DNA of 64,000 bases, taken from positions 1 through 64,000 of the forward strand of contig CACZHP010000015.1 in the NCBI GenBank assembly GCA_902780935.1. The letters run 5' to 3'. Position numbers and translations under genes: made by a program. This document shows positions 1-64,000 of the stretch, piece by piece (position 1 is the first letter of the stretch; every line of letters starts with the position of its first letter). The notes beneath the pieces are model-generated. The model saw only the letters and a program-made list of their open reading frames with translations. It was not told where the DNA came from and searched no databases. The DNA is from an uncultured Bacteroidia bacterium. GTDB taxonomy: Bacteria; Bacteroidota; Bacteroidia; Bacteroidales; UBA932.

Positions 1-294
1 AGCCACACCTTCCTTGATCGCATTCACTTTGCCGCTGCCGTCAACAGTAGCAATTTCGGGATTATCAGATTCCCATGTCACTTTCTGATCCGTGGCATCC
101 GAAGGGTTGACCGTAGCAGTCAAAGAAACAGTGCCACCAGGCTCGAGTGAAACGGAACTTTGGCTGATGGAAACACCGGAGACAGGAATCGTTACAGGTC
201 CGGGAGGTTCTTCCTGTGGCCCGCAGGATACCATAAAACTCGCAGCTAACATGACTGCGGAAAAGGCTGACAAGAGATTGAATAACTTTTTCAT
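1..294 (-). CDS. Ig-like (BIG_2) domain lipoprotein, 3' end outside window
   Basis: The first 98 codons of a minus-strand gene that runs off the left edge. The start is the ATG at 294. A signal peptide ends in the lipobox MVSC (Cys about residue 24), so the product is probably an outer-membrane or periplasmic lipoprotein. A Pro/Glu-rich linker is followed by VSGVSISQSSVSLEPGG and WESDNPEIATVDGSG, the classic pattern of a bacterial Ig-like group 2 domain, usually a stalk or adhesion module in Bacteroidetes surface proteins. The functional part, if any, lies beyond the window, so the role is unknown. Confidence 0.8.
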   Translation of the reverse strand, partial: MKKLFNLLSAFSAVMLAASFMVSCGPQEEPPGPVTIPVSGVSISQSSVSLEPGGTVSLTATVNPSDATDQKVTWESDNPEIATVDGSGKVNAIKEGVA

Positions 295-321
295 AAGTGC
301 CCGATTAATACTATTCAATCT

Positions 322-329
322 CAAATATA
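322..329 (-). promoter_or_regulatory. -7 box of the Ig-like lipoprotein gene
   Basis: TATATTTG on the minus strand matches the Bacteroidetes -7 consensus TAnnTTTG. It lies 28 bases upstream of the ATG at 294. The -33 position (349-352) reads TTTC, one mismatch from TTTG, at 19-base spacing. This separates the gene from the DUF5723 gene upstream. Confidence 0.55.
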
Positions 330-354
330 ATCATTTATTATAATTATTGAAACG

Positions 355-1689
355 CTAAATCGGGAAACTGACTCCGAAGGTCATTCCGATGTTGGATTTG
401 TCGATAGGGATAAGCTGCGGCGTCACTCTGAACGAATAAGAGTCTATTCCCCAGAATATGTTGAATCCAGGGGCGTGGACATCGAACGCTCCTCCGAATG
501 ACCATCCGAAATTGTGTCTCGCACCGCTCAGGTCCAGGCTCAGCCAAGACAGAGGCATCCAGCATCCGAAGAGACGGACTTCATTGTAACCATAGAACCT
601 GTAAGGCTTATAGGTGTACAGGATCGCGGCTGAGATGTTCTCGTTGAAAGGCATTTTGTACTTCGCCCCGACATTAAGGCTGACAGGAAGGACTTCGAAA
701 GTATTCGCCTTTTTTTCTTGAATATGGAAATCAAAGGCATCCCGGATGTCTTCAAGAGGCTGCAATTTCGAGTCGGAATCAATGTCCTCGTTCGGATCGT
801 ACCGGTAATTGGCATCGGATTTCGCGTAAACCTTGTCCAGCCACTTGATTCCACCGGCGTCAAGGACCGATGCCGAGAGTGTAAGGTTTTTAGTCAGAGG
901 ATATTCCACTCCCAAGTCAAGCGCGAGACCAAGGCCGCCGAATCCGAGTTTGTACCGGTTGAGCCCGAGACTGCCGATATTGATCCGAGTCTTGTCTTTC
1001 TCATACTCGCTCCAGGTGACAAGTCCGCCGGCGATCTCGATGTCGGCGTGGATGTCTTGAGTCCAACCCTTGCCGGATGCGTCGAGTGTGACATCCCTGC
1101 CGCGGAACCTTCCGTGTCCAAGCCCGATGAGAGGCTTGACCCGGATGCCGTACTTGAGTTTTCCCCACTGGCGGCTCTGCCCGTAGGCCAACTCCAGATA
1201 ATTATCGATGCCGGCGTCTATTCCGGTCAGGTTGAAGAAATCCTTATTAGTGACGCCTTCCTTCAGAAGGCTGATGTAGTCATAGGGGATACGAATCTGC
1301 CCGGCATATTTAAGCGTGACATCAACAGTGTGATACACATTTCCCCTTTTGAAACCGGTCGCGAAAACCCCAAAATCGAGGTTCAGGTTGACTCTGGCCC
1401 CCTGAGCGGGGAAATGATCCATCACGGTCTTCGCCGGGATATGCTTGTTCAACGCCGTGACAAGATGGTCCTCATAGGGATAGAATATGTCGGAAATGCC
1501 GATATTGCTCCGGCTGGTGGCACCGGCAAGACTCAGGATTCCAGTCCTGAAAGCGGTCGAATCGGTGAAAGCAGGATTCTGACGGTAAGCGAGGTGATAG
1601 CCTTCGAGGAAATAACCGGACTGGAAAATTTGCGCGGAAAGTCCGACGGAAAGCAACACAAGGGCGCAGGATATTATAAACTTTCTCAT
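355..1689 (-). CDS. DUF5723 family outer-membrane beta-barrel protein
   Basis: A 444-residue exported protein of Bacteroidetes-specific type DUF5723. The signal peptide (MRKFIISCALVLLSVGLSAQ) is cleaved by signal peptidase I. The early motif YHLAYRQNPAF, the alternating hydrophobic strands throughout and a C-terminal strand ending in GVSFPI fit a porin-like barrel in the outer membrane. The substrate is unknown. The gene follows a large lipoprotein gene by only 3 bases, so the two are very likely co-transcribed and may form one envelope complex. Family recognition is by pattern, not by search. Confidence 0.72.
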   Translation of the reverse strand: MRKFIISCALVLLSVGLSAQIFQSGYFLEGYHLAYRQNPAFTDSTAFRTGILSLAGATSRSNIGISDIFYPYEDHLVTALNKHIPAKTVMDHFPAQGARVNLNLDFGVFATGFKRGNVYHTVDVTLKYAGQIRIPYDYISLLKEGVTNKDFFNLTGIDAGIDNYLELAYGQSRQWGKLKYGIRVKPLIGLGHGRFRGRDVTLDASGKGWTQDIHADIEIAGGLVTWSEYEKDKTRINIGSLGLNRYKLGFGGLGLALDLGVEYPLTKNLTLSASVLDAGGIKWLDKVYAKSDANYRYDPNEDIDSDSKLQPLEDIRDAFDFHIQEKKANTFEVLPVSLNVGAKYKMPFNENISAAILYTYKPYRFYGYNEVRLFGCWMPLSWLSLDLSGARHNFGWSFGGAFDVHAPGFNIFWGIDSYSFRVTPQLIPIDKSNIGMTFGVSFPI

Positions 1690-1692
1690 AGT

Positions 1693-3492
1693 CTAGTTCT
1701 TATCAATCAAACGTTCAACATCCTGCTTGATCCTGTTCAAATACGTGATGTATCTGACCAGTTTAGGATCCACCGTGACGCCCTCCGGAACCTCAAGGGC
1801 TATGTTCTTCAACCGGATGGCCTGCTTCTCATTCAACGGGGTGTTCGTCATCACTCCACCACCGATGCTGAACTCAATACGGACTCCGTCAAAGGGAACG
1901 ATTTTGTCAGTGTTGAATCCGATCTCGACCTTGGAGGATGACGGGGCGTCCAACGTACCGGCCTTGATGTCGCTCTTGACCACGGGAGAATATTCACTGA
2001 CCACATTCCCTTCTTTGTCAATCATTTCCACATGGAGGTTCAAGTCCACAGGGATGGTGTTGACGGCATCCATCTTGATTCTCATCGGGCTGATGAAATC
2101 AAGAGCCATCGTCGTGTCCACAGCGAAGCCGTGGATGTCCTTATCCGCCGAAAATGACGCGTCCTTTCCCAGCCTCAGGGGCATGAACGCCCGGTTGGTG
2201 ACCTTGAAACCGTAGTCCACGCCAGGACGTACCTTAGCCCAGACCTCATCCTGGCTCACCTCAACACTGCCGAAGGAGACAGCCATGACCGATTCCTTGC
2301 TCTGGAGAACATCGGTAAGTCCGTCAATCTTGTAGGACATGCTTCCCTCCGGGGCATTACTTCCACTTCCGGAAAAGTAAAGGCTGGTGTTCATCTCAGC
2401 GGGGAAATGAATGGGGGTCCTGCCATAAAAGCTGCCGAGGGGGAACTCTCCCAGCGCATCGAACTCATCGTTGTAGATTCTCAGTATGGTGCTGTATTCA
2501 ACACCGGCGGGATATCTGCTTTCCACCTGGAACTCACACTCAAGATCGTATGGTTCCAAATCAGCATAGGAGGTAAGAAGATTCAGTGTGACAGGGAAGG
2601 AGAACAGGTTAAGGACAACTGGAGTCTCGCCCAAAATCACCTCAGCCTCATCGAACTTACCTTCAGGAATATTGACAGAAGCCTGTCCTTCAAGAGTCAC
2701 ATCTCCACTGAGTTCAGAGGTAACGTCCGCTGAGGAAAGCCGTATCGTACCGGCCAGCGAGATGGTCCCTTCAAGATTCATCTCGCTCTCATCCGGGACC
2801 TGGATGCCATTCTCAACAAACAGTTTGTTCACGGTAACCGGTACTGTCAGGCTATCCGCTGAAGAGACGGTCAGGTCTTTCCCGAGTGTGAGGACGTGGT
2901 CGGAAGTAAGGGAGAAGGGCTCCGAAGTTTCAGAGGCGAATGCCCATTCGGGGAGCTCGATAGTCGTTCCCTTCAAGAGTGTGAACCCTTTCAATGGAGC
3001 CAGACTGAAGGAAATCACCCACTCCATCGGTTCAAGGCTAACTTCCCTGACTGCCGAAATCCTTTCGCCGAGACCTTTGGTACCCAGGCTGAACCCCATC
3101 GGAATCTTTACAGGGATCTCCCTGGACTTCCATCCGGGAGGGAAGGAAGCGGGGATATCCACCTTGTCTATTCTCCGGGAGGGCTGGATGGCGACAGAGT
3201 CGATCAAGTACTCCACTTCCCTCTTGCTTGAGTCGATGAGGACACACAGGTTCCCTCCCTCATCAAATTCGAAGAGATCGGTTTTCTTCAGCACTTGTTT
3301 CTGCACTTTCACAATCCCCCTGACAAGGGGACCGATGGAAACGGACTCCAAGGAGCCGATCGGAAGGGTCGCGCCGGGGACCACAGTGACCCTGAGGTCC
3401 ACCTCTTTGTTCAGATCATAATCCTTGTCGATGGAGCATGCTGAAAGGGCCAGCATAACGAATACTGAAGCCCAAACAAGGTGTTTTTTCAT
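1693..3492 (-). CDS. Large exported lipoprotein of unknown function
   Basis: 599 residues with a lipoprotein signal peptide ending in LSAC (Cys about residue 20). After it comes DKDYDLNKEVDLRVTVVPG, a pattern I associate with an uncharacterised Bacteroidales lipoprotein family. The rest is rich in beta-strands with repeated units of the kind 'LEGTISLAGTIRL', suggesting stacked beta-sandwich domains. The C-terminus is helical (KQAIRLKNIALEV onwards, then a short coiled tail). It is the first gene of the unit with the DUF5723 barrel and has its own promoter. Probably outer-membrane anchored; no enzymatic motif was seen. Confidence 0.65.
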   Translation of the reverse strand: MKKHLVWASVFVMLALSACSIDKDYDLNKEVDLRVTVVPGATLPIGSLESVSIGPLVRGIVKVQKQVLKKTDLFEFDEGGNLCVLIDSSKREVEYLIDSVAIQPSRRIDKVDIPASFPPGWKSREIPVKIPMGFSLGTKGLGERISAVREVSLEPMEWVISFSLAPLKGFTLLKGTTIELPEWAFASETSEPFSLTSDHVLTLGKDLTVSSADSLTVPVTVNKLFVENGIQVPDESEMNLEGTISLAGTIRLSSADVTSELSGDVTLEGQASVNIPEGKFDEAEVILGETPVVLNLFSFPVTLNLLTSYADLEPYDLECEFQVESRYPAGVEYSTILRIYNDEFDALGEFPLGSFYGRTPIHFPAEMNTSLYFSGSGSNAPEGSMSYKIDGLTDVLQSKESVMAVSFGSVEVSQDEVWAKVRPGVDYGFKVTNRAFMPLRLGKDASFSADKDIHGFAVDTTMALDFISPMRIKMDAVNTIPVDLNLHVEMIDKEGNVVSEYSPVVKSDIKAGTLDAPSSSKVEIGFNTDKIVPFDGVRIEFSIGGGVMTNTPLNEKQAIRLKNIALEVPEGVTVDPKLVRYITYLNRIKQDVERLIDKN

Positions 3493-3529
3493 TGAAGCTA
3501 TAATCGTGAAGATGTTTTTTACCCATCCA

Positions 3530-3561
3530 CAAAAATAGCGGTTTTATAGCAATTTGCCAAT
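3530..3561 (-). promoter_or_regulatory. Promoter of the lipoprotein-DUF5723 operon
   Basis: On the minus strand the -7 box TATTTTTG (3530-3537) fits TAnnTTTG. ATTG at 3558-3561 is one mismatch from the -33 TTTG at 20-base spacing. The start codon is 38 bases downstream. Confidence 0.5.
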
Positions 3562-3573
3562 AAACATGGGGCG

Positions 3574-6480
3574 CTAGTACCCGAATATCTCCTCGAGGGT
3601 AAGATGCTTTACGGGGCCTAGGGTGGAGATGAACTCGGTGTCGAAGTCGCTCTCACGGCCGAGGAAGCCGTAGATATATTCCCGGTTCTTGATCCACTTC
3701 TGCTGGAAGGCTTTGACATCTTCCAGTGTCATGCCCTGGACCGCATCGAACACCGCCTTATCACGGCTCTCGGAAAGGCCGAGATCCCTCAGGGACAGGT
3801 ACTGGCTCAGCACGCTCATCCCGGTCACCCGCCTTGTGCGAAGCTGCGACAAGATTGAAGCTTTGGCCACCTCGAAAGCTTTCTCAGACTCTGGCATATT
3901 ATTGATAATCTGGTCGAAAGCCAAGACGGCGTCCTTAAGCTTGTCATTCTGGGAGGCGATGAAAGCCTGGAAGATGTAGTCGTCTTCAGGGAATGTCGGA
4001 GCGATCAGCGAGGCACGGGCCGAATATGCGAGTCCGCGAGCCTCCCTCATCTCCTGGAACACGATGGCATTCATGCCGCTGCCAAAGTAGTTGTTGTACA
4101 TCGTGACACCGGGATCGTTGGCCACATCGAACTTCTCTCCCCTGTCGGAATATTGCAGATAATAGAACTGGTTGGCGTCATAAGGAACCAGAAGCACCTC
4201 ATTGCCAGAGACTTGACGATGGACAGGACGTTCCTTAACAAGGGGCTGAGGATTCGCGGCGATCTTGTGGTGGTCGGAAACCATCTTCAGCGCGGCGACC
4301 TCTTCGGCCGGCCCGTAATAGAGGACCTCATGCTTCTTGGAATACAAATCCCTCACAGCTCCGAGAAGACCCTCGGAGGTCAGGGAAGTGATTTGCCCGT
4401 CGGAAAGGGTGGTCTTTGCCACGAACTCCGGGCCGTAGTAAATGTAGTTCTGGAGAGCAGCGTTGCAGGCGCTCTGGCTCAGCTTGCTGTCGGCCCTGTC
4501 CTTCAGGACATCAGCCTTAAGGGCGGAGAGTATGGTGGTGTCCGGGACAGCGTTGAAAATCAAATCCTCAACGATATCCATCGCCTTGCCAAGGTTCTCT
4601 TCCAGTCCCCTCACCCTCACAGTGGTCTGGACAGGACCGGCCGAAAGGGAATATGAGCAGGCCAGGGAATACATGTCCTTCTTGATCTGCTCAGCACTTC
4701 TTGTCGGGGTGCCGAGATAGCTCAAATAATTGAAAGCCAAGCCAAGACGGGGATCGCTCTGGGTGCCGCGGTCGAATATGGCGGTGTAATTGGATATGTC
4801 ATTGATCTCGTTCTTCTTGTAGAGGAACTCAATCCCTCCGGACATCTCATCCCTGGCCATATCTTTCGTGAAATCCGGGAATACGGGCTCTATGGGAGCG
4901 ACCTCGGAGTTCTGTATAGAGGTCAGGAAGTCGCTCTGCATGTGGCGGTTGGTCTCAATCGGAGTGATGGCCGGAGCCGCGATTTTGTCGATATTCGGAT
5001 CTTCTCCTATCCTCTTGTAGGCAAGGGCATAGCTGTTCGCCCCGAGATATTCATTAGCCCAGTCGATCACCTGTTGCTTCGTGACCTTCTCGAGACGGCG
5101 GGTCTGCAGGGCGTCATCCTTCCAGTCATGGCCGCTTATAAAGGAATTGACGAATGCCATAGCCCGGCTCCCGTTGCGCTCGAACCTGGACATCTGGCTC
5201 AGCTTGATGTTATTGATGGTCGAGGCGATCAACTCTTCGTCGAAGTCACCGGTACGGAGCCTGCCGACTTCCTCGAGCATCAGGTCACGAACCTCCTCAA
5301 GGGACTGACCCTCACGGGGATAGCCAACCATAAGGAACTCTCCGTAATCAGGACGATTATAGTTCATCAGATAGAATCCGCCCACCTTCTGAGCCTGGAC
5401 CAAATCAAGATCGACGAGACCCGCGGCACCATTGGAAAGGACAGAGCCGACAATCCCTCCGACTTCGCTGCGGAGGATATCCTTGTCGCCCGGAGTCCTC
5501 CAGCCGATCATCACGAACTCGGCGTCGAGGCCATAGACAGTCTTCTCGACGGGCTTGGTGATCTGCGGCTCGTTCTCATATTGAAGGGTCTTGATGTTCG
5601 GATTGGACTTCCATTCCCCGAAATATTTCTCTATCGTGGCGACGAAGGTATCAGGATCAAAGTCTCCGGACACACAGATAGCCACATTGTTGGGAACATA
5701 GAAGTTGTTCCTATGGTTCTCGATATTGATGATCGAAGGGTTCTTCAGGTGCTCCTGGGTGCCGATAGTGGTCTGGATGCCGTAAGGATGGCGGGAAAAC
5801 AGCACGGAATCAATGGCTTCCATAGCCTTGGAGTCATCCTCCGTAAGGCTCATGTTCTTCTCCTCATAGACAGCCTCCAACTCGGTGTGGAAGCCGCGGA
5901 TCACCGGGTGGATGAACCTGTCAGCCTGGATCTTCGCCCAATTCTCTATCTGGTTGGAGGGGATATCCTCCTGATAGACAGTCATGTCGGTGGACGTGAA
6001 GGCGTTGGATCCGGTCGATCCGATGATGGACATCAGTTTATCATATTCATTGGGGATGGCGATCTTCGAGGCCTCATAGCTGATAGAGTCGATCACATGG
6101 TAGAGGGCGACCCTCTCCTGAGGATCTGTCTTGGTCCTATATTCCTCGAAAAGGCTCCTGATCTGGTCGAGCATAGGTTTCTCCGCCTCATAATTCGAGG
6201 TTCCGAAACTCTCGGTACCCTTGAACATCAGGTGCTCCAGATAGTGGGACAGGCCCGTTGTCTCGTGCGGATCATCCTTGCTGCCGACCCTCACAGCTAT
6301 GTAAGTCTGAAGCCTGGGGGTCTCCTTATTGACAGTCATATACACCTTCAGACCATTGTCCAGGGTGTAGATCTTCGTGTTCATGGGATCGCCTTTCACG
6401 GTCTCGTACTTGTACTTCGCGCATGAACCGGAAAGGAGCAGCGCAGCGGCGAAAGAAGCCGCCAAAATGAACTTTCTCAT
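3574..6480 (-). CDS. M16 family zinc metallopeptidase, double-domain, lipoprotein
   Basis: A 968-residue insulinase/pitrilysin-type peptidase. The inverted zinc motif HxxEH is present as HYLEH (residues 79-83). A downstream Glu in the [10 protein letters not shown] stretch is a likely third ligand. The second half (from about residue 520) is the inactive companion M16 pair with the usual '[23 protein letters not shown]' type segment near its middle. The signal peptide has a weak lipobox (SGSC, Cys20), so it is probably anchored in the periplasm or outer membrane. The length is typical of full-length fused M16 enzymes. It is transcribed from its own consensus promoter, divergently from smpB. 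Confidence 0.92.
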
Positions 6481-6504
6481 CTTCTTTTACTTATAAAGCA
6501 CCCG

Positions 6505-6535
6505 CAAACATAATCATTTTTCAGCGCTTCGCAAA
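6505..6535 (-). promoter_or_regulatory. Consensus Bacteroidetes promoter of the M16 gene
   Basis: Minus strand: TTTG (6532-6535), 19-base spacer, TATGTTTG (6505-6512), a perfect match to TTTG-N19-TAnnTTTG. The ATG at 6480 is 24 bases downstream, so the leader is short. Confidence 0.75.
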
Positions 6536-6542
6536 AAAGTGG

Positions 6543-6550
6543 TATATTTG
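6543..6550 (+). promoter_or_regulatory. -7 box of the smpB operon
   Basis: TATATTTG matches the Bacteroidetes -7 element and lies 19 bases before the smpB ATG. No good TTTG is present at -33. It sits next to the oppositely oriented M16 promoter, so the two promoters share about 45 bases. Confidence 0.55.
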
Positions 6551-6569
6551 TGATTCATGCGTTTGGATA

Positions 6570-7025
6570 ATGGCGGCTAAGAAAGAACATAAGACAGAGA
6601 TTAAGAACAAGAAGGCCTCGTTTGACTACGAGTTTCTGGAGACTTATGAGGCCGGGATAGTGCTGGTAGGGACGGAGATCAAGTCCATCAGGATGGGCAA
6701 GGTCTCCTTGGTGGACTCGTTCTGTTATTTCGTGGGTAACGAGTTGTTTGTCAAGGGAATGAATGTCGCCAAGTATTTCTGGGGATCCTGGGGCCAGCAT
6801 GAGCCCATGAGAGACCGCAAGCTGCTTCTCACGAAAAGGGAGTTGCGGCACCTGCACCAGGCTGTCAAGGAAAAGGGCTTGACGATAGTCGCGGTCAAAC
6901 TGTTCATCAACGACGAGGGTTTCGCGAAGCTAGTGATAGCGCTGGCAAGGGGTAAGAAGGTTTTCGACAAGAGGGCGACTATCAAGGAGAAGGACATCCG
7001 CAGGGAGATGGAGAGGGTCGATTAA
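6570..7025 (+). CDS. smpB: SsrA-binding protein SmpB
   Basis: 151 residues, the normal SmpB length. It binds the tRNA-like part of tmRNA and brings it to stalled ribosomes for trans-translation. Recognised from [20 protein letters not shown], the [14 protein letters not shown] strand, and the basic C-terminal tail [15 protein letters not shown] needed for decoding-centre binding. First gene of the plus-strand operon smpB-miaA-purE-TPR; miaA starts one base after its stop. No tmRNA gene lies in this window. Confidence 0.97.
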
Positions 7026-7026
7026 T

Positions 7027-8172
7027 ATGGCAAGGAACCGTCAGAACAAGCTTCGGGAGGCGATACCCATCCCTCCCCCGGCTCCCCTTCCGGATCCGGA
7101 AGTTATTGACGTGCAGTCCATTCTCAACGAATATCTCTCCGGCAATATCGACCTTATCGTCGTCCTCGGTCCGACAGCCTCCGGCAAGACTAAATACACC
7201 GTCAATCTTGCCCGTCGAATAACCTCTCTCGCCGCTAGTGACAGCCGGCTACAGCCGGCGCGCCGAAGTGAGGAGCGATGCGACGAACGGGAGGCGCAGG
7301 GCCCCGAAGCCGAAGGCTTTGGGAACATTTCCCCCCACCGGGGGGCCAGGGGGGGTGAATCGCTTGGCTCGCTATGCGAGCCGGAGGGGACACTTCCACC
7401 GGCCTGCGAGATACTATCAGCCGATTCAAGACAGATCTACAAAGACATGACGATCGGGACTGGGAAGGATCTGGAGGAGTACGGCGATGTGCCATATCAC
7501 CTGATCGACATCGTGCCGGCGGGAACCAGATTTGATCTATACCAGTGGCAGGAGGCCTTTGAGAAGGCTTACAAAGACATCAGGGAAAGGGGCCAGATCC
7601 CGATCCTGTGCGGAGGCACCGGTCTTTACATAGAGGCCGCCACTTGCGGATATTCCTTGCCCCAAGTTCCACCAAACGAGGAACTTCGGCCCGAATTGGA
7701 ACAGTACCCTACCGAGGAACTGATAAAGAGACTCGCCGACCTCGGACCTCTTCCCCCTGAAGGAGTCCTCCAAAGCAAAAGGAGAGTGATTAGGGCGCTG
7801 GAAGTGGCTCTGTATGAGAAAGATCACCCGATCCGGAAAAGCGGGTATCTCCCCAAAAAGCCATATTACATCGGCACCCTCGTTGACCGGGAGGAAAGGA
7901 ACGCCCGTATAGATTCCCGTCTTGACGCGAGGCTTCAAAACGGCCTTGTCGAAGAGGTGAAGGGCTTGCTGGACAGTGGCATACGCGCAGAGGACCTGAT
8001 GTACTACGGTCTTGAGTACAAGTTCGTGACTCAGTATGTGCTGGGGATCCTAAGTTATGAGGAGATGAGGCTCCTTCTGGGAAATGCCATCCACCAGTTC
8101 GCCAAACGGCAGATGACCTGGTTCCGAGGCATGGAAAAAGACGGAATCAAAATCCATTGGACAAACGTTTAA
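7027..8172 (+). CDS. miaA: tRNA dimethylallyltransferase MiaA with an in-frame insertion
   Basis: Transfers a dimethylallyl group to N6 of A37 in tRNAs reading UNN codons. The P-loop GPTASGKT is at residues 48-55, the SADSRQIY substrate motif at about 131-138, and the C-terminus keeps the family pattern QFAKRQMTWFRG. At 381 residues it is longer than the usual 300-315. There is an N-terminal extension of about 40 residues rich in Pro, and about 62 residues (66-127) sit between the P-loop helix and the DSRQ strand, where homologues need only a few residues. The insert is low-complexity and charged, and is encoded by a GC-rich palindromic stretch (7222-7407). The frame stays open and all key motifs survive, so the enzyme may still work with a surface loop, but this is inference. 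Confidence 0.93.
   Translation: MARNRQNKLREAIPIPPPAPLPDPEVIDVQSILNEYLSGNIDLIVVLGPTASGKTKYTVNLARRITSLAASDSRLQPARRSEERCDEREAQGPEAEGFGNISPHRGARGGESLGSLCEPEGTLPPACEILSADSRQIYKDMTIGTGKDLEEYGDVPYHLIDIVPAGTRFDLYQWQEAFEKAYKDIRERGQIPILCGGTGLYIEAATCGYSLPQVPPNEELRPELEQYPTEELIKRLADLGPLPPEGVLQSKRRVIRALEVALYEKDHPIRKSGYLPKKPYYIGTLVDREERNARIDSRLDARLQNGLVEEVKGLLDSGIRAEDLMYYGLEYKFVTQYVLGILSYEEMRLLLGNAIHQFAKRQMTWFRGMEKDGIKIHWTNV
7222..7407 (+). repeat. GC-rich palindromic element inserted in miaA (copy A)
   Basis: About 186 bases inside miaA with several hairpins: ggctcgc-tat-gcgagcc (perfect 7-bp stem), ccccccaccgggggg, and aagccgaaggctt. Near its right end is ggaggggacacttcc, sharing the core GGGGACAC with the elements in uppP and between secG and clpB. 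Unlike those two, no long flanking inverted arms are complete here. The length is a multiple of three and no stop occurs in the miaA frame. The encoded peptide (about residues 66-127) does not look like MiaA. Confidence 0.7.
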
Positions 8173-8184
8173 TCACTGAATATC

Positions 8185-8652
8185 ATGAAAGTAGCGATCA
8201 TCATGGGGTCCACAAGCGACCTCGAAGTCATGTCCGGAGCCTTCGGGATCTTGGATGATTTCGGCATTGAATATGAGAAGAGGGTCATCAGCGCCCACAG
8301 GACTCCCGAACTGATGTTCGAATATACCAAAGCCCTGAAAGGCAGTGGCTTCGGAGTCGTGATCGCCGGAGCCGGTGGAGCCGCCCACCTGGCCGGAGTT
8401 GCCGCCGGACTGACGACACTTCCCGTCATCGCCGTGCCCATGGCTACCAAGAACCTCGGCGGGCTTGACTCGCTCCTCTCCATGGTCCAGATGCCCACCG
8501 GAATCCCCGTGGCTACGGTCGCCATCGGCGGAGCGAAGAACGCGGCCATACTCGCCGCCGAGATCCTCGCCCTGGGCGACAAGGCCATCTCCGACAAACT
8601 GGACGCCTATAGGGAGGCCCAGGCAGAGAAAATCCGTAACACAACAATCTAA
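8185..8652 (+). CDS. purE: N5-carboxyaminoimidazole ribonucleotide mutase PurE
   Basis: 155 residues, class I PurE length. Converts N5-CAIR to CAIR in de novo purine synthesis. Diagnostic motifs are MGSTSDLEVM near the N-terminus, SAHRTPE (about residues 36-42), GAGGAAHLAGV and the QMPTGIPVATVAIGGAKNA strand. It starts 12 bases after miaA and its stop codon abuts the next ATG, so it belongs to the smpB operon. purK was not seen in the window. Confidence 0.97.
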   Translation: MKVAIIMGSTSDLEVMSGAFGILDDFGIEYEKRVISAHRTPELMFEYTKALKGSGFGVVIAGAGGAAHLAGVAAGLTTLPVIAVPMATKNLGGLDSLLSMVQMPTGIPVATVAIGGAKNAAILAAEILALGDKAISDKLDAYREAQAEKIRNTTI

Positions 8653-9651
8653 ATGAATACCAAGTTGTTAGCGGCGTTGCTGGCGTTATTACCGCTGGCG
8701 GCGCAAGCCCAGAGCGTAGTCACCCTGCAACCTGCCGGGGAAGATGGCCGTTACACCATCCAGACATCCGTCAACGGTGTTGGGGTACGAACCTACTACA
8801 CGGAGGAGAACTGGTTCGTGAGCATGTCCACGACCACCTATTTGTTCCTTTACGAGAACGGGTACATCGATGACGAGGATGTCAAAGGTATCACAACTTT
8901 GAAGCTTCCTGATGGATCCAGCTCAAAGGGAGCGGCCTTCGTGATCCGGAATCTTAAGGTCGGAGACCATATTCTTGTGACGGACATCCCGGCGTTCGTT
9001 GTCAGCAGGCAAACTGTCCCGCTGATCATCGGAAGCTCCGCGTTCGAGAGCCTCGGCGAGGTCACCAGGGAGGGCGACAAGATCGTGATCGGTGATCTGG
9101 AGGACATCGAGTCGATAGCGGAAGTCGTTGATCCTGTGGACAGTCTTCGTTTCGCAGCCCAAGCCCACCTGGACGCTGAGGAATATGCGGAAGCGCTCTC
9201 TTGTTTCTCCGCCCTGAAGGAGAAAGATGCTCTCAACATGTTGACCGAGTACCAATACGCCTTGATTCTTGGAATTCTCGGAAGGGACCAGGAGAACATC
9301 TCCGTCTCCAGGGAGTGGCTCGCTTCCAATGAGGGGAAATCCCTGACCATGGATTATTGGATCCACAACGGGATGGGAGCTTCGTTTGCCAGGCTCGGGG
9401 ACAACGCCAACGCTATCTCCAGCCTGGAGAAGGCATCTCAGACTTATTACAAGTTGTTCAACACATCGGAGAAAGGCATCAAGTCCGGCAACTTCCACGA
9501 CGGCAATCTCGGCTCTACCCTCTACCGTCTCGGCAGGGTCTATGCCGCCGAAGGCAAAGTCAGGTTGACTGAGACTTACTGCTCCCTCGCCGCCAAATGC
9601 GGCTACCAACCCGCCATCGACTTCTGCGACCAGTACAAGATCAAGTACTAA
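8653..9651 (+). CDS. Exported protein: degenerate retropepsin-like domain plus TPR repeats
   Basis: 332 residues with a signal peptide ending AAQAQS. Residues about 25-155 follow the order of bacterial retropepsin-like aspartic proteases: vNGV strand, a turn where DTGA is expected, a KLPDG stretch, LKVGDHILVTDIPAFVV, and PLIIGSSAFESLG, which resembles the family's LLGxSxLxxF. The catalytic DTG position reads YTEENW, so no active-site Asp is present. Residues about 160-330 contain TPR-like helices (AQAHLDAEEYAEALSCFSALKEK). The start codon directly follows the purE stop. The assignment of the first domain is inference; a binding rather than protease role is likely. Confidence 0.6.
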   Translation: MNTKLLAALLALLPLAAQAQSVVTLQPAGEDGRYTIQTSVNGVGVRTYYTEENWFVSMSTTTYLFLYENGYIDDEDVKGITTLKLPDGSSSKGAAFVIRNLKVGDHILVTDIPAFVVSRQTVPLIIGSSAFESLGEVTREGDKIVIGDLEDIESIAEVVDPVDSLRFAAQAHLDAEEYAEALSCFSALKEKDALNMLTEYQYALILGILGRDQENISVSREWLASNEGKSLTMDYWIHNGMGASFARLGDNANAISSLEKASQTYYKLFNTSEKGIKSGNFHDGNLGSTLYRLGRVYAAEGKVRLTETYCSLAAKCGYQPAIDFCDQYKIKY

Positions 9652-9673
9652 ACGCAGGCTCAATGACACAAAC

Positions 9674-9711
9674 AGTCCGCATTCTCAAAACGAGTGCGGA
9701 CTATTTGTTTT
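9674..9711 (+). terminator. Intrinsic terminator of the smpB-miaA-purE-TPR operon
   Basis: 11-bp stem (9674-9684 with 9692-9702, one G-U pair), 7-base loop, then tatttgtttt. It lies 22 bases after the stop codon of the TPR gene. Confidence 0.8.
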
Positions 9712-9719
9712 GAAATGAC

Positions 9720-9786
9720 TGATAATCAACCATATAAGTCAGCAAGTTGCGAAAACATACGACTTTTATCCTAAATGTTTTCGCAG
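9720..9786. repeat. Left REP-like repeat flanking the transposase gene
   Basis: Begins with gataatcaac and contains the palindrome tgcgaaaacat...atgttttcgca (arms 9748-9758 and 9775-9785, perfect 11 bp, 16-base loop). A related sequence in the same orientation lies on the other side of the transposase gene (11057-11123); both share ataatcaac, the same spacing to aag, and tgcgaaaacata. Confidence 0.7.
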
Positions 9787-9996
9787 ACGTATTAGCTAAC
9801 TTGATAATAATAAATAATTTAGAGTCAATGAGCCGTCTTTTGCTTTGAAAAAATAGCCGCGAATCATCAAAACGACATGGCAAATTGATAATCTCAAAGA
9901 TTCAGGTAACTTCAACAAGAGTCGTTTTCAGAATTATCAGTACAGATTAATCTTTAAAAACAGCCGCTGAATACCGCGTAAGGGACAATTATGTTT

Positions 9997-10027
9997 TTAT
10001 CCGTTGAATTATTTGTTCAACGGATAA
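9997..10027. repeat. Perfect 12-bp hairpin upstream of the transposase gene
   Basis: ttatccgttgaa (9997-10008) is the exact reverse complement of ttcaacggataa (10016-10027), with loop ttatttg. It lies 38 bases before the transposase ATG. It could be a binding site for the transposase, a regulator site, or a messenger 5' structure; the sequence alone does not decide. Confidence 0.65.
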
Positions 10028-10065
10028 TGTTTCCGAACTTTGAATCCGTATAGAATAAACAGACT

Positions 10066-11007
10066 ATGGAATACTTCTCTGATTTTGACAATCCCCAAAC
10101 TCAAGGATGGGGCGTTACTCCGGTAAATGATTGCTCCCATGTTTATTCAGACGGGACCAATGTCACAGCCTTATTTACAGAAAAAGAAGACAAATACCGG
10201 ATACTGGACATACTGGCCGTGACCGCATTGGAGACCGATGTCAGGATTTTGGTCGCCGAAGTTATGACAACTCATTTTCATTCAATCGTGTCAGGCCGGA
10301 ATCAGAACCGCGAGCGATTTAAGGACTCCACTAAAAGAAAGCTGCTGAATTGGATCTCCCGGAAAGGACTGAAAACATGCGTGGAAGGAGAGCTTCGTTT
10401 AAGCAATGACCCTATAAAGGATGAAGATGAGTTGAAAGGGAAGATAATGTATGTTTACCGCAACTCCCTGTGTGCTGGAATCATGCTTGTCCCATGGAAA
10501 TATGAAGGGGGACCTGGTGACATCTATTTCATAGACCATGCTGAAGAATCGCTGAAAGGGAAACCTGTCAGCGGACTGTCTGTCAATAAAAGAAGGCAAC
10601 TATTTCACATCTTAAAGGAACTGCCTTTTGGTTGGAGGTACGACGAGAAAGAACAACGTCTTCTTCCACACAGTTACATGGATTGGCAGAGGGTGGAACG
10701 GCTATTCAGGACATTGAGAGCATTCGTCGCGTTTATGGCTCAAAAGAAAGATCTTGAAGTCAAGTACGACATGGAGTGCGCGGCCGGTGCGATTGAGAAA
10801 GCAAGTGAGAAGGACCTGCGCAAAGAAGTTCGTCTTCTTTGCCGTCAAATGTATGGCTTTGACAGAGTCGCTAAAGCCAGCCTTGAGCAAAAGACCTTTT
10901 TAGCTAAAAGGCTCTGGTCTGGCAGACGCACTTACTCCATCTCGGTTCTGAGCCGGATCTGCTTACTTCCAAAAGAATATTTGCAAGGACTGTTTGGAGT
11001 CCGATAG
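10066..11007 (+). CDS. HUH/Y1-type transposase, RAYT-like (REP-associated tyrosine transposase)
   Basis: 313 residues. The HUH metal motif is VMTTHFHSIVSG (His70-Phe-His72), which corresponds to the MPNHVHLLV segment of IS200/REP transposases. A second family block, MYVYRNSLCAGIMLVPWKY (128-146), corresponds to the 'Y-x-x-x-NP-x-x-AG-x-x-x-x-P-x-x-Y' region, and Tyr129 is the likely nucleophile. The C-terminal 130 residues are helical and basic, with a possible helix-turn-helix. A single copy stands alone in an AT-rich island between related palindromic repeats, with no accessory tnpB and no IS ends, which favours a domesticated RAYT over a classical IS200. The usual NP is NS here. No second copy occurs in the window. 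Confidence 0.7.
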   Translation: MEYFSDFDNPQTQGWGVTPVNDCSHVYSDGTNVTALFTEKEDKYRILDILAVTALETDVRILVAEVMTTHFHSIVSGRNQNRERFKDSTKRKLLNWISRKGLKTCVEGELRLSNDPIKDEDELKGKIMYVYRNSLCAGIMLVPWKYEGGPGDIYFIDHAEESLKGKPVSGLSVNKRRQLFHILKELPFGWRYDEKEQRLLPHSYMDWQRVERLFRTLRAFVAFMAQKKDLEVKYDMECAAGAIEKASEKDLRKEVRLLCRQMYGFDRVAKASLEQKTFLAKRLWSGRRTYSISVLSRICLLPKEYLQGLFGVR

Positions 11008-11020
11008 TCGTCACGACTAT
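11004..11020 (+). terminator. Short hairpin over the transposase stop codon
   Basis: atagtcg-tca-cgactat, a perfect 7-bp stem with a 3-base loop, overlapping the TAG stop. It is followed by ttc but no strong T-run, so termination is only possible, not clear. Confidence 0.4.
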
Positions 11021-11056
11021 TTCAAACCAAGAGATGTCTCTGACAAGGGAACTGGC

Positions 11057-11123
11057 TAATAATCAACACATTAGACTATAAGTATGCGAAAACATAGCAA
11101 ATAAAACCCCTTAGTTTTCGCAT
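11057..11123. repeat. Right REP-like repeat flanking the transposase gene
   Basis: Begins taataatcaac and contains atgcgaaaac...gttttcgcat (arms 11084-11093 and 11114-11123, perfect 10 bp, 20-base loop). It is in direct orientation relative to the left repeat at 9720-9786. The rest of 11008-11208 holds nothing else recognisable. Confidence 0.7.
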
Positions 11124-11208
11124 CGTTTCGATTCAACTATTTGGCATTTAATAACATACGTCTAATTCTCCATCTCCCAGTTTGAAAATAGTGTTGTAAT
11201 AAAATCCG

Positions 11209-11493
11209 CTAATGGGAGATGTATTCCTTGAGGGCGTCGATGTAGTTGCGGAAGGCCTCAAGGCCTTCGGGAGTAAGGCTGCATGTAGTGCAAGGCATCT
11301 TGCCTTTGAAGCCCTTCTCGACAGTGATGTAACCCGCCGCTGAAAGCTTGTCTATCTGGACGCTGAGATTGCCGGCGGTGGCTCCGGTCTGCTGCTTAAT
11401 GTACGTGAAATCAGCTGATTCCACGCCAGCGAGAAGGGAAATCACCGCCAGTCTCAACTCAGAATGAAGGATGGGATCCAGTTTCGGGAACAT
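11209..11493 (-). CDS. Small winged-helix DNA-binding regulator
   Basis: 94 residues starting at MFPKLDPILHSELRLAVISLL. It has the compact winged-helix fold of the HTH_34/MarR-like group: DFTYIKQQTGATAGNLSVQIDKLSAAGYI is helix-turn-helix and recognition helix, VEKGFKGK...CSLTPEGLEAF the wing. A longer start would run back into the upstream gene. The ATG at 11493 follows that gene's stop by 4 bases with gagag before it. In Bacteroidetes such regulators commonly accompany a small membrane protein, as here. The palindrome in the operon promoter (12183-12202) is a natural candidate for its operator. Confidence 0.8.
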   Translation of the reverse strand: MFPKLDPILHSELRLAVISLLAGVESADFTYIKQQTGATAGNLSVQIDKLSAAGYITVEKGFKGKMPCTTCSLTPEGLEAFRNYIDALKEYISH

Positions 11494-11497
11494 CTCT

Positions 11498-12115
11498 CTA
11501 GCTATTCTGACGTTTGACGATAAAACCCGTAGCCGCAAGGACGATCCCGGCCAAAGTGAAGATGAACATCTGCTCTTCGTTAGCCCCTGTGATATAATAA
11601 ATGGCCAAACTGCCGATGCCGGTGACAAATCCCGCGATCTTGATTGCCCAGTTTCTCAAAGCGACTCCACTGATGGTCTCGGCTAAACCGAAGAGAAGCA
11701 CAATTTCCGCCGTAAGACTGGCACCTACAACTATGGCGGCAAGAGGGTGATCACCCACTATGGTGAATAATACAGTGAAAGCGGCAAGGGAGCAGGCGAA
11801 CACCCCGAAAGAAGTCCATATTCCGGAAATAATGCGGCTGATAACATTTGTCGCTACCGCCGATTCCTCCTTGGAACGGATCATCCTGGCCAACGGGTAA
11901 CCTACAAGCGGCATAGCGAACCATAGGTTATTCCAATAAGAGTGGCCGGTTGACTTCCAAAGCGCATAGACAAGCAATGAGAAAAAAGTCAGAAGAATTC
12001 CCCAAAGAATGAAGTATTTCCCTCCCCGGCGGATAATCTCCTTGCTGTTGTTATTCATTGTCTCGGTGATGAGAGCAAGGCTCTCACTGGCCGTCATTTC
12101 TTTGTTTTGTTCCAT
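11498..12115 (-). CDS. Multi-pass membrane protein paired with the regulator
   Basis: 205 residues with about six hydrophobic segments (FILWGILLTFFSLLVYAL; NLWFAMPLVGYPLA; FGVFACSLAAFTVLFTIVG; LAAIVVGASLTAEIVLLFGLAETI; IAGFVTGIGSLAIYYIT; FIFTLAGIVLAATGFIV). The N-terminal 30 residues are cytoplasmic and acidic (MEQNKEMTASESLALITETMNNN would be the first part). No enzyme motif was seen. First gene of a two-gene operon with the winged-helix regulator. It may act as an inhibitor or sensor for the regulator; this is inferred from the pairing only. Confidence 0.7.
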   Translation of the reverse strand: MEQNKEMTASESLALITETMNNNSKEIIRRGGKYFILWGILLTFFSLLVYALWKSTGHSYWNNLWFAMPLVGYPLARMIRSKEESAVATNVISRIISGIWTSFGVFACSLAAFTVLFTIVGDHPLAAIVVGASLTAEIVLLFGLAETISGVALRNWAIKIAGFVTGIGSLAIYYITGANEEQMFIFTLAGIVLAATGFIVKRQNS

Positions 12116-12180
12116 AATATCAATTGTTTACATTTATTTCAGAGCCAAGTGAGGCTGCGCATACCACCTTAACTCTATCG

Positions 12181-12212
12181 CAAATATAAACAAGTTTATA
12201 TTATAAACCAAA
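12181..12212 (-). promoter_or_regulatory. Promoter with overlapping palindromic operator, regulator operon
   Basis: Minus strand: TTTG (12209-12212), 20-base spacer, TATATTTG (12181-12188). A perfect palindrome, aatataaac-aa-gtttatatt (12183-12202), covers the -7 box and most of the spacer. Such a position would block RNA polymerase when occupied. The obvious candidate binder is the winged-helix protein of the same operon. The -33 box starts right at the end of the GH78 gene. Confidence 0.6.
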
Positions 12213-12214
12213 TT

Positions 12215-14968
12215 TTATTTCATTATTTTTGATGACAAGCGGTAGGTTCCCGAGACAAGTTCGGCAGTACCCTTGGCCTTAATTCCGCTGCCGCTGAAAG
12301 TCACGCCCGCCACGGGCCACGCAAGAGTGGCGGAGCAGCCTTCGGGAATAGTGATATCCATCGACAGACGGATTACGGATCTCTTCCATCCCACATGAAT
12401 AGGCCCATAGACGGTGTCAAGCGTATATTCCACGCTATCAATACCTTCCGGCAGGAATGGACTGATTATAGAATGCTTATAAGCCGGGCTCTCGGGATCT
12501 ACCTTAAGACCAGCGAGATAGCGGTAGAACCAAACCAGAGAGCCGCCGAACATGGGATGGTCATGGCTGTACTTCGCGTCAAACTGCTCCCACATTGTGG
12601 TGGCGCCTTCTTTTATCATCTTCCCGAAACTTGGGAAGTCATCTTTGCGAAGAATCTCCCAGGCGAGATCAGAAAGACCGCAATCCGCAAGGACCTCAAA
12701 GAACACACGGCTAGCGATCAAGCCGGTCACAATATGGTTGCCTCGCTCCCCTATCCTCTTTTTGAGATCGTTGATCACCCTCTCCCGCTCGGTCTCAGGC
12801 ACACCAATGCGCAAAGCCATCACATCGCACTCGTCAGGACCGTACGTGCCTTCTTTCGGATCGTAGAATTTAGCATGGAATGCCGCCGCGATCTTATCCG
12901 CAAGTGCCTTATACGCCTCAGCATCAGCAGTTTCTCCGAGCACATGGGCTATGCGTGAAGTATAATCGGCGCAAGTCCAAGCGACATAAGTGTGGACCAT
13001 CTCCTGAGAGGGCGTTGTGAAAGGAGCCGCATGTTCACCAAGATTCATCAGGAAACTGTCGTCACAGACTTCAGTTCTTATTGTCCCTTCTGGAGTAGCG
13101 AACGAAGCGAGGAAATCCGTCTCCATCTTTATCGCCTCATAGTGCTCCGCCAGGAGCTGACGGTCACCGTAAGCCAGGTAATACTCCCAAGGGATGATGG
13201 TCATGGCTGCCCCCCATCCGGGACCACCGGCGCAACCGGGCTCCCAAGGAGCGCTGTTGGGGACATAACCGCTGATAATATCCTGGCTGTTAAAGATATC
13301 CTTGATCCACTTGTTGTAGAAAGAGCGGGCGTCGAAGTTATGCATCACCATGGCGCTTGTGATCTCCCCGTCACCTGTATAGGGCCCCCGCTCGCGGTGA
13401 GGGCAATCTGAAGGAACACTGCCATGCATATTATTCTTCTGGGTACGGACCCAGATCTTCGAGATGGCATTAATCAGAGTATCAGAAGTATGGAAAGAGG
13501 AGTTCACGGGGACATCTGTACTTATAGCTTCCGCGAGAACGTCTTCAGCGGCCATATCACCTTCCCAATTCTCGACAATGGCGCTGTGGAAGACATACCA
13601 ATCAAAGACAGGGACGTAAGATTCACTCCCTTTGCCTGAGCAGACATATTCACTGATGCCATTGTAGTTGTAATCATGAGCGAAATCGCAAATATACTGG
13701 ATCTTGAGGGTGTCTCCGGCAGCGCCTTGGATATTGCTGAGCCTCATGCGGCCGGATATCTCCTCAGGGAAAGTAATCTTGTATGTCTTGTCCGCTATCT
13801 TCTCAATCCCGACAGGCTTGAAAGTCTCGATGACCTTATCGTGAGGGCCCATCTGGGCGTGCAGGGCACCGCCTGGGGCATTCCGTTGGACAGCGGAGGG
13901 CCAAAGAGAGTCGTCGACATCCGGACTGCTCCATCCTGGAGTCTCGAAACGGGCGTCATATACCTCACCACCGAAAACATCGTTGGAACGGATAGCACTT
14001 TCCCTCACCTTCCAGGTCTCATCGGTAGATATTGTCTCACGCGAGCCGTCCTTGTACCTTATCTCCAATTGAGCCTTGACCCGTGGGGAACCATAGCCAG
14101 CAGTCCAGATGTGGGCTGAATTGAAGAAGCCGTTCCCAAGAACGCAACCGACGACATTCTCACCCTGACGTATGAGAGAAGTGAGATCATATCCAAGATA
14201 GAATACGCTGGGGGCCCGGACGTTGAGAAGAAGGGGCAACCGCCTGCGGTCCATGTCATGACGCTCTCCGTAATCCGTCTGGTTGGGGCTTAAGAGGTCA
14301 TCACCTACCTTGGCTCCATTGAAATATGGTTCGCAATAACCAAGACCGGAAATAAACAGATGAGCGTCCAGGACTTCCTTGTTGACTGTGAATTTCTTAC
14401 GAATAAGAGGTGCCGGGGTCGAAGGGGACGCGGCCTGCACCACGGCGACCTTAGTGTCATTGCCGATCAGATCATAGATGGGATAACCATCCCGCCAGTC
14501 ACGGGGATTCTCGATGTCCCAAGGAGCGCCAATCCATTCCGCCGTCCATTCCGAAGGATCGAGGTAACCACTCACCCACTGGGCCGCGGAGCTCCATTTC
14601 GAGACCTTATCCTTTGAGTCCCAAACCCTTACACGCCACCAATAGCGTGTAGCTGATTTTAAAAGATTTCCCGCATAGTTCACAAATGGGGCAGACGGGC
14701 CGGAGACCTTGCCACTGTCCCACACGTCAGGTCCGGATTCCAATCTTTCCCGCGACGAAGCGACCTGGATCTGCCACGCGGTCTGGTCATTGCCATGAGC
14801 CTTCCCGGCCTGGATAATCACCCAGGAAAGGCGGGGAAAAGTCTCGTCAACCGCCTGGGGATCAGACTGGTACTCGCACATAAGGTCCTGCGGCCGCAAT
14901 ACTGACGAGCAGCCTGCGGACAGCAAAGCCAACGCGATTATTATAAATGATTTACGCATAATATTCAT
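12215..14968 (-). CDS. GH78 family alpha-L-rhamnosidase, lipoprotein
   Basis: 917 residues. The signal peptide ends in LSAGC, so the enzyme is likely anchored to the envelope facing the periplasm or outside. An N-terminal fibronectin-like part with WQIQVASSRE and the RYWWRVRVWD motif is followed by the rhamnosidase N-domain (LFISGLGYCEPYFNGAKVG), the (alpha/alpha)6 catalytic domain with DCPHRERGPYTGDGE near residue 525 (the expected general-acid Glu region), and a C-terminal beta-sandwich with GSLVWFYRYLAGL before it. Removes terminal alpha-L-rhamnose from plant glycans or glycosides. Its ATG overlaps the TGA of the GH3 gene upstream (ATGA), so translation is coupled; an alternative ATG is at 14959. 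Last gene of the LacI-led cluster. Confidence 0.92.
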   Translation of the reverse strand: MNIMRKSFIIIALALLSAGCSSVLRPQDLMCEYQSDPQAVDETFPRLSWVIIQAGKAHGNDQTAWQIQVASSRERLESGPDVWDSGKVSGPSAPFVNYAGNLLKSATRYWWRVRVWDSKDKVSKWSSAAQWVSGYLDPSEWTAEWIGAPWDIENPRDWRDGYPIYDLIGNDTKVAVVQAASPSTPAPLIRKKFTVNKEVLDAHLFISGLGYCEPYFNGAKVGDDLLSPNQTDYGERHDMDRRRLPLLLNVRAPSVFYLGYDLTSLIRQGENVVGCVLGNGFFNSAHIWTAGYGSPRVKAQLEIRYKDGSRETISTDETWKVRESAIRSNDVFGGEVYDARFETPGWSSPDVDDSLWPSAVQRNAPGGALHAQMGPHDKVIETFKPVGIEKIADKTYKITFPEEISGRMRLSNIQGAAGDTLKIQYICDFAHDYNYNGISEYVCSGKGSESYVPVFDWYVFHSAIVENWEGDMAAEDVLAEAISTDVPVNSSFHTSDTLINAISKIWVRTQKNNMHGSVPSDCPHRERGPYTGDGEITSAMVMHNFDARSFYNKWIKDIFNSQDIISGYVPNSAPWEPGCAGGPGWGAAMTIIPWEYYLAYGDRQLLAEHYEAIKMETDFLASFATPEGTIRTEVCDDSFLMNLGEHAAPFTTPSQEMVHTYVAWTCADYTSRIAHVLGETADAEAYKALADKIAAAFHAKFYDPKEGTYGPDECDVMALRIGVPETERERVINDLKKRIGERGNHIVTGLIASRVFFEVLADCGLSDLAWEILRKDDFPSFGKMIKEGATTMWEQFDAKYSHDHPMFGGSLVWFYRYLAGLKVDPESPAYKHSIISPFLPEGIDSVEYTLDTVYGPIHVGWKRSVIRLSMDITIPEGCSATLAWPVAGVTFSGSGIKAKGTAELVSGTYRLSSKIMK

Positions 14969-17430
14969 TCAACCGTGATCTCTTTTGACACAAGAATATG
15001 CCGGGAGTCGGAGCCGATCTCTATGAGGTACTTTCCAGGATCGACCTTCCAATCCCCGGAGTGGACATCGTAGTAGGAGAAAGCGTCCGGACCCAAGGTG
15101 AATTCAACCTCGGCCTTGCCGCCAGCGGGAATATCCACCTTACTGAAGGCCTTGAGTTCATGAACCGGCCTGGAGACTGACGGGGTAAGGGGGCGGACAT
15201 AGACTTGAACGACCTCCTTGCCTTCTCTTGAGCCGGTATTGGAAACTGTCACAACTCCCTTGAAACCAGCGTCTTCCCTCGATAGTGTCAACCCATCATA
15301 CTCGAAATCCGTGTAGCTCAAGCCGTAACCGAACGGGAACTGTGGCTTCGTGCCGACGGTGTCGTAGTAGCGGTAACCGACCATAAGGCTGTCGGAATAA
15401 ATGATATAGTCCTTGTTCTCCCAGCCAAGTTTGGCTTTTGGGGTATCCGAATAGCTCTTTGGCCAGCTGAAGGTTAGTCGGCCGCTGGGGTTTACCTTCC
15501 CAGTCAACACATTCGCGAACGCCGTTCCTCCCTCTACACCGCCATACCAACTCTCCACGACTGCCGGGACTTTGTCAAGCCAGTCCCCTATCTCAAGCGG
15601 CGAGCCATTCACCAATGCCACGACAGTGTTTTTGTTGGCTTTGGCGAGTCTGAGGATAGCCTCCTTCTGAAGCTCGGGGAAGAGGAGGGTCCTCCTGTCA
15701 GAGCCCTCAGTGTCAATATTCAAGTCAAGGCCTCCGACAAACAGGACAACATCGGCCTTCTTGGCCTCGTTCTCCATAACCTTCCAGCTTTTCTCATCAG
15801 CCTGGGAGTCCGGAGTCGACCACTCGACATGGAGGAAGGCGTCACCGCGGCCCCGGGTGTAACGGACACCCAAAACACAGCGGGTTCCTTTAGCCAAATC
15901 GATTATGGCAGAGGTGGTTCCACGCTCCGCCTCCGCTGCTTTCAGCACGGCCATCGGGGCATATTCCTTCCAACTGTCGGAAAGGATGACATCGCCTCCT
16001 CCGGCTGAGATCCTGAAAGAATACTTGCCGTCAACTGGAGCGATGAAAGAGATCTCATACCGGGCCTCCCTCCAGTTGCCCACGGGTATGGAGGGATCCG
16101 GGGAGCGCATCTCCCACATATAGTTGATCTTGTCCTCTTTCCGTGTCAGGACCGGGCTGTCGGAGCCTTTTACCGAATACATCGCCTTGATGTCCATGGA
16201 CTCCGGAAGCTCACGGAAACCGCCGAGCGGAGCCCAGTCGAAGAAACGTATCTTCTTGTCTCCGAACGCCTTGCGCAACCCCTCGAGGATCGTGACCTCG
16301 TCCGGGCTGTTGACCCAGCAGCTCCCGCCCATAAGGTACTCGCAATTGCGGAGCGTCGCGTTCGGGCCGGTGACAAGGACCCTGCGGACTTTCTTCGGGT
16401 CAAGAGGGAGAAGGCCCCCTTCGTTCTTCAATAGGACGATTCCCTCCTCTGCGACTTGCCTGGCCACGGCAATATGCTCAGGTGTGTGACGCTGATATCC
16501 TCTCGCTATGTCCGGATTCTGATCCAGCAACCCGACCCAGTCATAGGCCCTTAGCATACGCAGAACCTTCTCATCTATAAGGCTTTGAGGGACAGTTCCT
16601 TTACGGACAGCCTCGAGCAATGGGGCGCCGAAAAGGCAGCCGTCGCCTCCAGGCATGGATTTGTCAAGGCCGGCAAAAGCGCTCTTCTCCACGGAACGGG
16701 CATTCAACCAGTCGGTTATGACGAACCCGTTAAAACCCCATCTGTCCCTGAGCAGTTCGGTAAGCAGCCTCCGGCTGTCGCTCACGAACTCGAAATTGAC
16801 CCCGTTGGCGGAAGTCATAATAGACTGTACATCAGCCTTTTCCACCGCTGCCTTGAAGGCCGGGAAATAAATCTCGTGCAGGGTGCGCTCGTCAACTATC
16901 GAATAATAGTCATTGCGGTTGTTCTCACGGTTGTTGCAAGCGAAATGCTTGAGGCAGGAGATCACGTTCCGGCTCTGGATTCCTTTGACAGTGGGGACGA
17001 CAAGTTCAGCGGTAAGGTAAGGATCCTCGCTGTAGTATTCGAAGAAACGCCCTCCCAGCGGGTCTCGGAGGATGTTGCAGGCCGGGCCTAGAAGCATGGT
17101 CCTGCCCAAGGACCTGGCTTCCTCTCCCCAGACGGTACCGACCTTGTACATAAGGTCAGTGTTCCAGGTGGACGCTGTTCCCAGTCCGGCCGGGAAGCCG
17201 GTTACGATCTCCCCGTCTCCATGAGGTCCCCTTCCGCCGTCGGTCATCTCCAAAGACGGAATGCCAAAGCGAGGGACACCCGGATCGCCATGACAAAGAT
17301 CGATCTTCTCTTCAAGTGTCAGGTTGTTGAATATCTCCATCACCCTTTCCCCGTTCCTTGAGACCTGCGCGGACAAGAGGACCGGGAAAAGAACCGCCAG
17401 ACAGACGGTAAATGTCTTTCTATTAAGCAT
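14965..17430 (-). CDS. GH3 family beta-glycosidase with PA14 insert
   Basis: 821 residues with a signal peptidase I signal (ending LLSAQ). The TIM-barrel domain carries CLKHFACNNRENNR (substrate-binding Lys-His) and FVITDWLNARS with the catalytic nucleophile Asp near residue 238. The alpha/beta domain is interrupted by a PA14-like carbohydrate-binding module at about 410-535 (YEISFIAPVDGKYSFRISAGG). The C-terminal fibronectin III-like domain ends the protein. The PA14 insertion is typical of GH3 beta-glucosidases acting on short or branched oligosaccharides. It follows the second GH3 gene by 5 bases and overlaps the GH78 start by 4. Beta-glucosidase is most likely, but xylosidase is not excluded. 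Confidence 0.92.
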   Translation of the reverse strand: MLNRKTFTVCLAVLFPVLLSAQVSRNGERVMEIFNNLTLEEKIDLCHGDPGVPRFGIPSLEMTDGGRGPHGDGEIVTGFPAGLGTASTWNTDLMYKVGTVWGEEARSLGRTMLLGPACNILRDPLGGRFFEYYSEDPYLTAELVVPTVKGIQSRNVISCLKHFACNNRENNRNDYYSIVDERTLHEIYFPAFKAAVEKADVQSIMTSANGVNFEFVSDSRRLLTELLRDRWGFNGFVITDWLNARSVEKSAFAGLDKSMPGGDGCLFGAPLLEAVRKGTVPQSLIDEKVLRMLRAYDWVGLLDQNPDIARGYQRHTPEHIAVARQVAEEGIVLLKNEGGLLPLDPKKVRRVLVTGPNATLRNCEYLMGGSCWVNSPDEVTILEGLRKAFGDKKIRFFDWAPLGGFRELPESMDIKAMYSVKGSDSPVLTRKEDKINYMWEMRSPDPSIPVGNWREARYEISFIAPVDGKYSFRISAGGGDVILSDSWKEYAPMAVLKAAEAERGTTSAIIDLAKGTRCVLGVRYTRGRGDAFLHVEWSTPDSQADEKSWKVMENEAKKADVVLFVGGLDLNIDTEGSDRRTLLFPELQKEAILRLAKANKNTVVALVNGSPLEIGDWLDKVPAVVESWYGGVEGGTAFANVLTGKVNPSGRLTFSWPKSYSDTPKAKLGWENKDYIIYSDSLMVGYRYYDTVGTKPQFPFGYGLSYTDFEYDGLTLSREDAGFKGVVTVSNTGSREGKEVVQVYVRPLTPSVSRPVHELKAFSKVDIPAGGKAEVEFTLGPDAFSYYDVHSGDWKVDPGKYLIEIGSDSRHILVSKEITVE

Positions 17431-17435
17431 ATTAT

Positions 17436-19694
17436 TTACAGCACATTATGAACTGTCCAAGTCCGGGGTTTCTTGACAGGGAAGGATCCCGTGGCGCGGA
17501 TATCCTCAACCGAGGCTCCGAAATGGACCTGGTAATTACCGGCGGCGGTTTCCCAAGCGGAGGCATCCTCGTTAAAGGAGGCGAGGTCGTAGGCGGGAAC
17601 GCTGAACGAGAGAGTCTGCGACTCCCCGGGAGCAAGGGACTTTGTCTTGCCGAAGGCCTTAAGCTCACGGGCGGGTTTCTCCAAGCCACCGGAAGGTGCT
17701 GATACATAGACCTCAACAACCTCCTTACCAGCCACGGCCCCGGTGTTGGTCACGGTCACGCTGGCGGTGAAGCCGTCGGCAGAAGCCTTAACGACGGGTT
17801 TTGAATACCGGAAGGTGGTGTAACTCAATCCGTAACCGAAAGGATAGGAGACCTTAACCCCGCGGGTAGCGAAGTGGCGGTAGCCAACCCATATTCCTTC
17901 GGCATATTCGGTATAGTCGATATTCTTCCTGAGGCCTTCCTCTGACTCGCCTCTCTGGGAGAAAGCGGGGAAATTGGCGCTTGAGGGATGGTCGAGAGCG
18001 TCGATCGGGAAAGTCATAGTGAGTTTACCGGAAGGGTTGACTTTGCCGGTCAACACATCAGCCACGGCGTAGGCTCCTTCCTGACCGGGCTGCCAAGGCA
18101 ACAGGATGGCATCCGCGAGATTAATCCAAGAGGCGGTCTCGATGACTCCGCCAATATTCAAGATCACGATGACCTTCTTGCCTTTGGCGTGGAACTCATC
18201 ACTGACACGGCGGATCAGCTTGCGATCCCGCCCGGTGAGCTCAAAGTCATCAACCATGGAGCGGTCGTTCCCTTCTCCGGCGTCCCGGCTTATCACTATG
18301 ATTGCCGCATCTGACTCGGCCGCCTGCCGAGGCAACTGATTCAGAGGCACTTCCGGCTCAGAGACTTTCTTTCCGTAGCCCCAGGACTCATACATCAACC
18401 AATCCATAGCCCCGGCCACACGCTTGGTGGCGTGATCCAACTCGACGCATGCCTTGTAGTACCCGGCCAGTTCCTGGTTCAAATCGAAGCCAGCATCCGT
18501 GAGGCTCTCCCTCAGATTGGCCACATGTTTGGCGACAACATGGCCGGAACCGATCCCGACCGCCACGAAATCCTCCGAGCCGATCCCATAGACGGCCAGT
18601 TTCTCATTCCCTTTCAAGGGCAGGGTGCCACCATCGTTCTTGAGCATTACGATTGACTCCCCAGCGACTTTCCTGGCAAGCTCAGCATGGGCTTTGAGAT
18701 CAGGATCATTGGAGAACTTAAATCCCTGAAAACGAGGAGTTGAGACTATGTAACGGAGAACATGACGGGCGTTCCTCTCAAGCTCGGCGCGGGTGATGGT
18801 CCCGTTCTTGACGGCTTCAAGCATCCGCTCCAGCTCAGGCTCGCTTCCAGGCTGCATCAGGTCGCATCCGGCCTTAGCCGCCTTGACTGTGCCTTCCTTG
18901 GCGCCATGGTCGGTCAGGACGACTCCTTCGTAGCCCCATTCGTCACGCAGGATGGTAGTCAGCAGGTCATAAGACTGCTGGACGTACTCACCGTTAAGCT
19001 TGTTGTATGATGCCATCAGGGCACCGGGTCGCCCCTCCTTGACTGCTATCTCAAAATTCTTGAGGTATATCTCCCGGAGCGCTCTCTTGGAGACTCGGGC
19101 GTCATTCTCCGTACGGTTGGTCTCCTGGTTGTTGGCGGCATAATGCTTCACAGTGGCGGTCACCCCATTGCCTTGGATGCCCCGGACATAGGCGGCCGCC
19201 ATCTTCCCGGAGAGGAAAGGATCTTCCGAGAAATACTCGAAGTTCCTGCCACAGAGAGGATTACGGTGAATATTCATTCCTGGGCCAAGGAACATGTCGA
19301 CGCCATATTCGTGGACCTCATTCCCGAGGGCCGCCGCCATCTTCTCCATCATCTCCGTATCCCAGGAGCTGGCCGTAAGTGTGCCGACCGGGAAGGCCGT
19401 GCAGTAGAAGGTCTTGTCGGTATTCTCCCTGAAAGGGTAGAAATGGAGCCCGGCCGGACCGTCACAGGAGATGGTAGCCGGGATCCCGACACGGGGAATG
19501 CTCCTCACTCCCGCGGCCGTGCCCTCGAAGAACTCGAACTCTTTCTCCTTTGCGCCCACAAGCAGGGAGGCGAGTTCCTCGTCAGTCATGGCCTTGATAA
19601 CCTCCTCGATGTTGTCCGGACGCAGTTTCGGCTGCCCGAAAGACAAGACCACCGCCAAAGAAAAGACAATAACCAGAAAGACTCTCTTAATCAT
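17436..19694 (-). CDS. GH3 family beta-glycosidase
   Basis: 752 residues from the ATG at 19694 (a GTG one codon earlier is less likely). The signal peptide ends VLSFGQ. It has the same three-domain plan as its neighbour but without PA14: ATVKHYAANNQETNR, then GVVLTDHGAKEG with nucleophile Asp near residue 260, an alpha/beta domain with VIVISRDAGEGNDRSM, and a C-terminal Fn3-like domain (VTNTGAVAGKEVVEVYVS). The TDHGA nucleophile context and the shorter architecture suggest a substrate different from the PA14 enzyme. Lies between the DUF4038 gene and the PA14 GH3 gene in one transcription unit. Confidence 0.92.
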   Translation of the reverse strand: MIKRVFLVIVFSLAVVLSFGQPKLRPDNIEEVIKAMTDEELASLLVGAKEKEFEFFEGTAAGVRSIPRVGIPATISCDGPAGLHFYPFRENTDKTFYCTAFPVGTLTASSWDTEMMEKMAAALGNEVHEYGVDMFLGPGMNIHRNPLCGRNFEYFSEDPFLSGKMAAAYVRGIQGNGVTATVKHYAANNQETNRTENDARVSKRALREIYLKNFEIAVKEGRPGALMASYNKLNGEYVQQSYDLLTTILRDEWGYEGVVLTDHGAKEGTVKAAKAGCDLMQPGSEPELERMLEAVKNGTITRAELERNARHVLRYIVSTPRFQGFKFSNDPDLKAHAELARKVAGESIVMLKNDGGTLPLKGNEKLAVYGIGSEDFVAVGIGSGHVVAKHVANLRESLTDAGFDLNQELAGYYKACVELDHATKRVAGAMDWLMYESWGYGKKVSEPEVPLNQLPRQAAESDAAIIVISRDAGEGNDRSMVDDFELTGRDRKLIRRVSDEFHAKGKKVIVILNIGGVIETASWINLADAILLPWQPGQEGAYAVADVLTGKVNPSGKLTMTFPIDALDHPSSANFPAFSQRGESEEGLRKNIDYTEYAEGIWVGYRHFATRGVKVSYPFGYGLSYTTFRYSKPVVKASADGFTASVTVTNTGAVAGKEVVEVYVSAPSGGLEKPARELKAFGKTKSLAPGESQTLSFSVPAYDLASFNEDASAWETAAGNYQVHFGASVEDIRATGSFPVKKPRTWTVHNVL

Positions 19695-19709
19695 CACAAA
19701 TTAATAATT

Positions 19710-21422
19710 TCATTCCGAGACCTGTAGGACCCAGTCCTCTGTGTCGGGCTTTTCCGGGAGGATCAGCCTCCCTTCTTCGCTGACGGTTATCTTGATTGGA
19801 TCGCTCTTCTCCCCTGAACGAGGATTAAACCACGTCAGTTGAAGGGATTTACCTTCTTGAATATCAGTTATTTCCCCGGTAGCGGTCTCTTTGGAGAAGA
19901 AATACAGCACATGGGTCTCAGGAGTCCTGGCGTAGACATAGGCCGCGGCTTCAGCCTTGAAAGAGTTTTCGTCCTTCAATACCGGCACGAGGTTCCACCA
20001 GTCGAAAGACTCCATGAAGGAACGCAGATACCTCATCTGGAGGGCACTGGGATATTCAATTGACTCTGACCATGGTTTGAGTTTATCCTCGGGAGTCACA
20101 TGCTCAACCCCGTCGAAGGTCTCTTCCTTGATATCATAGTTGCTCTGGTAAAGCCAGATGTCTATCGCCCCGTAACCATAACCGAAGAAACCGGACAGGA
20201 AAGATATCCACCCCTGGGCCCTCGAGCCGAAATCCTTGGTCCACAGCCCGCAATAGCGCCCTTCGTAATTAATCGCCGGGCGGGAAGTTTCCCAATAATC
20301 CAGGACGATGTCCGGGGATACCGGGCCGGTCAGGGAAGGACTCCATTGCGCCGCCCACCAGTTATGACCGGTACTGGCGGCCACTTCACTGGAGGCGAAC
20401 ACGGACACTCCATCAGCGTCCCGCTTCTCATCCCCCGTGCCTCTGCCGGTCACGGAAGTGTGCCAGGCGTTTTCCTGGTGGCCGGATAGCGGATGAGAAT
20501 AGGCGTCATATTCATGGATATATTCAGCCACCTTGACCCAGGGGTTGTCCGCGACGTCAAAGATGCCGTAGAAGGTGTTGTCCATCTCCTGGGCGAGAGT
20601 CCAAAGGACCGGGAAAGCGCCGAAACGAGCCACCCAGTAGCGGGACAGATTCCTCAATGCGGCGTCATCATGCCACAACTCCCGACGCATCGAGCTGACG
20701 AAGAAGAACTCAGCGTTGGCGTGGACCAGGCCGGCATCGGCGATGTACTGGTAATATTTGTCCGCAAGCTGGAACCCTTCGATGTCCCCGGCATCAACCC
20801 GACCGTCAGTCAGGTCGAAAGGAGCGCTGATCGGCTCGCTCTGATAGACCGTGAAACCCTGCTCGACACGCCTGTCGATAATATATTTGAAATGAGATTC
20901 GGCTCCGGTGTCCCCGGCATGGGGGCCGGGAGAGTCGAACTCCTCGGTGTACATCCCCCAGTGGGTGTCGCCAAGATAGAAGAATGGGGTCCCGTCAGCG
21001 TAGGTCATGTATTTATTGCCCGGTTCAACACGGACAAAACCATGCTGATAGACAGGAAGTTCCCCATCGTATTCCCGGCATTTGAAACTCCCTTTGAGTC
21101 CGTCCAGGGACTTGTCCTGGGGGCAGGAGGCGCTCCACTCCCATTTCCCTACCATGGTCGGAGCGAAACGGACAAGAAAAACATTCCCCCCATCCCAGAA
21201 CGCCGGGCGGACCAGGGTCTCGCCGGTCCGCGGATGGGTGAAGGTCACATCCAAGGTCACATCCTCGGAACCTCCTGAAGTGTAATCATTTGACGACTCA
21301 AACTTAAGTTCGGTCATCAACCATGTCCGGACAATGTCGCCGTTCGATGAAAGATTGGAACGGCAACCTGAGAAAAGGCTGATAATTAACGTCCCAACAA
21401 CACAAAAATCCTTAAGCCTCAT
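19710..21422 (-). CDS. DUF5060 + DUF4038 apiosidase-like glycosidase, lipoprotein
   Basis: 570 residues. Lipobox FSGC near residue 20. Residues about 35-125 form a DUF5060 beta-sandwich (VTLDVTFTHPRTGETL, VFLVRFAPTMVGKWEWSAS). Then comes the apiosidase-like barrel DUF4038, announced by YADGTPFFYLGDTHWGMYTEE and containing WTLAQEMDN and HPLSGHQENAWH, with a C-terminal beta-domain. Members of this fold include GH140 apiosidases, so release of a plant pentose is the best guess; the exact activity cannot be read from sequence. Second gene of the LacI-led unit, 11 bases after the regulator. Confidence 0.8.
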   Translation of the reverse strand: MRLKDFCVVGTLIISLFSGCRSNLSSNGDIVRTWLMTELKFESSNDYTSGGSEDVTLDVTFTHPRTGETLVRPAFWDGGNVFLVRFAPTMVGKWEWSASCPQDKSLDGLKGSFKCREYDGELPVYQHGFVRVEPGNKYMTYADGTPFFYLGDTHWGMYTEEFDSPGPHAGDTGAESHFKYIIDRRVEQGFTVYQSEPISAPFDLTDGRVDAGDIEGFQLADKYYQYIADAGLVHANAEFFFVSSMRRELWHDDAALRNLSRYWVARFGAFPVLWTLAQEMDNTFYGIFDVADNPWVKVAEYIHEYDAYSHPLSGHQENAWHTSVTGRGTGDEKRDADGVSVFASSEVAASTGHNWWAAQWSPSLTGPVSPDIVLDYWETSRPAINYEGRYCGLWTKDFGSRAQGWISFLSGFFGYGYGAIDIWLYQSNYDIKEETFDGVEHVTPEDKLKPWSESIEYPSALQMRYLRSFMESFDWWNLVPVLKDENSFKAEAAAYVYARTPETHVLYFFSKETATGEITDIQEGKSLQLTWFNPRSGEKSDPIKITVSEEGRLILPEKPDTEDWVLQVSE

Positions 21423-21433
21423 TAATCAATATA

Positions 21434-22486
21434 TCAGAAAGTGGCCGCCGTGGGCTGGACGCCGAAACGGCCGCCCAGAATAAGCTTGGCCTTCAGGGCT
21501 ATGGTCTTTTCCTCATCGGGGACAGCGCCGTCAACCATCCGCTGCAGGAGGGTGAATGATTTCTCGGCAATCTCGGCCAGGGGCTGAACCACGTGAGGGA
21601 TGACCGGTTTATTCAAGTCATAGACATCACTCTCGTCGAAACACACGAACGAGAAATCCTTTGGAAGACTGAGTCCCAGGACGTTGAGGGCGTTGAAACT
21701 ATACATGGCGAGCTTCTTGGTGGGAAGGATGAAAGCCTCGGTCCCGCGCCCGGCGGCATCACGGAACACCTCAATCACTCCCCTCTTGGCGGCATCAGCA
21801 TCGTAATCGATCCTGTGGAGCCGGATCTCATTCTTCAATCCGGCGTCTTCCATGGCCTTGGTGTATCCGAACTCCCTGTCTGTCAAGCTGGTGACACCAA
21901 GCTTGTAGGAAAGCATCTCAATCTTGCCGAAACCTTGATGGAAAAGATACTTGGTCGCCATGACACCCGCATCGATGTTGTCAACCAGAACCCTTCCAAA
22001 GCCTTCACCAGGCACATCCCTATCGATCAGCACAGTAGGGATGCCGACACTGGCGGCCCTCTCGAGGGCCTTCTCACCGCCGAGGCAAGGAGCCACGATC
22101 AATCCTTCCACATTGTAGCCGACCATCGTCTCGACCAGATGGGCGAGCTTGTCAGGGTTTTCCTCCGAGGAGGCGAAAATCACAGTGTAGCCGTCCTTGT
22201 AGGCGATATTCTCTATATTCCTGCAAATCTCCGCGAAGAATGGGTTGGCGAGATCAGAGACTATCACTGCGACAGAATGGGACTTTCCGCTGCGCAGCGA
22301 AGCGGCCGCGTTATTCCTCCTGTAACCAAGCCTTTTGGCGACCTCGAGCACCCTGGCCGCGGTGTTGGGGTTGACAGGGCAGTCAAGACGCCCATCTTTC
22401 CCCATTTTGGCGTTCATCACGAACGACACAAGGGTCACTGACACGCCCGCCTCACGGGCGACATCCCTGATTGTAACTTTCTTCAT
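21434..22486 (-). CDS. LacI family transcriptional regulator
   Basis: 350 residues. The N-terminal helix-turn-helix is [21 protein letters not shown] (about residues 4-24). The hinge helix region ends AASLRSGKS, and the ligand-binding domain is the periplasmic-binding-protein type ([55 protein letters not shown]). An insertion [18 protein letters not shown] sits between the HTH and the next helix, as in Bacteroidetes members. It leads the cluster of four glycosidase genes and very likely controls them in response to a released sugar. LacI control of an exo-glycosidase cluster lacking SusC/D and a hybrid two-component sensor suggests small soluble glycosides rather than long polymers as inducer; this is inference. 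Confidence 0.93.
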
Positions 22487-22522
22487 CCTGTTGTTCTATT
22501 TATCAGTTCGTTTAAAAAAAAT

Positions 22523-24715
22523 CTATCCGTGGATCATCACGATCAACCCCGCCATCACTATGGAGACCATGCTCATCAGCTTGATCAGGATGTTGAGCGA
22601 AGGTCCGGAGGTGTCCTTGAAAGGATCGCCGACCGTGTCTCCGACGACTGTGGCGTGGTGGTTGACCGAGTTCTTGCCACCGAAGTGGCCGTCCTCAACA
22701 TATTTCTTCGCATTGTCCCATGCACCTCCCGAATTGGCCAGGAAGATGGCAAGGATGAAACCCGCCCCGAGACCACCGATCAGGAGTCCCATGACCCCGG
22801 CCTCACCAAGGACTATTCCGACCACAATGGGGACTATTATGGCGGTGAGAGCCGGCGTGATCATCTCGTGCTGGGCGGCTTTGGTCGAGATCTCGACGCA
22901 GCGCTTATAGTCCGGACGAATCTTGCCTTCAAGTATCCCCGCTATCTCGCGGAACTGGCGGCGCACCTCGACAACCATCTTCTCGGCGGCGCGGCCAACG
23001 GCGTTCATGGTCATTCCGCAGAACAGGAAGGCCATCATCGCTCCGATGAACACTCCTGAAAGGACACGGGGATTCATCAGGTTGACCTGATAGTATTGCA
23101 CAAGATCCGGGATGGTGGCCTGGGCGACCTGAACCACCCTGTCTCCAATCGTCAAAGCGGTTGTACCCACATGCTGAAGGCCTATCTTTATCTCTTCGAT
23201 GTATGAGGCGAGCAAAGCGAGCGCTGTGAGCGCGGCGGAACCGATGGCGAAGCCTTTTCCGGTCGCAGCCGTCGTGTTCCCCAAGGCGTCGAGGGTGTCC
23301 GTGCGGTGGCGCACCTCCGGATCCAGCTCGCTCATCTGGGCGTTACCTCCCGCATTATCCGCAATCGGACCGTAAGCGTCTGTGGCCAAGGTGATTCCGA
23401 GAGTGGAGAGCATTCCCACAGCGGCAATGCTGATCCCGTAAAGACCGAAACTGATCTTGGACGGGTCGAAGGTGAAGCCGGTGGCGAAAAGGTAGGAAAG
23501 TAATATTGCCACCACTATGGTCACGACAGGGATGCAGGTGGAAATCATTCCGAGACCTATTCCCTGGATGATGACCGTCGCCGGACCTGTCTGGGAGCTT
23601 TCAGCCAGTTTCTGGGTCGGCTTGTAGGAATGGGAGGTATAGTATTCGGTAGCTTTGCCGATGATCACCCCGGCGAGGAGTCCAGAGATCACAGAGAGGC
23701 TGAGCTGCCACCAGTTAGGGAACTTGAGGATATAGAACACGCAGAAGGTGACGATGGCGATCAAGACGGCCGAGAGGTTCGTGCCTACGCTCAGGGACTT
23801 CAGAAGCTGCTGAAGCCCGGCTCCTTCCTTGGTACGGACGGCGTATATTCCGATAATAGAAAGCAACACTCCGATGGCAGCTATCATCATAGGGGCGAGG
23901 ATGGCCTTCATCTGGCTCTCCACGCCGGCACTGAAGAAAGCGGAGGCTCCCAAGGCCATAGTGGCCAGGATGGAGCCGCAATATGACTCATACAAGTCGG
24001 CTCCCATTCCGGCGACATCTCCGACATTGTCTCCGACGTTGTCAGCTATCGTGGCGGGGTTGCGGGGATCGTCCTCCGGGATGTCCTGCTCCACCTTTCC
24101 GACTATGTCGGCACCCACGTCGGCGGCCTTGGTGTATATTCCTCCACCGACCCTGGCGAAAAGGGCCTGAGTGGAAGCGCCCATTCCGAAAGTAAGCATG
24201 GTGGTAGTGATGACCACGAGCTTCTGGGAGACATCCGGATTGTCTATGCAGGCGTTGAGGACCACCCACCAGATCGAGATGTCCAGAAGTCCGAGGCCCA
24301 CCACGGTCAGTCCCATGACGGCTCCGGAGCGGAACGCCAGCTTAAGGCCTGAGTTCAGGGAGCGGCTGACGGCATTTGCCGTCCTGGCGGAGGCGTAAGT
24401 CGCCGTCCTCATGCCGATGTATCCCGCAAGGGCGGAGAAGAAACCGCCGGTGAGGAAAGCGAATGGCACCCAGCCGTTCTGCACATGCAGGACATAGGCC
24501 ATGAAAGAGAACAACAGGGCGAGGACTATGAACACAATGAGCACGACCTTGTACTGCTGCTTAAGATAGGCCATGGCGCCCTCGCGCACATATTGGGCTA
24601 TCTCCTTCATGGTAGGTGTGCCCTCGCTCTCTTTTTTCATCTGGTTATAGAAGAACCATGCGAAAAACAATGCCAGCAACGAGGCGGCGGGAACGAGATA
24701 AAACAGGCTGTCCAT
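22523..24715 (-). CDS. hppA: Membrane-bound pyrophosphatase, K+-dependent type
   Basis: 730 residues, about 16 membrane helices. Couples pyrophosphate hydrolysis to Na+ or H+ export. The substrate site is [21 protein letters not shown] (about residues 196-216, shown with its Asp cluster) followed by [18 protein letters not shown]. The motif [10 protein letters not shown] (about 480) has Ala where K+-independent enzymes have Lys, so this is the K+-dependent class. In Bacteroidetes that class usually pumps Na+ or both ions. Starts 104 bases after the end of the preceding polysaccharide cluster and is separated from it by a terminator. Confidence 0.96.
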
Positions 24716-24750
24716 AAACCAGGAATTTAATAACTTATCCTCAATACAAT

Positions 24751-24782
24751 AATAAAAATCCTCTGAACCGGAGGCCAGAGGA
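24751..24782 (-). terminator. Intrinsic terminator of the SusC-led operon
   Basis: Minus strand: tcctctg...cagagga (7-bp stem, arms 24759-24765 and 24776-24782, loop with a short ccgg) followed by ttttta (24751-24758). It lies 37 bases after the last glycosidase gene and before hppA. Confidence 0.7.
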
Positions 24783-24819
24783 CAAATATAAGAAAAAACA
24801 ATTAAAATATTTTAAATAA

Positions 24820-26400
24820 TCAAATAACTGTTTTAATAGCATAAGAATCAGCCTGGAAGGCTTTCTTGCCGTCAACGAGCACAAAGAAACCTTTTCCTTT
24901 GCCGTAATGGCTCCCGTCCTTGTCGTAGATCACGGATATCTCCTTGCCGGCGACATAGACCTTCGACAGGGAGAACCAATCCCACTCTCCTTCGGGGAGA
25001 AGGGGCTCGATCACGATTGAGCCGTCCAGCTGGGGCTGGATCCCCACCAGGCCGCTGATGATAAGGTCGCAGAAAGTGGAATGGTTATAGTCCTTGCCTC
25101 TCTCCTTGTAGGTATTCTTCCCTTCGAGCAAAAGCTTCCTGGCGAGCCACTCGCCTGTGAAAGGATCCTGGTTCTCGTCGATCCAGCAGACTTTAGTGCC
25201 ATCCGGTTTGGTCATGCGATGGTTATTACTGTAGGTCTGGAGCGTCTCGAAATAATCCTTCTTTGTAACCGGGCCTTCTCCTTGACGGTGGAGGTGGCGC
25301 TCCAGGGCCGTCAGGGTCTGGGCAGTAGCGAAAGGCCAGCTCGGGCCGTTCCACTGGCACTCGTGCCCGCCGTAGAAGACCTTGAAGCCCTCGGCTCTCT
25401 GTTCCGCGGTAGTAGGGCCATAAGGGGCTTTAAAGCCCTCTGGATCCGTCAATTGCTTCCAGGCGTCAGCCCACTCAGGCTTGGGGATATCATAGAGCCA
25501 GGGAGTATATCCATGCTCTTCCCTGGCGGGAGAGAAGGAACCGTCCCCGTGACGAGGGATGACTTTATAGAACCGGGCGGACTCGTCCCACAACTTGGTG
25601 TTTATCAACTCCTTGATCTGCTGAGCCTTCTTTGAGTAGACCTCTGCCTCATCGTTTTTCCCGAGCATGGTGGCCATGGTTGAGAGCGCCACGGCGTCGG
25701 CGTACATGTAGCTGTTGATCGTGGCCCGGTAGCCCGTAGCGTCAGGAGACATGCCTCCTGAGATTGAGACCTCCATCCCGTCATGGCCGTCCCCTTGCCA
25801 GAAGAGACCGTCCGGTTCGTCCCGATGGTCGCCTTCCCAGGCGGAATATATCAGCTTGAGATCCTCATAGGAATCTTTGATCAGATTCATATTGGGATGG
25901 ACCTTGTAGAACTGGAGGAACGCGTGAGCGGCGGGAAAACTGTAACGGCGGGCATCTTTCTTCTCCCTGCACCAGTATGCGGCGTAATCATTGAGGTAGG
26001 CCGGATCCTTGATCCAGCGGCCCTCGTTGAAGTGATGCGCGGCCGGGCAGCAGATGGCGTTGTACTTGCCGGCCCATGGGACTTCGGGGAGGAACTCGGT
26101 GATGACATACCCCTCCGGAGTGGTCTTTATATGCTTTCTGAAAGTCCACCAGCGGAAATACCAAGTCTTCTCCAGCTCCTTGTCGGGGCAATCGAAGACC
26201 GGGATGTTGGCCTTCAGGAACTCCTCGGCCGCAGAGTTGGGATATTTCTGGATATAGAGTTCCTCATCGGTGGAGTTGAACTCTGAGACATAGCTTGAGA
26301 TCAATGAGTCGCCGCTCTCGTCCACTTTGACGACGATCCCTTTGCCACAGCCTGCCAACAGAAGGGCTCCCAAACATAAAACAAACGCTGACTTTCTCAT
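24820..26400 (-). CDS. MGH1-like (GH63-clan) (alpha/alpha)6 glycosidase, lipoprotein
   Basis: 526 residues from the ATG at 26400 (a TTG two codons earlier is less likely). Lipobox LAGC. The sequence follows the mannosylglycerate hydrolase MGH1-like / GH63 pattern: TWYFRWWTFRKHI, EVPWAGKYNAICC, SAWEGDHRDEPDGLFWQGDGHDGMEVS, YRATINSYMYADAVALS, YGGHECQWNGPSWPFATAQ and a final segment WCDL-like 'HSTFCDLIISGLVGIQP'. Asp and Glu in the DGMEVS and GHECQW blocks are candidate catalytic residues. A C-terminal beta-sandwich follows. Last gene of the locus. In related loci this family acts with GH127 enzymes on plant side chains; the substrate here is not known. Confidence 0.75.
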   Translation of the reverse strand: MRKSAFVLCLGALLLAGCGKGIVVKVDESGDSLISSYVSEFNSTDEELYIQKYPNSAAEEFLKANIPVFDCPDKELEKTWYFRWWTFRKHIKTTPEGYVITEFLPEVPWAGKYNAICCPAAHHFNEGRWIKDPAYLNDYAAYWCREKKDARRYSFPAAHAFLQFYKVHPNMNLIKDSYEDLKLIYSAWEGDHRDEPDGLFWQGDGHDGMEVSISGGMSPDATGYRATINSYMYADAVALSTMATMLGKNDEAEVYSKKAQQIKELINTKLWDESARFYKVIPRHGDGSFSPAREEHGYTPWLYDIPKPEWADAWKQLTDPEGFKAPYGPTTAEQRAEGFKVFYGGHECQWNGPSWPFATAQTLTALERHLHRQGEGPVTKKDYFETLQTYSNNHRMTKPDGTKVCWIDENQDPFTGEWLARKLLLEGKNTYKERGKDYNHSTFCDLIISGLVGIQPQLDGSIVIEPLLPEGEWDWFSLSKVYVAGKEISVIYDKDGSHYGKGKGFFVLVDGKKAFQADSYAIKTVI

Positions 26401-26415
26401 ATTCAAATAGTTCTA

Positions 26416-28278
26416 TTATTCACCAACCATAGGGACCCAAACCTTCATCTTCCCGGCTTCACGATTGTCCCATGAGTAATAAGGAATGTAATTGAGAGTC
26501 TGATCGCCTACAGAGGCAGTGATCCCCACAATGCCGCCGAGCTTTCCGGCATCGAACGAGATGTCAAACTTGGCGTCTTCCGCGATTCTCAAATCATCGA
26601 AGTCTTCCTTGTTGTCGGCCTCCTCGACACAGTACACGAGCGGGCCTCGCTGGACAGCCCTTTTGCCGACATCTTCCTTGACCCTCGGATCAGCGGCTAC
26701 AACCTTGACCGGCATGTCCAGATCCAGGGTGATGACATCGCCATCCTTCCACTTGCGGCCGATCACGAGATAACCCTTCTCAACTTCAGGATTCAAAGAC
26801 TCACCGTTAACAGCCACCTTGTAGCTCTCACACCACCCGGGAATGCGCATGCGGATCTGGGTATTGAGTGAGCCCTTGAGTCCGACCTTGAGGGCGACAG
26901 CCCCCTTCCATGGATATTCAGTCTCCTGAGTGAGTGTGACTTCCTTCTTTCCCACCTTGAAGTCCGCAGTGTTACCCATGTAGAGGTTCACCCAGATGGC
27001 GTCTTCTGAGACTCCATAAATATAGTTCCCGATGGAGGGGAGGAAACGGCAGATCTGACTCGGGCAGCAGGCGGTGCCGTACCAAGGCTTGCGATGATGG
27101 GTCCCCAGGGACTCCAACGGATTGACATAGAAGAACACGCTGCCGTCCAATGAGATACCAGCCAAAGCCCCATTGTACATCGAACGCTCCATAACGTCAG
27201 CGAACTTGCTGTCCCCGGTAAACTGATTCATCCTCCAGTTCCAATAGACCATGCCCACAGAGGCGCAGGTCTCGCAATAGGCGCTCAGGTTCGGAAGATC
27301 ATAGTCCTCGGTGAAACCCTCGTTGCTGCGGCTCTGGCCGATTCCACCGGTCAAATACATGTTCCTCAAAACGACATCGTCCCACAGGCGGTTCAAGGCA
27401 TCGATATAGCCCTGGTCATGGGTGTAGGCGGCAACATCGGCCATACCGCAATAGAGATACATGGCACGTACGGCGTGGCCGGCGATCTCGCTCATCTCGC
27501 GGACAGGCTTGTCATCCTGGTGATACGCGTCATCCCACCTCTTTAGAGGGACCCCGTTACCACCAAGGCCCCGCCCCCTCTCGTTGAGGAGCCACTCGGA
27601 GAAATCGAGATACTTCTTCTCGCCTGTCGCCTGGTAAAGCTTTACCAGAGCGAGCTCTATCTCCTCATGGCCAGGCACCCAGTCACGTTTGCCGGGGCCA
27701 AAGACGGTCATCATGTGGTCAGCCATCTTGACGCAGACATCCAGTAACTTGCGTTTACCCGTCACATTGAAATAGGCGACTCCAGCCTCGATCATGTGGC
27801 CGGCGCAATACATCTCGTGGGCATCCATCCTCGTCCAGCGATCATCATTCTCAGCAAGGGTGAATGCGGTGTTGAGATAGCCATTCTCCTCCTGGGCTGC
27901 GGCGAATTTGTCTATCCATTCGTCGCACTTAGCCTCCAGGACAGGATCAGGGTTGTTCTGGAGGGAATAGGCCATTCCCTCAAGTGCCTTGTACACATCA
28001 GAGTCGTCATATACCTTACCTTCATGCTGTCCGACAAGTTTTTGGGCTGCTTTCTCGAAATTACGAATACGGCCTGTCTGGTTCTCTATCTGGTCTATGC
28101 AAACCTTGAGAGTGACATCCTTGTGGCTCTTGAGCCTAGGGGTCCAAAAGCCATCATTGATCTTCACGTCAGAGAAATTGACAGGCGTGATCAACTTGGT
28201 GGTGGAGGTCTCCTCACGCTTCCCACAGGAAGGGAGGATGAGAGCCATCAACACAATAGATAGGATATATTTTTTCAT
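26416..28278 (-). CDS. GH127 beta-L-arabinofuranosidase (copy 2), lipoprotein
   Basis: 620 residues from the ATG at 28278; a longer reading would need a TTG that abuts the acyltransferase stop. Lipobox LPSC. DUF1680/GH127 motifs: NDGFWTPRLKSHKDVTL, SAYCETCASVG (Glu and Cys zinc ligands, about residue 330) and GTACCPSQICRFLP (about 400), where one Cys of the CC pair is the nucleophile in the characterised Bifidobacterium enzyme and both bind zinc. Roughly three quarters of residues agree by eye with the other GH127 at 31514-33370, so the two are recent paralogues. Removes beta-L-arabinofuranose from arabino-oligosaccharides or arabinosylated proteins. It lies between acyltransferase and MGH1-like genes. 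Confidence 0.92.
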   Translation of the reverse strand: MKKYILSIVLMALILPSCGKREETSTTKLITPVNFSDVKINDGFWTPRLKSHKDVTLKVCIDQIENQTGRIRNFEKAAQKLVGQHEGKVYDDSDVYKALEGMAYSLQNNPDPVLEAKCDEWIDKFAAAQEENGYLNTAFTLAENDDRWTRMDAHEMYCAGHMIEAGVAYFNVTGKRKLLDVCVKMADHMMTVFGPGKRDWVPGHEEIELALVKLYQATGEKKYLDFSEWLLNERGRGLGGNGVPLKRWDDAYHQDDKPVREMSEIAGHAVRAMYLYCGMADVAAYTHDQGYIDALNRLWDDVVLRNMYLTGGIGQSRSNEGFTEDYDLPNLSAYCETCASVGMVYWNWRMNQFTGDSKFADVMERSMYNGALAGISLDGSVFFYVNPLESLGTHHRKPWYGTACCPSQICRFLPSIGNYIYGVSEDAIWVNLYMGNTADFKVGKKEVTLTQETEYPWKGAVALKVGLKGSLNTQIRMRIPGWCESYKVAVNGESLNPEVEKGYLVIGRKWKDGDVITLDLDMPVKVVAADPRVKEDVGKRAVQRGPLVYCVEEADNKEDFDDLRIAEDAKFDISFDAGKLGGIVGITASVGDQTLNYIPYYSWDNREAGKMKVWVPMVGE

Positions 28279-28293
28279 ATTGTTGATTATCAA

Positions 28294-29466
28294 TTATTTA
28301 AGCCAATGCTTCTTAAGCCAGCCACGGACAGGCTCGTCGTAAAGCTTCAGAGCTCCGTAGGCCAGCAATATAGAGACCAGGTAAACAGCGATGAACATCC
28401 CGATGTGCATCCAGAGAGGGGCGTCCGGGTTGCGCCGCACCCAGGGAAACTGCATCATCGCTATCGGGTAATGGACGATGTACAGGGGATATGAGATATC
28501 CCCGAGGAACTTGCAGAGTTTCTTTGTCTTACTGCCTTTGAGAGTACTTCCGGCCCCGACTATGACGATAAGGGGGAACAGGAGCCAGACTACCCCGCAC
28601 TGGTAGAGGCCGTCGGCAACTCCTACCTTCCCGCCGACGCAGGGCATCGCGAGGAGGGCGATAATGGCCAGGGAACACCACCAGAAACCGTTTTTAAGGT
28701 GAAGCGGACTACCTGACGGATTGCTTTCCGTGGCCCTTCCCGGAAGGATCCGGGCGATCAGCAGACCGCAAAGGTAAGGATATAGCAGGCGCACAAAGCC
28801 GGTGTACATGTGAGGGCCGTTGAGGATCCAACCTCCGACAAGGTTGTACTTCTCATCCGGGAATATTCCGAAAACATCCCAGCCAAGCGCCAGATCCATC
28901 GTGAAGAACATGGAGCAGACGCAAAGGGCGGCGAGAATGGCTTTAGGCAGCCTGCGGAACAGGAAGGCGTAAAGGATATTGCCCCAGTACTCGAACATAA
29001 GCGACCAGCTGGGGCCGTTGAAGCTGGTGATCTCGCCCCATCCCCGGACGTCGATCCCTTTTCCGGTCGGGATCATCAGCAAGTCGGTGACCACGCAAAG
29101 AAGGAAGAAGATCCAGCCGTTCTCCTGCCTGGCTAACGGGGATGAATAGCCCTGGAAAAAATAAAACGCCGCCCCGATTATAACCGAGAAGACGACCATC
29201 GGATGAAGCCTTGTCAAACGCCTCTTGAAGAACTCCCAGGTGCTCATCCTGCCCCAACGGTCGTCATACGCGTAACCCGTGACGAATCCGCTGAGAACGA
29301 AGAAGAAATCCACGGCCAGGTAACCGTGGTTGATCGCCTGGGTGGCGTAACTCGTCCTGTAGGTCTCCATCAAATGGTAACCAACCACCATCAAAGCCGC
29401 CACGCCACGAAGACCGTCAAGGATCTCGTAGCGTGGCTTTGCCTTGAAGATGGACTGTTCCGCCAT
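28294..29466 (-). CDS. OafA/YrhL-type membrane acyltransferase (acyltransferase 3 family)
   Basis: 390 residues with about ten hydrophobic helices. The N-terminal motif LDGLRGVAALMVVGYHLMETY carries the family Arg and His, and YLAVDFFFVLSGFVTGYAY the second hallmark; RRLTRLHPM follows. Members transfer acetyl or other acyl groups to sugars across the inner membrane. It is encoded within the arabinoside-degradation operon, 6 bases after the DUF1680 gene and directly before the second GH127. An acyl-transferring enzyme is unexpected in a purely degradative locus; it may modify the cell's own surface glycan or a transported sugar. Confidence 0.88.
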   Translation of the reverse strand: MAEQSIFKAKPRYEILDGLRGVAALMVVGYHLMETYRTSYATQAINHGYLAVDFFFVLSGFVTGYAYDDRWGRMSTWEFFKRRLTRLHPMVVFSVIIGAAFYFFQGYSSPLARQENGWIFFLLCVVTDLLMIPTGKGIDVRGWGEITSFNGPSWSLMFEYWGNILYAFLFRRLPKAILAALCVCSMFFTMDLALGWDVFGIFPDEKYNLVGGWILNGPHMYTGFVRLLYPYLCGLLIARILPGRATESNPSGSPLHLKNGFWWCSLAIIALLAMPCVGGKVGVADGLYQCGVVWLLFPLIVIVGAGSTLKGSKTKKLCKFLGDISYPLYIVHYPIAMMQFPWVRRNPDAPLWMHIGMFIAVYLVSILLAYGALKLYDEPVRGWLKKHWLK

Positions 29467-29472
29467 AAGACG

Positions 29473-31494
29473 CTATCTTACAGGGAACTCAGTGATTCTC
29501 AACGTAGTGCAGCCGTAAGGAATAAGCTCGATCTCCTCTTCCTCACCAACTCCGACCTTCCCTTGCTGGATAAAAAACGGGATCTGGCCAGCGGAACCCC
29601 TATAGGCCTTCCAGTCAAGAAGTTCACGTCCGTGGCATTTAATCGCCAGAGGGGCATTCTCGACATTCCAAGGATAGAGACTTCTATCCGTGTCCTTACG
29701 TACAAGGGTAAAGCGGTCCTTGAAGTTATCTTTGGACAGGTCCATGCGGGAAAGGCAGTAGTTCCACTTGTCCGGAGTGGTAACCTCAAAGTACCAATCG
29801 CCATAACGCACTCTCTCCTCGGGCTTGAACTCCTTGCGGGTCCATTTTTCCTGGAGCTTGAGCGCATAGACGAGCGGTCCTCTCTCGATCACCGTGGCGC
29901 GGTCAAACCACTGGCCGGAGGTGATCTCCATCGGGAGCTCGACAGTCACGACATCGCCTTTGGTCCAATTTCTTCTGAGTGAGACGATTCCGCCGGCAGC
30001 GACGGCCTGGTCGACCTTCTGGCCGTTGACCTTCACCACAGGCTCGTCACACCACTCAGGAATACGGAACTTGATCGGGAACCAGGCTCCTTTGACCTTC
30101 TTGTCCGGGAAACTTACAGTCAGCTTGACCGTCTCGTCGAAAGGATAGAAGGTCTCCTCCTTGACATTCACCTTAACTCCGTCCGCCACAACGGCTTCCA
30201 CGGTAGAAGGAGCGAAAACGAGAGCCGCGAGACCACCGTCATCGGTGGCGTACCACAAGTTCTGCGTGAACTTAGGCCAACCCTGGTGCATGTTGGTCGT
30301 GCAGCAAGGATACCCGTTCAGGACTCCGAACACCTGGTCAGTGTCATCATGTGGAGTTGAGAAATTACGCATCGTGTTGCGGGAACACTCGATCTGGTTG
30401 GTCTGCTGGAAATACTGCCGCGCGGTGTAATCGTCGTTGGCCTGGGTCGGAAGGGCGTTGTAGGCTACCCTCTCGAGATAATCAGCCCAATGGGGATCGC
30501 CGGTGATCCGGAGCATCTCCTCCAGGGAGAACATCATTTCCACGGCGGTGCAAAGCTCGGAACCGCGGATAGGATCACCGTAGTTGATCAGCTCGTCCCC
30601 GGCCCAAAGGCCGGTGGGGAGCCCGAGATAGTCGTGAATGGTCTTCTCACCCCTGCGCATCGCCTCCAGGAGCTTGGGATCCTTGCTCTGCTGGTAGAAA
30701 ACCACGGGCTCCTTGAAGCCTTGTCCCAGATTGACGCAGTGCATGCTGTTCTGGGTGCGGAGCATTGTCCCGTCATAGAATATCTCACTCCACTTGGTGC
30801 TCTGGTTGTGGATCAGCTCTCCAAGCTCGAGAAGATACTTCTCTCCGGTAAGGTTATAGAGCCACAAGACGACCTCAAGATTATCCCCGCCCCTCTGGGC
30901 GCCCCAGAAAGTCCAGTTGTCCAGCGGATACTTAGGGAGCATCTTGAGCTGGTAACGGAAGTACTTGTCCAGGAACTGGATAACCCTCTCGTCGCGGGTG
31001 GCCATATAGTATTGCTTGATGATTTTCAGGGCCACCATCTTGGGCCACCAGTCGTGAGAGTTGTTCCTCTGCAGTCCCGGTTCCGGATCCCGGTCGATGT
31101 CAGGGCCGAAATAGCCGTCCTCTTTCTGGGACCCGAGGATGGCCTCGACCCAGACCTGGGCCTTGTCTTTCAGGGTCTGGTCATCAAGTATATATGCCAA
31201 CGGCAGGAGTCCGTCAATCCAATAAGGTCCTCTCTCCCAGGCGTCCCCGTCTCCACCCAGCCAGGCGTTACGTTTGCCGACGACGTTGGGATAAACCTCA
31301 TCCAGATGGCCGGTCAGACCGGACACCTGGGCCTGCAGCTGCATCTTGAGCCACCCCTCGGGCTTGATAGCTCCGAGGGGAAGCTCCAGATACCTGCTCT
31401 CCAGCAGCGGCGCGCGGTTGGAGATATAATCCTGTGCGGAAGAGGAGAATGTGGTCAACATCAGAACTCCCAATACGAGGATAATTCTTTTCAT
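29473..31494 (-). CDS. DUF1680/GH127-like glycosidase, divergent member
   Basis: 673 residues with a signal peptidase I signal (ending SSSAQ). The (alpha/alpha)6 barrel and C-terminal beta-domains match DUF1680. It keeps a Glu-x-Cys-like site (GSELCTAVEMM, about residue 313) and the CC pair (GYPCCTTNMHQGWPK, about 397), consistent with the zinc-cysteine chemistry of GH127 and relatives. It is only distantly similar to the two other GH127 proteins of the locus, and the motif order around Glu and Cys differs, so the substrate is likely different; beta-L-arabinofuranose or another furanoside (for example aceric acid, which a Bacteroides GH127 removes from RG-II) are possibilities. Located between the first GH127 and the acyltransferase. 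Confidence 0.82.
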   Translation of the reverse strand: MKRIILVLGVLMLTTFSSSAQDYISNRAPLLESRYLELPLGAIKPEGWLKMQLQAQVSGLTGHLDEVYPNVVGKRNAWLGGDGDAWERGPYWIDGLLPLAYILDDQTLKDKAQVWVEAILGSQKEDGYFGPDIDRDPEPGLQRNNSHDWWPKMVALKIIKQYYMATRDERVIQFLDKYFRYQLKMLPKYPLDNWTFWGAQRGGDNLEVVLWLYNLTGEKYLLELGELIHNQSTKWSEIFYDGTMLRTQNSMHCVNLGQGFKEPVVFYQQSKDPKLLEAMRRGEKTIHDYLGLPTGLWAGDELINYGDPIRGSELCTAVEMMFSLEEMLRITGDPHWADYLERVAYNALPTQANDDYTARQYFQQTNQIECSRNTMRNFSTPHDDTDQVFGVLNGYPCCTTNMHQGWPKFTQNLWYATDDGGLAALVFAPSTVEAVVADGVKVNVKEETFYPFDETVKLTVSFPDKKVKGAWFPIKFRIPEWCDEPVVKVNGQKVDQAVAAGGIVSLRRNWTKGDVVTVELPMEITSGQWFDRATVIERGPLVYALKLQEKWTRKEFKPEERVRYGDWYFEVTTPDKWNYCLSRMDLSKDNFKDRFTLVRKDTDRSLYPWNVENAPLAIKCHGRELLDWKAYRGSAGQIPFFIQQGKVGVGEEEEIELIPYGCTTLRITEFPVR

Positions 31495-31513
31495 GTTCTT
31501 GTCGGTCTATAGG

Positions 31514-33370
31514 TTAATCGGCAAGAGGAACCCAAACCTTCATCTTCCCGGCCTCGCGGTTGTCCCAGGAATAGTAAGGGATGTAGTTGAGAGTCTGGTC
31601 TCCGACATGGGCGGTGATCTCCACTATGCCACGGAGCTTGTCAGCCTTGAAGGCGGTGTCGAACTTGGCGTCCTCGGCGATCCTGAGACCGTCGAAATCG
31701 TCCTTGTTGTCAGCCTCCTCGATGCAGTACACGAGCGGACCTCTCTGGACAGCCCTCAGGCCCTCGTCCTCCTTGACCCTGGGGTCGGCAGCGACAACCT
31801 TGACAGGCATATCCATATTCAGATCGATGAAGTCACCATCCTTCCACTTGCGGTCGATGACGGCATATCCCTTCTCCACCGGGGCCTCGATAGCCTCGTC
31901 GTTGACAGCGATAGTGTAGTTCTCGCACCACTCCGGGACACGGAGACGGATCTGGGTCTTGACAGAGCCTTTCATGCCAACCTCGAGTCTCATGTAGCCC
32001 TTCCAAGGATATTCCGTCTTCTGGGTGAGGGTGACGGCCTTTTTGCCGACCTTGATCTCGGTGGTGTTACCCATGTAGAGGTTGACCCAGATAGCGTTGT
32101 CAGACACACCGTAGATGTAGTTGCCGATCGAAGGAAGGAAACGGCAGATCTGGCTGGGGCAGCAAGCGCAGCCGTACCAGGCCTGACGATGGTGATTACC
32201 GACGGATTCCAGAGGATTGACATAGAAGAACCTGTCTCCGGCAAGGGATATGCCGGCGAGGGCTCCATTGTACATCGCGCGCTCCAGGACATCCACATAT
32301 TTGCCGTCGCCGGTGAACTGATTCATCCTCCAGTTCCACAGGACCATGCCGACAGAGGCGCAAGTCTCGCAGTAGGCGGTGAGGTTCGGGAGGGAGTAGT
32401 CATCGGTGAAACCCTCGTTGCTGGCGCTCTGTCCGATACCTCCGGTGATGTACATGTTCCTCAACACGACATCATCCCAAAGACGGTTCAACGCGTCGAT
32501 ATAGCCCTGGTCACCGGTGTAGGCGGCGACATCGGCCATTCCGCAATACAGATACATGGAGCGCACCGCATGGCCGGATATGTCTGACATCTCCCGCACG
32601 GGGACCTCGTCCTGATAATACTTGACCGGCCAAGGCCTGTCTATGAGCTTGCCGTAAGTGCCGTGGCCATGGCCTCTTTCGTCGAGAAGCCACTGGGCGA
32701 AGTCAAGGTACTTCTTCTCTCCGGTGACCTGGTAGAGTTTCACGAGTGCGAGCTCGATCTCCTCATGGCCGGGAACCCAATCGCGCTTGCCTGGGCCGAA
32801 GACGGTCATCATGTGGTCCGCCATCCTGATGCAGACATCCAGCAGCTTGCGTTTGCCGGTCACATTGTAGTACGCCACTCCGGCCTCGATCATATGGCCG
32901 GCGCAGTACATCTCATGCTTGTCCATGTTGTCCCAACGCTTGTCCAGGCCAGTCAGAGTGTAGAACGTGTTGATATAACCATCCTCCTGCTGCGCTGCGG
33001 CGAACTTGTCAATCCACTCGTCGCACTTGGCCTCGAGCACTGGATCGGGATTATTCTGGAGCGAATAAGCCATGCCCTCGAGCGCCTTGTACACATCGGA
33101 GTCATCGAAAAATATTCCGGAATGCTCACCCTCGCCTTTCGCCGCGTTCTCGAAATTGCGGATTCGGCCGGTCTGGTTCTCAATCTGGTCAATGCACACA
33201 TTGAGAGTCACATCCTTATGGCTCTGAAGCCTGGGTGTCCAGAACCCGTCATCGATCTTGACCTCTGAGAACTTAACCGGGGTGATCATCTTCATCACAG
33301 CCTCTTTCTTCTCCCCGCAAGAGGAAAGGATAAGGGCCGCGACGGAAAGAAAAATGATTGATCTTCTCAT
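31514..33370 (-). CDS. GH127 beta-L-arabinofuranosidase (copy 1), lipoprotein
   Basis: 618 residues. Lipobox LSSC (about residue 18). Motifs: DDGFWTPRLQSHKDVTL, LTAYCETCASVGMV (about residue 330) and CACCPSQICRFLPSIG (about 400), giving the Glu/Cys zinc site and catalytic Cys of GH127. Length and order match the family. Close paralogue of the gene at 26416-28278; most differences are in the loops around residues 70-90 and 210-230 (here GHGTYGKLIDRPWP versus a different loop in copy 2), which may change substrate choice. First enzyme gene after SusD, separated from it by a stable hairpin. Confidence 0.93.
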   Translation of the reverse strand: MRRSIIFLSVAALILSSCGEKKEAVMKMITPVKFSEVKIDDGFWTPRLQSHKDVTLNVCIDQIENQTGRIRNFENAAKGEGEHSGIFFDDSDVYKALEGMAYSLQNNPDPVLEAKCDEWIDKFAAAQQEDGYINTFYTLTGLDKRWDNMDKHEMYCAGHMIEAGVAYYNVTGKRKLLDVCIRMADHMMTVFGPGKRDWVPGHEEIELALVKLYQVTGEKKYLDFAQWLLDERGHGHGTYGKLIDRPWPVKYYQDEVPVREMSDISGHAVRSMYLYCGMADVAAYTGDQGYIDALNRLWDDVVLRNMYITGGIGQSASNEGFTDDYSLPNLTAYCETCASVGMVLWNWRMNQFTGDGKYVDVLERAMYNGALAGISLAGDRFFYVNPLESVGNHHRQAWYGCACCPSQICRFLPSIGNYIYGVSDNAIWVNLYMGNTTEIKVGKKAVTLTQKTEYPWKGYMRLEVGMKGSVKTQIRLRVPEWCENYTIAVNDEAIEAPVEKGYAVIDRKWKDGDFIDLNMDMPVKVVAADPRVKEDEGLRAVQRGPLVYCIEEADNKDDFDGLRIAEDAKFDTAFKADKLRGIVEITAHVGDQTLNYIPYYSWDNREAGKMKVWVPLAD

Positions 33371-33385
33371 ATTATGAATTGGTTA

Positions 33386-33412
33386 AAGGGCGCCGGACAA
33401 TCCGGCACCCTT
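33386..33412 (-). promoter_or_regulatory. Intercistronic hairpin between susD and the first glycosidase gene
   Basis: In the minus-strand RNA, aagggtgccgga pairs with tccggcgccctt (12-bp stem, one U-G pair, loop of 3). No strong U-run follows, so it is more likely an mRNA stabiliser or partial attenuator than a full terminator. In Bacteroidetes such hairpins help keep SusC/D transcripts more abundant than those of the enzymes; that role here is inferred. Confidence 0.6.
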
Positions 33413-33439
33413 AGGAAGCCTGTTCAAAGGCTGTTCACG

Positions 33440-35068
33440 CTATTTGTAATTGGGGTTCTGCTCGAGGTTCGGGTTAGGAGTCAGGGCGCTCTCCGGAATA
33501 GGATAGACGGCGACACCCTCGCCCTTGGCCTCATGTGAGAGCCAGTTCTTCTTGGTGAACACGCCGAAGCGGATGCAACGGGTCCTGTTTCCGAACTCCC
33601 AGACGAACTCCCACTTGTACTCGTCGTACAAACGTCCGAACTGGATTGGAGAGGTGTCACCTTCCTTGAGGCTCTTGCCATAATCCTCGAGATAGTAGCC
33701 GTACTTGTAAGAGGAGTTCTCCTTAAGCTGGTCATCCGTGACAACGGCCTTCTCGGGATTGTTCTTGAAGTCACGCTGACGGACCTGGGTCACGAGCGCG
33801 CCGGCTCCGGACTGACCTGAACGAAGGAGGCTCTCGGCCTTCATCAACAGGATCTCAGCGTAACGGAAGATCGGCTGGTCATTGTCCAAGCTACCAGGGG
33901 TGTTGGGCAGAACCTCGAACTTGTTCATACGATAGCCTTCCCACTCCATGTTGAAGTTACCGCTCTGGATCTCCTTGGTGTAGGCAAGGTCAGGATACTC
34001 ACCGTTGATGGCGTCATAGATACACTTGATAGGCTTGGTGGTGCCGTACTGGTACTGCACGCCATGGAGGAAGCTGTCGTCAAGACGGCTGTCGTCAGGA
34101 TCGAAGGTGTCGATGAACTGAGGGATAGCCATCGCTGATCCGGAACCCCAAGGGGTAGCGGAGATTTTGAACTTCTGCCTGATGGGAGCGCCCCAGGAGA
34201 ACAGATGGAGGCTGAATCCGGTTGCGAAGCTCTGGCTGAAAGGAATGGCGAAGATGATCTCCTTGTTGGAGGCGCAGGCGGCCTGGTCAGCAAGGAAGTT
34301 ATCCCTGAAGTTCTCGCTGAGCTGGAACTTGCCGCTGTTGATGATGGCGTCGCAAGCGCTGATGCAGTCCTGCCAGTGGGCGGTACCGGTGTAAACCTCG
34401 GCGTTGATGTAGGTCCTGGCGAGGAGGGCATAAGCGGCCCACTTGTTCATCAGGCCGTACTGAGCTCCGCCCTGGACATCGGAAAGGGCAGGAATAGCCT
34501 CGTTGAGTTCCTTGACCACGAAATTGTATATCTCGGTCCTGGAAGTCTTGGCGGGAAGCTCCTGGGTAGGTTCTGTCACGAGAGGCGCGTCTCCCCAGTT
34601 GTCCATCACGATGTAGTAATAGAAGGCGCGGAGGGCCCTGAGCTCGGCGATGGCGGCGGCCTGAGTACCACTGTCAAGGTTAAGCTGGTTGTCTTCCATC
34701 TGCTTCAACGCATTGTTGCAGAGACCGATACCTCTCCAGGTAGCGTTCCATGCCGAGGAGATTTCTCCCTGCTCGGAGTTCCAGGTATGGTAGTGCATAC
34801 GACGGTAACGTCCACCGTCATCCCAACCTGTTGAGTTCGGCGGCATGACCAGGACATCGGTGGTGGTGTTGTCCATGGCCCAGAGGCCTGTGTGGCTCTG
34901 GTAGCTCCTCATGGGAGTATAGCAAGCGCTGATAACCGGCCTGAGATCAGTCTGGGAGTATTGATATGAACTCTGCGTCAGGGAGCTGTAAACCTGCTCC
35001 GTAAGGTCGGTACAAGCCGTGAAGGCGAAAGCGCAGGCGATCGAGATAGCTAAAAATATCTTTTTCAT
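33440..35068 (-). CDS. SusD/RagB-like glycan-binding lipoprotein
   Basis: 542 residues. Signal peptide with lipobox ending FTACTD. TPR-like SusD fold: YYYIVMDNWGDAPLVTEPT (the typical strand before the loop), KWAAYALLARTYINAEVY, PIFRYAEILLMKAESLLRSG, and a C-terminal YPIPESALTPNPNLEQNPNY tail found in nearly all SusD proteins. Sits on the outer face of the outer membrane as the lid of the neighbouring SusC barrel and binds the incoming glycan. 12 bases separate it from susC. Confidence 0.96.
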   Translation of the reverse strand: MKKIFLAISIACAFAFTACTDLTEQVYSSLTQSSYQYSQTDLRPVISACYTPMRSYQSHTGLWAMDNTTTDVLVMPPNSTGWDDGGRYRRMHYHTWNSEQGEISSAWNATWRGIGLCNNALKQMEDNQLNLDSGTQAAAIAELRALRAFYYYIVMDNWGDAPLVTEPTQELPAKTSRTEIYNFVVKELNEAIPALSDVQGGAQYGLMNKWAAYALLARTYINAEVYTGTAHWQDCISACDAIINSGKFQLSENFRDNFLADQAACASNKEIIFAIPFSQSFATGFSLHLFSWGAPIRQKFKISATPWGSGSAMAIPQFIDTFDPDDSRLDDSFLHGVQYQYGTTKPIKCIYDAINGEYPDLAYTKEIQSGNFNMEWEGYRMNKFEVLPNTPGSLDNDQPIFRYAEILLMKAESLLRSGQSGAGALVTQVRQRDFKNNPEKAVVTDDQLKENSSYKYGYYLEDYGKSLKEGDTSPIQFGRLYDEYKWEFVWEFGNRTRCIRFGVFTKKNWLSHEAKGEGVAVYPIPESALTPNPNLEQNPNYK

Positions 35069-35080
35069 AACGCGGTCCGA

Positions 35081-38080
35081 TTAAAATTTGAATGATACAC
35101 CAAAGGTATAGGACCTTGTGGCCGGGTAGCGGTAGTAGCTGTCGGCACCAGGAGTAAGACCGGTCACGGAGACCTCAGGGTCGATTCCGGTGTAACCGGT
35201 GATGGTGGCCACATTGCGGAGGGTGGTGAAGAGGCGGATTGAACGGATGTTCTTGCTCTTGAAGTTGAAGGTATAACCGAGCGTCACGTTGTCAATCTTC
35301 CAATAGTCACCATCCTCGACATAGTAGCTGACGTACTGGCAAGGCTGGTCGTCAGCAAGGACGGCTTTGCCGTAAACCTTGTCGAAAGCGGACTTGAGCA
35401 CATTGCCTCGGGTCATCATCGTGGGGGTAGCCCACTTCATGGCTGTAAGGTTCAGGATCTGGAATCCGAACGCTCCGCGCATATTGAGGGAGAAGTCGAG
35501 GTTCTTCCAGCGGAGAGTGTTGTTCCAGTTGAGATAGTGTGAAGGAATACCGTTTCCGAGAACCTGCTTGTCGGTAGGCTGCTGGTCGTTGATGGACTTG
35601 GGCTGGCCGTCCTCACCCTCGATGATCCAGTGGCCGGTATTGTCGATGTCCACACTCTTGAATCCCCAGAAGTTACCCAGAGGCTGTCCGACCTGGAGAC
35701 GGTGTGTGGACTGCTGCATAGGCTCGCCGGTAGAACCCTGGTCTGAGTAGTCAGAAGCCTGGAACTGGTCGTTCGAGAGGCTAAGGAGCTCATTGCGGTT
35801 GTGAGAGTAGTTCATCGAGGAATTCCAAGTGAAGTTCTTCTCACGGATCACATCCACGCTCACACCAACCTCGATACCGGTATTGAGGATAGATCCGGCA
35901 TTGGCGGTCATGGAGTTGTAGATGTAAGGAGGAGTCGCGACGGTGTAGTCCCAGAGAAGGTCGAGGGTCTTACGGTTGTACCAGTCGATTGTACCGGTGA
36001 CACGGTCATCGACAAGTCCGAAGTCCAAACCGACGTTCCACTCATGCTTGCGCTCCCAACGGAGGGAAGGGTTGGCATTCTTGTTAGGCATCAGGGTCTG
36101 GTTGAAACCACCGTTGAAATAAGCGTTGGTTCCGAACGAGAGAGTGTTCAGGGACATGTAGCGGGATGAAGGCTCGGTACCTGTCTCTCCATAACCGACC
36201 CTGAGTTTCAGGGCGCTGATCATGTCGCTGTCTTTCAGGAAGGCTTCCTCCTTGACATTCCAAGCCGCGGAAGCTGACCAGAAATTACCCCATTTGTAGT
36301 TCTCACCAAACTTGGTGGAACCCTCACGGCGGAAGGAGCCGGACAGCATGTAACGACCTTTGTAGTTGTAGTTGACACGGCCGAAGAAACCGATCAAGCT
36401 GTCCTCACCCTTGTCGGAAGACATATTCATGTAGCCGCTCTTGTAACCGGAGTTGATCTGTGTACCGGCGCCGATATTGTTGTATTCATAAGAATCCACG
36501 GCGAAGCCGGAGTTCTGCATCCAGTAGTTCTGGGACTCGTTGCGCAGGTAGGAGTAACCGGCCAGGACGGTGTAGTGGTGATCCTGGGCGAAGGTGCTCT
36601 GCCACTGGGCCGTGAGCTCCATCAGGTCCTGCTGGCCACGATAGGTTCCCCTGGAGGCGAAACCGTTCTTAGGGGTACGGGCGTTGTAGGAGTGGGCGTG
36701 GGTCTCGTAGTGGCCCTGAATCCGGTTAAAGACGTTGGATGAGAGCAAAGCCTTGAAATCCAGGCCTACAATGGGAGTGAAGGTGACAGCGCCCATCATC
36801 CTTAGCATGGTGGCCTCGGTGTTACCCTTGGTCTCATTCAGGAGGGATACTGGGTTGTAGTAATCGGTGATACCGGTGTTCTCGGAATATGATCCGTCCG
36901 GCTGGTAGATCGGAGTCGTCGGGTTGTAGTTGATGTTGTTCCAGACAGCGGTGTCGAAAGGACCTCCATCATTACCGTTGTGGTACTTCATGCGGAAGCC
37001 ATTGACAGACGCGTTGATCTTGATCTTGTTGTCGAACATCCTGTGGGTAACCTCGATACGGGGGAACATCATGTTGTTGTTGGACATCTTCATGATACCC
37101 TGCATGCCCCTGTACTCGAAGGAAGCGACATAGTTGGTCTGCTTGGTGCCTCCCTTGAGGTTGATGTTGTAGATCTGGGATATAGGGGTACGGGTGACCT
37201 CGTCCAGCCAGTTGACTGAAGCGCCATCATCGTGGAAACCGACATGGCCCTGACCGAGCTGACGGTACTCAGCTGCAGTCATGTACTGCGGAGCCCTGGT
37301 GATCTGCTGAGTGGAAGCGTAAACATTGACATCCACTGTAGTGGGCAACTCGCCCTGGACATTCTTGGTCGTGATAATGATAACACCATTAGTACCGCGG
37401 GTACCGTAGATAGCGGCCGCGGAACCATCCTTCAGCACGTCGATTGACTGGATGTCGTCCGGGGAAACCTGGTCAAGGCTGCCGGGGATTCCGTCGATCA
37501 GGACGAGCGGAGCGGTGCTGGCCTTGAGGGTCGTGGCTCCACGAAGAGAGATCTGGGTGCTGGAGACAGGGTTGCCGTCAGGATTGTTGACGACCAGGCC
37601 GGGAACCTTACCCTTGATAAGGTCGGCGGCGTTGGCGCCAGGGGTCTTGACAAAGTTCTCTTCCTTGACGGAGGAGATGGCACTGGCCACCTCGGTCTTC
37701 TTCATGGTACCGTAACCGATAGCGACGGATTCCTGAAGAAGGGTTGAATCCTCTTTCAGGGAGACATTGTAAACACTTGCGGAACCAAGGGTGACCTGGA
37801 CCGTAGCGTAACCCAGGCTACCCACCTCAAGAACACGCGTTCCTGCGGGGACATCAAGGGCATAACGTCCATCAGCGCCTGTCACGGTGCCGGTGGTGGT
37901 ACCCGGAATCATCACAGACGCTCCCGGCACAGGCGCACCGGACTTGTCTGTCACTATTCCCGAAACATGCTTCTTGTCGTTCTGCTGGAGCCCAGCGGAA
38001 CCACTAGTCGCTGAAACAGCCGCCCAAGTCCAAGATGTGGAGAGAAGGGCGACGAGCAACATTGTTAGGACTCGTTTCAT
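35081..38080 (-). CDS. SusC/RagA TonB-dependent glycan importer
   Basis: 999 residues. The signal peptide is followed by a carboxypeptidase-regulatory-like domain (VSGIVTDKSGAPVPGASVMI, about residues 38-115), a linker with ESVAIGYGTMKKTEVASAIS, the plug domain (GTRGTNGVIIITTK near 225), and the 22-strand barrel ending in YTFGVSFKF. Imports oligosaccharides across the outer membrane using TonB energy, together with the SusD lid. It is the first gene of the locus SusC-SusD-GH127-DUF1680-acyltransferase-GH127-MGH1. No hybrid two-component system, sigma/anti-sigma pair or other regulator adjoins it, so its control must come from elsewhere. Confidence 0.96.
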   Translation of the reverse strand: MKRVLTMLLVALLSTSWTWAAVSATSGSAGLQQNDKKHVSGIVTDKSGAPVPGASVMIPGTTTGTVTGADGRYALDVPAGTRVLEVGSLGYATVQVTLGSASVYNVSLKEDSTLLQESVAIGYGTMKKTEVASAISSVKEENFVKTPGANAADLIKGKVPGLVVNNPDGNPVSSTQISLRGATTLKASTAPLVLIDGIPGSLDQVSPDDIQSIDVLKDGSAAAIYGTRGTNGVIIITTKNVQGELPTTVDVNVYASTQQITRAPQYMTAAEYRQLGQGHVGFHDDGASVNWLDEVTRTPISQIYNINLKGGTKQTNYVASFEYRGMQGIMKMSNNNMMFPRIEVTHRMFDNKIKINASVNGFRMKYHNGNDGGPFDTAVWNNINYNPTTPIYQPDGSYSENTGITDYYNPVSLLNETKGNTEATMLRMMGAVTFTPIVGLDFKALLSSNVFNRIQGHYETHAHSYNARTPKNGFASRGTYRGQQDLMELTAQWQSTFAQDHHYTVLAGYSYLRNESQNYWMQNSGFAVDSYEYNNIGAGTQINSGYKSGYMNMSSDKGEDSLIGFFGRVNYNYKGRYMLSGSFRREGSTKFGENYKWGNFWSASAAWNVKEEAFLKDSDMISALKLRVGYGETGTEPSSRYMSLNTLSFGTNAYFNGGFNQTLMPNKNANPSLRWERKHEWNVGLDFGLVDDRVTGTIDWYNRKTLDLLWDYTVATPPYIYNSMTANAGSILNTGIEVGVSVDVIREKNFTWNSSMNYSHNRNELLSLSNDQFQASDYSDQGSTGEPMQQSTHRLQVGQPLGNFWGFKSVDIDNTGHWIIEGEDGQPKSINDQQPTDKQVLGNGIPSHYLNWNNTLRWKNLDFSLNMRGAFGFQILNLTAMKWATPTMMTRGNVLKSAFDKVYGKAVLADDQPCQYVSYYVEDGDYWKIDNVTLGYTFNFKSKNIRSIRLFTTLRNVATITGYTGIDPEVSVTGLTPGADSYYRYPATRSYTFGVSFKF

Positions 38081-38178
38081 AGAATGGTTAATAAAAAAAT
38101 TAGTGAGTATTAATTAGTTATATAAGGTTGTTTTTTCGCGTTTTGGTCAAAACCTTCGCAATTTAGCCATTTTTTCGC

Positions 38179-38229
38179 AAAAAAACAATTCCGGGACGGA
38201 AGAAAAGAGTATCTTCCGTCCCGGAATTG
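38179..38229 (-). terminator. Strong intrinsic terminator of the ribosomal cluster
   Basis: Perfect 18-bp inverted repeat (arms 38186-38203 and 38212-38229, caattccgggacggaaga and its complement) with an 8-base loop, followed on the minus strand by seven T (38179-38185). It is 18 bases after the rplQ stop. Confidence 0.92.
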
Positions 38230-38247
38230 AACGATCGTACCGTGATA

Positions 38248-38733
38248 CTACTCAGCTTTCGGCTCCTCGGCGGGTGCCTCGACAGGCTCAGCGGCCGGAG
38301 CGGCCTCAGCCTTCTTGGCGCGGCTGCGGCGAGTGGACTTCTTAGCCTCTTTTTTCGCGGAAGCGAGGGCGGCCTCGTTGAAGTCGACAAGCTCGATCAG
38401 GGCCATGTCAGCTCCGTCACCAAGACGGAAACCAGTGTGAAGGACACGGGTGTATCCGCCCGGACGATCGGCGATCTTAGGGGCGATCACACCGAACAGC
38501 TCCTTGACAGCCTCCTTGTTCTTGAGATAGCTGAAAACCGTACGGCGGGAGTGGGTGGTGTCCTCCTTGGACTTGGTGATAAGCGGCTCCACATATGTCT
38601 TCAGGGCCTTGGCCTTGGCGACGGTGGTCTTGATCCTCTTATGCTCGATAAGGGAGCAAGCCATGTTCGAGAGCATAGCCTTGCGGTGGCCGCTCTTGCG
38701 ACCAAGGTGATTGATTGCTTTATTGTGCCTCAT
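38248..38733 (-). CDS. rplQ: 50S ribosomal protein L17
   Basis: 161 residues. The core [48 protein letters not shown] is standard L17. The C-terminal extension is rich in Lys, Ala, Glu and Pro ([19 protein letters not shown]), a length variation common in Bacteroidetes. Last gene of the cluster, two bases after rpoA, and followed by a strong terminator. Confidence 0.97.
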
Positions 38734-38735
38734 TT

Positions 38736-39746
38736 CTAAACAACAGTCTTTTTCTTGGGTTCGATATTAAATTTTCTGACATCCATGCCGAACTGGAGCT
38801 TCATCCTCTCGACCAGGAGATCAATCTCGTTGAGAGACTTCTTGCCGAAGTTCCTGAACTTCATCAGCTCGTTCCTGGAATAGGAGACGAGGTCGGCGAA
38901 GGTGTCGATCTCAGCGGCTTTCAGGCAGTTGTATGCCCTCACTGACAGACCCATGTCCGAAAGCTTGGTGAGGAGCAGGTGCCTCATCCTGAGGCTCTCC
39001 TCGTCAAGCTCCTTGGAGTCTGACTCCACTGTGCTCTCCAGGGATATCTTCTTGTCGTCGGTGAAGAGCTTGAAGTGGTAAATGAGGATATTGGCGGCTT
39101 CCTGAAGAGCCTGGTTGGGAGAGATGGATCCATCCGTGATGATCTCGAGGTTGAGCTTCTCGTAATCGGTCTTCTGCTCGACACGCCAGTTCTCAACCGT
39201 CCAGTTGACCTTCCTGATAGGGGTGTAGACAGCGTCCACGGGAATGGTCCCGATAGGAGTGTTCTCGTCCCTCATCTCCTCGGCGGGCACGAAGCCGCGG
39301 CCCTTGGTGATGGTCAAAGACATTTCGAGAGTTACAGACGGCTCGAGTGAGCAGATGTGCTGCTCAGGATTCAACACCTTGAAAGAAGACAATCCCTTTG
39401 AGATATCCTCGGCCGTAAACTCATTCTTGCCGCTGACGACAATATTCGCGACTTCGGTGTCGACGGACTCAACCATCCTCTTGAAACGGACCTGCTTGAG
39501 GTTGAGGATGATGTCCTGCATCCCCTCGATCACACCGGTGATCGTCGCGAACTCTTGGTCCACGCCGGAGATCTTGATCTGACTGATAGCGAAACCTTCC
39601 AGTGAAGCGAGGAGGATACGCCTCAAGGCGTTGCCGATGGTCTGGCCGTAGCCAGGCTCCAAAGGCCTGAACTCGAAACGGCCGACGGTGTCGGTTCCCT
39701 CAAGCATTATCACCTTGTCAGGTTTCTGAAATGCCAAGATTGCCAT
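38736..39746 (-). CDS. rpoA: RNA polymerase alpha subunit
   Basis: 336 residues, normal length. N-terminal dimerisation domain with [28 protein letters not shown]-terminal DNA-binding domain with [20 protein letters not shown] and [17 protein letters not shown]. Scaffold of the polymerase core. Standard alpha-operon position between rpsD and rplQ. Confidence 0.98.
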
Positions 39747-39772
39747 GTTAATTCTTTTTGGGTGTTAATATG

Positions 39773-40375
39773 TTACTTGGAGTACAGGTCAACTATGAGC
39801 TGCTCGTTGATGGACTCAGGGATGTCAGTTCTGGCGGGCACATTCAGGAACTTGCCGGAAAGGGCCTTGGAGTCGAACTCGATCCATGAATACTTAGTGG
39901 CGGAAGCGACGCTCTTCTGGATGACCTCCAGGCTCTTGGAACGCTCCCTGACAGCGACGACATCGCCAGGCTTGACCTGGACGGAAGGGATGTTGCAAAC
40001 CTCACCGTTGAGAGTGATATGGGCATGGCTCACGAGCTGCCTCGCGGCGGCCCTTGAGGGGGCTATTCCCATCCTGTAAACAACATTGTCAATCCTGGAC
40101 TCAAGGAGGAAGAGGAGGTTCTCACCTCTCTGGCCGCTCATGCGGGTAGCCTTGAGATACGTGTTGTGGAACTGACGCTCGAGAAGGCCATACATGTAAC
40201 GGACCTTCTGCTTCTCCTTCAGCTGCTGACCATACTCCTTCTGCTTCTTGCGCTTGGAGGCGAGGCCATGCTGTCCCGGAGGATAGTTCCTTTTCTCAAA
40301 ATCCTTGTCGCTTCCGAATATAGGCTCGCCGAACTTACGGGCGATCTTTGTGGTAGGACCAGTATATCTTGCCAT
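39773..40375 (-). CDS. rpsD: 30S ribosomal protein S4
   Basis: 200 residues. [21 protein letters not shown], then the S4 RNA-binding domain [29 protein letters not shown]. No zinc-binding Cys cluster at the N-terminus, so it is the zinc-free form. A primary 16S rRNA-binding protein. It is a single full-length gene between rpsK and rpoA. Confidence 0.98.
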
Positions 40376-40395
40376 AATTGAATCTGATTAAAAAA

Positions 40396-40782
40396 TTAAA
40401 CTTTACGGCGGCCCTTCGGTCTGCAACCATTGTGGGGCATGGGAGTCACATCGATGATCTCGGTGACGACGATCCCGGCGTTGTTGATGGTCCTGATGGC
40501 GGACTCGCGGCCGGCTCCAGGGCCCTTGACATAGACTTTGACCTTGCGGAGACCAGCGTCGTAAGCGGTCTTGGAAGCGTCCTCAGCAGCCATTTGGGCG
40601 GCATAGGGAGTGTTCTTCTTGGACCCGCGGAAACCGCACTTTCCAGCTGATGACCAGCTGATGACCTGTCCCTGGTTGTTGGTCAGGGAGACGATCACGT
40701 TGTTGAAGGTTGATGAAATATGGGCCTGGCCCGTAGCCTCAACCTTGACAACTCTCTTTGATGCTGTTGTTTTCTTTGCCAT
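40396..40782 (-). CDS. rpsK: 30S ribosomal protein S11
   Basis: 128 residues. [39 protein letters not shown] and the C-terminal [18 protein letters not shown], all standard S11. Part of the 30S platform. Located between rpsM and rpsD. Confidence 0.98.
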
Positions 40783-40795
40783 AATTCATCAATTT

Positions 40796-41173
40796 TTACT
40801 TGGTCGCCTTCTTCTTGTTAGCGACGGTCTTCTTCTTACCCTTCCTCGTACGGGCGTTGTTCTTGGTGCTCTGTCCGCGGACAGGGAGGCCGATACGATG
40901 GCGGATACCGCGATAGCAACCGATGTCCATCAGTCGCTTAATGTTCATCTGGACGGTAGAACGGAGCTCACCCTCGATCTTGTACTCCTCGTTGATGAGG
41001 TTACGGATCATAGCGATCTGCTCGTCGTTCCATTCACCGACCTTGATGTCGTAGTCGATACCGCACTTGTCGAGGATCTGCCTCGCGCTGCTGCGGCCGA
41101 TACCGAAGATGTAGGTGAGACCGATCTCACCTCTTTTGTTGTTAGGTAAATCAACACCGGCTATTCTTGCCAT
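40796..41173 (-). CDS. rpsM: 30S ribosomal protein S13
   Basis: 125 residues. [26 protein letters not shown] and [25 protein letters not shown] are standard S13. The helix-two-turn-helix in the middle contacts the head of the 30S subunit and tRNA. Follows rpmJ by 39 bases. Confidence 0.98.
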
Positions 41174-41212
41174 AATTTATCTTTGACTTTTATTTGTTTT
41201 ACAAAAAAGCTG

Positions 41213-41329
41213 CTATCCCTGGCGCATCTTGAACTTGGGGTTCTTCTTGCAGATGACATAGAGACGGCCTTTGCGTCTGACGATCTTGCAATCATCGCTG
41301 CGCTTCTTGATGGATGTTTTGACTTTCAT
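41213..41329 (-). CDS. rpmJ: 50S ribosomal protein L36
   Basis: 38 residues from the ATG at 41329: [20 protein letters not shown] then [18 protein letters not shown]. The zinc ribbon is partly lost: the first ligand is Ser, the second and third Cys remain, and the His is Phe, so it probably does not bind zinc, as in other Bacteroidetes L36. Lies between infA and rpsM, the usual place. Too short for routine gene callers. Confidence 0.95.
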
Positions 41330-41343
41330 ATCGTGAGTTGTTT

Positions 41344-41562
41344 TTATTTGTACCTGAAAGATATTCTTCCTTTAGTCAAATCATAAGGTGAGATTTCAAC
41401 CCGCACCTTGTCCCCGAGGAGGATATGGATGAAATTCATTCTCATCTTCCCGGAGATGTTGCAAAGAAGGACGTGGCCATTCTCGAGCTCAACCTTGAAC
41501 ATCGCGTTGGGAAGAGTCTCGATAACTTTTCCGTCTTGTTCTATAGCTACTTGTTTGGACAT
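41344..41562 (-). CDS. infA: Translation initiation factor IF-1
   Basis: 72 residues, one S1-like OB fold: [60 protein letters not shown]. Binds the A site of 30S during initiation. 14 bases before rpmJ, 20 bases after map. Confidence 0.98.
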
Positions 41563-41582
41563 TGAAAAAACACTTTAAAATT

Positions 41583-42353
41583 CTACTTGCCAGTACTTTC
41601 TATATAATCGAAGGTAGACAGTTGCTCGGCATGTCCGTGACGGACAACAACCGTAAGCTCGAAATGTGCCGATTTCTTGTGGTCGGAAGTGTGCACCGCC
41701 CAGCCATTCCTGGCCAGGTAGACACCCCTGCCGCCCGCGTTGATCATCGGCTCGATACAGATCACCAGTCCCTCGGGAAGCCTCGCGCCGTGGCCTTGAC
41801 GCCCGTAATTCGGGACGCCAGGAGCCTCGTGCATCTCCTTCCCCAGCCCGTGGCCTTCCAGCTCACGGACCACTGAGAAACCGAATGATTCGGCATACGA
41901 TTGCACCGCGTGTCCTATATCGCCGGTCCGCGCCCCCGCCACGGCGGCCTCGATGCCCTTGTAGAGCGAAGCCTTCGTGACATCAAGAAGCTTACGGGTG
42001 GCGGCGTCCACCTCCCCGACCGGGAAGGTGTACGCCGAGTCACCGTTGTAGCCTTTGTACAGCGTACCGATATCAGCGCTGACGATATCGCCCTCCTTAA
42101 GGACATAGTCCGACGGGAATCCGTGGACGACAACGTCGTTGACAGACATGCAGGTAGCTGCGGGGAAGCCCTCGAAACCAAGGAAGCTGGGAACGGCGCC
42201 GTGGTCGCGAATGAAAGTCTCGGCCACCTCATTCAACCTCGCGGTTGTCACACCAGGGGCGACCCACTTGCCGACTTCCGCCAACGTCTTCGAGACGATT
42301 ATAGCATTCTCGCGCAACAGCTCGATCTCTTCTTCTGTCTTGGGCTTGACCAT
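41583..42353 (-). CDS. map: Methionine aminopeptidase, type I
   Basis: 256 residues. Removes the N-terminal Met of new proteins. Metal and catalytic residues are visible: His in NDVVVHGFP, Asp in SADIGTLYKGYNGDSAYTF (two Asp), His in EGHGLGKEMHE, Glu in CIEPMINAGG and Glu in SAHFELTV. Short form without an N-terminal extension. Encoded between secY and infA as is usual for the Bacteroidetes spc operon. Confidence 0.97.
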   Translation of the reverse strand: MVKPKTEEEIELLRENAIIVSKTLAEVGKWVAPGVTTARLNEVAETFIRDHGAVPSFLGFEGFPAATCMSVNDVVVHGFPSDYVLKEGDIVSADIGTLYKGYNGDSAYTFPVGEVDAATRKLLDVTKASLYKGIEAAVAGARTGDIGHAVQSYAESFGFSVVRELEGHGLGKEMHEAPGVPNYGRQGHGARLPEGLVICIEPMINAGGRGVYLARNGWAVHTSDHKKSAHFELTVVVRHGHAEQLSTFDYIESTGK

Positions 42354-42376
42354 CTTAACCTTCTAATTATCGAATA

Positions 42377-43717
42377 TTACATTCCGGAACGCCCGGAAAG
42401 ACGTCCGGTCTTCATAAGACCGTCATAGTGACGCATCAGGAGATAGCTCTCGACCTGCTGGAGAGTGTCGAGGACGACACCCACAAGGATCAGCAGTGAG
42501 GTTCCTCCATAGAAGCTCGCGAAAGAGTCGTTCACACCCGCGATCCTGGCGAATGCCGGCAGGATGGCGATAATGGCGAGGAAGATGGATCCGGGGAGAG
42601 TCACCTTGGACATGATGTCATCAAGGTAGTTGACAGTGGCCTTTCCAGGCTTGACTCCGGGGATGAATCCGCCATTCTTCTTCATATCCTCAGCCATCAT
42701 GGTCGGGTTGACTGTGACTGCGGTGTAGAAATAGGTGAATATCACGACGAGAAGACCGAATATGAGGTTGTACCAGAATCCGGTGTAGTTGCTCAGGCTG
42801 GCTGCGATACCCCTGGTCGCGTCAAAGCGGGAGAACAGCAGAGGGAACAGCATAAGAGCCTGGGCGAAGATGATAGGCATAACACCAGCCGCGTTGATCT
42901 TCAGGGGGATGTACTGGCGGACACCGCCGTACTGCCTGTTGCCGATGACCCTCTTGGCATACTGCACAGGAACCTTCCTGACAGCCTGGACAAGAGCGAT
43001 GGTGGCAACGATCACGAGGAACCAGATGATCAGCTCGACGATGAGGGCGATAGGGCCGCCACCAGCGGTGGTGGCGAACTTTGTACCGAACTCAGCCACG
43101 AGAGCGTAAGGCAGACGGGCCACGATACCGATCATGATAAGGAGGGAGATACCGTTGCCGATACCCCTGTCGGTGATCCTCTCACCAAGCCACATGACGT
43201 ACATGGAGCCGGCCATCAGGATGATGGTGGCGACAAGGTTGTAAGCGAACCTGCTCCATCCGAGCTGGGTCTCAGCAATGAAAGCGGCACCGGGGATCTG
43301 GCTATGGATCGAAGCGATGTAAGCCGGACCCTGGATGCAGAGGATGAGGATGGTCAGGTACCTAGTGATCTGATTCATCTTCCTGCGGCCGCTCTCACCT
43401 TCCATCTGGAGTTTGCGGAAGTAAGGGACGAACATGCCCAAAAGCTGGATCACGATGGAAGCGGAGATGTACGGCATAACACCCAGCGCGAAGACCGAGG
43501 CGTTACCGAAGGCTCCTCCGGAGAACATGTTCAACAGACCGACGAGTCCCTGCTGGCTTGTGCTCTGAAGCTTGGCCAACATGGTCGTGTCGATGCCCGG
43601 CAGCACGATGAAGCAACCCAGCCTGTAGATGAGGATGAGAAGGAACGTGTAGCCAAGCCTCGTGCGAAGCTCCTCGATCTTGAAGATGTTCTTTATTGTT
43701 TCAATAAACTTCTTCAT
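42377..43717 (-). CDS. secY: Protein translocase subunit SecY
   Basis: 446 residues, ten membrane helices. Motifs: GIDTTMLAKL near the start, FALGVMPYISASIVIQLL (TM2), GERITDRGIGNGISLLI, and YFYTAVTVNPTMMAEDMKKNGG late. Forms the channel with SecE and SecG. Within the spc part of the cluster after rplO. secG is also in this window, at 62592-62951. Confidence 0.98.
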   Translation of the reverse strand: MKKFIETIKNIFKIEELRTRLGYTFLLILIYRLGCFIVLPGIDTTMLAKLQSTSQQGLVGLLNMFSGGAFGNASVFALGVMPYISASIVIQLLGMFVPYFRKLQMEGESGRRKMNQITRYLTILILCIQGPAYIASIHSQIPGAAFIAETQLGWSRFAYNLVATIILMAGSMYVMWLGERITDRGIGNGISLLIMIGIVARLPYALVAEFGTKFATTAGGGPIALIVELIIWFLVIVATIALVQAVRKVPVQYAKRVIGNRQYGGVRQYIPLKINAAGVMPIIFAQALMLFPLLFSRFDATRGIAASLSNYTGFWYNLIFGLLVVIFTYFYTAVTVNPTMMAEDMKKNGGFIPGVKPGKATVNYLDDIMSKVTLPGSIFLAIIAILPAFARIAGVNDSFASFYGGTSLLILVGVVLDTLQQVESYLLMRHYDGLMKTGRLSGRSGM

Positions 43718-43738
43718 CTTTCCTTCAATTACTGGCGT

Positions 43739-44191
43739 TTATTCGCCGATCACGATTGCCTTGCCACCGGCAGCCTCGATCTTGGACTTGGCGGACGCTG
43801 AGAAAGCGTCAGCGGTCACTGTGAGGGCGGCGGTGATGTCACCGTTGCCGAGAACCTTCACGAGCTCCCTGGCGTCAGCCAGTCCGGCGAGCTTGATGTC
43901 GTCAAGACCGATCTCAGCTTTGCCAAGAGCCTCGGAGAGAGCCTGAAGAGCGGAAACGTTGACCGCTTTGTACTCGACTCTGGTGGGATTCTTGAATCCG
44001 AACTTCGGAACACGCCTCTGAAGGGGCATCTGGCCACCCTCGAAGCCGATCTTGTGCTCGTATCCGGCGCGTGCCTGTGCACCCTTGGTTCCACGGGTAG
44101 CTGTGCCGCCCTTACCGGAACCTTCGCCACGGCCGATGCGCTTAGTGCTATGAGTAGCGCCCTTTGCGGGTTTCAATTCTGATAGTTTCAT
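43739..44191 (-). CDS. rplO: 50S ribosomal protein L15
   Basis: 150 residues. Glycine-rich N-terminus (RIGRGEGSGKGGTATRGTKGAQARAGY) and the C-terminal LGNGDITAALTVTADAFS region are typical. A late-assembly 50S protein. Precedes secY by 21 bases. Confidence 0.97.
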   Translation of the reverse strand: MKLSELKPAKGATHSTKRIGRGEGSGKGGTATRGTKGAQARAGYEHKIGFEGGQMPLQRRVPKFGFKNPTRVEYKAVNVSALQALSEALGKAEIGLDDIKLAGLADARELVKVLGNGDITAALTVTADAFSASAKSKIEAAGGKAIVIGE

Positions 44192-44203
44192 CGCCTTTCC
44201 TCC

Positions 44204-44386
44204 TTATTCTACTTCTTCAACAACAACAAGGTGACGGATCTTGGCGAGCTGGCCTTCTGTCACCGGATTCTTCTCGACCTCGACAGTGTGGCCGATCCTG
44301 CGGATACCGAGGGAACGAAGGTTGTCCTTCTGCCTCTGGGTGGTTCCGTTCTTGCTCCTAACCTGAGTTATCTTAAGTTTTGCCAT
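44204..44386 (-). CDS. rpmD: 50S ribosomal protein L30
   Basis: 60 residues: KLKITQVRSKNGTTQRQKDNL then LGIRRIGHTVEVEKNP. The standard short bacterial form. Sits between rpsE and rplO with 12-base gaps or less. Confidence 0.97.
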   Translation of the reverse strand: MAKLKITQVRSKNGTTQRQKDNLRSLGIRRIGHTVEVEKNPVTEGQLAKIRHLVVVEEVE

Positions 44387-44397
44387 AACCGTGTCTC

Positions 44398-44916
44398 CTA
44401 TCCGTTAAAAACTCTGCTCATAGGGATTCCGCGGAGGCCGGCCACAGTGTAGGCGTCCCTCATCTCGGTGAGGGCGGCGACGGTGGCTTTAACCAGGTTG
44501 TGAGGGTTGGAAGAACCCTTGCTCTTCGCGAGAACGTTCTGGATGCCGGCTGACTCGAAGACAGCGCGCATAGCACCACCAGCCTTGACACCGGTACCAG
44601 GGGCCGCGGGCTTCATGAACACCTCGGCGCCACCGAACTTGGCGACCTGCTCGTGAGGAATAGTAGTGTTGATGACCGGAATCCTAACGAGATTCTTCTT
44701 CGCATCCTCAACGCCCTTGGCGATGGCTGCGGTCACCTCATTGGCTTTTCCAAGACCATAACCAACAACGCCGTTCTCGTCACCCACCACCACGATAGCA
44801 GCGAAGCGGAAGTGACGACCACCCTTAGTGACCTTAGTCACTCTCTGGATGGCGACCAACCTGTCCTTAAGTTCAAGATCAGAGGTCTTTACTCTTTTAA
44901 CATTTGTATTTGCCAT
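44398..44916 (-). CDS. rpsE: 30S ribosomal protein S5
   Basis: 172 residues from the ATG at 44916 ([20 protein letters not shown]). An upstream TTG would add four residues and is less likely; gaagaag lies just before the ATG. Diagnostic: [22 protein letters not shown] and [15 protein letters not shown], plus [18 protein letters not shown]. The start overlaps the 3' end of rplR by 20 bases, indicating translational coupling. Confidence 0.96.
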
Positions 44917-45271
44917 AGTCTTCTTCAATTAGAAAATAGTCGGCCAAACTCTTGACCCTGCCGTGATAGAGATATCCCCCGCGGTCGAAGGCGACCTTGT
45001 CGATCCCCTTCTCCTTGGCGCGCTCGGCGATGGCCTTGCCGACGATAGCGGCAGCCTCGATACCGGTCTTGCCCTTGCACTCGGCGGCGAGAACCTTGTC
45101 ATTTGAAGCGGCGGCCACGAGGGTCACGCCCTTCTCGTCATCGATAACCTGGGCATAGATCTGCTTGTTGCTTCTGAAGACAACCAGCCTAGGCCTCTCG
45201 GCGGTTCCATTAACATGCTTGCGGATGCGGTAATGGATCCTTCTTCTTCTTTCAATTTTATTCAATGCCAT
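44897..45271 (-). CDS. rplR: 50S ribosomal protein L18
   Basis: 124 residues. [42 protein letters not shown] and [20 protein letters not shown] are standard L18 (5S rRNA binding). Its last residues (EEDYGKYKC) are unusual for L18 and overlap the start of rpsE. Confidence 0.97.
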
Positions 45272-45289
45272 ATCTGTGTCCTCCTAAGA

Positions 45290-45850
45290 TTATTTAGCGG
45301 CGGCTGTCTTACCGGCCTTGCGGCGGAGCTGTTCACCGACGAACTTGATACCCTTGCCCTTATAAGGCTCAGGCTTGCGGAGAGAGCGGATCTTAGCCGC
45401 GACCTGACCGAGAAGCTGCTTGTCGTTGCTCCTGAGGATCAGGACAGGATTCTCACCCTTCTTGACGGCGGGGACCTCGGCGGTCACCTCGGGGGCGAGC
45501 ATAAGCTGGATGTCATGGGAGTAACCGAGCGAGAAAGTCAGGAGCTGTCCCTGAGCAGCCACGCGGTAACCGACGCCGACCAGTTCCTGCTTCTTCTCGA
45601 AACCATTGGACACGCCTTCCACCATGTTATGAACGAGAGCGCGGTAAAGACCGTGCATGGAGCGGTGCCTAGGCTGATCCGTAGGGCGCTCGAACTTGAT
45701 TTGATTGTCCTCAACGGTAACCTTGATGTCGGGATCGACCTTCTGGCAAAGCTCGCCGTGGGGGCCTTTAACCTTCAAAACGTTGCCAGGGAGGAGCTCG
45801 ACGCTCACCTTGTCCGGAAGGCTTACAGGCAATTTACCAATTCTTGACAT
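45290..45850 (-). CDS. rplF: 50S ribosomal protein L6
   Basis: 186 residues with the two L6 domains: MSRIGKLPVSLPDKVSVELL, and KQELVGVGYRVAAQGQLLTFSLGYSH; C-terminal SIRKPEPYKGKGIKFVGE-like end (RSLRKPEPYKGKGIKFVGEQ). Binds near the factor site of 50S. A short Ala-rich tail (RKAGKTAAAK) follows. Confidence 0.97.
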   Translation of the reverse strand: MSRIGKLPVSLPDKVSVELLPGNVLKVKGPHGELCQKVDPDIKVTVEDNQIKFERPTDQPRHRSMHGLYRALVHNMVEGVSNGFEKKQELVGVGYRVAAQGQLLTFSLGYSHDIQLMLAPEVTAEVPAVKKGENPVLILRSNDKQLLGQVAAKIRSLRKPEPYKGKGIKFVGEQLRRKAGKTAAAK

Positions 45851-45868
45851 TATTCTTTTCCTTTAATA

Positions 45869-46264
45869 TTAATAAACATAGCAGACAACCTCACCGCCGA
45901 CGTTCAGGCTCTTGGCCTCCTTGTCGGTGATGACTCCCTTCGATGTCGAAAGGACGGCGATGCCCAACCCGTTGAGGACCCTGGGCATGTTCTCCACATC
46001 AGCGTAAACACGCATACCGGGAGTGGACACGCGCTGGATCTTCTTGATGGCGGCCATCTTGGTCTGGGGGTGATACTTCAAAGCGATCTTGATAGTGTTG
46101 TAGGGAGCCCCCTCAACCACCTTGTAGCTGAGGATGTAGCCCTTCTCACAAAGGATCTTGGTGATGGCGACCTTCATCTTCGACGAAGGGATCTCCACGA
46201 CCTTCTTTCCCGCCAAGTAGGCGTTGCGGATCCTTGTTAGATAATCTGCAATTGGATCAGTCAT
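45869..46264 (-). CDS. rpsH: 30S ribosomal protein S8
   Basis: 131 residues: MTDPIADYLTRIRNAYLAG, RVSTPGMRVYADVENMPRVLNGLGIAVLSTSKGV and the C-terminal GGEVVCYVY. S8 binds 16S rRNA helix 21 and, in many bacteria, represses the spc operon through its own mRNA. The 83-base gap before it holds a hairpin that may be relevant (46289-46305). Confidence 0.97.
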   Translation of the reverse strand: MTDPIADYLTRIRNAYLAGKKVVEIPSSKMKVAITKILCEKGYILSYKVVEGAPYNTIKIALKYHPQTKMAAIKKIQRVSTPGMRVYADVENMPRVLNGLGIAVLSTSKGVITDKEAKSLNVGGEVVCYVY

Positions 46265-46288
46265 TTCTTTTTTGTTTTTAGATCGACG

Positions 46289-46305
46289 TCCCCACTGGGT
46301 GGGGA
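46289..46305 (-). repeat. Intercistronic hairpin between rpsN and rpsH
   Basis: Perfect 7-bp stem tccccac...gtgggga with a 3-base loop in the only sizeable gap (46265-46347) inside the cluster. No U-run directly follows (it is acgtcg, then t-rich some bases on). It could be an RNA-processing or S8-binding site, or a small relative of the GTGTCCCC-type elements elsewhere in the window; neither is shown. Confidence 0.45.
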
Positions 46306-46347
46306 GCGCCCGATATCCGATTGTTAATATAAATAAGTAGTAATAGT

Positions 46348-46617
46348 CTACCAGCTAGCTTTCTTGACACCCGGGATGAGACCGTTGCTGGCCATCTCGC
46401 GGAACTGGATCCTGCTGAGACCGAACTTCCTCATATAGCCTTTGGGACGGCCGGTGAGAGAGCAACGGTTATGCAGACGCACGGGAGAGGAGTTCTTGGG
46501 GAGCTTATCGAGAGCGGCCCAATCTCCGGCTTCCTTGAGAGCCTGCCTTTTCTCGGCATATTTGGCTACCATCTTCGCGCGCTTAACCTCGCGGGCTTTC
46601 ATTGATTCCTTTGCCAT
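46348..46617 (-). CDS. rpsN: 30S ribosomal protein S14
   Basis: 89 residues, zinc-free long form (no CxxC). [16 protein letters not shown], then [22 protein letters not shown] and [22 protein letters not shown]. Located between rplE and rpsH. Confidence 0.97.
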
Positions 46618-46622
46618 ATTCC

Positions 46623-47222
46623 TTAATTGTTATGTTTCTTGAAAGGAAGACCGAACTCGGCGAGAAGGGCGTGAGCCTCCTCATCGGACTTGGCCGTGGT
46701 GACGAATGTGATCTCCATACCATGGATACGGGGGTTCTTGTCGATGTCGACCTCGGGGAAGATGATCTGCTCCTTGAGACCGAGGGTGTAGTTGCCCCTG
46801 CCGTCCATCTTCTCGGCGATACCGTTGAAGTCCCTGATACGAGGGAGGGAGATGCGGACGAGCCTCTCGAGGAACTCGTACATCTTGACGTCGCGGAGAG
46901 TGACCTTCACACCGATGGGCATGCCCTTACGGAGACGGAAGTTGGAGACGTCCTTCCTGGAGTAGGTGAGGATAGCCTTCTGTCCGACGATCTTGGAGAG
47001 CTCCTCAGCGGCCTCCTCAACGAGCTTCTTGTCGGAGGTGGCGTCGCCGACTCCCTCATTGATCGTGATCTTCACGAGCTTGGGAACCTGCATGACAGTG
47101 GTGTAGGAGAAGCGCTTCATGAGCTTGTCAACAATCTCCTCTTTGTAAACCTTCTTGAGGGAAGGGACATAATCCTTGGGAAGTTCCTGAACTTCCACGG
47201 GCTTTGCTGCTTTCTTCGCCAT
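46623..47222 (-). CDS. rplE: 50S ribosomal protein L5
   Basis: 199 residues from the ATG at 47222 ([20 protein letters not shown]). A longer reading would overlap rplX and is unlikely. Diagnostic: [43 protein letters not shown]-like [14 protein letters not shown], and [20 protein letters not shown]. Binds 5S rRNA. Starts one base after the rplX stop. Confidence 0.96.
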
Positions 47223-47223
47223 A

Positions 47224-47541
47224 TTACTTGATCTCCTCTCCTGATTTCTTTGCGTAACGGATCTTCTTGCCGTCAACAACCTTGTAACCTACTCTGGTAG
47301 GCTTGTTGGTGGACGGGTCGATGAGCTGGAGATTGGAGATGTGGACTCCCGCCTCCTGCTTGATGATACCACCCTGCGGATGAGCCGCATTGGGTTTGGT
47401 GTGCTTGCTGACGACATTGACACCCTCGACGATCACGCGATCCTTGGCAGGGATGACAGTCAGGACCTTTCCGGTCTTGCCTTTGTCGTTGCCGGCGTTG
47501 ACATACACTGTGTCACCTTTCTTGATATGTAACTTTTTCAT
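47224..47541 (-). CDS. rplX: 50S ribosomal protein L24
   Basis: 105 residues from the ATG at 47541 ([21 protein letters not shown]); the upstream extension overlaps the rplN end and lacks family similarity. KOW motif: [20 protein letters not shown]. Assembly initiator of 50S. Confidence 0.96.
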
Positions 47542-47554
47542 GATTCTCGTTGGA

Positions 47555-47920
47555 TTAAAGGACCTCAGGTGCCAGTGAGACAATCTTCATGTAATTCTCG
47601 CGGAGTTCCCTGGCCACGGGGCCGAAAATACGGGTGCCGCGAAGCTCGCCGGCGTTGTTCAAAAGAACGCAAGCGTTATCGTCGAAACGGATATAAGAAC
47701 CGTCCGGCCTGCGGATTTCCTTCTTGGTGCGGACGACAACGGCCTTTGAGACAGTACCCTTCTTGGCGTCGCCGCTGGGGATGGCGCTCTTGATCGCAAC
47801 CACGATCTGGTCGCCCACTGTCGCATACCTATGATGCGTACCGCCAAGCACGCGGATGCAAAGGACTTCCTTGGCTCCACTGTTGTCGGCAACCTGTAAA
47901 CGTGTTTCCTGCTGTATCAT
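47555..47920 (-). CDS. rplN: 50S ribosomal protein L14
   Basis: 121 residues: [43 protein letters not shown] and [14 protein letters not shown]. Standard L14, at the 30S/50S interface. Two bases after rpsQ. Confidence 0.98.
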
Positions 47921-47922
47921 AA

Positions 47923-48177
47923 CTATTTGACTTTTTCTACGATTTCAACTAATCTCCACCTCTTGGTCGCGCTCAAAGGACGGGTCTCCATGATACGCAC
48001 GGTATCGCCCTCGTCGCACTCGTTCTTGTCATCCTGAGCGACGAACTTGGTCGACTGCTTGATGAACTTGCCGTAGAGAGGGTGCTTCTTCCTGGTCTCG
48101 ACCCTGACAACGATGGTCTTGTCCATCTTGTTGCTGACCACTACGCCGATTCTTTCCTTACGAAGATTTCTTTCCAT
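47923..48177 (-). CDS. rpsQ: 30S ribosomal protein S17
   Basis: 84 residues: [36 protein letters not shown] and [23 protein letters not shown]. The OB-fold S17 core is complete. Lies between rpmC and rplN. Confidence 0.98.
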
Positions 48178-48184
48178 GATTCTA

Positions 48185-48382
48185 TTATTTCTGGTCTTTT
48201 TCTTTTTCAGCGAGGATAGTGATCATGCGAGCTATATCCTTTCTGACTTTCTTGAATTCCGATGTGTTCTCCAATGGAGAGACAGCGTGGTTGAGCCTCA
48301 TTGTGTCAAGCCTGTTCTTCTCGACCTGGATGCGGTCCTTCAGGTCCGCCACAGACATCTCACGTACTTCAGATGTTTTCAT
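48185..48382 (-). CDS. rpmC: 50S ribosomal protein L29
   Basis: 65 residues, two helices: [19 protein letters not shown], then [24 protein letters not shown]. Binds near the peptide exit tunnel. Follows rplP by 22 bases. Confidence 0.97.
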
Positions 48383-48404
48383 TTCTTATCTTCTCCATTA
48401 AATA

Positions 48405-48809
48405 TTATTCAACATAATCCCTGCGGACGACGAACTTGGTCGCGATGGGGAGCTTGTGGGATGCGAGACGCATGGCCTCCTTCGCGGTGGCGAGAGACAC
48501 TCCGTCAGCCTCAAAGAGGATGCGGCCGGGAGTCACGGGAGCGACGAATCCCTGGGGATCACCCTTACCCTTACCCATACGGGTGTCAAGAGGCTTCTTG
48601 GTGAAAGGCTTCACAGGGAATATCCTGATCCAGATCTGACCTTCACGGTTCATGTGACGGGAGATAGCCTGACGGGCAGACTCAATCTGCTGCGCGGTGA
48701 TCCAGCAATTCTCGAGGGTCTTGAGACCGAAGGAACCGAACGCGAGCTGATTGCCCCTCTGGGCCATTCCCTTCATCACGTTCTTCTGTTCCCTTCTGGG
48801 TTGTAACAT
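48405..48809 (-). CDS. rplP: 50S ribosomal protein L16, first gene of the cluster here
   Basis: 134 residues, somewhat short (family about 136-144). Core motifs intact: [80 protein letters not shown]. The N-terminus reads [15 protein letters not shown], where the family normally has about five more residues (a basic stretch such as 'TKFRR') before the MKG segment. In nearly all bacteria rpsC lies directly upstream; here the next upstream gene is divergent DUF4294. A consensus promoter sits about 90 bases before the ATG. So the S10 cluster is split at this gene. Confidence 0.95.
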
Positions 48810-48852
48810 TGCCGTATTACTTTAAATAAATATTCAAACTTTCCAAGTCGTT

Positions 48853-48879
48853 GATTATTAAGGATTTAGCCTAATAATC
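48853..48879 (-). promoter_or_regulatory. Hairpin in the presumed rplP leader
   Basis: gattatta (48853-48860) pairs with taataatc (48872-48879) across an 11-base loop. It lies between the predicted transcription start and the rplP ATG, so it could be a leader structure used for feedback control by a ribosomal protein. The stem is AT-rich and modest. Confidence 0.4.
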
Positions 48880-48896
48880 CCCGGATTTTGGGACTG

Positions 48897-48926
48897 CAAA
48901 TTTAGTAAAAAATAATGGATTTCAAA
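48897..48926 (-). promoter_or_regulatory. Promoter of the ribosomal cluster at rplP
   Basis: Minus strand: TTTG (48923-48926), 18-base spacer, TAAATTTG (48897-48904). It matches the Bacteroidetes consensus and gives a leader of about 80 bases before rplP. The -33 box lies in a small palindrome (tttcaaa...tttgaaa, 48920-48938). The remainder of 48810-49108 (299 bases, AT-rich) shows no coding potential. Confidence 0.7.
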
Positions 48927-49108
48927 CATTATTTGAAATATTTTTTAACTTTTTCGACCATGGATTTTTACAAAGAAACAGGTAATTATCAGCGACTTAT
49001 GTTTAAGCGACAAAATTTTAATCCCACGTTTTCGACATTGCCCGCGGGAGCCTAATTTTATGGCACGAAATTTTCGGGAAAATTGGGACTTGAAAGATCT
49101 GTGAGGTG

Positions 49109-49816
49109 ATGGACAAGACCAAGGTGCTCCTTTTCTTCATAACCCTCGCCGCGGGACTACTCGCGGCGACCCTTTCCCGCGCCCAGGAGGTGTCGGGACC
49201 TCCCGTCCCGCCAGCCAGGACGGGGGCGGCCTACATGGGTTACCGGGTGGAAAAAGGAGACACGGTCTACTATGACAGCATAAACCCAGTCTGGGTGTTC
49301 CCAAGGGGCAGGAGGGGCAAAAGCGACCTGAAGAGCTACTACCGACTCGTGTACAATTTCAATAAGGTGTACCCGTACGCTCTCCTGGCTAAGGACCTCA
49401 CCATGCAGGTGGACGACCACATCGCCCAGAACAGCCTCAGGCGCAGGAAGAAGGAGAAATACATCAGCCAGATGCAGAAAGAGCTGTTCGAATCTTACGA
49501 GAAACCCCTGAAAAACATGAGCATCTCCCAAGGAAGGTTGCTCATAAAGCTGATAGACAGGGAGATCGGCAAGTCCTCCTACAAGATTATCAAAGACTAC
49601 AAGAGCGGGATCACCGCCGGCTTCTGGCAAGGGGTGGCGAAGATATTCGGGAACGACCTGAAGAGCTCATACGACCCCAAAGGGGACGACAAGATGACTG
49701 AATACCTTGTCGAGAAATGGAGGATGGGCGAGTTCGACGCCCTGTACTACTCGATATTCTGGGAAATGCCCAAGCACCCGGAAATCCGGTCGAAGACAAT
49801 AAAATTCGAGGACTGA
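49109..49816 (+). CDS. DUF4294 exported protein
   Basis: 235 residues from the ATG at 49109 (a GTG one codon earlier is possible; gtgagg precedes). Signal peptide ends SRAQ. The DUF4294 block is GYRVEKGDTVYYDSINPVWVFPRGRR and YYRLVYNFNKVYPYALLAK, followed by LLIKLIDREIGKSSYKIIKDYKSGITAGFWQGVAKIFG. Function of this Bacteroidetes family is unknown. Its 3' end overlaps the end of lpxH on the other strand by 70 bases. Confidence 0.85.
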   Translation: MDKTKVLLFFITLAAGLLAATLSRAQEVSGPPVPPARTGAAYMGYRVEKGDTVYYDSINPVWVFPRGRRGKSDLKSYYRLVYNFNKVYPYALLAKDLTMQVDDHIAQNSLRRRKKEKYISQMQKELFESYEKPLKNMSISQGRLLIKLIDREIGKSSYKIIKDYKSGITAGFWQGVAKIFGNDLKSSYDPKGDDKMTEYLVEKWRMGEFDALYYSIFWEMPKHPEIRSKTIKFED

Positions 49817-50505
49817 TTGTTCACCCAGTCTCTCAGGACCATAAGCCTGGCTCCTGTCGGGAGTTTCATGTCCACCCGGGTGTGGAAGTGGCCGAATATG
49901 AAATAATCCACCTTGGTGTTCCTGGAATATTTCAAAGCGAACTTGTAAAGGGGCTCCTCCTCTCCCTTGAAGTGGTATTCCTCATTCCTCGCCAGGCGGC
50001 TGCCTTTGGACCACCCGGTGCCGATCCTGAAAGCCAGGGTAGGATGTATCAGCGAGCTGAACATCTTCTGGCAGAACCTGTTGCGGAAAAGCCACCGCAT
50101 GAGCTTATAGCTGAGATTCCCAGGACCCAGGCCATCCCCGTGGCCAAGGCAGAAGACCTTCCCACCAAACTCCATGAGGTAAGGCTGCTGGAGTATCTTG
50201 ATCCCCATGTCTGAGAAATAGTGGTAGCACCAGATGTCGTGGTTCCCCTGGAAGAAAAACACCTCCACACCGGCATCCATCAGACCCATGAGAGCCGAGA
50301 AGACCTTTACATATCCCTTCGGGACAAGGTCCCTGTACTCGTACCAGAAATCCCAGATGTCCCCGAGCATGTAAAGGGCTTTGGCCCTGTCCTTTGGGAT
50401 GGATTCCAGAAAACGGACGAACCGTTCCTCACGGCCCGAGGGATCGGCCACATCGAGTCCGAGGTGGACATCCGAGACGAAATAGACCAAGCTCCTCTCC
50501 CCCAT
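49747..50505 (-). CDS. lpxH: UDP-2,3-diacylglucosamine diphosphatase LpxH
   Basis: 252 residues. Lipid A pathway: cleaves UDP-2,3-diacylglucosamine to lipid X. All calcineurin-type metal motifs are present: SDVHLG (residues about 11-16), GDIWDFWYEY (47-56), GNHDIW, LGHGDGLG and FGHFHTRVD. Last gene of ftsX-DUF3098-uppP-lpxH; starts one base after the uppP stop. Its last 23 codons overlap the convergent DUF4294 gene. Confidence 0.95.
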   Translation of the reverse strand: MGERSLVYFVSDVHLGLDVADPSGREERFVRFLESIPKDRAKALYMLGDIWDFWYEYRDLVPKGYVKVFSALMGLMDAGVEVFFFQGNHDIWCYHYFSDMGIKILQQPYLMEFGGKVFCLGHGDGLGPGNLSYKLMRWLFRNRFCQKMFSSLIHPTLAFRIGTGWSKGSRLARNEEYHFKGEEEPLYKFALKYSRNTKVDYFIFGHFHTRVDMKLPTGARLMVLRDWVNNQSSNFIVFDRISGCLGISQNIE

Positions 50506-50506
50506 C

Positions 50507-51409
50507 TCAAGCGAAGATGAATATCAAGACGGACACGACAAGGCAATATAGGGCGAACCAGCCGAGTTTGGAACGTCTGACAAGGGCGACCATAGCCTTG
50601 CAGGCGAAGAGGCCAGCCAGGAAGGCCGCGATGAAGCCAACGGCAAGGCAGACCGGACTCAATCCGCCGCCGAGCTCGGCATGGCCGGTCGCGGCTTTCA
50701 AGACATCAAGAGCCTGCTCGCCGATGATGGGGACAAGCACCATGAGGAAGGAAAACTGGGCAATCACCTCCCTTCTGACTCCGCAAAGAAGCCCGGTGGC
50801 GATCGTCGTGCCGGAGCGGGAGAGTCCGGGAGCCACGGCCAGAGCCTGGCCTATTCCAACCACAAAGGCCTGCCAATAGTTGATTCCGTTTCTGACAGGG
50901 CTTTCCCCGACAGGAGAGGTGTCCCCGGAGCTCCCTACGCTTCGCGCCCTATCCGGGTAAATGTCCGCTCCGGGGACACCTCTCCTGCCGGAACGCACGC
51001 CGGAACCGTTTCCGAAGAAATCGGAGAGAAGCAGCAGGGCGGCGGTGACGAGGAGACAGACAGCCACAGTGGTCAGGCTGTCGCCAAAAAGAGCCTCCAC
51101 CTGATCCTTCAGCAGGAACCCGACCAGGGCCACCGGGATCATCGAGACAATGATCTTGAAGATATAGTCCGTCTCTTCGTTATACTTGAACTTGAAGAAT
51201 CCGGAAAAGAGCTTGCATATCGGCTTCCAGAAAACCACGATCGTGCTCAGCACTGTAGCCAGATGGACTGTCACAGTGAAATCCAGGAAACCTTCCCCAT
51301 CGACTCCCAACAGCTCCTTGACGATCATCAGGTGACCGCTGGAGCTGACAGGCAGGAACTCGGTGAGCCCCTGTACTATTCCCAAAAGGAGAGCTTGCAG
51401 CCAATTCAT
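50507..51409 (-). CDS. uppP: Undecaprenyl-diphosphatase UppP with an in-frame insertion
   Basis: 300 residues, about 30 more than most homologues. Recycles the undecaprenyl lipid carrier for peptidoglycan and O-antigen synthesis. Catalytic motifs: QGLTEFLPVSSSGHL (residues 13-27) and APGLSRSGTTIATGL (193-207). Between them, residues about 139-170 (RSGRRGVPGADIYP onward to VGES) replace a short loop and are encoded by a perfect palindromic element (50907-50991). The frame is preserved and both active-site motifs are intact. Encoded between DUF3098 and lpxH. Confidence 0.95.
   Translation of the reverse strand: MNWLQALLLGIVQGLTEFLPVSSSGHLMIVKELLGVDGEGFLDFTVTVHLATVLSTIVVFWKPICKLFSGFFKFKYNEETDYIFKIIVSMIPVALVGFLLKDQVEALFGDSLTTVAVCLLVTAALLLLSDFFGNGSGVRSGRRGVPGADIYPDRARSVGSSGDTSPVGESPVRNGINYWQAFVVGIGQALAVAPGLSRSGTTIATGLLCGVRREVIAQFSFLMVLVPIIGEQALDVLKAATGHAELGGGLSPVCLAVGFIAAFLAGLFACKAMVALVRRSKLGWFALYCLVVSVLIFIFA
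50907..50991. repeat. Palindromic element inserted in uppP (copy B)
   Basis: Arms caggagaggtgtccccggag (50911-50930) and its exact reverse complement (50968-50987), 20 bp perfect, extended by three more pairs after one mismatch. The 37-base centre contains cgcttcgcg. The core gtgtcccc/ggggacac is shared with copies A and C. It encodes about 28 residues of UppP that homologues lack. Confidence 0.85.
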
Positions 51410-51410
51410 C

Positions 51411-51659
51411 TCACTTCTTGCTATCCTCCGCCTCAGCGGGACGCCTCATGATGGCTATAATCACTATCACGACTCCGCATATTATGACCACGGGAGCCGC
51501 CACAAGCCTGCGGAAATCGAACATCGCCCAATTGAAGACCTGCGGATCCTTGACCCCTCCGCCCATCATCAGGATGAAGCCGGCCAGCATGACAAGGAAT
51601 CCCATCAGGATCCAGCGGAGCCCCTTCCTGGTTATAGCCATCTTTGTGTTATCTGCCAT
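51411..51659 (-). CDS. DUF3098 small membrane protein
   Basis: 82 residues with two membrane helices (GLRWILMGFLVMLAGFILMMGGG and LVAAPVVIICGVVIVIIAI), and the family signature 'DPQVFNWAMFDFRRLVAAPV'. Unknown role; in Bacteroidetes it is regularly found between ftsX and uppP, as here, suggesting a link to the cell envelope or division. Confidence 0.85.
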   Translation of the reverse strand: MADNTKMAITRKGLRWILMGFLVMLAGFILMMGGGVKDPQVFNWAMFDFRRLVAAPVVIICGVVIVIIAIMRRPAEAEDSKK

Positions 51660-51677
51660 ATCTGAAACTATTCAATA

Positions 51678-52556
51678 TCAATAATATAATTCGTCCTTCG
51701 GGAGTGAGACCAGCTTACCCACCACAAGATAGGTGCTGACAAAGCAGATCACCACGCCGCTGACAACGACTATCCCCAACACGACAAGCAGCAGGTCGAG
51801 ACTGAACACCTCGAAAAGCTGCGAGACTTCCCGCCTGACTATGAACAGCGCCCCAAGCAGCATCAGGATAGCCAGCAGTGCCGAGAAAAGCCCCTGGAAT
51901 ATGGACTGGCCCAGGAAAGGTCCCCGGATGAAGGACTTGGTGGCTCCGACAAGTTTCATCGTGTGGATGGTGAAACGCTTGGAGAACACATTGAGTCTCA
52001 CGGTGTTGTTTATCAGGACAAAGGAGATGAACAGAAGCAGGGCCACGAACACGGCGAGGACCAGGGAGATCTTCGCCAGATTGGTGTTCAGCTTGTCGAC
52101 AAGGGACTTCTGGTACACTACTTCCTCCACGAGCGGGGATCCGGCGATCTCCTTCCTAACGACCTCCAGGCTGTCAGAGCTGACATATTCAGCCTTCAAA
52201 TTGACATCGATGGACACTGGGATCGGAGCGGTCTCGAAGACATTAAGGAAATCATTCCCAAGCATGTCGGCCATCTCCTTGGTGCCCTCAGCCTTGGAGA
52301 CAAACCTCGTCCCCTTGATATAAGGCCGAGCATCCAGCGAGGTCGCGAATTCCATGGCATCGTCCTCAGACACATCTTGTTTCATGAGCACTGATATCTG
52401 GACATTCTCCTTGAAATAATCCGACACGCTCTTGGCGTTGACCAGCAGAAGACTGGCCACACCGACAAGGAAAAGCACCAAGGTGATGCTTATCACACTC
52501 GAGATCCAGGCCCCCGCCAGCCTTCTCTTTATCAATCTATTCTCACCTGCAGACAT
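51678..52556 (-). CDS. ftsX: Cell division protein FtsX-like permease
   Basis: 292 residues. N-terminal helix SVISITLVLFLVGVASLLLV, a periplasmic domain (about 45-165) with YFKENVQISVLMKQDVSEDDA and DVNLKAEYVSSDSLEVVRKEI, and three C-terminal helices starting LVLAVFVALLLFISFVLINNTVRLNVF-like pattern, with MKLVGATKSFIRGPFL between. Works with the ATPase FtsE to activate cell-wall hydrolases; ftsE is not adjacent in the window. First gene of the ftsX-DUF3098-uppP-lpxH operon. Confidence 0.92.
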   Translation of the reverse strand: MSAGENRLIKRRLAGAWISSVISITLVLFLVGVASLLLVNAKSVSDYFKENVQISVLMKQDVSEDDAMEFATSLDARPYIKGTRFVSKAEGTKEMADMLGNDFLNVFETAPIPVSIDVNLKAEYVSSDSLEVVRKEIAGSPLVEEVVYQKSLVDKLNTNLAKISLVLAVFVALLLFISFVLINNTVRLNVFSKRFTIHTMKLVGATKSFIRGPFLGQSIFQGLFSALLAILMLLGALFIVRREVSQLFEVFSLDLLLVVLGIVVVSGVVICFVSTYLVVGKLVSLPKDELYY

Positions 52557-52643
52557 CCGCTAGTTCCTTCAAATCAGGTTCAAATATAGTGAATTATCAA
52601 AATATGAAAAAAAATTCTTACCTTCGCGATACAATTAATTAAT

Positions 52644-53468
52644 ATGGGAAATCCCGTCAACAAAGTCTTGTTCGTCAATTCGGAGATCATGCCGTTTCTC
52701 CCTGAGAGTCCGATCGCGAAGATCGGACGCTACCTGCCGCAGGGCATCCAGGAGAGGAAAAAACAGATCAGGGCTTTTATGCCCCGCTACGGGTGTATCA
52801 ACGAAAGGAAGAACCAGTTGCACGAGGTTATCAGGCTCTCCGGCATGAATATTATCATCGGGGATGTGGACAGGACACTGGTGATAAAGGTCGCCTCCAT
52901 CGCGGCCGCCAGGATCCAGGTCTATTTCATCGACAACGACGACTTCTTCCGTCGCAAGCATCTCGCTTTCGACCAGGACGGGAAGTTCTTCGATGACAAT
53001 GGCCAAAGGGCCATATTCTTCGCCAGGGGCGTGCTCGAAACGGTCAAGAAACTGCGCTGGGCCCCGGATGTGATCCATTGCCAAGGATGGATATCCCACC
53101 TGGTTCCCCTCTTCCTGAAGAAAGTCTATTACGGGGATCCCATTTTCGCCGGAAGCAAAGTCGTCACCTCGCTATACAACGAGATCCCGTCCGAGGTTTT
53201 CTCTCAGACATTCAAGGACACAGTTCCTTTCGGAGGCATCAAGCCCTCGGACGTGTCCCTCCTGGAGACCCCCACTGGCATAAATCTTGCGGAAATGGCT
53301 GCCTTGTATTCGGACGGTGTCATTTTCGGCGCCCCCGATCTGGATGAGGGTCTGGTCAAGTACTGCGAGGGACTTAAGATCCCGACCCTTCCCTACAACG
53401 GAGATTCGATCTCGGACGGCAGCTACATCGACGAATACGACAGTTTTTATCAACAGCTGCAGCAGTAA
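52644..53468 (+). CDS. Glycogen/starch synthase-like protein, N-terminal GT5 domain only
   Basis: 274 residues. Matches only the first half of glycogen synthase (GT-B fold): KVLFVNSEIMPFLPESPIAKIGRYLPQGI, and WAPDVIHCQGWISHLVPLFLKK. The nucleotide-binding C-terminal half is missing and the usual KTGGL motif near the start reads SPIAKIG, so it is not expected to be an active synthase. This short form is a regular Bacteroidetes gene next to DUF4270. The stop codon abuts the DUF4270 ATG, so the pair is one operon; role unknown. Confidence 0.8.
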   Translation: MGNPVNKVLFVNSEIMPFLPESPIAKIGRYLPQGIQERKKQIRAFMPRYGCINERKNQLHEVIRLSGMNIIIGDVDRTLVIKVASIAAARIQVYFIDNDDFFRRKHLAFDQDGKFFDDNGQRAIFFARGVLETVKKLRWAPDVIHCQGWISHLVPLFLKKVYYGDPIFAGSKVVTSLYNEIPSEVFSQTFKDTVPFGGIKPSDVSLLETPTGINLAEMAALYSDGVIFGAPDLDEGLVKYCEGLKIPTLPYNGDSISDGSYIDEYDSFYQQLQQ

Positions 53469-55100
53469 ATGAAGAAGATTCTGGCGGCGATCGCCCTCCT
53501 GGCGGCCCTGATGTCTTGTACCAACGTAGATGAGAAACTTGGTGGTGAGTTTATCGCCACCAACATGAAATATGATTTCCACTCCGCCGAGTTTGACCTC
53601 AACGACATCTGGATGAAATCGGCCGACAGCCTGTCCGCCTACTCATCCCGAAGGATCAATTTCGGCGCGATCAGGGACGAGACCTTCGGCCTGTTCCGCA
53701 GGGGCTGTGCCATAGTCCTTGTCCCGGTGGTCGATTCCGTGGATTTCGGAGGCAGCCCCATTTTCCAGAGATTCAAGTTCAGCGCCGGGATCGACAGCGT
53801 TTCAGTGCCCGATCCAAGCCAGTCAAACATTCTCCAGAATGTCCTCGTGTACGACCTTACGGAACCCTTGGATGCTGGGAAGTATTACTCCAACACGGAG
53901 GTCAAGCACGGCTCGAAGAGGATCACCAAGGGGGTGCCGGTGGTCAACGGCACCGACTCCCTCACCTTTGAATTCACTACCGAGTTCGGCCAGAAATACT
54001 TGAATATCACCCAGGAAGACATGAAGGACTTCGACAGGTACACCTCCAAGTTCCCCGGCATTTACGTGACCACGGAAGACCCTGTCGGTAATGGCGGAAG
54101 GTTCAACATGTTCAAGATGAACATCCTCGAGAAGGCTTCCAACTCAACCTCCTCTTATCCTACCAGGACTGACAACTACGCCGTGATGTACTACAGCGGC
54201 ATCTATAAGGGGGAGAGGAGGGACACCAGCCTGATGTTCTATTTCAGTCCCCTGGAGTTCCAGGATCTCAACAGCATCGTAGCGAGCAACACTCTTCCCA
54301 GCCAGTACGTCTTCAACGTGGACTATCATGAGTCCAGCGGCCTCGCCGGTAAAGTCGGGGACAGGATGTATGTCGAGGGTGGCAGCGGCATCAAGCCGGT
54401 TATCTCGGCTGACGAGATCCGCAGGGTGGTCCTGAACGAGATCTCGTCCAAGGGGGTTGACCCTCAGACGGCACTGATCAGCAAGGCCACGATAGTGATG
54501 CCTTTTGACTTCCCCGAGGACTACAAATCGATGTACCTCTATCCAGACGTGCTGAGCCCCACGATCAAGATCTCCACCGACACCTCAGTGGTGTTCGCCG
54601 GTCTTACGGACGCGAGCGCCTCCGACGAGAACGAGGGTGACATCAACCGCTCGCTCTGCGTCTACGCTCCCGACATCACCCACCATGTCCAGCAGATCAT
54701 AAGGCAGAAAGACAAGGAAGATATCTCCGACTATGACATCTGGATGCTGATCATGCACATCGAGACCACAACCACAACCAACGCCGAGGCCAGCGAGATG
54801 GCCCAGTACTACCAGCAGATCGCGTACGCCTCATACGCAAACCAGCTTTACGGCGGAGGATACGGCGGCGGTTATTATGGCGGCTACGGCGGATATGGCT
54901 ACGGCGGATACGGATACGGGTACAACAACTACTACAACTACATGATGATGGCCCAATATGCGGCCGCCTCAGCGACAACCACTTCCTCAAGCATGGAAAT
55001 GGACAAGGACCGTTTCTACAAATGCGTTCTCCGGGGTCCCGGAGCCAAGGACGGCCCCACCCCCAAGCTGAAGATCACCTACGCCGTCCCAAAAGAATAA
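53469..55100 (+). CDS. DUF4270 exported lipoprotein with Gly-Tyr-rich segment
   Basis: 543 residues. Lipobox ALMSC (Cys about residue 18), then the DUF4270 signature (TNVDEKLGGEFI, FGAIRDETFGLFR, VPVVDSVDFGG, with KFPGIYVTTED further on). Predominantly beta. Residues about 461-491 are an unusual low-complexity run of Gly and Tyr (YGGGYGGGYYGGYGG type) followed by Asn/Tyr and Met stretches, absent from the rest of the chain. Function unknown; coupled to the glycogen-synthase-like gene. Followed by a strong terminator. Confidence 0.85.
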   Translation: MKKILAAIALLAALMSCTNVDEKLGGEFIATNMKYDFHSAEFDLNDIWMKSADSLSAYSSRRINFGAIRDETFGLFRRGCAIVLVPVVDSVDFGGSPIFQRFKFSAGIDSVSVPDPSQSNILQNVLVYDLTEPLDAGKYYSNTEVKHGSKRITKGVPVVNGTDSLTFEFTTEFGQKYLNITQEDMKDFDRYTSKFPGIYVTTEDPVGNGGRFNMFKMNILEKASNSTSSYPTRTDNYAVMYYSGIYKGERRDTSLMFYFSPLEFQDLNSIVASNTLPSQYVFNVDYHESSGLAGKVGDRMYVEGGSGIKPVISADEIRRVVLNEISSKGVDPQTALISKATIVMPFDFPEDYKSMYLYPDVLSPTIKISTDTSVVFAGLTDASASDENEGDINRSLCVYAPDITHHVQQIIRQKDKEDISDYDIWMLIMHIETTTTTNAEASEMAQYYQQIAYASYANQLYGGGYGGGYYGGYGGYGYGGYGYGYNNYYNYMMMAQYAAASATTTSSSMEMDKDRFYKCVLRGPGAKDGPTPKLKITYAVPKE

Positions 55101-55117
55101 AGGGATTCGCGACAAAT

Positions 55118-55149
55118 AAAGCCCCGGCTCTTTCGAACCGGGGCTTTTT
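55118..55149. terminator. Bidirectional terminator between DUF4270 and acpP
   Basis: 10-bp stem aaagccccgg...ccggggcttt (55118-55127 with 55138-55147) with T-runs on both sides. It serves the two convergent genes ending at 55100 and 55171. Confidence 0.88.
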
Positions 55150-55170
55150 GTCAAAAGTCATGCAAAGGGA

Positions 55171-55428
55171 TTAAGCCTCCTCTTTGCCGGCGATCTTCTC
55201 CTTAACCTTGTCGATCGCATCCTTGACGGTAGCGATAGTGCTGGTCTCCTCATCAGGAATCTTGATTCCAAAAACCCTCTCGAACTCCATGAGAAGCTCG
55301 ACGGTGTCAAGAGAATCAGCTCCCAGATCATTTGTGAAATTGGCGGTCTCAGTCACTTCAGACTCCTCGACGCCGAGTTTGTCAACGATGATCGCTTTGA
55401 CTTGTTTTACGATTTCTTCTTCAGTCAT
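55171..55428 (-). CDS. acpP: Acyl carrier protein
   Basis: 85 residues. The phosphopantetheine attachment site is [16 protein letters not shown] (Ser about residue 39). Strongly acidic helices, normal length. Carries acyl chains in fatty acid and lipid A synthesis. Unusually, no fabF follows; the next gene is convergent. Own promoter upstream. Confidence 0.97.
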
Positions 55429-55480
55429 GGTTATAAAAATTAAATAGTATAATTCTATCCGATATTACACAATAACTCCG

Positions 55481-55512
55481 CAAAGTAAATAAAAAAACAT
55501 TAATTATCCAAA
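55481..55512 (-). promoter_or_regulatory. Promoter of acpP
   Basis: Minus strand: TTTG (55509-55512), 20-base spacer, TTACTTTG (55481-55488), one mismatch from TAnnTTTG. About 50 bases before the ATG. The -33 box lies just past the pnuC stop codon. Confidence 0.6.
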
Positions 55513-55517
55513 TCCTG

Positions 55518-56303
55518 CTATGACGTGGTAACCGAAGCGGGTTCTTTGCAAAGGTTAAGCCAAATCCTCAAGCCGTTCAAGGAGTTCATCAAATAGAATA
55601 TGTATTTAATAAGCATCACTCCGGCATTTCCCGATCCTGTTCCGCTAAGGAGAGCGACCGTCCAGAGCGAGATGGAAGATATATTCACAAGGATCCAGAT
55701 GTACCATTGCTCCATGAAAGCGAAGCTCAGGAGAACCTGCCCGGCGATATTCAAGGTCATCACCACAGCGTCCAACAGCACCTTGGACTTATTGAATGAA
55801 TCGATCTTCCCTGCGGAAAGCTTTGCGGCATCGACAGAGTACAATATCCCGTAAAGGGCGGCGATACCCGCGGCGATCCCAGCGACAAGCCACAGCCACT
55901 GCTTCCCGGTCAGTTTCCTGGCCCGAACCTTCGTCTCTTCCTCATTCTCCCCGCCCATACTGGCTCCCCTCTTTCTCCACTGCCAGAATCCGATAAACTG
56001 CATGGGGAGGAAATAAAAAGCGTGCAGAGCGAAATTACCCATTATCCCATTATCGTAGAGTACCACCGTCGCCGCCAGGACATCCAGGAAGCCAAAAAGG
56101 AAGGTCAGCAGATGGCCATTTGCTGAAAGGACAGTATTGATGACTCCCATCACAGACCCGAAAGCGGCCAGAAGCAGCATGAAAGTCTTGACCCCGGGCT
56201 GCTGGAGCTTGAATATGGTCGTGAGCGTGACGGCGACAATCATCCCCGTGACCAGAAAGATATTGAATGCCAGATTAAATCTTTTCTCCGATGTTTTATC
56301 CAT
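55518..56303 (-). CDS. pnuC: Nicotinamide riboside transporter PnuC
   Basis: 261 residues, about seven membrane helices. Family motifs: FYFLPMQFIGFWQWRKRG (the QW motif) and FMEQWYIWILVNISSISLW (WxxxN motif). Takes up nicotinamide riboside, later made into NAD. A charged loop (GGENEEETKVRARKL) separates helices 4 and 5. No nadR or thiamine genes nearby, so the substrate is inferred from family. Confidence 0.9.
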   Translation of the reverse strand: MDKTSEKRFNLAFNIFLVTGMIVAVTLTTIFKLQQPGVKTFMLLLAAFGSVMGVINTVLSANGHLLTFLFGFLDVLAATVVLYDNGIMGNFALHAFYFLPMQFIGFWQWRKRGASMGGENEEETKVRARKLTGKQWLWLVAGIAAGIAALYGILYSVDAAKLSAGKIDSFNKSKVLLDAVVMTLNIAGQVLLSFAFMEQWYIWILVNISSISLWTVALLSGTGSGNAGVMLIKYIFYLMNSLNGLRIWLNLCKEPASVTTS

Positions 56304-56343
56304 AACAATCGCGAATATAACAAATCATCTTCTTTAAAATCAC

Positions 56344-56351
56344 TATATTTG
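56344..56351 (+). promoter_or_regulatory. -7 box of the DUF1080 gene
   Basis: TATATTTG, exact match to TAnnTTTG, 38 bases before the ATG at 56390. No TTTG is present at -33. Confidence 0.5.
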
Positions 56352-56389
56352 TGAACCTGCTGACAAAGACAAATCAAAACACCACAGAT

Positions 56390-57157
56390 ATGCGAAAGAC
56401 ATTAACCATCATGACGACACTGGCGATAACCATCGCTGCCACAGCCCAAGAGAAGACATACCCCCAACCAGAACCGATGCGTCCTGGCATGACGGAGTTC
56501 TGGACTCCGCAGCCAAAGGTTGTGACCCCAGGAGACATCCGCACAAACTCAGCTCCCTCGGATGCTATCGTGCTCTTCGATGGGAAAAACCTTGACGCTT
56601 GGCAGTCAGCCGAAGGCGGAGAGGCAAAATGGACTGTCCACGACGGCGTGTTCACCGTCAATAAGCCCTCTGGAGACATCATCACCAAAGAAAGCTTCGG
56701 TAGTTTCCAGCTCCATCTTGAATGGTGCGTACCGAAGAACATCACCGGAGAGAGCCAGGCCAGGGGCAACAGCGGAGTGTTCCTCCAGGACAAGTACGAG
56801 GTGCAGATCCTGGACAACTACAACAACGAGACCTACGCCAACGGCCAGGCAGGGAGCGTTTACAAGCAGGTGATTCCGCTCGCCAACGCGATGCGCAAGC
56901 CCGGGGAGTGGAATGTCTATGACATCATCTACACCGCCCCTATATTCAATGAGGACGGCACCTACAGGGTTGCCCCCACTGTGACCGTGATCCAAAACGG
57001 GATCGTACTCCTGAACCACTTCACCATCAGGGGTACAACCGAATACATCGGCCATCCGAAGGTCGTGCCACATGGCGACGGCCCTATACGCCTACAGGCC
57101 CACGGCGACCGCAGTGAGCCTATAAGCTTCAGGAATATCTGGCTTAGGAAGATGTGA
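56390..57157 (+). CDS. DUF1080 family exported glycan hydrolase-like protein
   Basis: 255 residues from the ATG at 56390 (MRKTLTIMTTLAITIAATAQ signal); an upstream GTG is unlikely. The DUF1080 beta-sandwich (3-keto-glycoside hydrolase/laminin-G-like) shows IVLFDGKNLDAWQS, FQLHLEWCVPKN, GNSGVFLQDKYEVQILDNYN and RLQAHGDRSEPISFRNIWLR. Members include 3-keto-glucoside hydrolases. It stands alone with its own promoter. The stop codon directly abuts the stop of the convergent phosphatase gene. Confidence 0.9.
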   Translation: MRKTLTIMTTLAITIAATAQEKTYPQPEPMRPGMTEFWTPQPKVVTPGDIRTNSAPSDAIVLFDGKNLDAWQSAEGGEAKWTVHDGVFTVNKPSGDIITKESFGSFQLHLEWCVPKNITGESQARGNSGVFLQDKYEVQILDNYNNETYANGQAGSVYKQVIPLANAMRKPGEWNVYDIIYTAPIFNEDGTYRVAPTVTVIQNGIVLLNHFTIRGTTEYIGHPKVVPHGDGPIRLQAHGDRSEPISFRNIWLRKM

Positions 57158-58474
57158 TTATCTCGAGATCCTCGGGTGGGCCTCAAAGACAGAGGCCGCC
57201 CAGGTCTTGAAATCTTCCCATCTGTAATAAGGCCCGGAAACGGGCTTTAATTGTGGAAGTGTGGCCTCAGAGCCGTTTCGAAGCAACTTGAACAGGATTT
57301 CCGGATTCTTCTTCGAGCGGTAAAGCACGAACTGTATGTTGGCCGCCTTGGGTGTGTCATAATTCTGGAACCAGTATTTCACATCCTCAGCCTTGTCCGG
57401 CTCGAATCCGGAACCGTTAATATTCAAAAGTGGACAAATGGCGTTCACTACCGTGTCATGCCCGAAGCGGAAATGGCCCTTATACTCACCTGTCTTGACC
57501 GCCTCATCCGCCTGGGTGATTATATCCATCAATAGCGGAATCATACGATAGCGATTCCTGGAGTGACCGGCATAGACGGCGTAATTCTCAGCTTCCCAAA
57601 GTTTCAGGAGCTGATCCTTGGTGAATATGTCCTCAAGCCAGTCGCCATCACAATAGTTATGGTATCCCGCCCAAAGGCTGAATAGCTCATAGACAAACTC
57701 CCTTCGGCCGCCAATCTCCTCAAGGAATCCCCTGTCAGTGAACAACTTCCCAAGGATTGCGTCATAGTCGGTCATCCTGTCCCTAAAGTCCACCGTACTT
57801 TCCGGTATTCTAACCTCTCCCTCGTAATACTCAGCTATCTCCCTGGGAGCCCCAGTCGAGTTGGTGTACAAGAGGTTGGTATGGAGGGAGTTCATGGCGA
57901 CGTCCAGTTTCGGGGCATGCTTCTGGAGACTCACCGTAAAAGCGTTCATGCTCACGATAGCCCTCTGCGAGGTGGAGGCCATGGCAAAAACCTTTCCCCC
58001 GTCCTTGAACACCTCAGGGAAGTCCTCACACATTATCCTGGCAATCTCCATGTGTTGCTCCATACCGAGATCGGTAAGGTCGCCGGTATTGACAAGAGGC
58101 TCGAAGTAGAAATCGTTGAAATCCTCATACAACTCACGTCCCCTTTCCGTGAGGGAGTTAGATGACGCCGCCGCGTCCAGGACTTTTTTCAGGACTGTAT
58201 ACGTCGCTGAGTTCCAGGCGTAACGTGATCCATGACGACCATAATGGCTGATGTAGAATGGGCTATATCCCTTCGGTGCGGGAGTCCGCGCGACATCCTC
58301 AAACCTGTAAGGTCCCTCACATCCGGCGAGCTTGTCGCGGCTCGCGGCCACAACATCGATGACATCATATATCTGGGCAGAGAGGGTCCCCGGGAATAAT
58401 GCGAGGACAGCGCAAGAAAGAATAAAAATCTTCCGGGCGTTTACCCGGAAGATTTTAGTGAAATGTGTCTTCAA
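57158..58474 (-). CDS. Histidine-type (acid) phosphatase, no ATG start
   Basis: 438 residues read from TTG at 58474. Catalytic RHGSR (about residues 80-84, in YISHYGRHGSRY) and the partner FGHDTVV late in the protein mark the clade-2 histidine phosphatases; an HD rather than the HAE of MINPP-type phytases is present. A signal peptide (ARKIFILSCAVLALFPGTLSAQ) directs export. No ATG or GTG precedes the signal peptide in frame; the only candidates are this TTG or ATT codons. The first codons include a perfect hairpin that looks like the terminator of the gene upstream (58425-58456). Probable substrate: phosphorylated inositols or other organic phosphate. Confidence 0.85.
   Translation of the reverse strand: MKTHFTKIFRVNARKIFILSCAVLALFPGTLSAQIYDVIDVVAASRDKLAGCEGPYRFEDVARTPAPKGYSPFYISHYGRHGSRYAWNSATYTVLKKVLDAAASSNSLTERGRELYEDFNDFYFEPLVNTGDLTDLGMEQHMEIARIMCEDFPEVFKDGGKVFAMASTSQRAIVSMNAFTVSLQKHAPKLDVAMNSLHTNLLYTNSTGAPREIAEYYEGEVRIPESTVDFRDRMTDYDAILGKLFTDRGFLEEIGGRREFVYELFSLWAGYHNYCDGDWLEDIFTKDQLLKLWEAENYAVYAGHSRNRYRMIPLLMDIITQADEAVKTGEYKGHFRFGHDTVVNAICPLLNINGSGFEPDKAEDVKYWFQNYDTPKAANIQFVLYRSKKNPEILFKLLRNGSEATLPQLKPVSGPYYRWEDFKTWAASVFEAHPRISR
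58425..58456 (-). terminator. Terminator-like hairpin inside the phosphatase 5' end
   Basis: Perfect 13-bp inverted repeat (58425-58437 with 58444-58456, aaaatcttccggg and complement), loop of six, followed on the minus strand by tattctttcttg after the stem's own TTTT. It is 29 bases past the stop of the OmpA/TPR gene, the right place for its terminator, yet it lies within codons about 7-17 of the phosphatase frame. Confidence 0.75.
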
Positions 58475-58485
58475 AGTAATATCGA

Positions 58486-60135
58486 TTACTTGTAGATCTG
58501 AGCGAACTCAACATCCTTCTTAGCCCTGGCGGCAAGAGTCTTGTCAGCCTTCTCAACCTCAGCGAGGAGAGCCTTGGCCTCGTCGGCCTTACCCTGACGG
58601 GCGGCGATGATGGCCTTCAGGTAAGTAACCTTAGGATCGCCACAGTGAGCGGCGGCCTTGGCCTTGTCAAGCTGGTTGGTGAGGATGTAAGCGAGGACAG
58701 TGTTGTGGCAGCAGCCCTTGGCATCCTTAAGATCCTGGACAGCCTTGTCGTAGTTGCCAGTGCAGATGTCGATGATACCCTGGTTGGTCTTGGCCACATC
58801 GGAACCAGCCTTCTTGAACAGGCTGGCAGCCTTCTGGAAGTCACCGCCGCGGAGGGCGAGGACACCGAGAGCGTTGTCAAGCTCAGCGTCCTTAGTCTCG
58901 ACATTGGCGAAAGCCTTCTCGGCGTTCTTGAGGTCACCGGCGTTCAGGTAAGCGGTACCGAGGTTGAACCTGGCGGCGTCGCTGTCATACTTGCTGATAG
59001 CCTTGTTGTAGAGCTTGACCTTGCTGTCAAGATCCTTGACGAGGGTGGCGGCGTGCAGGAGAGCAGGCTCATCGAGAACATCGCTGTTGTTGTTGATCAT
59101 CTCAAGAAGCTCATCGGCGGTGTAGTTCTTGAACTCGACATTGGCGATGAAGCGGGCGCGACGAAGCTCAGGGAGGATGTCGTTCTTAAGCTCGGAATAG
59201 ACAGAAGACATGTTCTTGATCTCGCTCTCACGAACGGCGGGATCGCTGTACATAGAGAGAACGCGAAGGATCAGGTCCTTGTCGCGGATGTCAGAATTCT
59301 GGACAAGCTCCTGGAAGCCTTCCCAGTCCTGACCGATACTCCTGACCTCAGGATCGGTGACATTCTTGCCCTTGACGACCTTATCCCAAGCCTTGTCAGC
59401 GGTCTTGGAACGGTTGTCGGAGAGCTTGCGGTTGAGCTTCTCACCACCGTCCGGGGAAGCGTAAGCGACGACCTCGGTTCCGACGAGGGTCTTGCGCTCG
59501 TTAGCGGCGATCTCATCGAGAGCGTTCTGGAAGTTCTTGATGGACTCACCCTTGAGCTGCTTGCTCTGGACATCAGCGGAGTTGATCCTGTAGAGGATCT
59601 GGCCCTCGGCGGTCTGCTTGAGGATAGCCTCGTAACCGTCAGCCTTAAGAGGAACGAGACCGGCGGCCTTGACGAGCTGGTAGGTAGTGTTGACACCGTC
59701 GGCGACCTTCTTGGTAGGGAGAGCGATTGATTTGCCCTTGTACTTGGCGACACCGCGGAGCTCGAGATGAGACTGCTCCATGCCTTCGACGAACGGGAAG
59801 TGAAGCTTCTCGGTCACAGTGCTACCAGCCTTGGGAACAACTTTGTAGTTGTCCTTGACCTTCTCACCCTGATACATGAGGGGATCCATCTTGCTCTCAC
59901 CACCATCATAGACGATGACAGGGGTGACCTCGAGGATGGCCTTCGGATGGAAGTAGTTGGCGGGATAGGTCACGGAAACGGTGGGATCGACATTGCCCGC
60001 GACGGCCTCGAGGACGGCGGGATTGCAAGTGACGATCACATTGTCGGCCAGCTCAGCCATCTTCTTGGCTGAGGAGCAAGCGACTGCGGACAGCACTATG
60101 GCCGCCGCGGCGAGAATCTTAATTGCTTTCTTCAT
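58486..60135 (-). CDS. OmpA-like/TPR lipoprotein
   Basis: 549 residues. Lipobox SAVAC (Cys about 20). Residues about 25-200 are beta-rich with repeated Val/Thr strands. An OmpA-like segment around 240-280 (VVAYASPDGGEKLNRKLSDNRSKTADKAW) may bind peptidoglycan. The last 200 residues are TPR repeats (ARFNLGTAYLNAGDLKNAEKAFANVE; LLAEVEKADKTLAARAKK). The codon choice is strongly biased (for example CTT/AAG/GCC runs), as in abundant proteins. Likely an abundant outer-membrane-to-cell-wall linker; not named. Confidence 0.8.
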   Translation of the reverse strand: MKKAIKILAAAAIVLSAVACSSAKKMAELADNVIVTCNPAVLEAVAGNVDPTVSVTYPANYFHPKAILEVTPVIVYDGGESKMDPLMYQGEKVKDNYKVVPKAGSTVTEKLHFPFVEGMEQSHLELRGVAKYKGKSIALPTKKVADGVNTTYQLVKAAGLVPLKADGYEAILKQTAEGQILYRINSADVQSKQLKGESIKNFQNALDEIAANERKTLVGTEVVAYASPDGGEKLNRKLSDNRSKTADKAWDKVVKGKNVTDPEVRSIGQDWEGFQELVQNSDIRDKDLILRVLSMYSDPAVRESEIKNMSSVYSELKNDILPELRRARFIANVEFKNYTADELLEMINNNSDVLDEPALLHAATLVKDLDSKVKLYNKAISKYDSDAARFNLGTAYLNAGDLKNAEKAFANVETKDAELDNALGVLALRGGDFQKAASLFKKAGSDVAKTNQGIIDICTGNYDKAVQDLKDAKGCCHNTVLAYILTNQLDKAKAAAHCGDPKVTYLKAIIAARQGKADEAKALLAEVEKADKTLAARAKKDVEFAQIYK

Positions 60136-60198
60136 AGCTTGAATACTTGAATTAATTTATAATTGGACTTTACTCAATAAGCCTTTTACATCAGTAGG

Positions 60199-60232
60199 CA
60201 AATATAACTATTATTTTCGTAACTTTGCCAAA
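60199..60232 (-). promoter_or_regulatory. Divergent promoter region between TPR lipoprotein and sigma-54 activator
   Basis: Minus strand: TTTG (60229-60232), 22-base spacer (slightly long), TATATTTG (60199-60206) for the TPR lipoprotein. Plus strand: TAACTTTG (60220-60227), an exact TAnnTTTG, 34 bases before the activator ATG, without a clear TTTG at -33. The two promoters overlap, so they may compete. Confidence 0.55.
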
Positions 60233-60261
60233 CTGGTTCCAAATAGCAAGTTTTTTTTATT

Positions 60262-61491
60262 ATGGATTCACAGGATTTGCAAAGACTGAAGAACAAGTAC
60301 GACATCATCGGGAATGATGCCGCGCTCAACCGGGCGCTGGAGATGGCCGTGAAGATAGCCCCGACTGATCTGACCGTGCTTGTGACAGGAGAGAGTGGAG
60401 TCGGCAAAGAGAATATACCTAAAATAATTCACGAGAACAGCCTGAGGAAGACGGCCAAATACTTCGCCGTCAACTGCGGAGCCATCCCTGAAGGGACGAT
60501 AGACTCAGAACTTTTCGGCCATGTGAAAGGCTCTTTCACAGGAGCGGTCGAGACCCGGAAGGGATATTTCGAGGAAGCCGACGGGGGCACCTTGTTCCTG
60601 GATGAGATCGGCGAGCTCCCCCTCCCCTCGCAAGCCAAGCTTCTGAGGGTGCTGCAGAACGGGGAGTTCATCAAAGTCGGATCCTCAAAAGTCGAGAAGA
60701 CCAATGTCAGGGTTATCGCCGCTACCAACAACGATCTCGTCCACGCCGTGGAAAGGGGGAAGTTCAGGGAAGACCTCTACTACAGGCTCAACGCCATCCA
60801 GATAAGGATGCCTGCCCTGCGTGACCGGAAGGAAGACATCTATCTCTTTTTCAGGAAGTTCTCCTCGGATTTCTCCGAGAAGTCGGGCTTCGGGAAAGTC
60901 ACCCTCACCAACGATGCCATAGACCTCCTCATCAACTATCGCTGGCCCGGGAATATCCGTCAGCTCAAGAATGTGACCGAGAGTATCACGGCTTTCGAGT
61001 CCGAGAAACTCACTCCGACTTCAGGCAGATGCGTGGTGGACGCCGCCACACTGGCCCACTATATGCCCAAGGAGGATGTCAACCTCCTGCCGGCTGTCCT
61101 GGATGGGAACCGGGGGGACTCGATGCCCGACTCTGACAGGCAGATGTTCATCAAGGCCATCCTGGACCTCAAACAGGAGGTCGACGACCTGAAGGCCAGG
61201 ATGAGCGGAATGACAGCCTCCGCGGCACCGGTTTTGAATCCTCATGTGGTGGCGGAAGAGGCCGAGTGGCAGGGCCAGGGGGCTCCTGTCTCAAGCGAGG
61301 AGATCGGCAAGGTGGTGGACATCAATGTCCAGGAAAGCCCGGAGCAGGATCTCTCGCTCAGGAAATCCAATCTCGAGAATATCGTCAAAGCCCTCGAGAA
61401 ACATCGCGGCAACAGGAAACTTGCCGCCCAGGAAGTAGGAATCTCCGAGAGGACCCTGTACAGGAAAATCAAGGAATACCATTTGGAATAA
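60262..61491 (+). CDS. Sigma-54-dependent activator, AAA+ and Fis-type HTH, no sensor domain
   Basis: 409 residues. Walker A GESGVGKEN (about 46-54); the sigma-54 contact loop reads GSFTGA rather than GAFTGA; Walker B GTLFLDEIGEL; sensor FREDLYYRLN and the R-finger region; C-terminal HTH LEKHRGNRKLAAQEVGISERTLYRKIKEY. No receiver or GAF domain, so activity is controlled by another protein or by amount. In Bacteroidetes this gene regularly precedes lptE and secG, as here, so a role in envelope gene control is plausible. The lptE ATG follows after 5 bases. Confidence 0.93.
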   Translation: MDSQDLQRLKNKYDIIGNDAALNRALEMAVKIAPTDLTVLVTGESGVGKENIPKIIHENSLRKTAKYFAVNCGAIPEGTIDSELFGHVKGSFTGAVETRKGYFEEADGGTLFLDEIGELPLPSQAKLLRVLQNGEFIKVGSSKVEKTNVRVIAATNNDLVHAVERGKFREDLYYRLNAIQIRMPALRDRKEDIYLFFRKFSSDFSEKSGFGKVTLTNDAIDLLINYRWPGNIRQLKNVTESITAFESEKLTPTSGRCVVDAATLAHYMPKEDVNLLPAVLDGNRGDSMPDSDRQMFIKAILDLKQEVDDLKARMSGMTASAAPVLNPHVVAEEAEWQGQGAPVSSEEIGKVVDINVQESPEQDLSLRKSNLENIVKALEKHRGNRKLAAQEVGISERTLYRKIKEYHLE

Positions 61492-61496
61492 AGAAT

Positions 61497-62006
61497 ATGA
61501 GAAGAATCGCCATAGCAGTCCTGATCGCGGCCGCCTTCTTCCTGGGAGGCTGCTCGATTGTCAAATACTCGTTTTCCGGGACTTCGATCCAGCCAGACGT
61601 CAAGACAGTAACAATCAACTTTTTCGAGTACAAGGCGCTCAAGGTCAACCCTTCCCTGAGCAACGACCTGACAGAGGCGATGAAGGACAAGTTCCGCAAG
61701 CTCACCAAGCTTGAGCAGGTGGAAATGGACGGGGACCTGGAGATCTCGGGAGCCGTGACCGGGTATGACGTACGGGCTGCCGCTGTCACCGCCAACGAAG
61801 TCGCTGCCATGAACCGCCTGACCGTGACCGCGAGCCTCAAATTCACCAACAGGAAGTATCCGGAAGAGGATTTCGAAAAGAGTTTCTCGGCATATTCCGA
61901 ATACGACTCGAGCAACTCCCTGGACGCCGTCGAGGCTTCCCTCTGCGAGGAAATAGTTGAAAAGCTGGTCGAGGACATGTTCAACGCCAGCGTGGCCCAG
62001 TGGTAA
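61497..62006 (+). CDS. lptE: LPS assembly lipoprotein LptE
   Basis: 169 residues from the ATG at 61497 (MRRIAIAVLIAAAFFLGGCS, lipobox LGGC). LptE-type fold: YSFSGTSIQPDVKTVTINFFEYKA, then LEISGAVTGYDVRAAAVTANEVAAMNRLTVTASL. Plugs the LptD barrel for lipopolysaccharide export. Four bases separate it from the next gene. The family is divergent, so the name rests on order and signal as well as sequence. Confidence 0.8.
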   Translation: MRRIAIAVLIAAAFFLGGCSIVKYSFSGTSIQPDVKTVTINFFEYKALKVNPSLSNDLTEAMKDKFRKLTKLEQVEMDGDLEISGAVTGYDVRAAAVTANEVAAMNRLTVTASLKFTNRKYPEEDFEKSFSAYSEYDSSNSLDAVEASLCEEIVEKLVEDMFNASVAQW

Positions 62007-62010
62007 GGCG

Positions 62011-62586
62011 ATGGAAGGAGCAAGGAATCTCAAGTCATTGACAATGGACGAGTTGGCCGGGGTGATCAAGACCTGGCCATGGTTTGGTGCGGCCCGGATG
62101 GAACTTTGCGAGAGGATGTCGAAGGTGGGCGGGAGCGAATGGGGCAAGGAGCAGTACGCCGATGCCGCTATGTACATCGCTTCCCGGACCATCGTCTCGG
62201 ACCTCGTCCGCGCGGCCAGGGAGACCGACTATTCCGACAAGGACGTCCATGACCTCCTGAAGAAATTCATCTCTCCTTCCTACCAAAGGACAGTGACGGT
62301 TCCGGGAGGGGATTTCTTCTCGCAGGAGGAATACAAAGACGTCACCCTTGAGGAAGACAGCTACTTCTCCAAGTTCAAAGCCGTCAAATCCGACGATGAC
62401 GACCCCAGGAAATGGGAGGATCCGGAGCTCGGTTTCTGCACCGAGACACTCGCCTGGGTATATGCCGAGCAAGGCTACCATGCTGAGGCAAAGAAGATTT
62501 ATTCCCGCTTAATGTTGCGATATCCGGAAAAAATCGCTTACTTTGCATCCCTTATCCAAAAATTGGACGAAGAAATTAAAAAATAA
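62011..62586 (+). CDS. Conserved protein of unknown function with a TPR-like C-terminus
   Basis: 191 residues from the ATG at 62011. No signal peptide, so cytosolic. N-terminal part LTMDELAGVIKTWPWFGAARMELCERM; a loop of acidic residues (SDDDDPRKWEDPE); C-terminal helix pair FCTETLAWVYAEQGYHAEAKKIYSRLMLRYPEKIAYFA resembles one TPR. It lies between lptE and secG, a conserved Bacteroidetes position, but no function is known to me. Confidence 0.7.
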   Translation: MEGARNLKSLTMDELAGVIKTWPWFGAARMELCERMSKVGGSEWGKEQYADAAMYIASRTIVSDLVRAARETDYSDKDVHDLLKKFISPSYQRTVTVPGGDFFSQEEYKDVTLEEDSYFSKFKAVKSDDDDPRKWEDPELGFCTETLAWVYAEQGYHAEAKKIYSRLMLRYPEKIAYFASLIQKLDEEIKK

Positions 62587-62591
62587 CGAAT

Positions 62592-62951
62592 ATGAATACC
62601 TTATTCACTATCCTCACAATCCTGATTGTCATCGCCGCGATCCTGCTTATCGCCGTCGTCCTCCTTCAGAGCGGAAAGGGCGAGGGCATGGCCAGCAACT
62701 TCACGTCAGCCAATCAGACGCTTGGTGTCAGGCAGACCGCCGACATCCTCGAGAAGGTTTCCTGGGGTCTTGTGACCTTCATCCTCGCTGTCTCGATCAT
62801 CACTTCCTTCACAGTCCGCAACCAGGTTTCCGGCGTGGATGTGAATGACATCATCGAGAACACAGAGGAGCAGCCCGCGTTCCCTTCAGCTCCCGTCCAG
62901 CAGGAAGCCCCCGCGGCTGAAGCTCCCGCCACCGAGAATCCGGTCAACTAA
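62592..62951 (+). CDS. secG: Preprotein translocase subunit SecG
   Basis: 119 residues. Two membrane helices around LLIAVVLLQSGKGEGMASNFT, the SecG signature, and WGLVTFILAVSIITSF. The C-terminal tail is Pro/Ala/Glu rich (PSAPVQQEAPAAEAPATEN). Assists SecYE during protein export. Starts 5 bases after the preceding gene. Confidence 0.94.
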   Translation: MNTLFTILTILIVIAAILLIAVVLLQSGKGEGMASNFTSANQTLGVRQTADILEKVSWGLVTFILAVSIITSFTVRNQVSGVDVNDIIENTEEQPAFPSAPVQQEAPAAEAPATENPVN

Positions 62952-63000
62952 CTGACAAACTGGCAGTCCAACCCTGTTGGAACATATTTTGACCTTTATC

Positions 63001-63030
63001 TGTCCGGCCCCCTTTAGGGTCGGACATTTG
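63001..63030 (+). terminator. Terminator of the secG operon
   Basis: 10-bp stem tgtccggccc...gggtcggaca (one G-T pair) with a 6-base loop, followed by tttg. It is 49 bases after the secG stop. The T-run is short. Confidence 0.6.
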
Positions 63031-63036
63031 ATTATT

Positions 63037-63162
63037 GCCGTCATGAGGGTGTCCCCTCGAAGGACCCATGCCACCCTCGGCACTGTAAGAGGGGGGACCG
63101 GAGCGAAGCGAGCGGTGGGGCCGCGAAGCGGCGGTCCGCGAGGGGAGCACCCTCATGACGGC
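63037..63162. repeat. Palindromic element between secG and clpB (copy C)
   Basis: 23-24 bp inverted arms (63037-63059, gccgtcatgagggtgtcccc and on, with 63139-63162), differing by one extra base. The centre (79 bases) contains gcgaagcgagc and ccgcgaagcgg hairpins and an inner ggaccg...cggtcc pair. The core GTGTCCCC is shared with copies A and B. It is 19 bases before clpB. The 229-base gap holds only this and the terminator. Confidence 0.85.
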
Positions 63163-63180
63163 GAAAAAGGAGATACAGAT

Positions 63181-64000
63181 ATGGACAACAGGAACAATAA
63201 CAACAATTTGCAGTTCCTTCCGAAGTTTGCGATCAACCTCAATGAGCAGGCTTCGCAAGGCAAACTCGACCCTGTCATCGGCAGGGACGACGAGATAAGA
63301 AGAGTCCTTCAGATACTGAGCCGAAGGACTAAGAACAACCCGATCCTGGTCGGAGAGCCTGGAGTCGGCAAGACCGCCATCTCCGAAGGCATCGCCCAGA
63401 AGATCATCGACGGCGACGTGCCGGAGAACCTCAAGAGCAAGAAAGTATATTCCCTGGACATGGGAGCCCTGATCGCCGGAGCGAAGTACCAGGGCGAATT
63501 CGAGGAAAGGTTGAAAGGCGTTGTGAAAGAGGTGGTTGACAGCGCCGGAGAGATAATACTTTTCATCGATGAGATCCACACCCTCGTCGGTGCCGGAAGG
63601 ACCTCGGGAGCGATGGACGCCTCGAATATTCTTAAACCGGCCCTGGCAAGGGGCGAGCTGAGGACCATCGGCTCCACGACCCTCGACGAGTACCAGAAAT
63701 ATTTCGAGACCGACAAGGCCCTCGAGAGACGTTTCCAGATGGTAATGGTCGATGAGCCATCGACCGCCGAGTCTATCGCCATCCTGAGGGGACTTAAGGA
63801 GAAATATGAGAACCACCATCGGGTGAAGATAGAGGACGACGCCCTGATCGCCGCCGTCAACCTGTCCCACAGGTACATCACCAACCGTTTCCTCCCGGAC
63901 AAGGCCATCGACCTTGTCGATGAGGCCGCCTCGAAGCTGAGGCTTGAGATGAACTCAGTCCCGGAGCCACTGGCCGAGATCAACAGCGACATCCGCCAGC
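63181..64000 (+). CDS. clpB: ClpB-type AAA+ disaggregase lacking the N domain, 3' end outside window
   Basis: 273 codons to the right edge. Starts at the ATG at 63181 with aggaga well placed before it. The protein begins almost directly with the first AAA+ module: [20 protein letters not shown], Walker [10 protein letters not shown] (about 58-66), [20 protein letters not shown], Walker [15 protein letters not shown], and [23 protein letters not shown]. The about 140-residue N domain (the substrate-feeding part) is missing, unlike most Bacteroidetes ClpB. The palindromic element lies directly upstream. It could also be a ClpC-type protein; the middle domain is beyond the window. Confidence 0.88.

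Follow-up and report, generated by a model that had tools for sequence, protein, structure and literature searches.

A palindromic insert in uppP belongs to a dispersed hairpin family of Bacteroidales with a conserved core, changing arms and probable template switching

The uppP gene of the window (the whole stretch of DNA that was analysed, 64,000 nucleotides) contains an almost perfectly palindromic unit of 85 bases within its open reading frame. This raises the question of whether the unit is native coding sequence, a structured RNA, a programmed switch or an insert of foreign origin and, in the last case, how its two arms come to match each other. The features concerned are as follows:

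50507..51409, minus strand: uppP (BacA/undecaprenyl-diphosphatase), the host of the insert; open reading frame of 300 aa, PF02673 with an E-value of 7.7e-72, solved homologues 5oon and 6cb2
50907..50931, plus strand: left arm of the hairpin, 25 nt; 21 exact pairs starting at 50911; the stem covaries across copies
50932..50966, plus strand: core between the arms, 35 nt in the uppP copy; 30 columns invariant or nearly so among 50 aligned copies
50967..50991, plus strand: right arm of the hairpin, 25 nt; pairs with 50907..50931

The preliminary description had reported that positions 50911-50930 and 50968-50987 are exact reverse complements and that pairing continues beyond them, and both statements are correct. 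The exact stretch is in fact 21 bp long (50911-50931 / 50967-50987), while the arms reach 25 nt (50907-50931 / 50967-50991), with 24 of 25 positions paired, 1 mismatch and a spacer of 35 nt. The 64-kb window has no other exact 20-mer inverted repeat whose arms are 100 nt or less apart. It leaves the reading frame intact, as had also been stated, and a 300-aa BacA/UppP protein (PF02673) is encoded on the minus strand. In the alignment with 5oon, the insert falls between residues 127 and 170 of the query, in a gap separating two aligned halves and located opposite residues 143-155 of the structure. Extra residues are indeed present, but their number is slightly lower than the 28-32 originally proposed: the net gain is 22-26 residues relative to the proteins of G017, G058 and G088 (278, 274 and 274 aa, respectively). 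The single-sequence AlphaFold model of this UppP is poor (mean pLDDT of 45.9) and shows the insert region as largely free of helix.

A uppP match was found in 99 of the 101 genomes of the genus, and the UppP loop was read at 30 fetched loci, from DNA for 9 of them and from the protein alone for 21. Of these 30 loops, 6 contain the core (G000, G106, G049 and G109 and, partly deleted, G020 and G099), so conservation of the repeat at the DNA level does not extend to all relatives. Short loops without the insert, in proteins of 274-278 aa in total, are found in the close relatives G017, G058 and G088 (91% identity across roughly the first half), and this supports the earlier view of an inserted palindromic unit in a variable loop. 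The G106 copy has arms similar to those in the window, with a core reversed in direction. Since the same loop is long with other sequence in several species, it tolerates inserts; these include G004, G063, G064 and G043 (loci L011, L119, L117 and L121), and the insert in G004 resembles, by eye, a translated short repeat from another family. The loop is too diverged among relatives for the pre-insertion site in uppP to be placed base-exactly.

A search of the window's own genome with a 101-base region gave 17 matches (2 of them arm against arm), most of which involve the core rather than the arms. The copies of this genome share a closely similar core which, in most cases, is flanked by different, mutually pairing arms. 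The family consensus of the core, read by eye, is GCTCCCTRCGCTTCGCGCCCTATCCGGGWAAATGTCCGC (about 38 nt, including bases that are paired in the uppP copy), and the general architecture consists of a conserved core of approximately 35-38 nt and arms of 22-25 bp, giving a unit of about 85 bp. The arm sequence caggagaggtgtcccc, suggested earlier as the signature for a genome-wide search, is therefore the wrong part of the element, as the arms vary and the core is conserved. When the core pattern was used instead (up to 3 mismatches), 8 of the 101 genus genomes were positive, with 13 places in the own genome and 23 in G106, and a reversed control pattern gave 0 matches in the same 101 genomes. A covariance model was built from 50 of 56 copies, a choice that favours pairing, as 5 of the 6 omitted copies are short-stemmed or stemless. 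It matched 25 of the 101 genus genomes (each at least 70% complete), including G106 (26 matches), G000 (16), G019 and G109 (14 each) and G065 (13); the weakest matches (G017 and G074), counted within the 25, are possibly false. The same model gave 0 matches in 293 other genomes from the order (1 of the same genus and 3 of the same family), and both covariance searches used the stricter filters of Infernal, with which weak matches are lost. Variant cores, in which the first mini-hairpin is altered, occur in G019, G044, G053, G061, G111 and others. Among named genome contigs, at least 116 stretches were matched, and the 80 matches listed are all from Bacteroidales or Bacteroidia, many with titles referring to ruminants or the ruminant gut. 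Viral contigs gave 0 matches to the exact pattern, and viral carriage of the family was rejected on this basis.

In total, 181 element places were gathered from the fetched loci. Numerous unrelated genes, as well as some intergenic sites, contain elements of the family, which are present in some genomes and absent from related ones. The 85-base unit of uppP is one copy of this dispersed palindromic insertion family of Bacteroidales, many of them from ruminants, and for this reason it is not a product of chance, in agreement with the conclusion of the preliminary description. That it is native UppP coding sequence, palindromic by coincidence, is a reading to which we give practically no credence: the length of the loop does vary within the genus, but a core of identical type is found in many unrelated genes and the insert is missing from the UppP of close relatives. 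Among the literature matches listed, there was no description of this palindrome family.

The gene miaA had been regarded as a second carrier of an insert of the same kind. MiaA (6940-8169, plus strand) does have extra residues, namely an extra GC-rich stretch of roughly 60 residues that follows the P-loop (window positions 7200-7430). The DNA of this stretch has one other match in the own genome (74% identical), and of the 16 covariance matches of that genome only the uppP one is located on the window's contig; the miaA insert is therefore not a member of the uppP family. Two further repeats were observed in the window. The region 63025-63175, just upstream of a ClpB-like open reading frame (named by eye), contains another, longer hairpin repeat with a different core, whose 25-nt arms are 84% complementary and lie 86 nt apart; there are 30 further matches to it in the own genome. 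The heptamer GCGAAGC, an unusually stable DNA mini-hairpin, is present in this second repeat family and, on the opposite strand, in the core of most copies of the uppP family. The region 38186-38229 is a perfect 18-bp inverted repeat with an 8-nt loop, perhaps a terminator-like hairpin.

An open frame of at least 150 codons is spanned by 145 of the 164 copies with enough flanking sequence, compared with 683 of 730 random windows from the same loci. These values indicate tolerance only, and a preference of the family for genes was rejected. The host genes resemble uppP, ABC-F, DsbD, HemW and FolC (names assigned by eye, except for uppP, which was identified with Pfam). Near some elements (flanks of L043, L045 and L090), TGTCATCCTGAGCGAAGCGAAGGATCT-type repeats appear to be translated within the hosts; the window contains none at up to 3 mismatches.

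Most copies have a stem of about 22-25 bp, which in many cases contains a small bulge approximately 10 nt from the core, while 7 of the 56 copies have little or no stem in the alignment. RNAalifold, applied to 50 of the 56 copies, predicted 13 pairs, of which 8 show changes on both sides, and all four Watson-Crick types occur in 7 of 8 stem pairs. In the 49 (of 56) stems used for counting, 962 of the 1044 ungapped cells are Watson-Crick and the mismatches comprise 15 G-T, 29 A-C and 38 others; the difference between G-T and A-C has a two-sided p of 0.049, with cells that are not independent. Where an RNA is under selection, G-U is expected to exceed A-C on the folded strand. As the modelled strand shows the reverse, pairing seems to operate at the level of DNA or, at most, in RNA of the opposite strand. 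A structured RNA (riboregulator or ribozyme), the stem of which would be maintained by selection, is accordingly a very improbable explanation. The strong covariation and two small conserved hairpins within the core would suit it, and the A-C excess is equivalent to a G-U excess on the other strand, but the modelled strand itself has no such excess and the host genes lie on both strands (81 and 64). Membership in an RNA family was also considered and rejected: the Rfam scan of the window gave no match at the gathering score, and a scan of five loci yielded a tRNA and, at the hairpins, only sub-threshold models of the microRNA type.

Comparison of orthologous sites provided a view of how the elements change. 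Orthologous element pairs were defined, among the 181 places, as those whose two flanks both match. Of 116 such pairs, which are not independent of each other, 60 agree in core direction and 56 are inverted. There were 98 usable pairs. Among the 51 with the same direction, 24 had arms more similar than the 99th percentile for unrelated pairs, as did 13 of the 47 inverted ones, and the uppP copies of G000 and G106 are among these 13. For the inner 9 bp of 44 same-direction pairs, 273 positions were unchanged, 78 had changed in concert, 29 on one side only and 16 otherwise; these counts come from the 135 of 178 elements that passed a prior requirement for 7 or more paired positions among the inner 9, a step that reduces the number of one-sided changes, and the pairs are again not independent.

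Passages of PMC8604942 report that template switching between inverted repeats yields arm homogenisation and spacer inversion, and passages of PMC8794818 report that it creates, mends and maintains stems. Template switching is preferred here because the first two of these outcomes match the data from orthologous sites. In our opinion, the uppP unit is probably an RPE/MITE-like in-frame palindromic insert, in which template switching at a DNA hairpin rewrites the arms and turns the core. In such a mechanism, the inserted hairpin would cause replication to switch template from one arm to the other; the switch would copy one arm over its partner, so that the arms change and nevertheless stay matched, and it would also reverse the spacer, flipping the core. 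Insertions would persist where the protein loop is tolerant and the frame stays open.

Several observations count against this scheme or weaken its support. One subfamily retains an asymmetric bulge of the inner stem, which full arm-to-arm copying should erase, and this speaks against frequent full-length correction of the arms. In the inverted pair L057/L253 the bulge travels with the core, so that the turned piece would have to include the inner arm, or else the two insertions were separate. Many inverted pairs could be explained by repeated insertion at the same tolerant loop. In 34 of the 47 usable inverted pairs the arm likeness does not exceed the 99th percentile, and these may be in-place turns followed by later change, or separate insertions, while some pairs above that percentile (e.g. 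L006/L256) belong to a subfamily with arms that are alike anywhere. A programmed invertible switch (an intragenic inverton) that varies the loops of UppP and other proteins would also predict cores in both directions, and the two directions are indeed about equally frequent at orthologous sites. When the spacer was turned in silico, the host frame remained open in 115 of 145 cases, which is compatible with variation of the loops; at the same time, a turned gene that mostly stays open, in hosts that are mostly housekeeping genes (named by eye), argues against a switch, and we consider this explanation highly unlikely.

A different origin of the matching arms was considered, in which they are partly written at insertion: the core would land with the inner stem, and a target flank of fixed length would be copied in inverted form (e.g. 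by self-primed hairpin synthesis), or the element would land at the centre of a short palindrome. It was assessed at 13 places with a GGCGGCAAAAGGCGCC-type inner arm (from 14 found, after removal of L216, which shares its site with L005). The adjoining 5 bp vary for the most part from place to place, yet they match across the stem at 52 of 65 positions, compared with a permuted mean of 27.3 and with 0 of 100,000 permutations reaching that value; 42 of 55 matches remain without L007 and L278, and pairing ends beyond the 5 bp, positions 13-19 being at chance level. Alignments of occupied and vacant sites gave 4 readable junctions out of 10. The vacant site L237 is a bare palindrome where L080 holds an element, and in L065 (compared with L003) and L252 (compared with L050 and L309) the left flank of the vacant site matches the outer portion of the left arm in the occupied one. 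By eye, no direct target-site duplication was noticed at the 4 readable junctions of the 10.

The matching outer bases and the flanks of the vacant sites thus suggest that part of each arm may derive from the target. On the other hand, the 13 places are not independent, and L007/L081, L006/L256 and L082/L272 are also orthologous pairs, so that in-place change explains part of the signal. The outer 5 bp are identical in L006, L007 and L278; inspected by eye, the vacant site L237 is palindromic, unlike L065 and L252; a vacant site may be what is left after a deletion, and microhomology may account for flank bases in common; and 6 of the 10 junctions are unreadable. For a cysteine-desulfidase-like gene (named by eye), the 26 other orthologues listed lack the family insert at the protein level but are too diverged for base-exact junctions. 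Taken together, writing of the arms at insertion is a possibility that we regard as rather unlikely. A more specific version, according to which heredity is confined to the core (about 38 nt) plus part of the inner stem, is more speculative still; each landing would write the outer arms by inverted copying of a fixed length of target, and later template switching would keep the arms matched and turn the core.

As for the agent of spread, no autonomous element, transposase partner or target rule was found, nor a parent transposon among the families sought (Y1 and RVT_1). New copies might be made by a Y1 (RAYT/IS200-like) transposase working in trans at the DNA hairpin, a weak candidate that would make the family a REP-like one. 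A Y1_Tnp domain (PF01797, E-value up to 0.001) is present in 25 of 25 carrier genomes compared with 51 of 76 others (Fisher p of 0.0003), and most copies form a bulged DNA hairpin that is alike in length and shape. However, carriers also have RVT_1 more often (13 of 25 versus 21 of 76), so the association may reflect mobile-DNA content or ancestry; a reverse transcriptase as the required partner was itself rejected, being found in just 13 of the 25 carriers. Flanking of RAYT genes by family elements gave a mostly negative result, with matches at 2 of 20 Y1 loci (taken from 11 of the 25 carriers), one about 2.8 kb away and the other at 284 bases and weak (22 bits). Other short palindromes are found near approximately half of the 20 Y1 genes, which may therefore serve different repeats, and the foot of the stem is not enriched in GTAG, GTGG, CGTC or TGTC. 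We hold mobilisation by Y1 transposases to be doubtful, slightly more so than the partial writing of arms at insertion. Short palindromes of other sequence, located up to about 250 bases from Y1_Tnp genes, were observed at L189, L190, L191, L196, L201, L204, L205, L206 and L208, and at L191 an identical palindrome is present on both sides of the gene, as is expected for RAYT-type genes with their own repeats.

Among known systems, the nearest in behaviour are the RPEs of Rickettsia, described in passages of PMC10969869 and PMC3733652 as elements of about 150 bp with a conserved peptide, which in R. conorii end in CGTC. RPEs and the uppP family are both palindromic repeats in frame inside unrelated protein-coding genes, but units of the latter measure about 85 bp and combine a conserved core with arms specific to each copy, and they occur in another phylum. 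CGTC was found at 16 of 135 stem feet versus 14 of 128 background windows, i.e. without enrichment, and in variant cores it sits inside the core and not at an end. The family thus works like RPEs and is not filed among them, the distinction being drawn from those published descriptions. REP/RAYT systems (GTAG and CGTC super-families; PMC3733652 and PMC6006769) are similar in that they comprise short dispersed palindromes, some of them intragenic, and the carriers of the uppP family have Y1 genes. They differ in that the REP stems tabled in these sources are 5-13 bp with loops of 2-20, compared with a stem of about 22-25 bp and a core of about 38 nt here, and in that the uppP family is rarely located near the Y1 genes tested and shows no tag enrichment at the stem foot (GTAG in 4 and GTGG in 9 of 135 feet, versus 7 and 12 of 128 background windows). 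Like MITEs, the elements are short, dispersed and bounded by inverted repeats, and about 85 bp leaves no room for a transposase gene. Template-switch mutagenesis, as presented in passages of PMC8604942 and PMC8794818, shares arm homogenisation and spacer inversion with the present data, also in coding genes, whereas those passages treat inverted repeats of yeast genes and RNA genes, and here the process would act on a single dispersed, inserted family. The coding palindromes of Nematomorpha mitochondria (PMC6649704) are likewise perfect inverted repeats translated inside genes, but both of their arms encode conserved protein regions, and the passages that describe them do not mention a shared inserted core.

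The uppP family extends RPE-like in-frame palindromes to Bacteroidales. Its 181 places with matched hairpins, at orthologous and non-orthologous sites in functional genes, make arm rewriting and spacer inversion directly countable. It is also a warning for gene prediction, and another against taking covariation as proof of RNA structure, since strong covariation occurs here without a G-U excess. If the core is the heritable part, the arms are written at landing and template switching then keeps them matched and turns the core, one unit would keep generating new in-frame loops in the housekeeping proteins of a genus.
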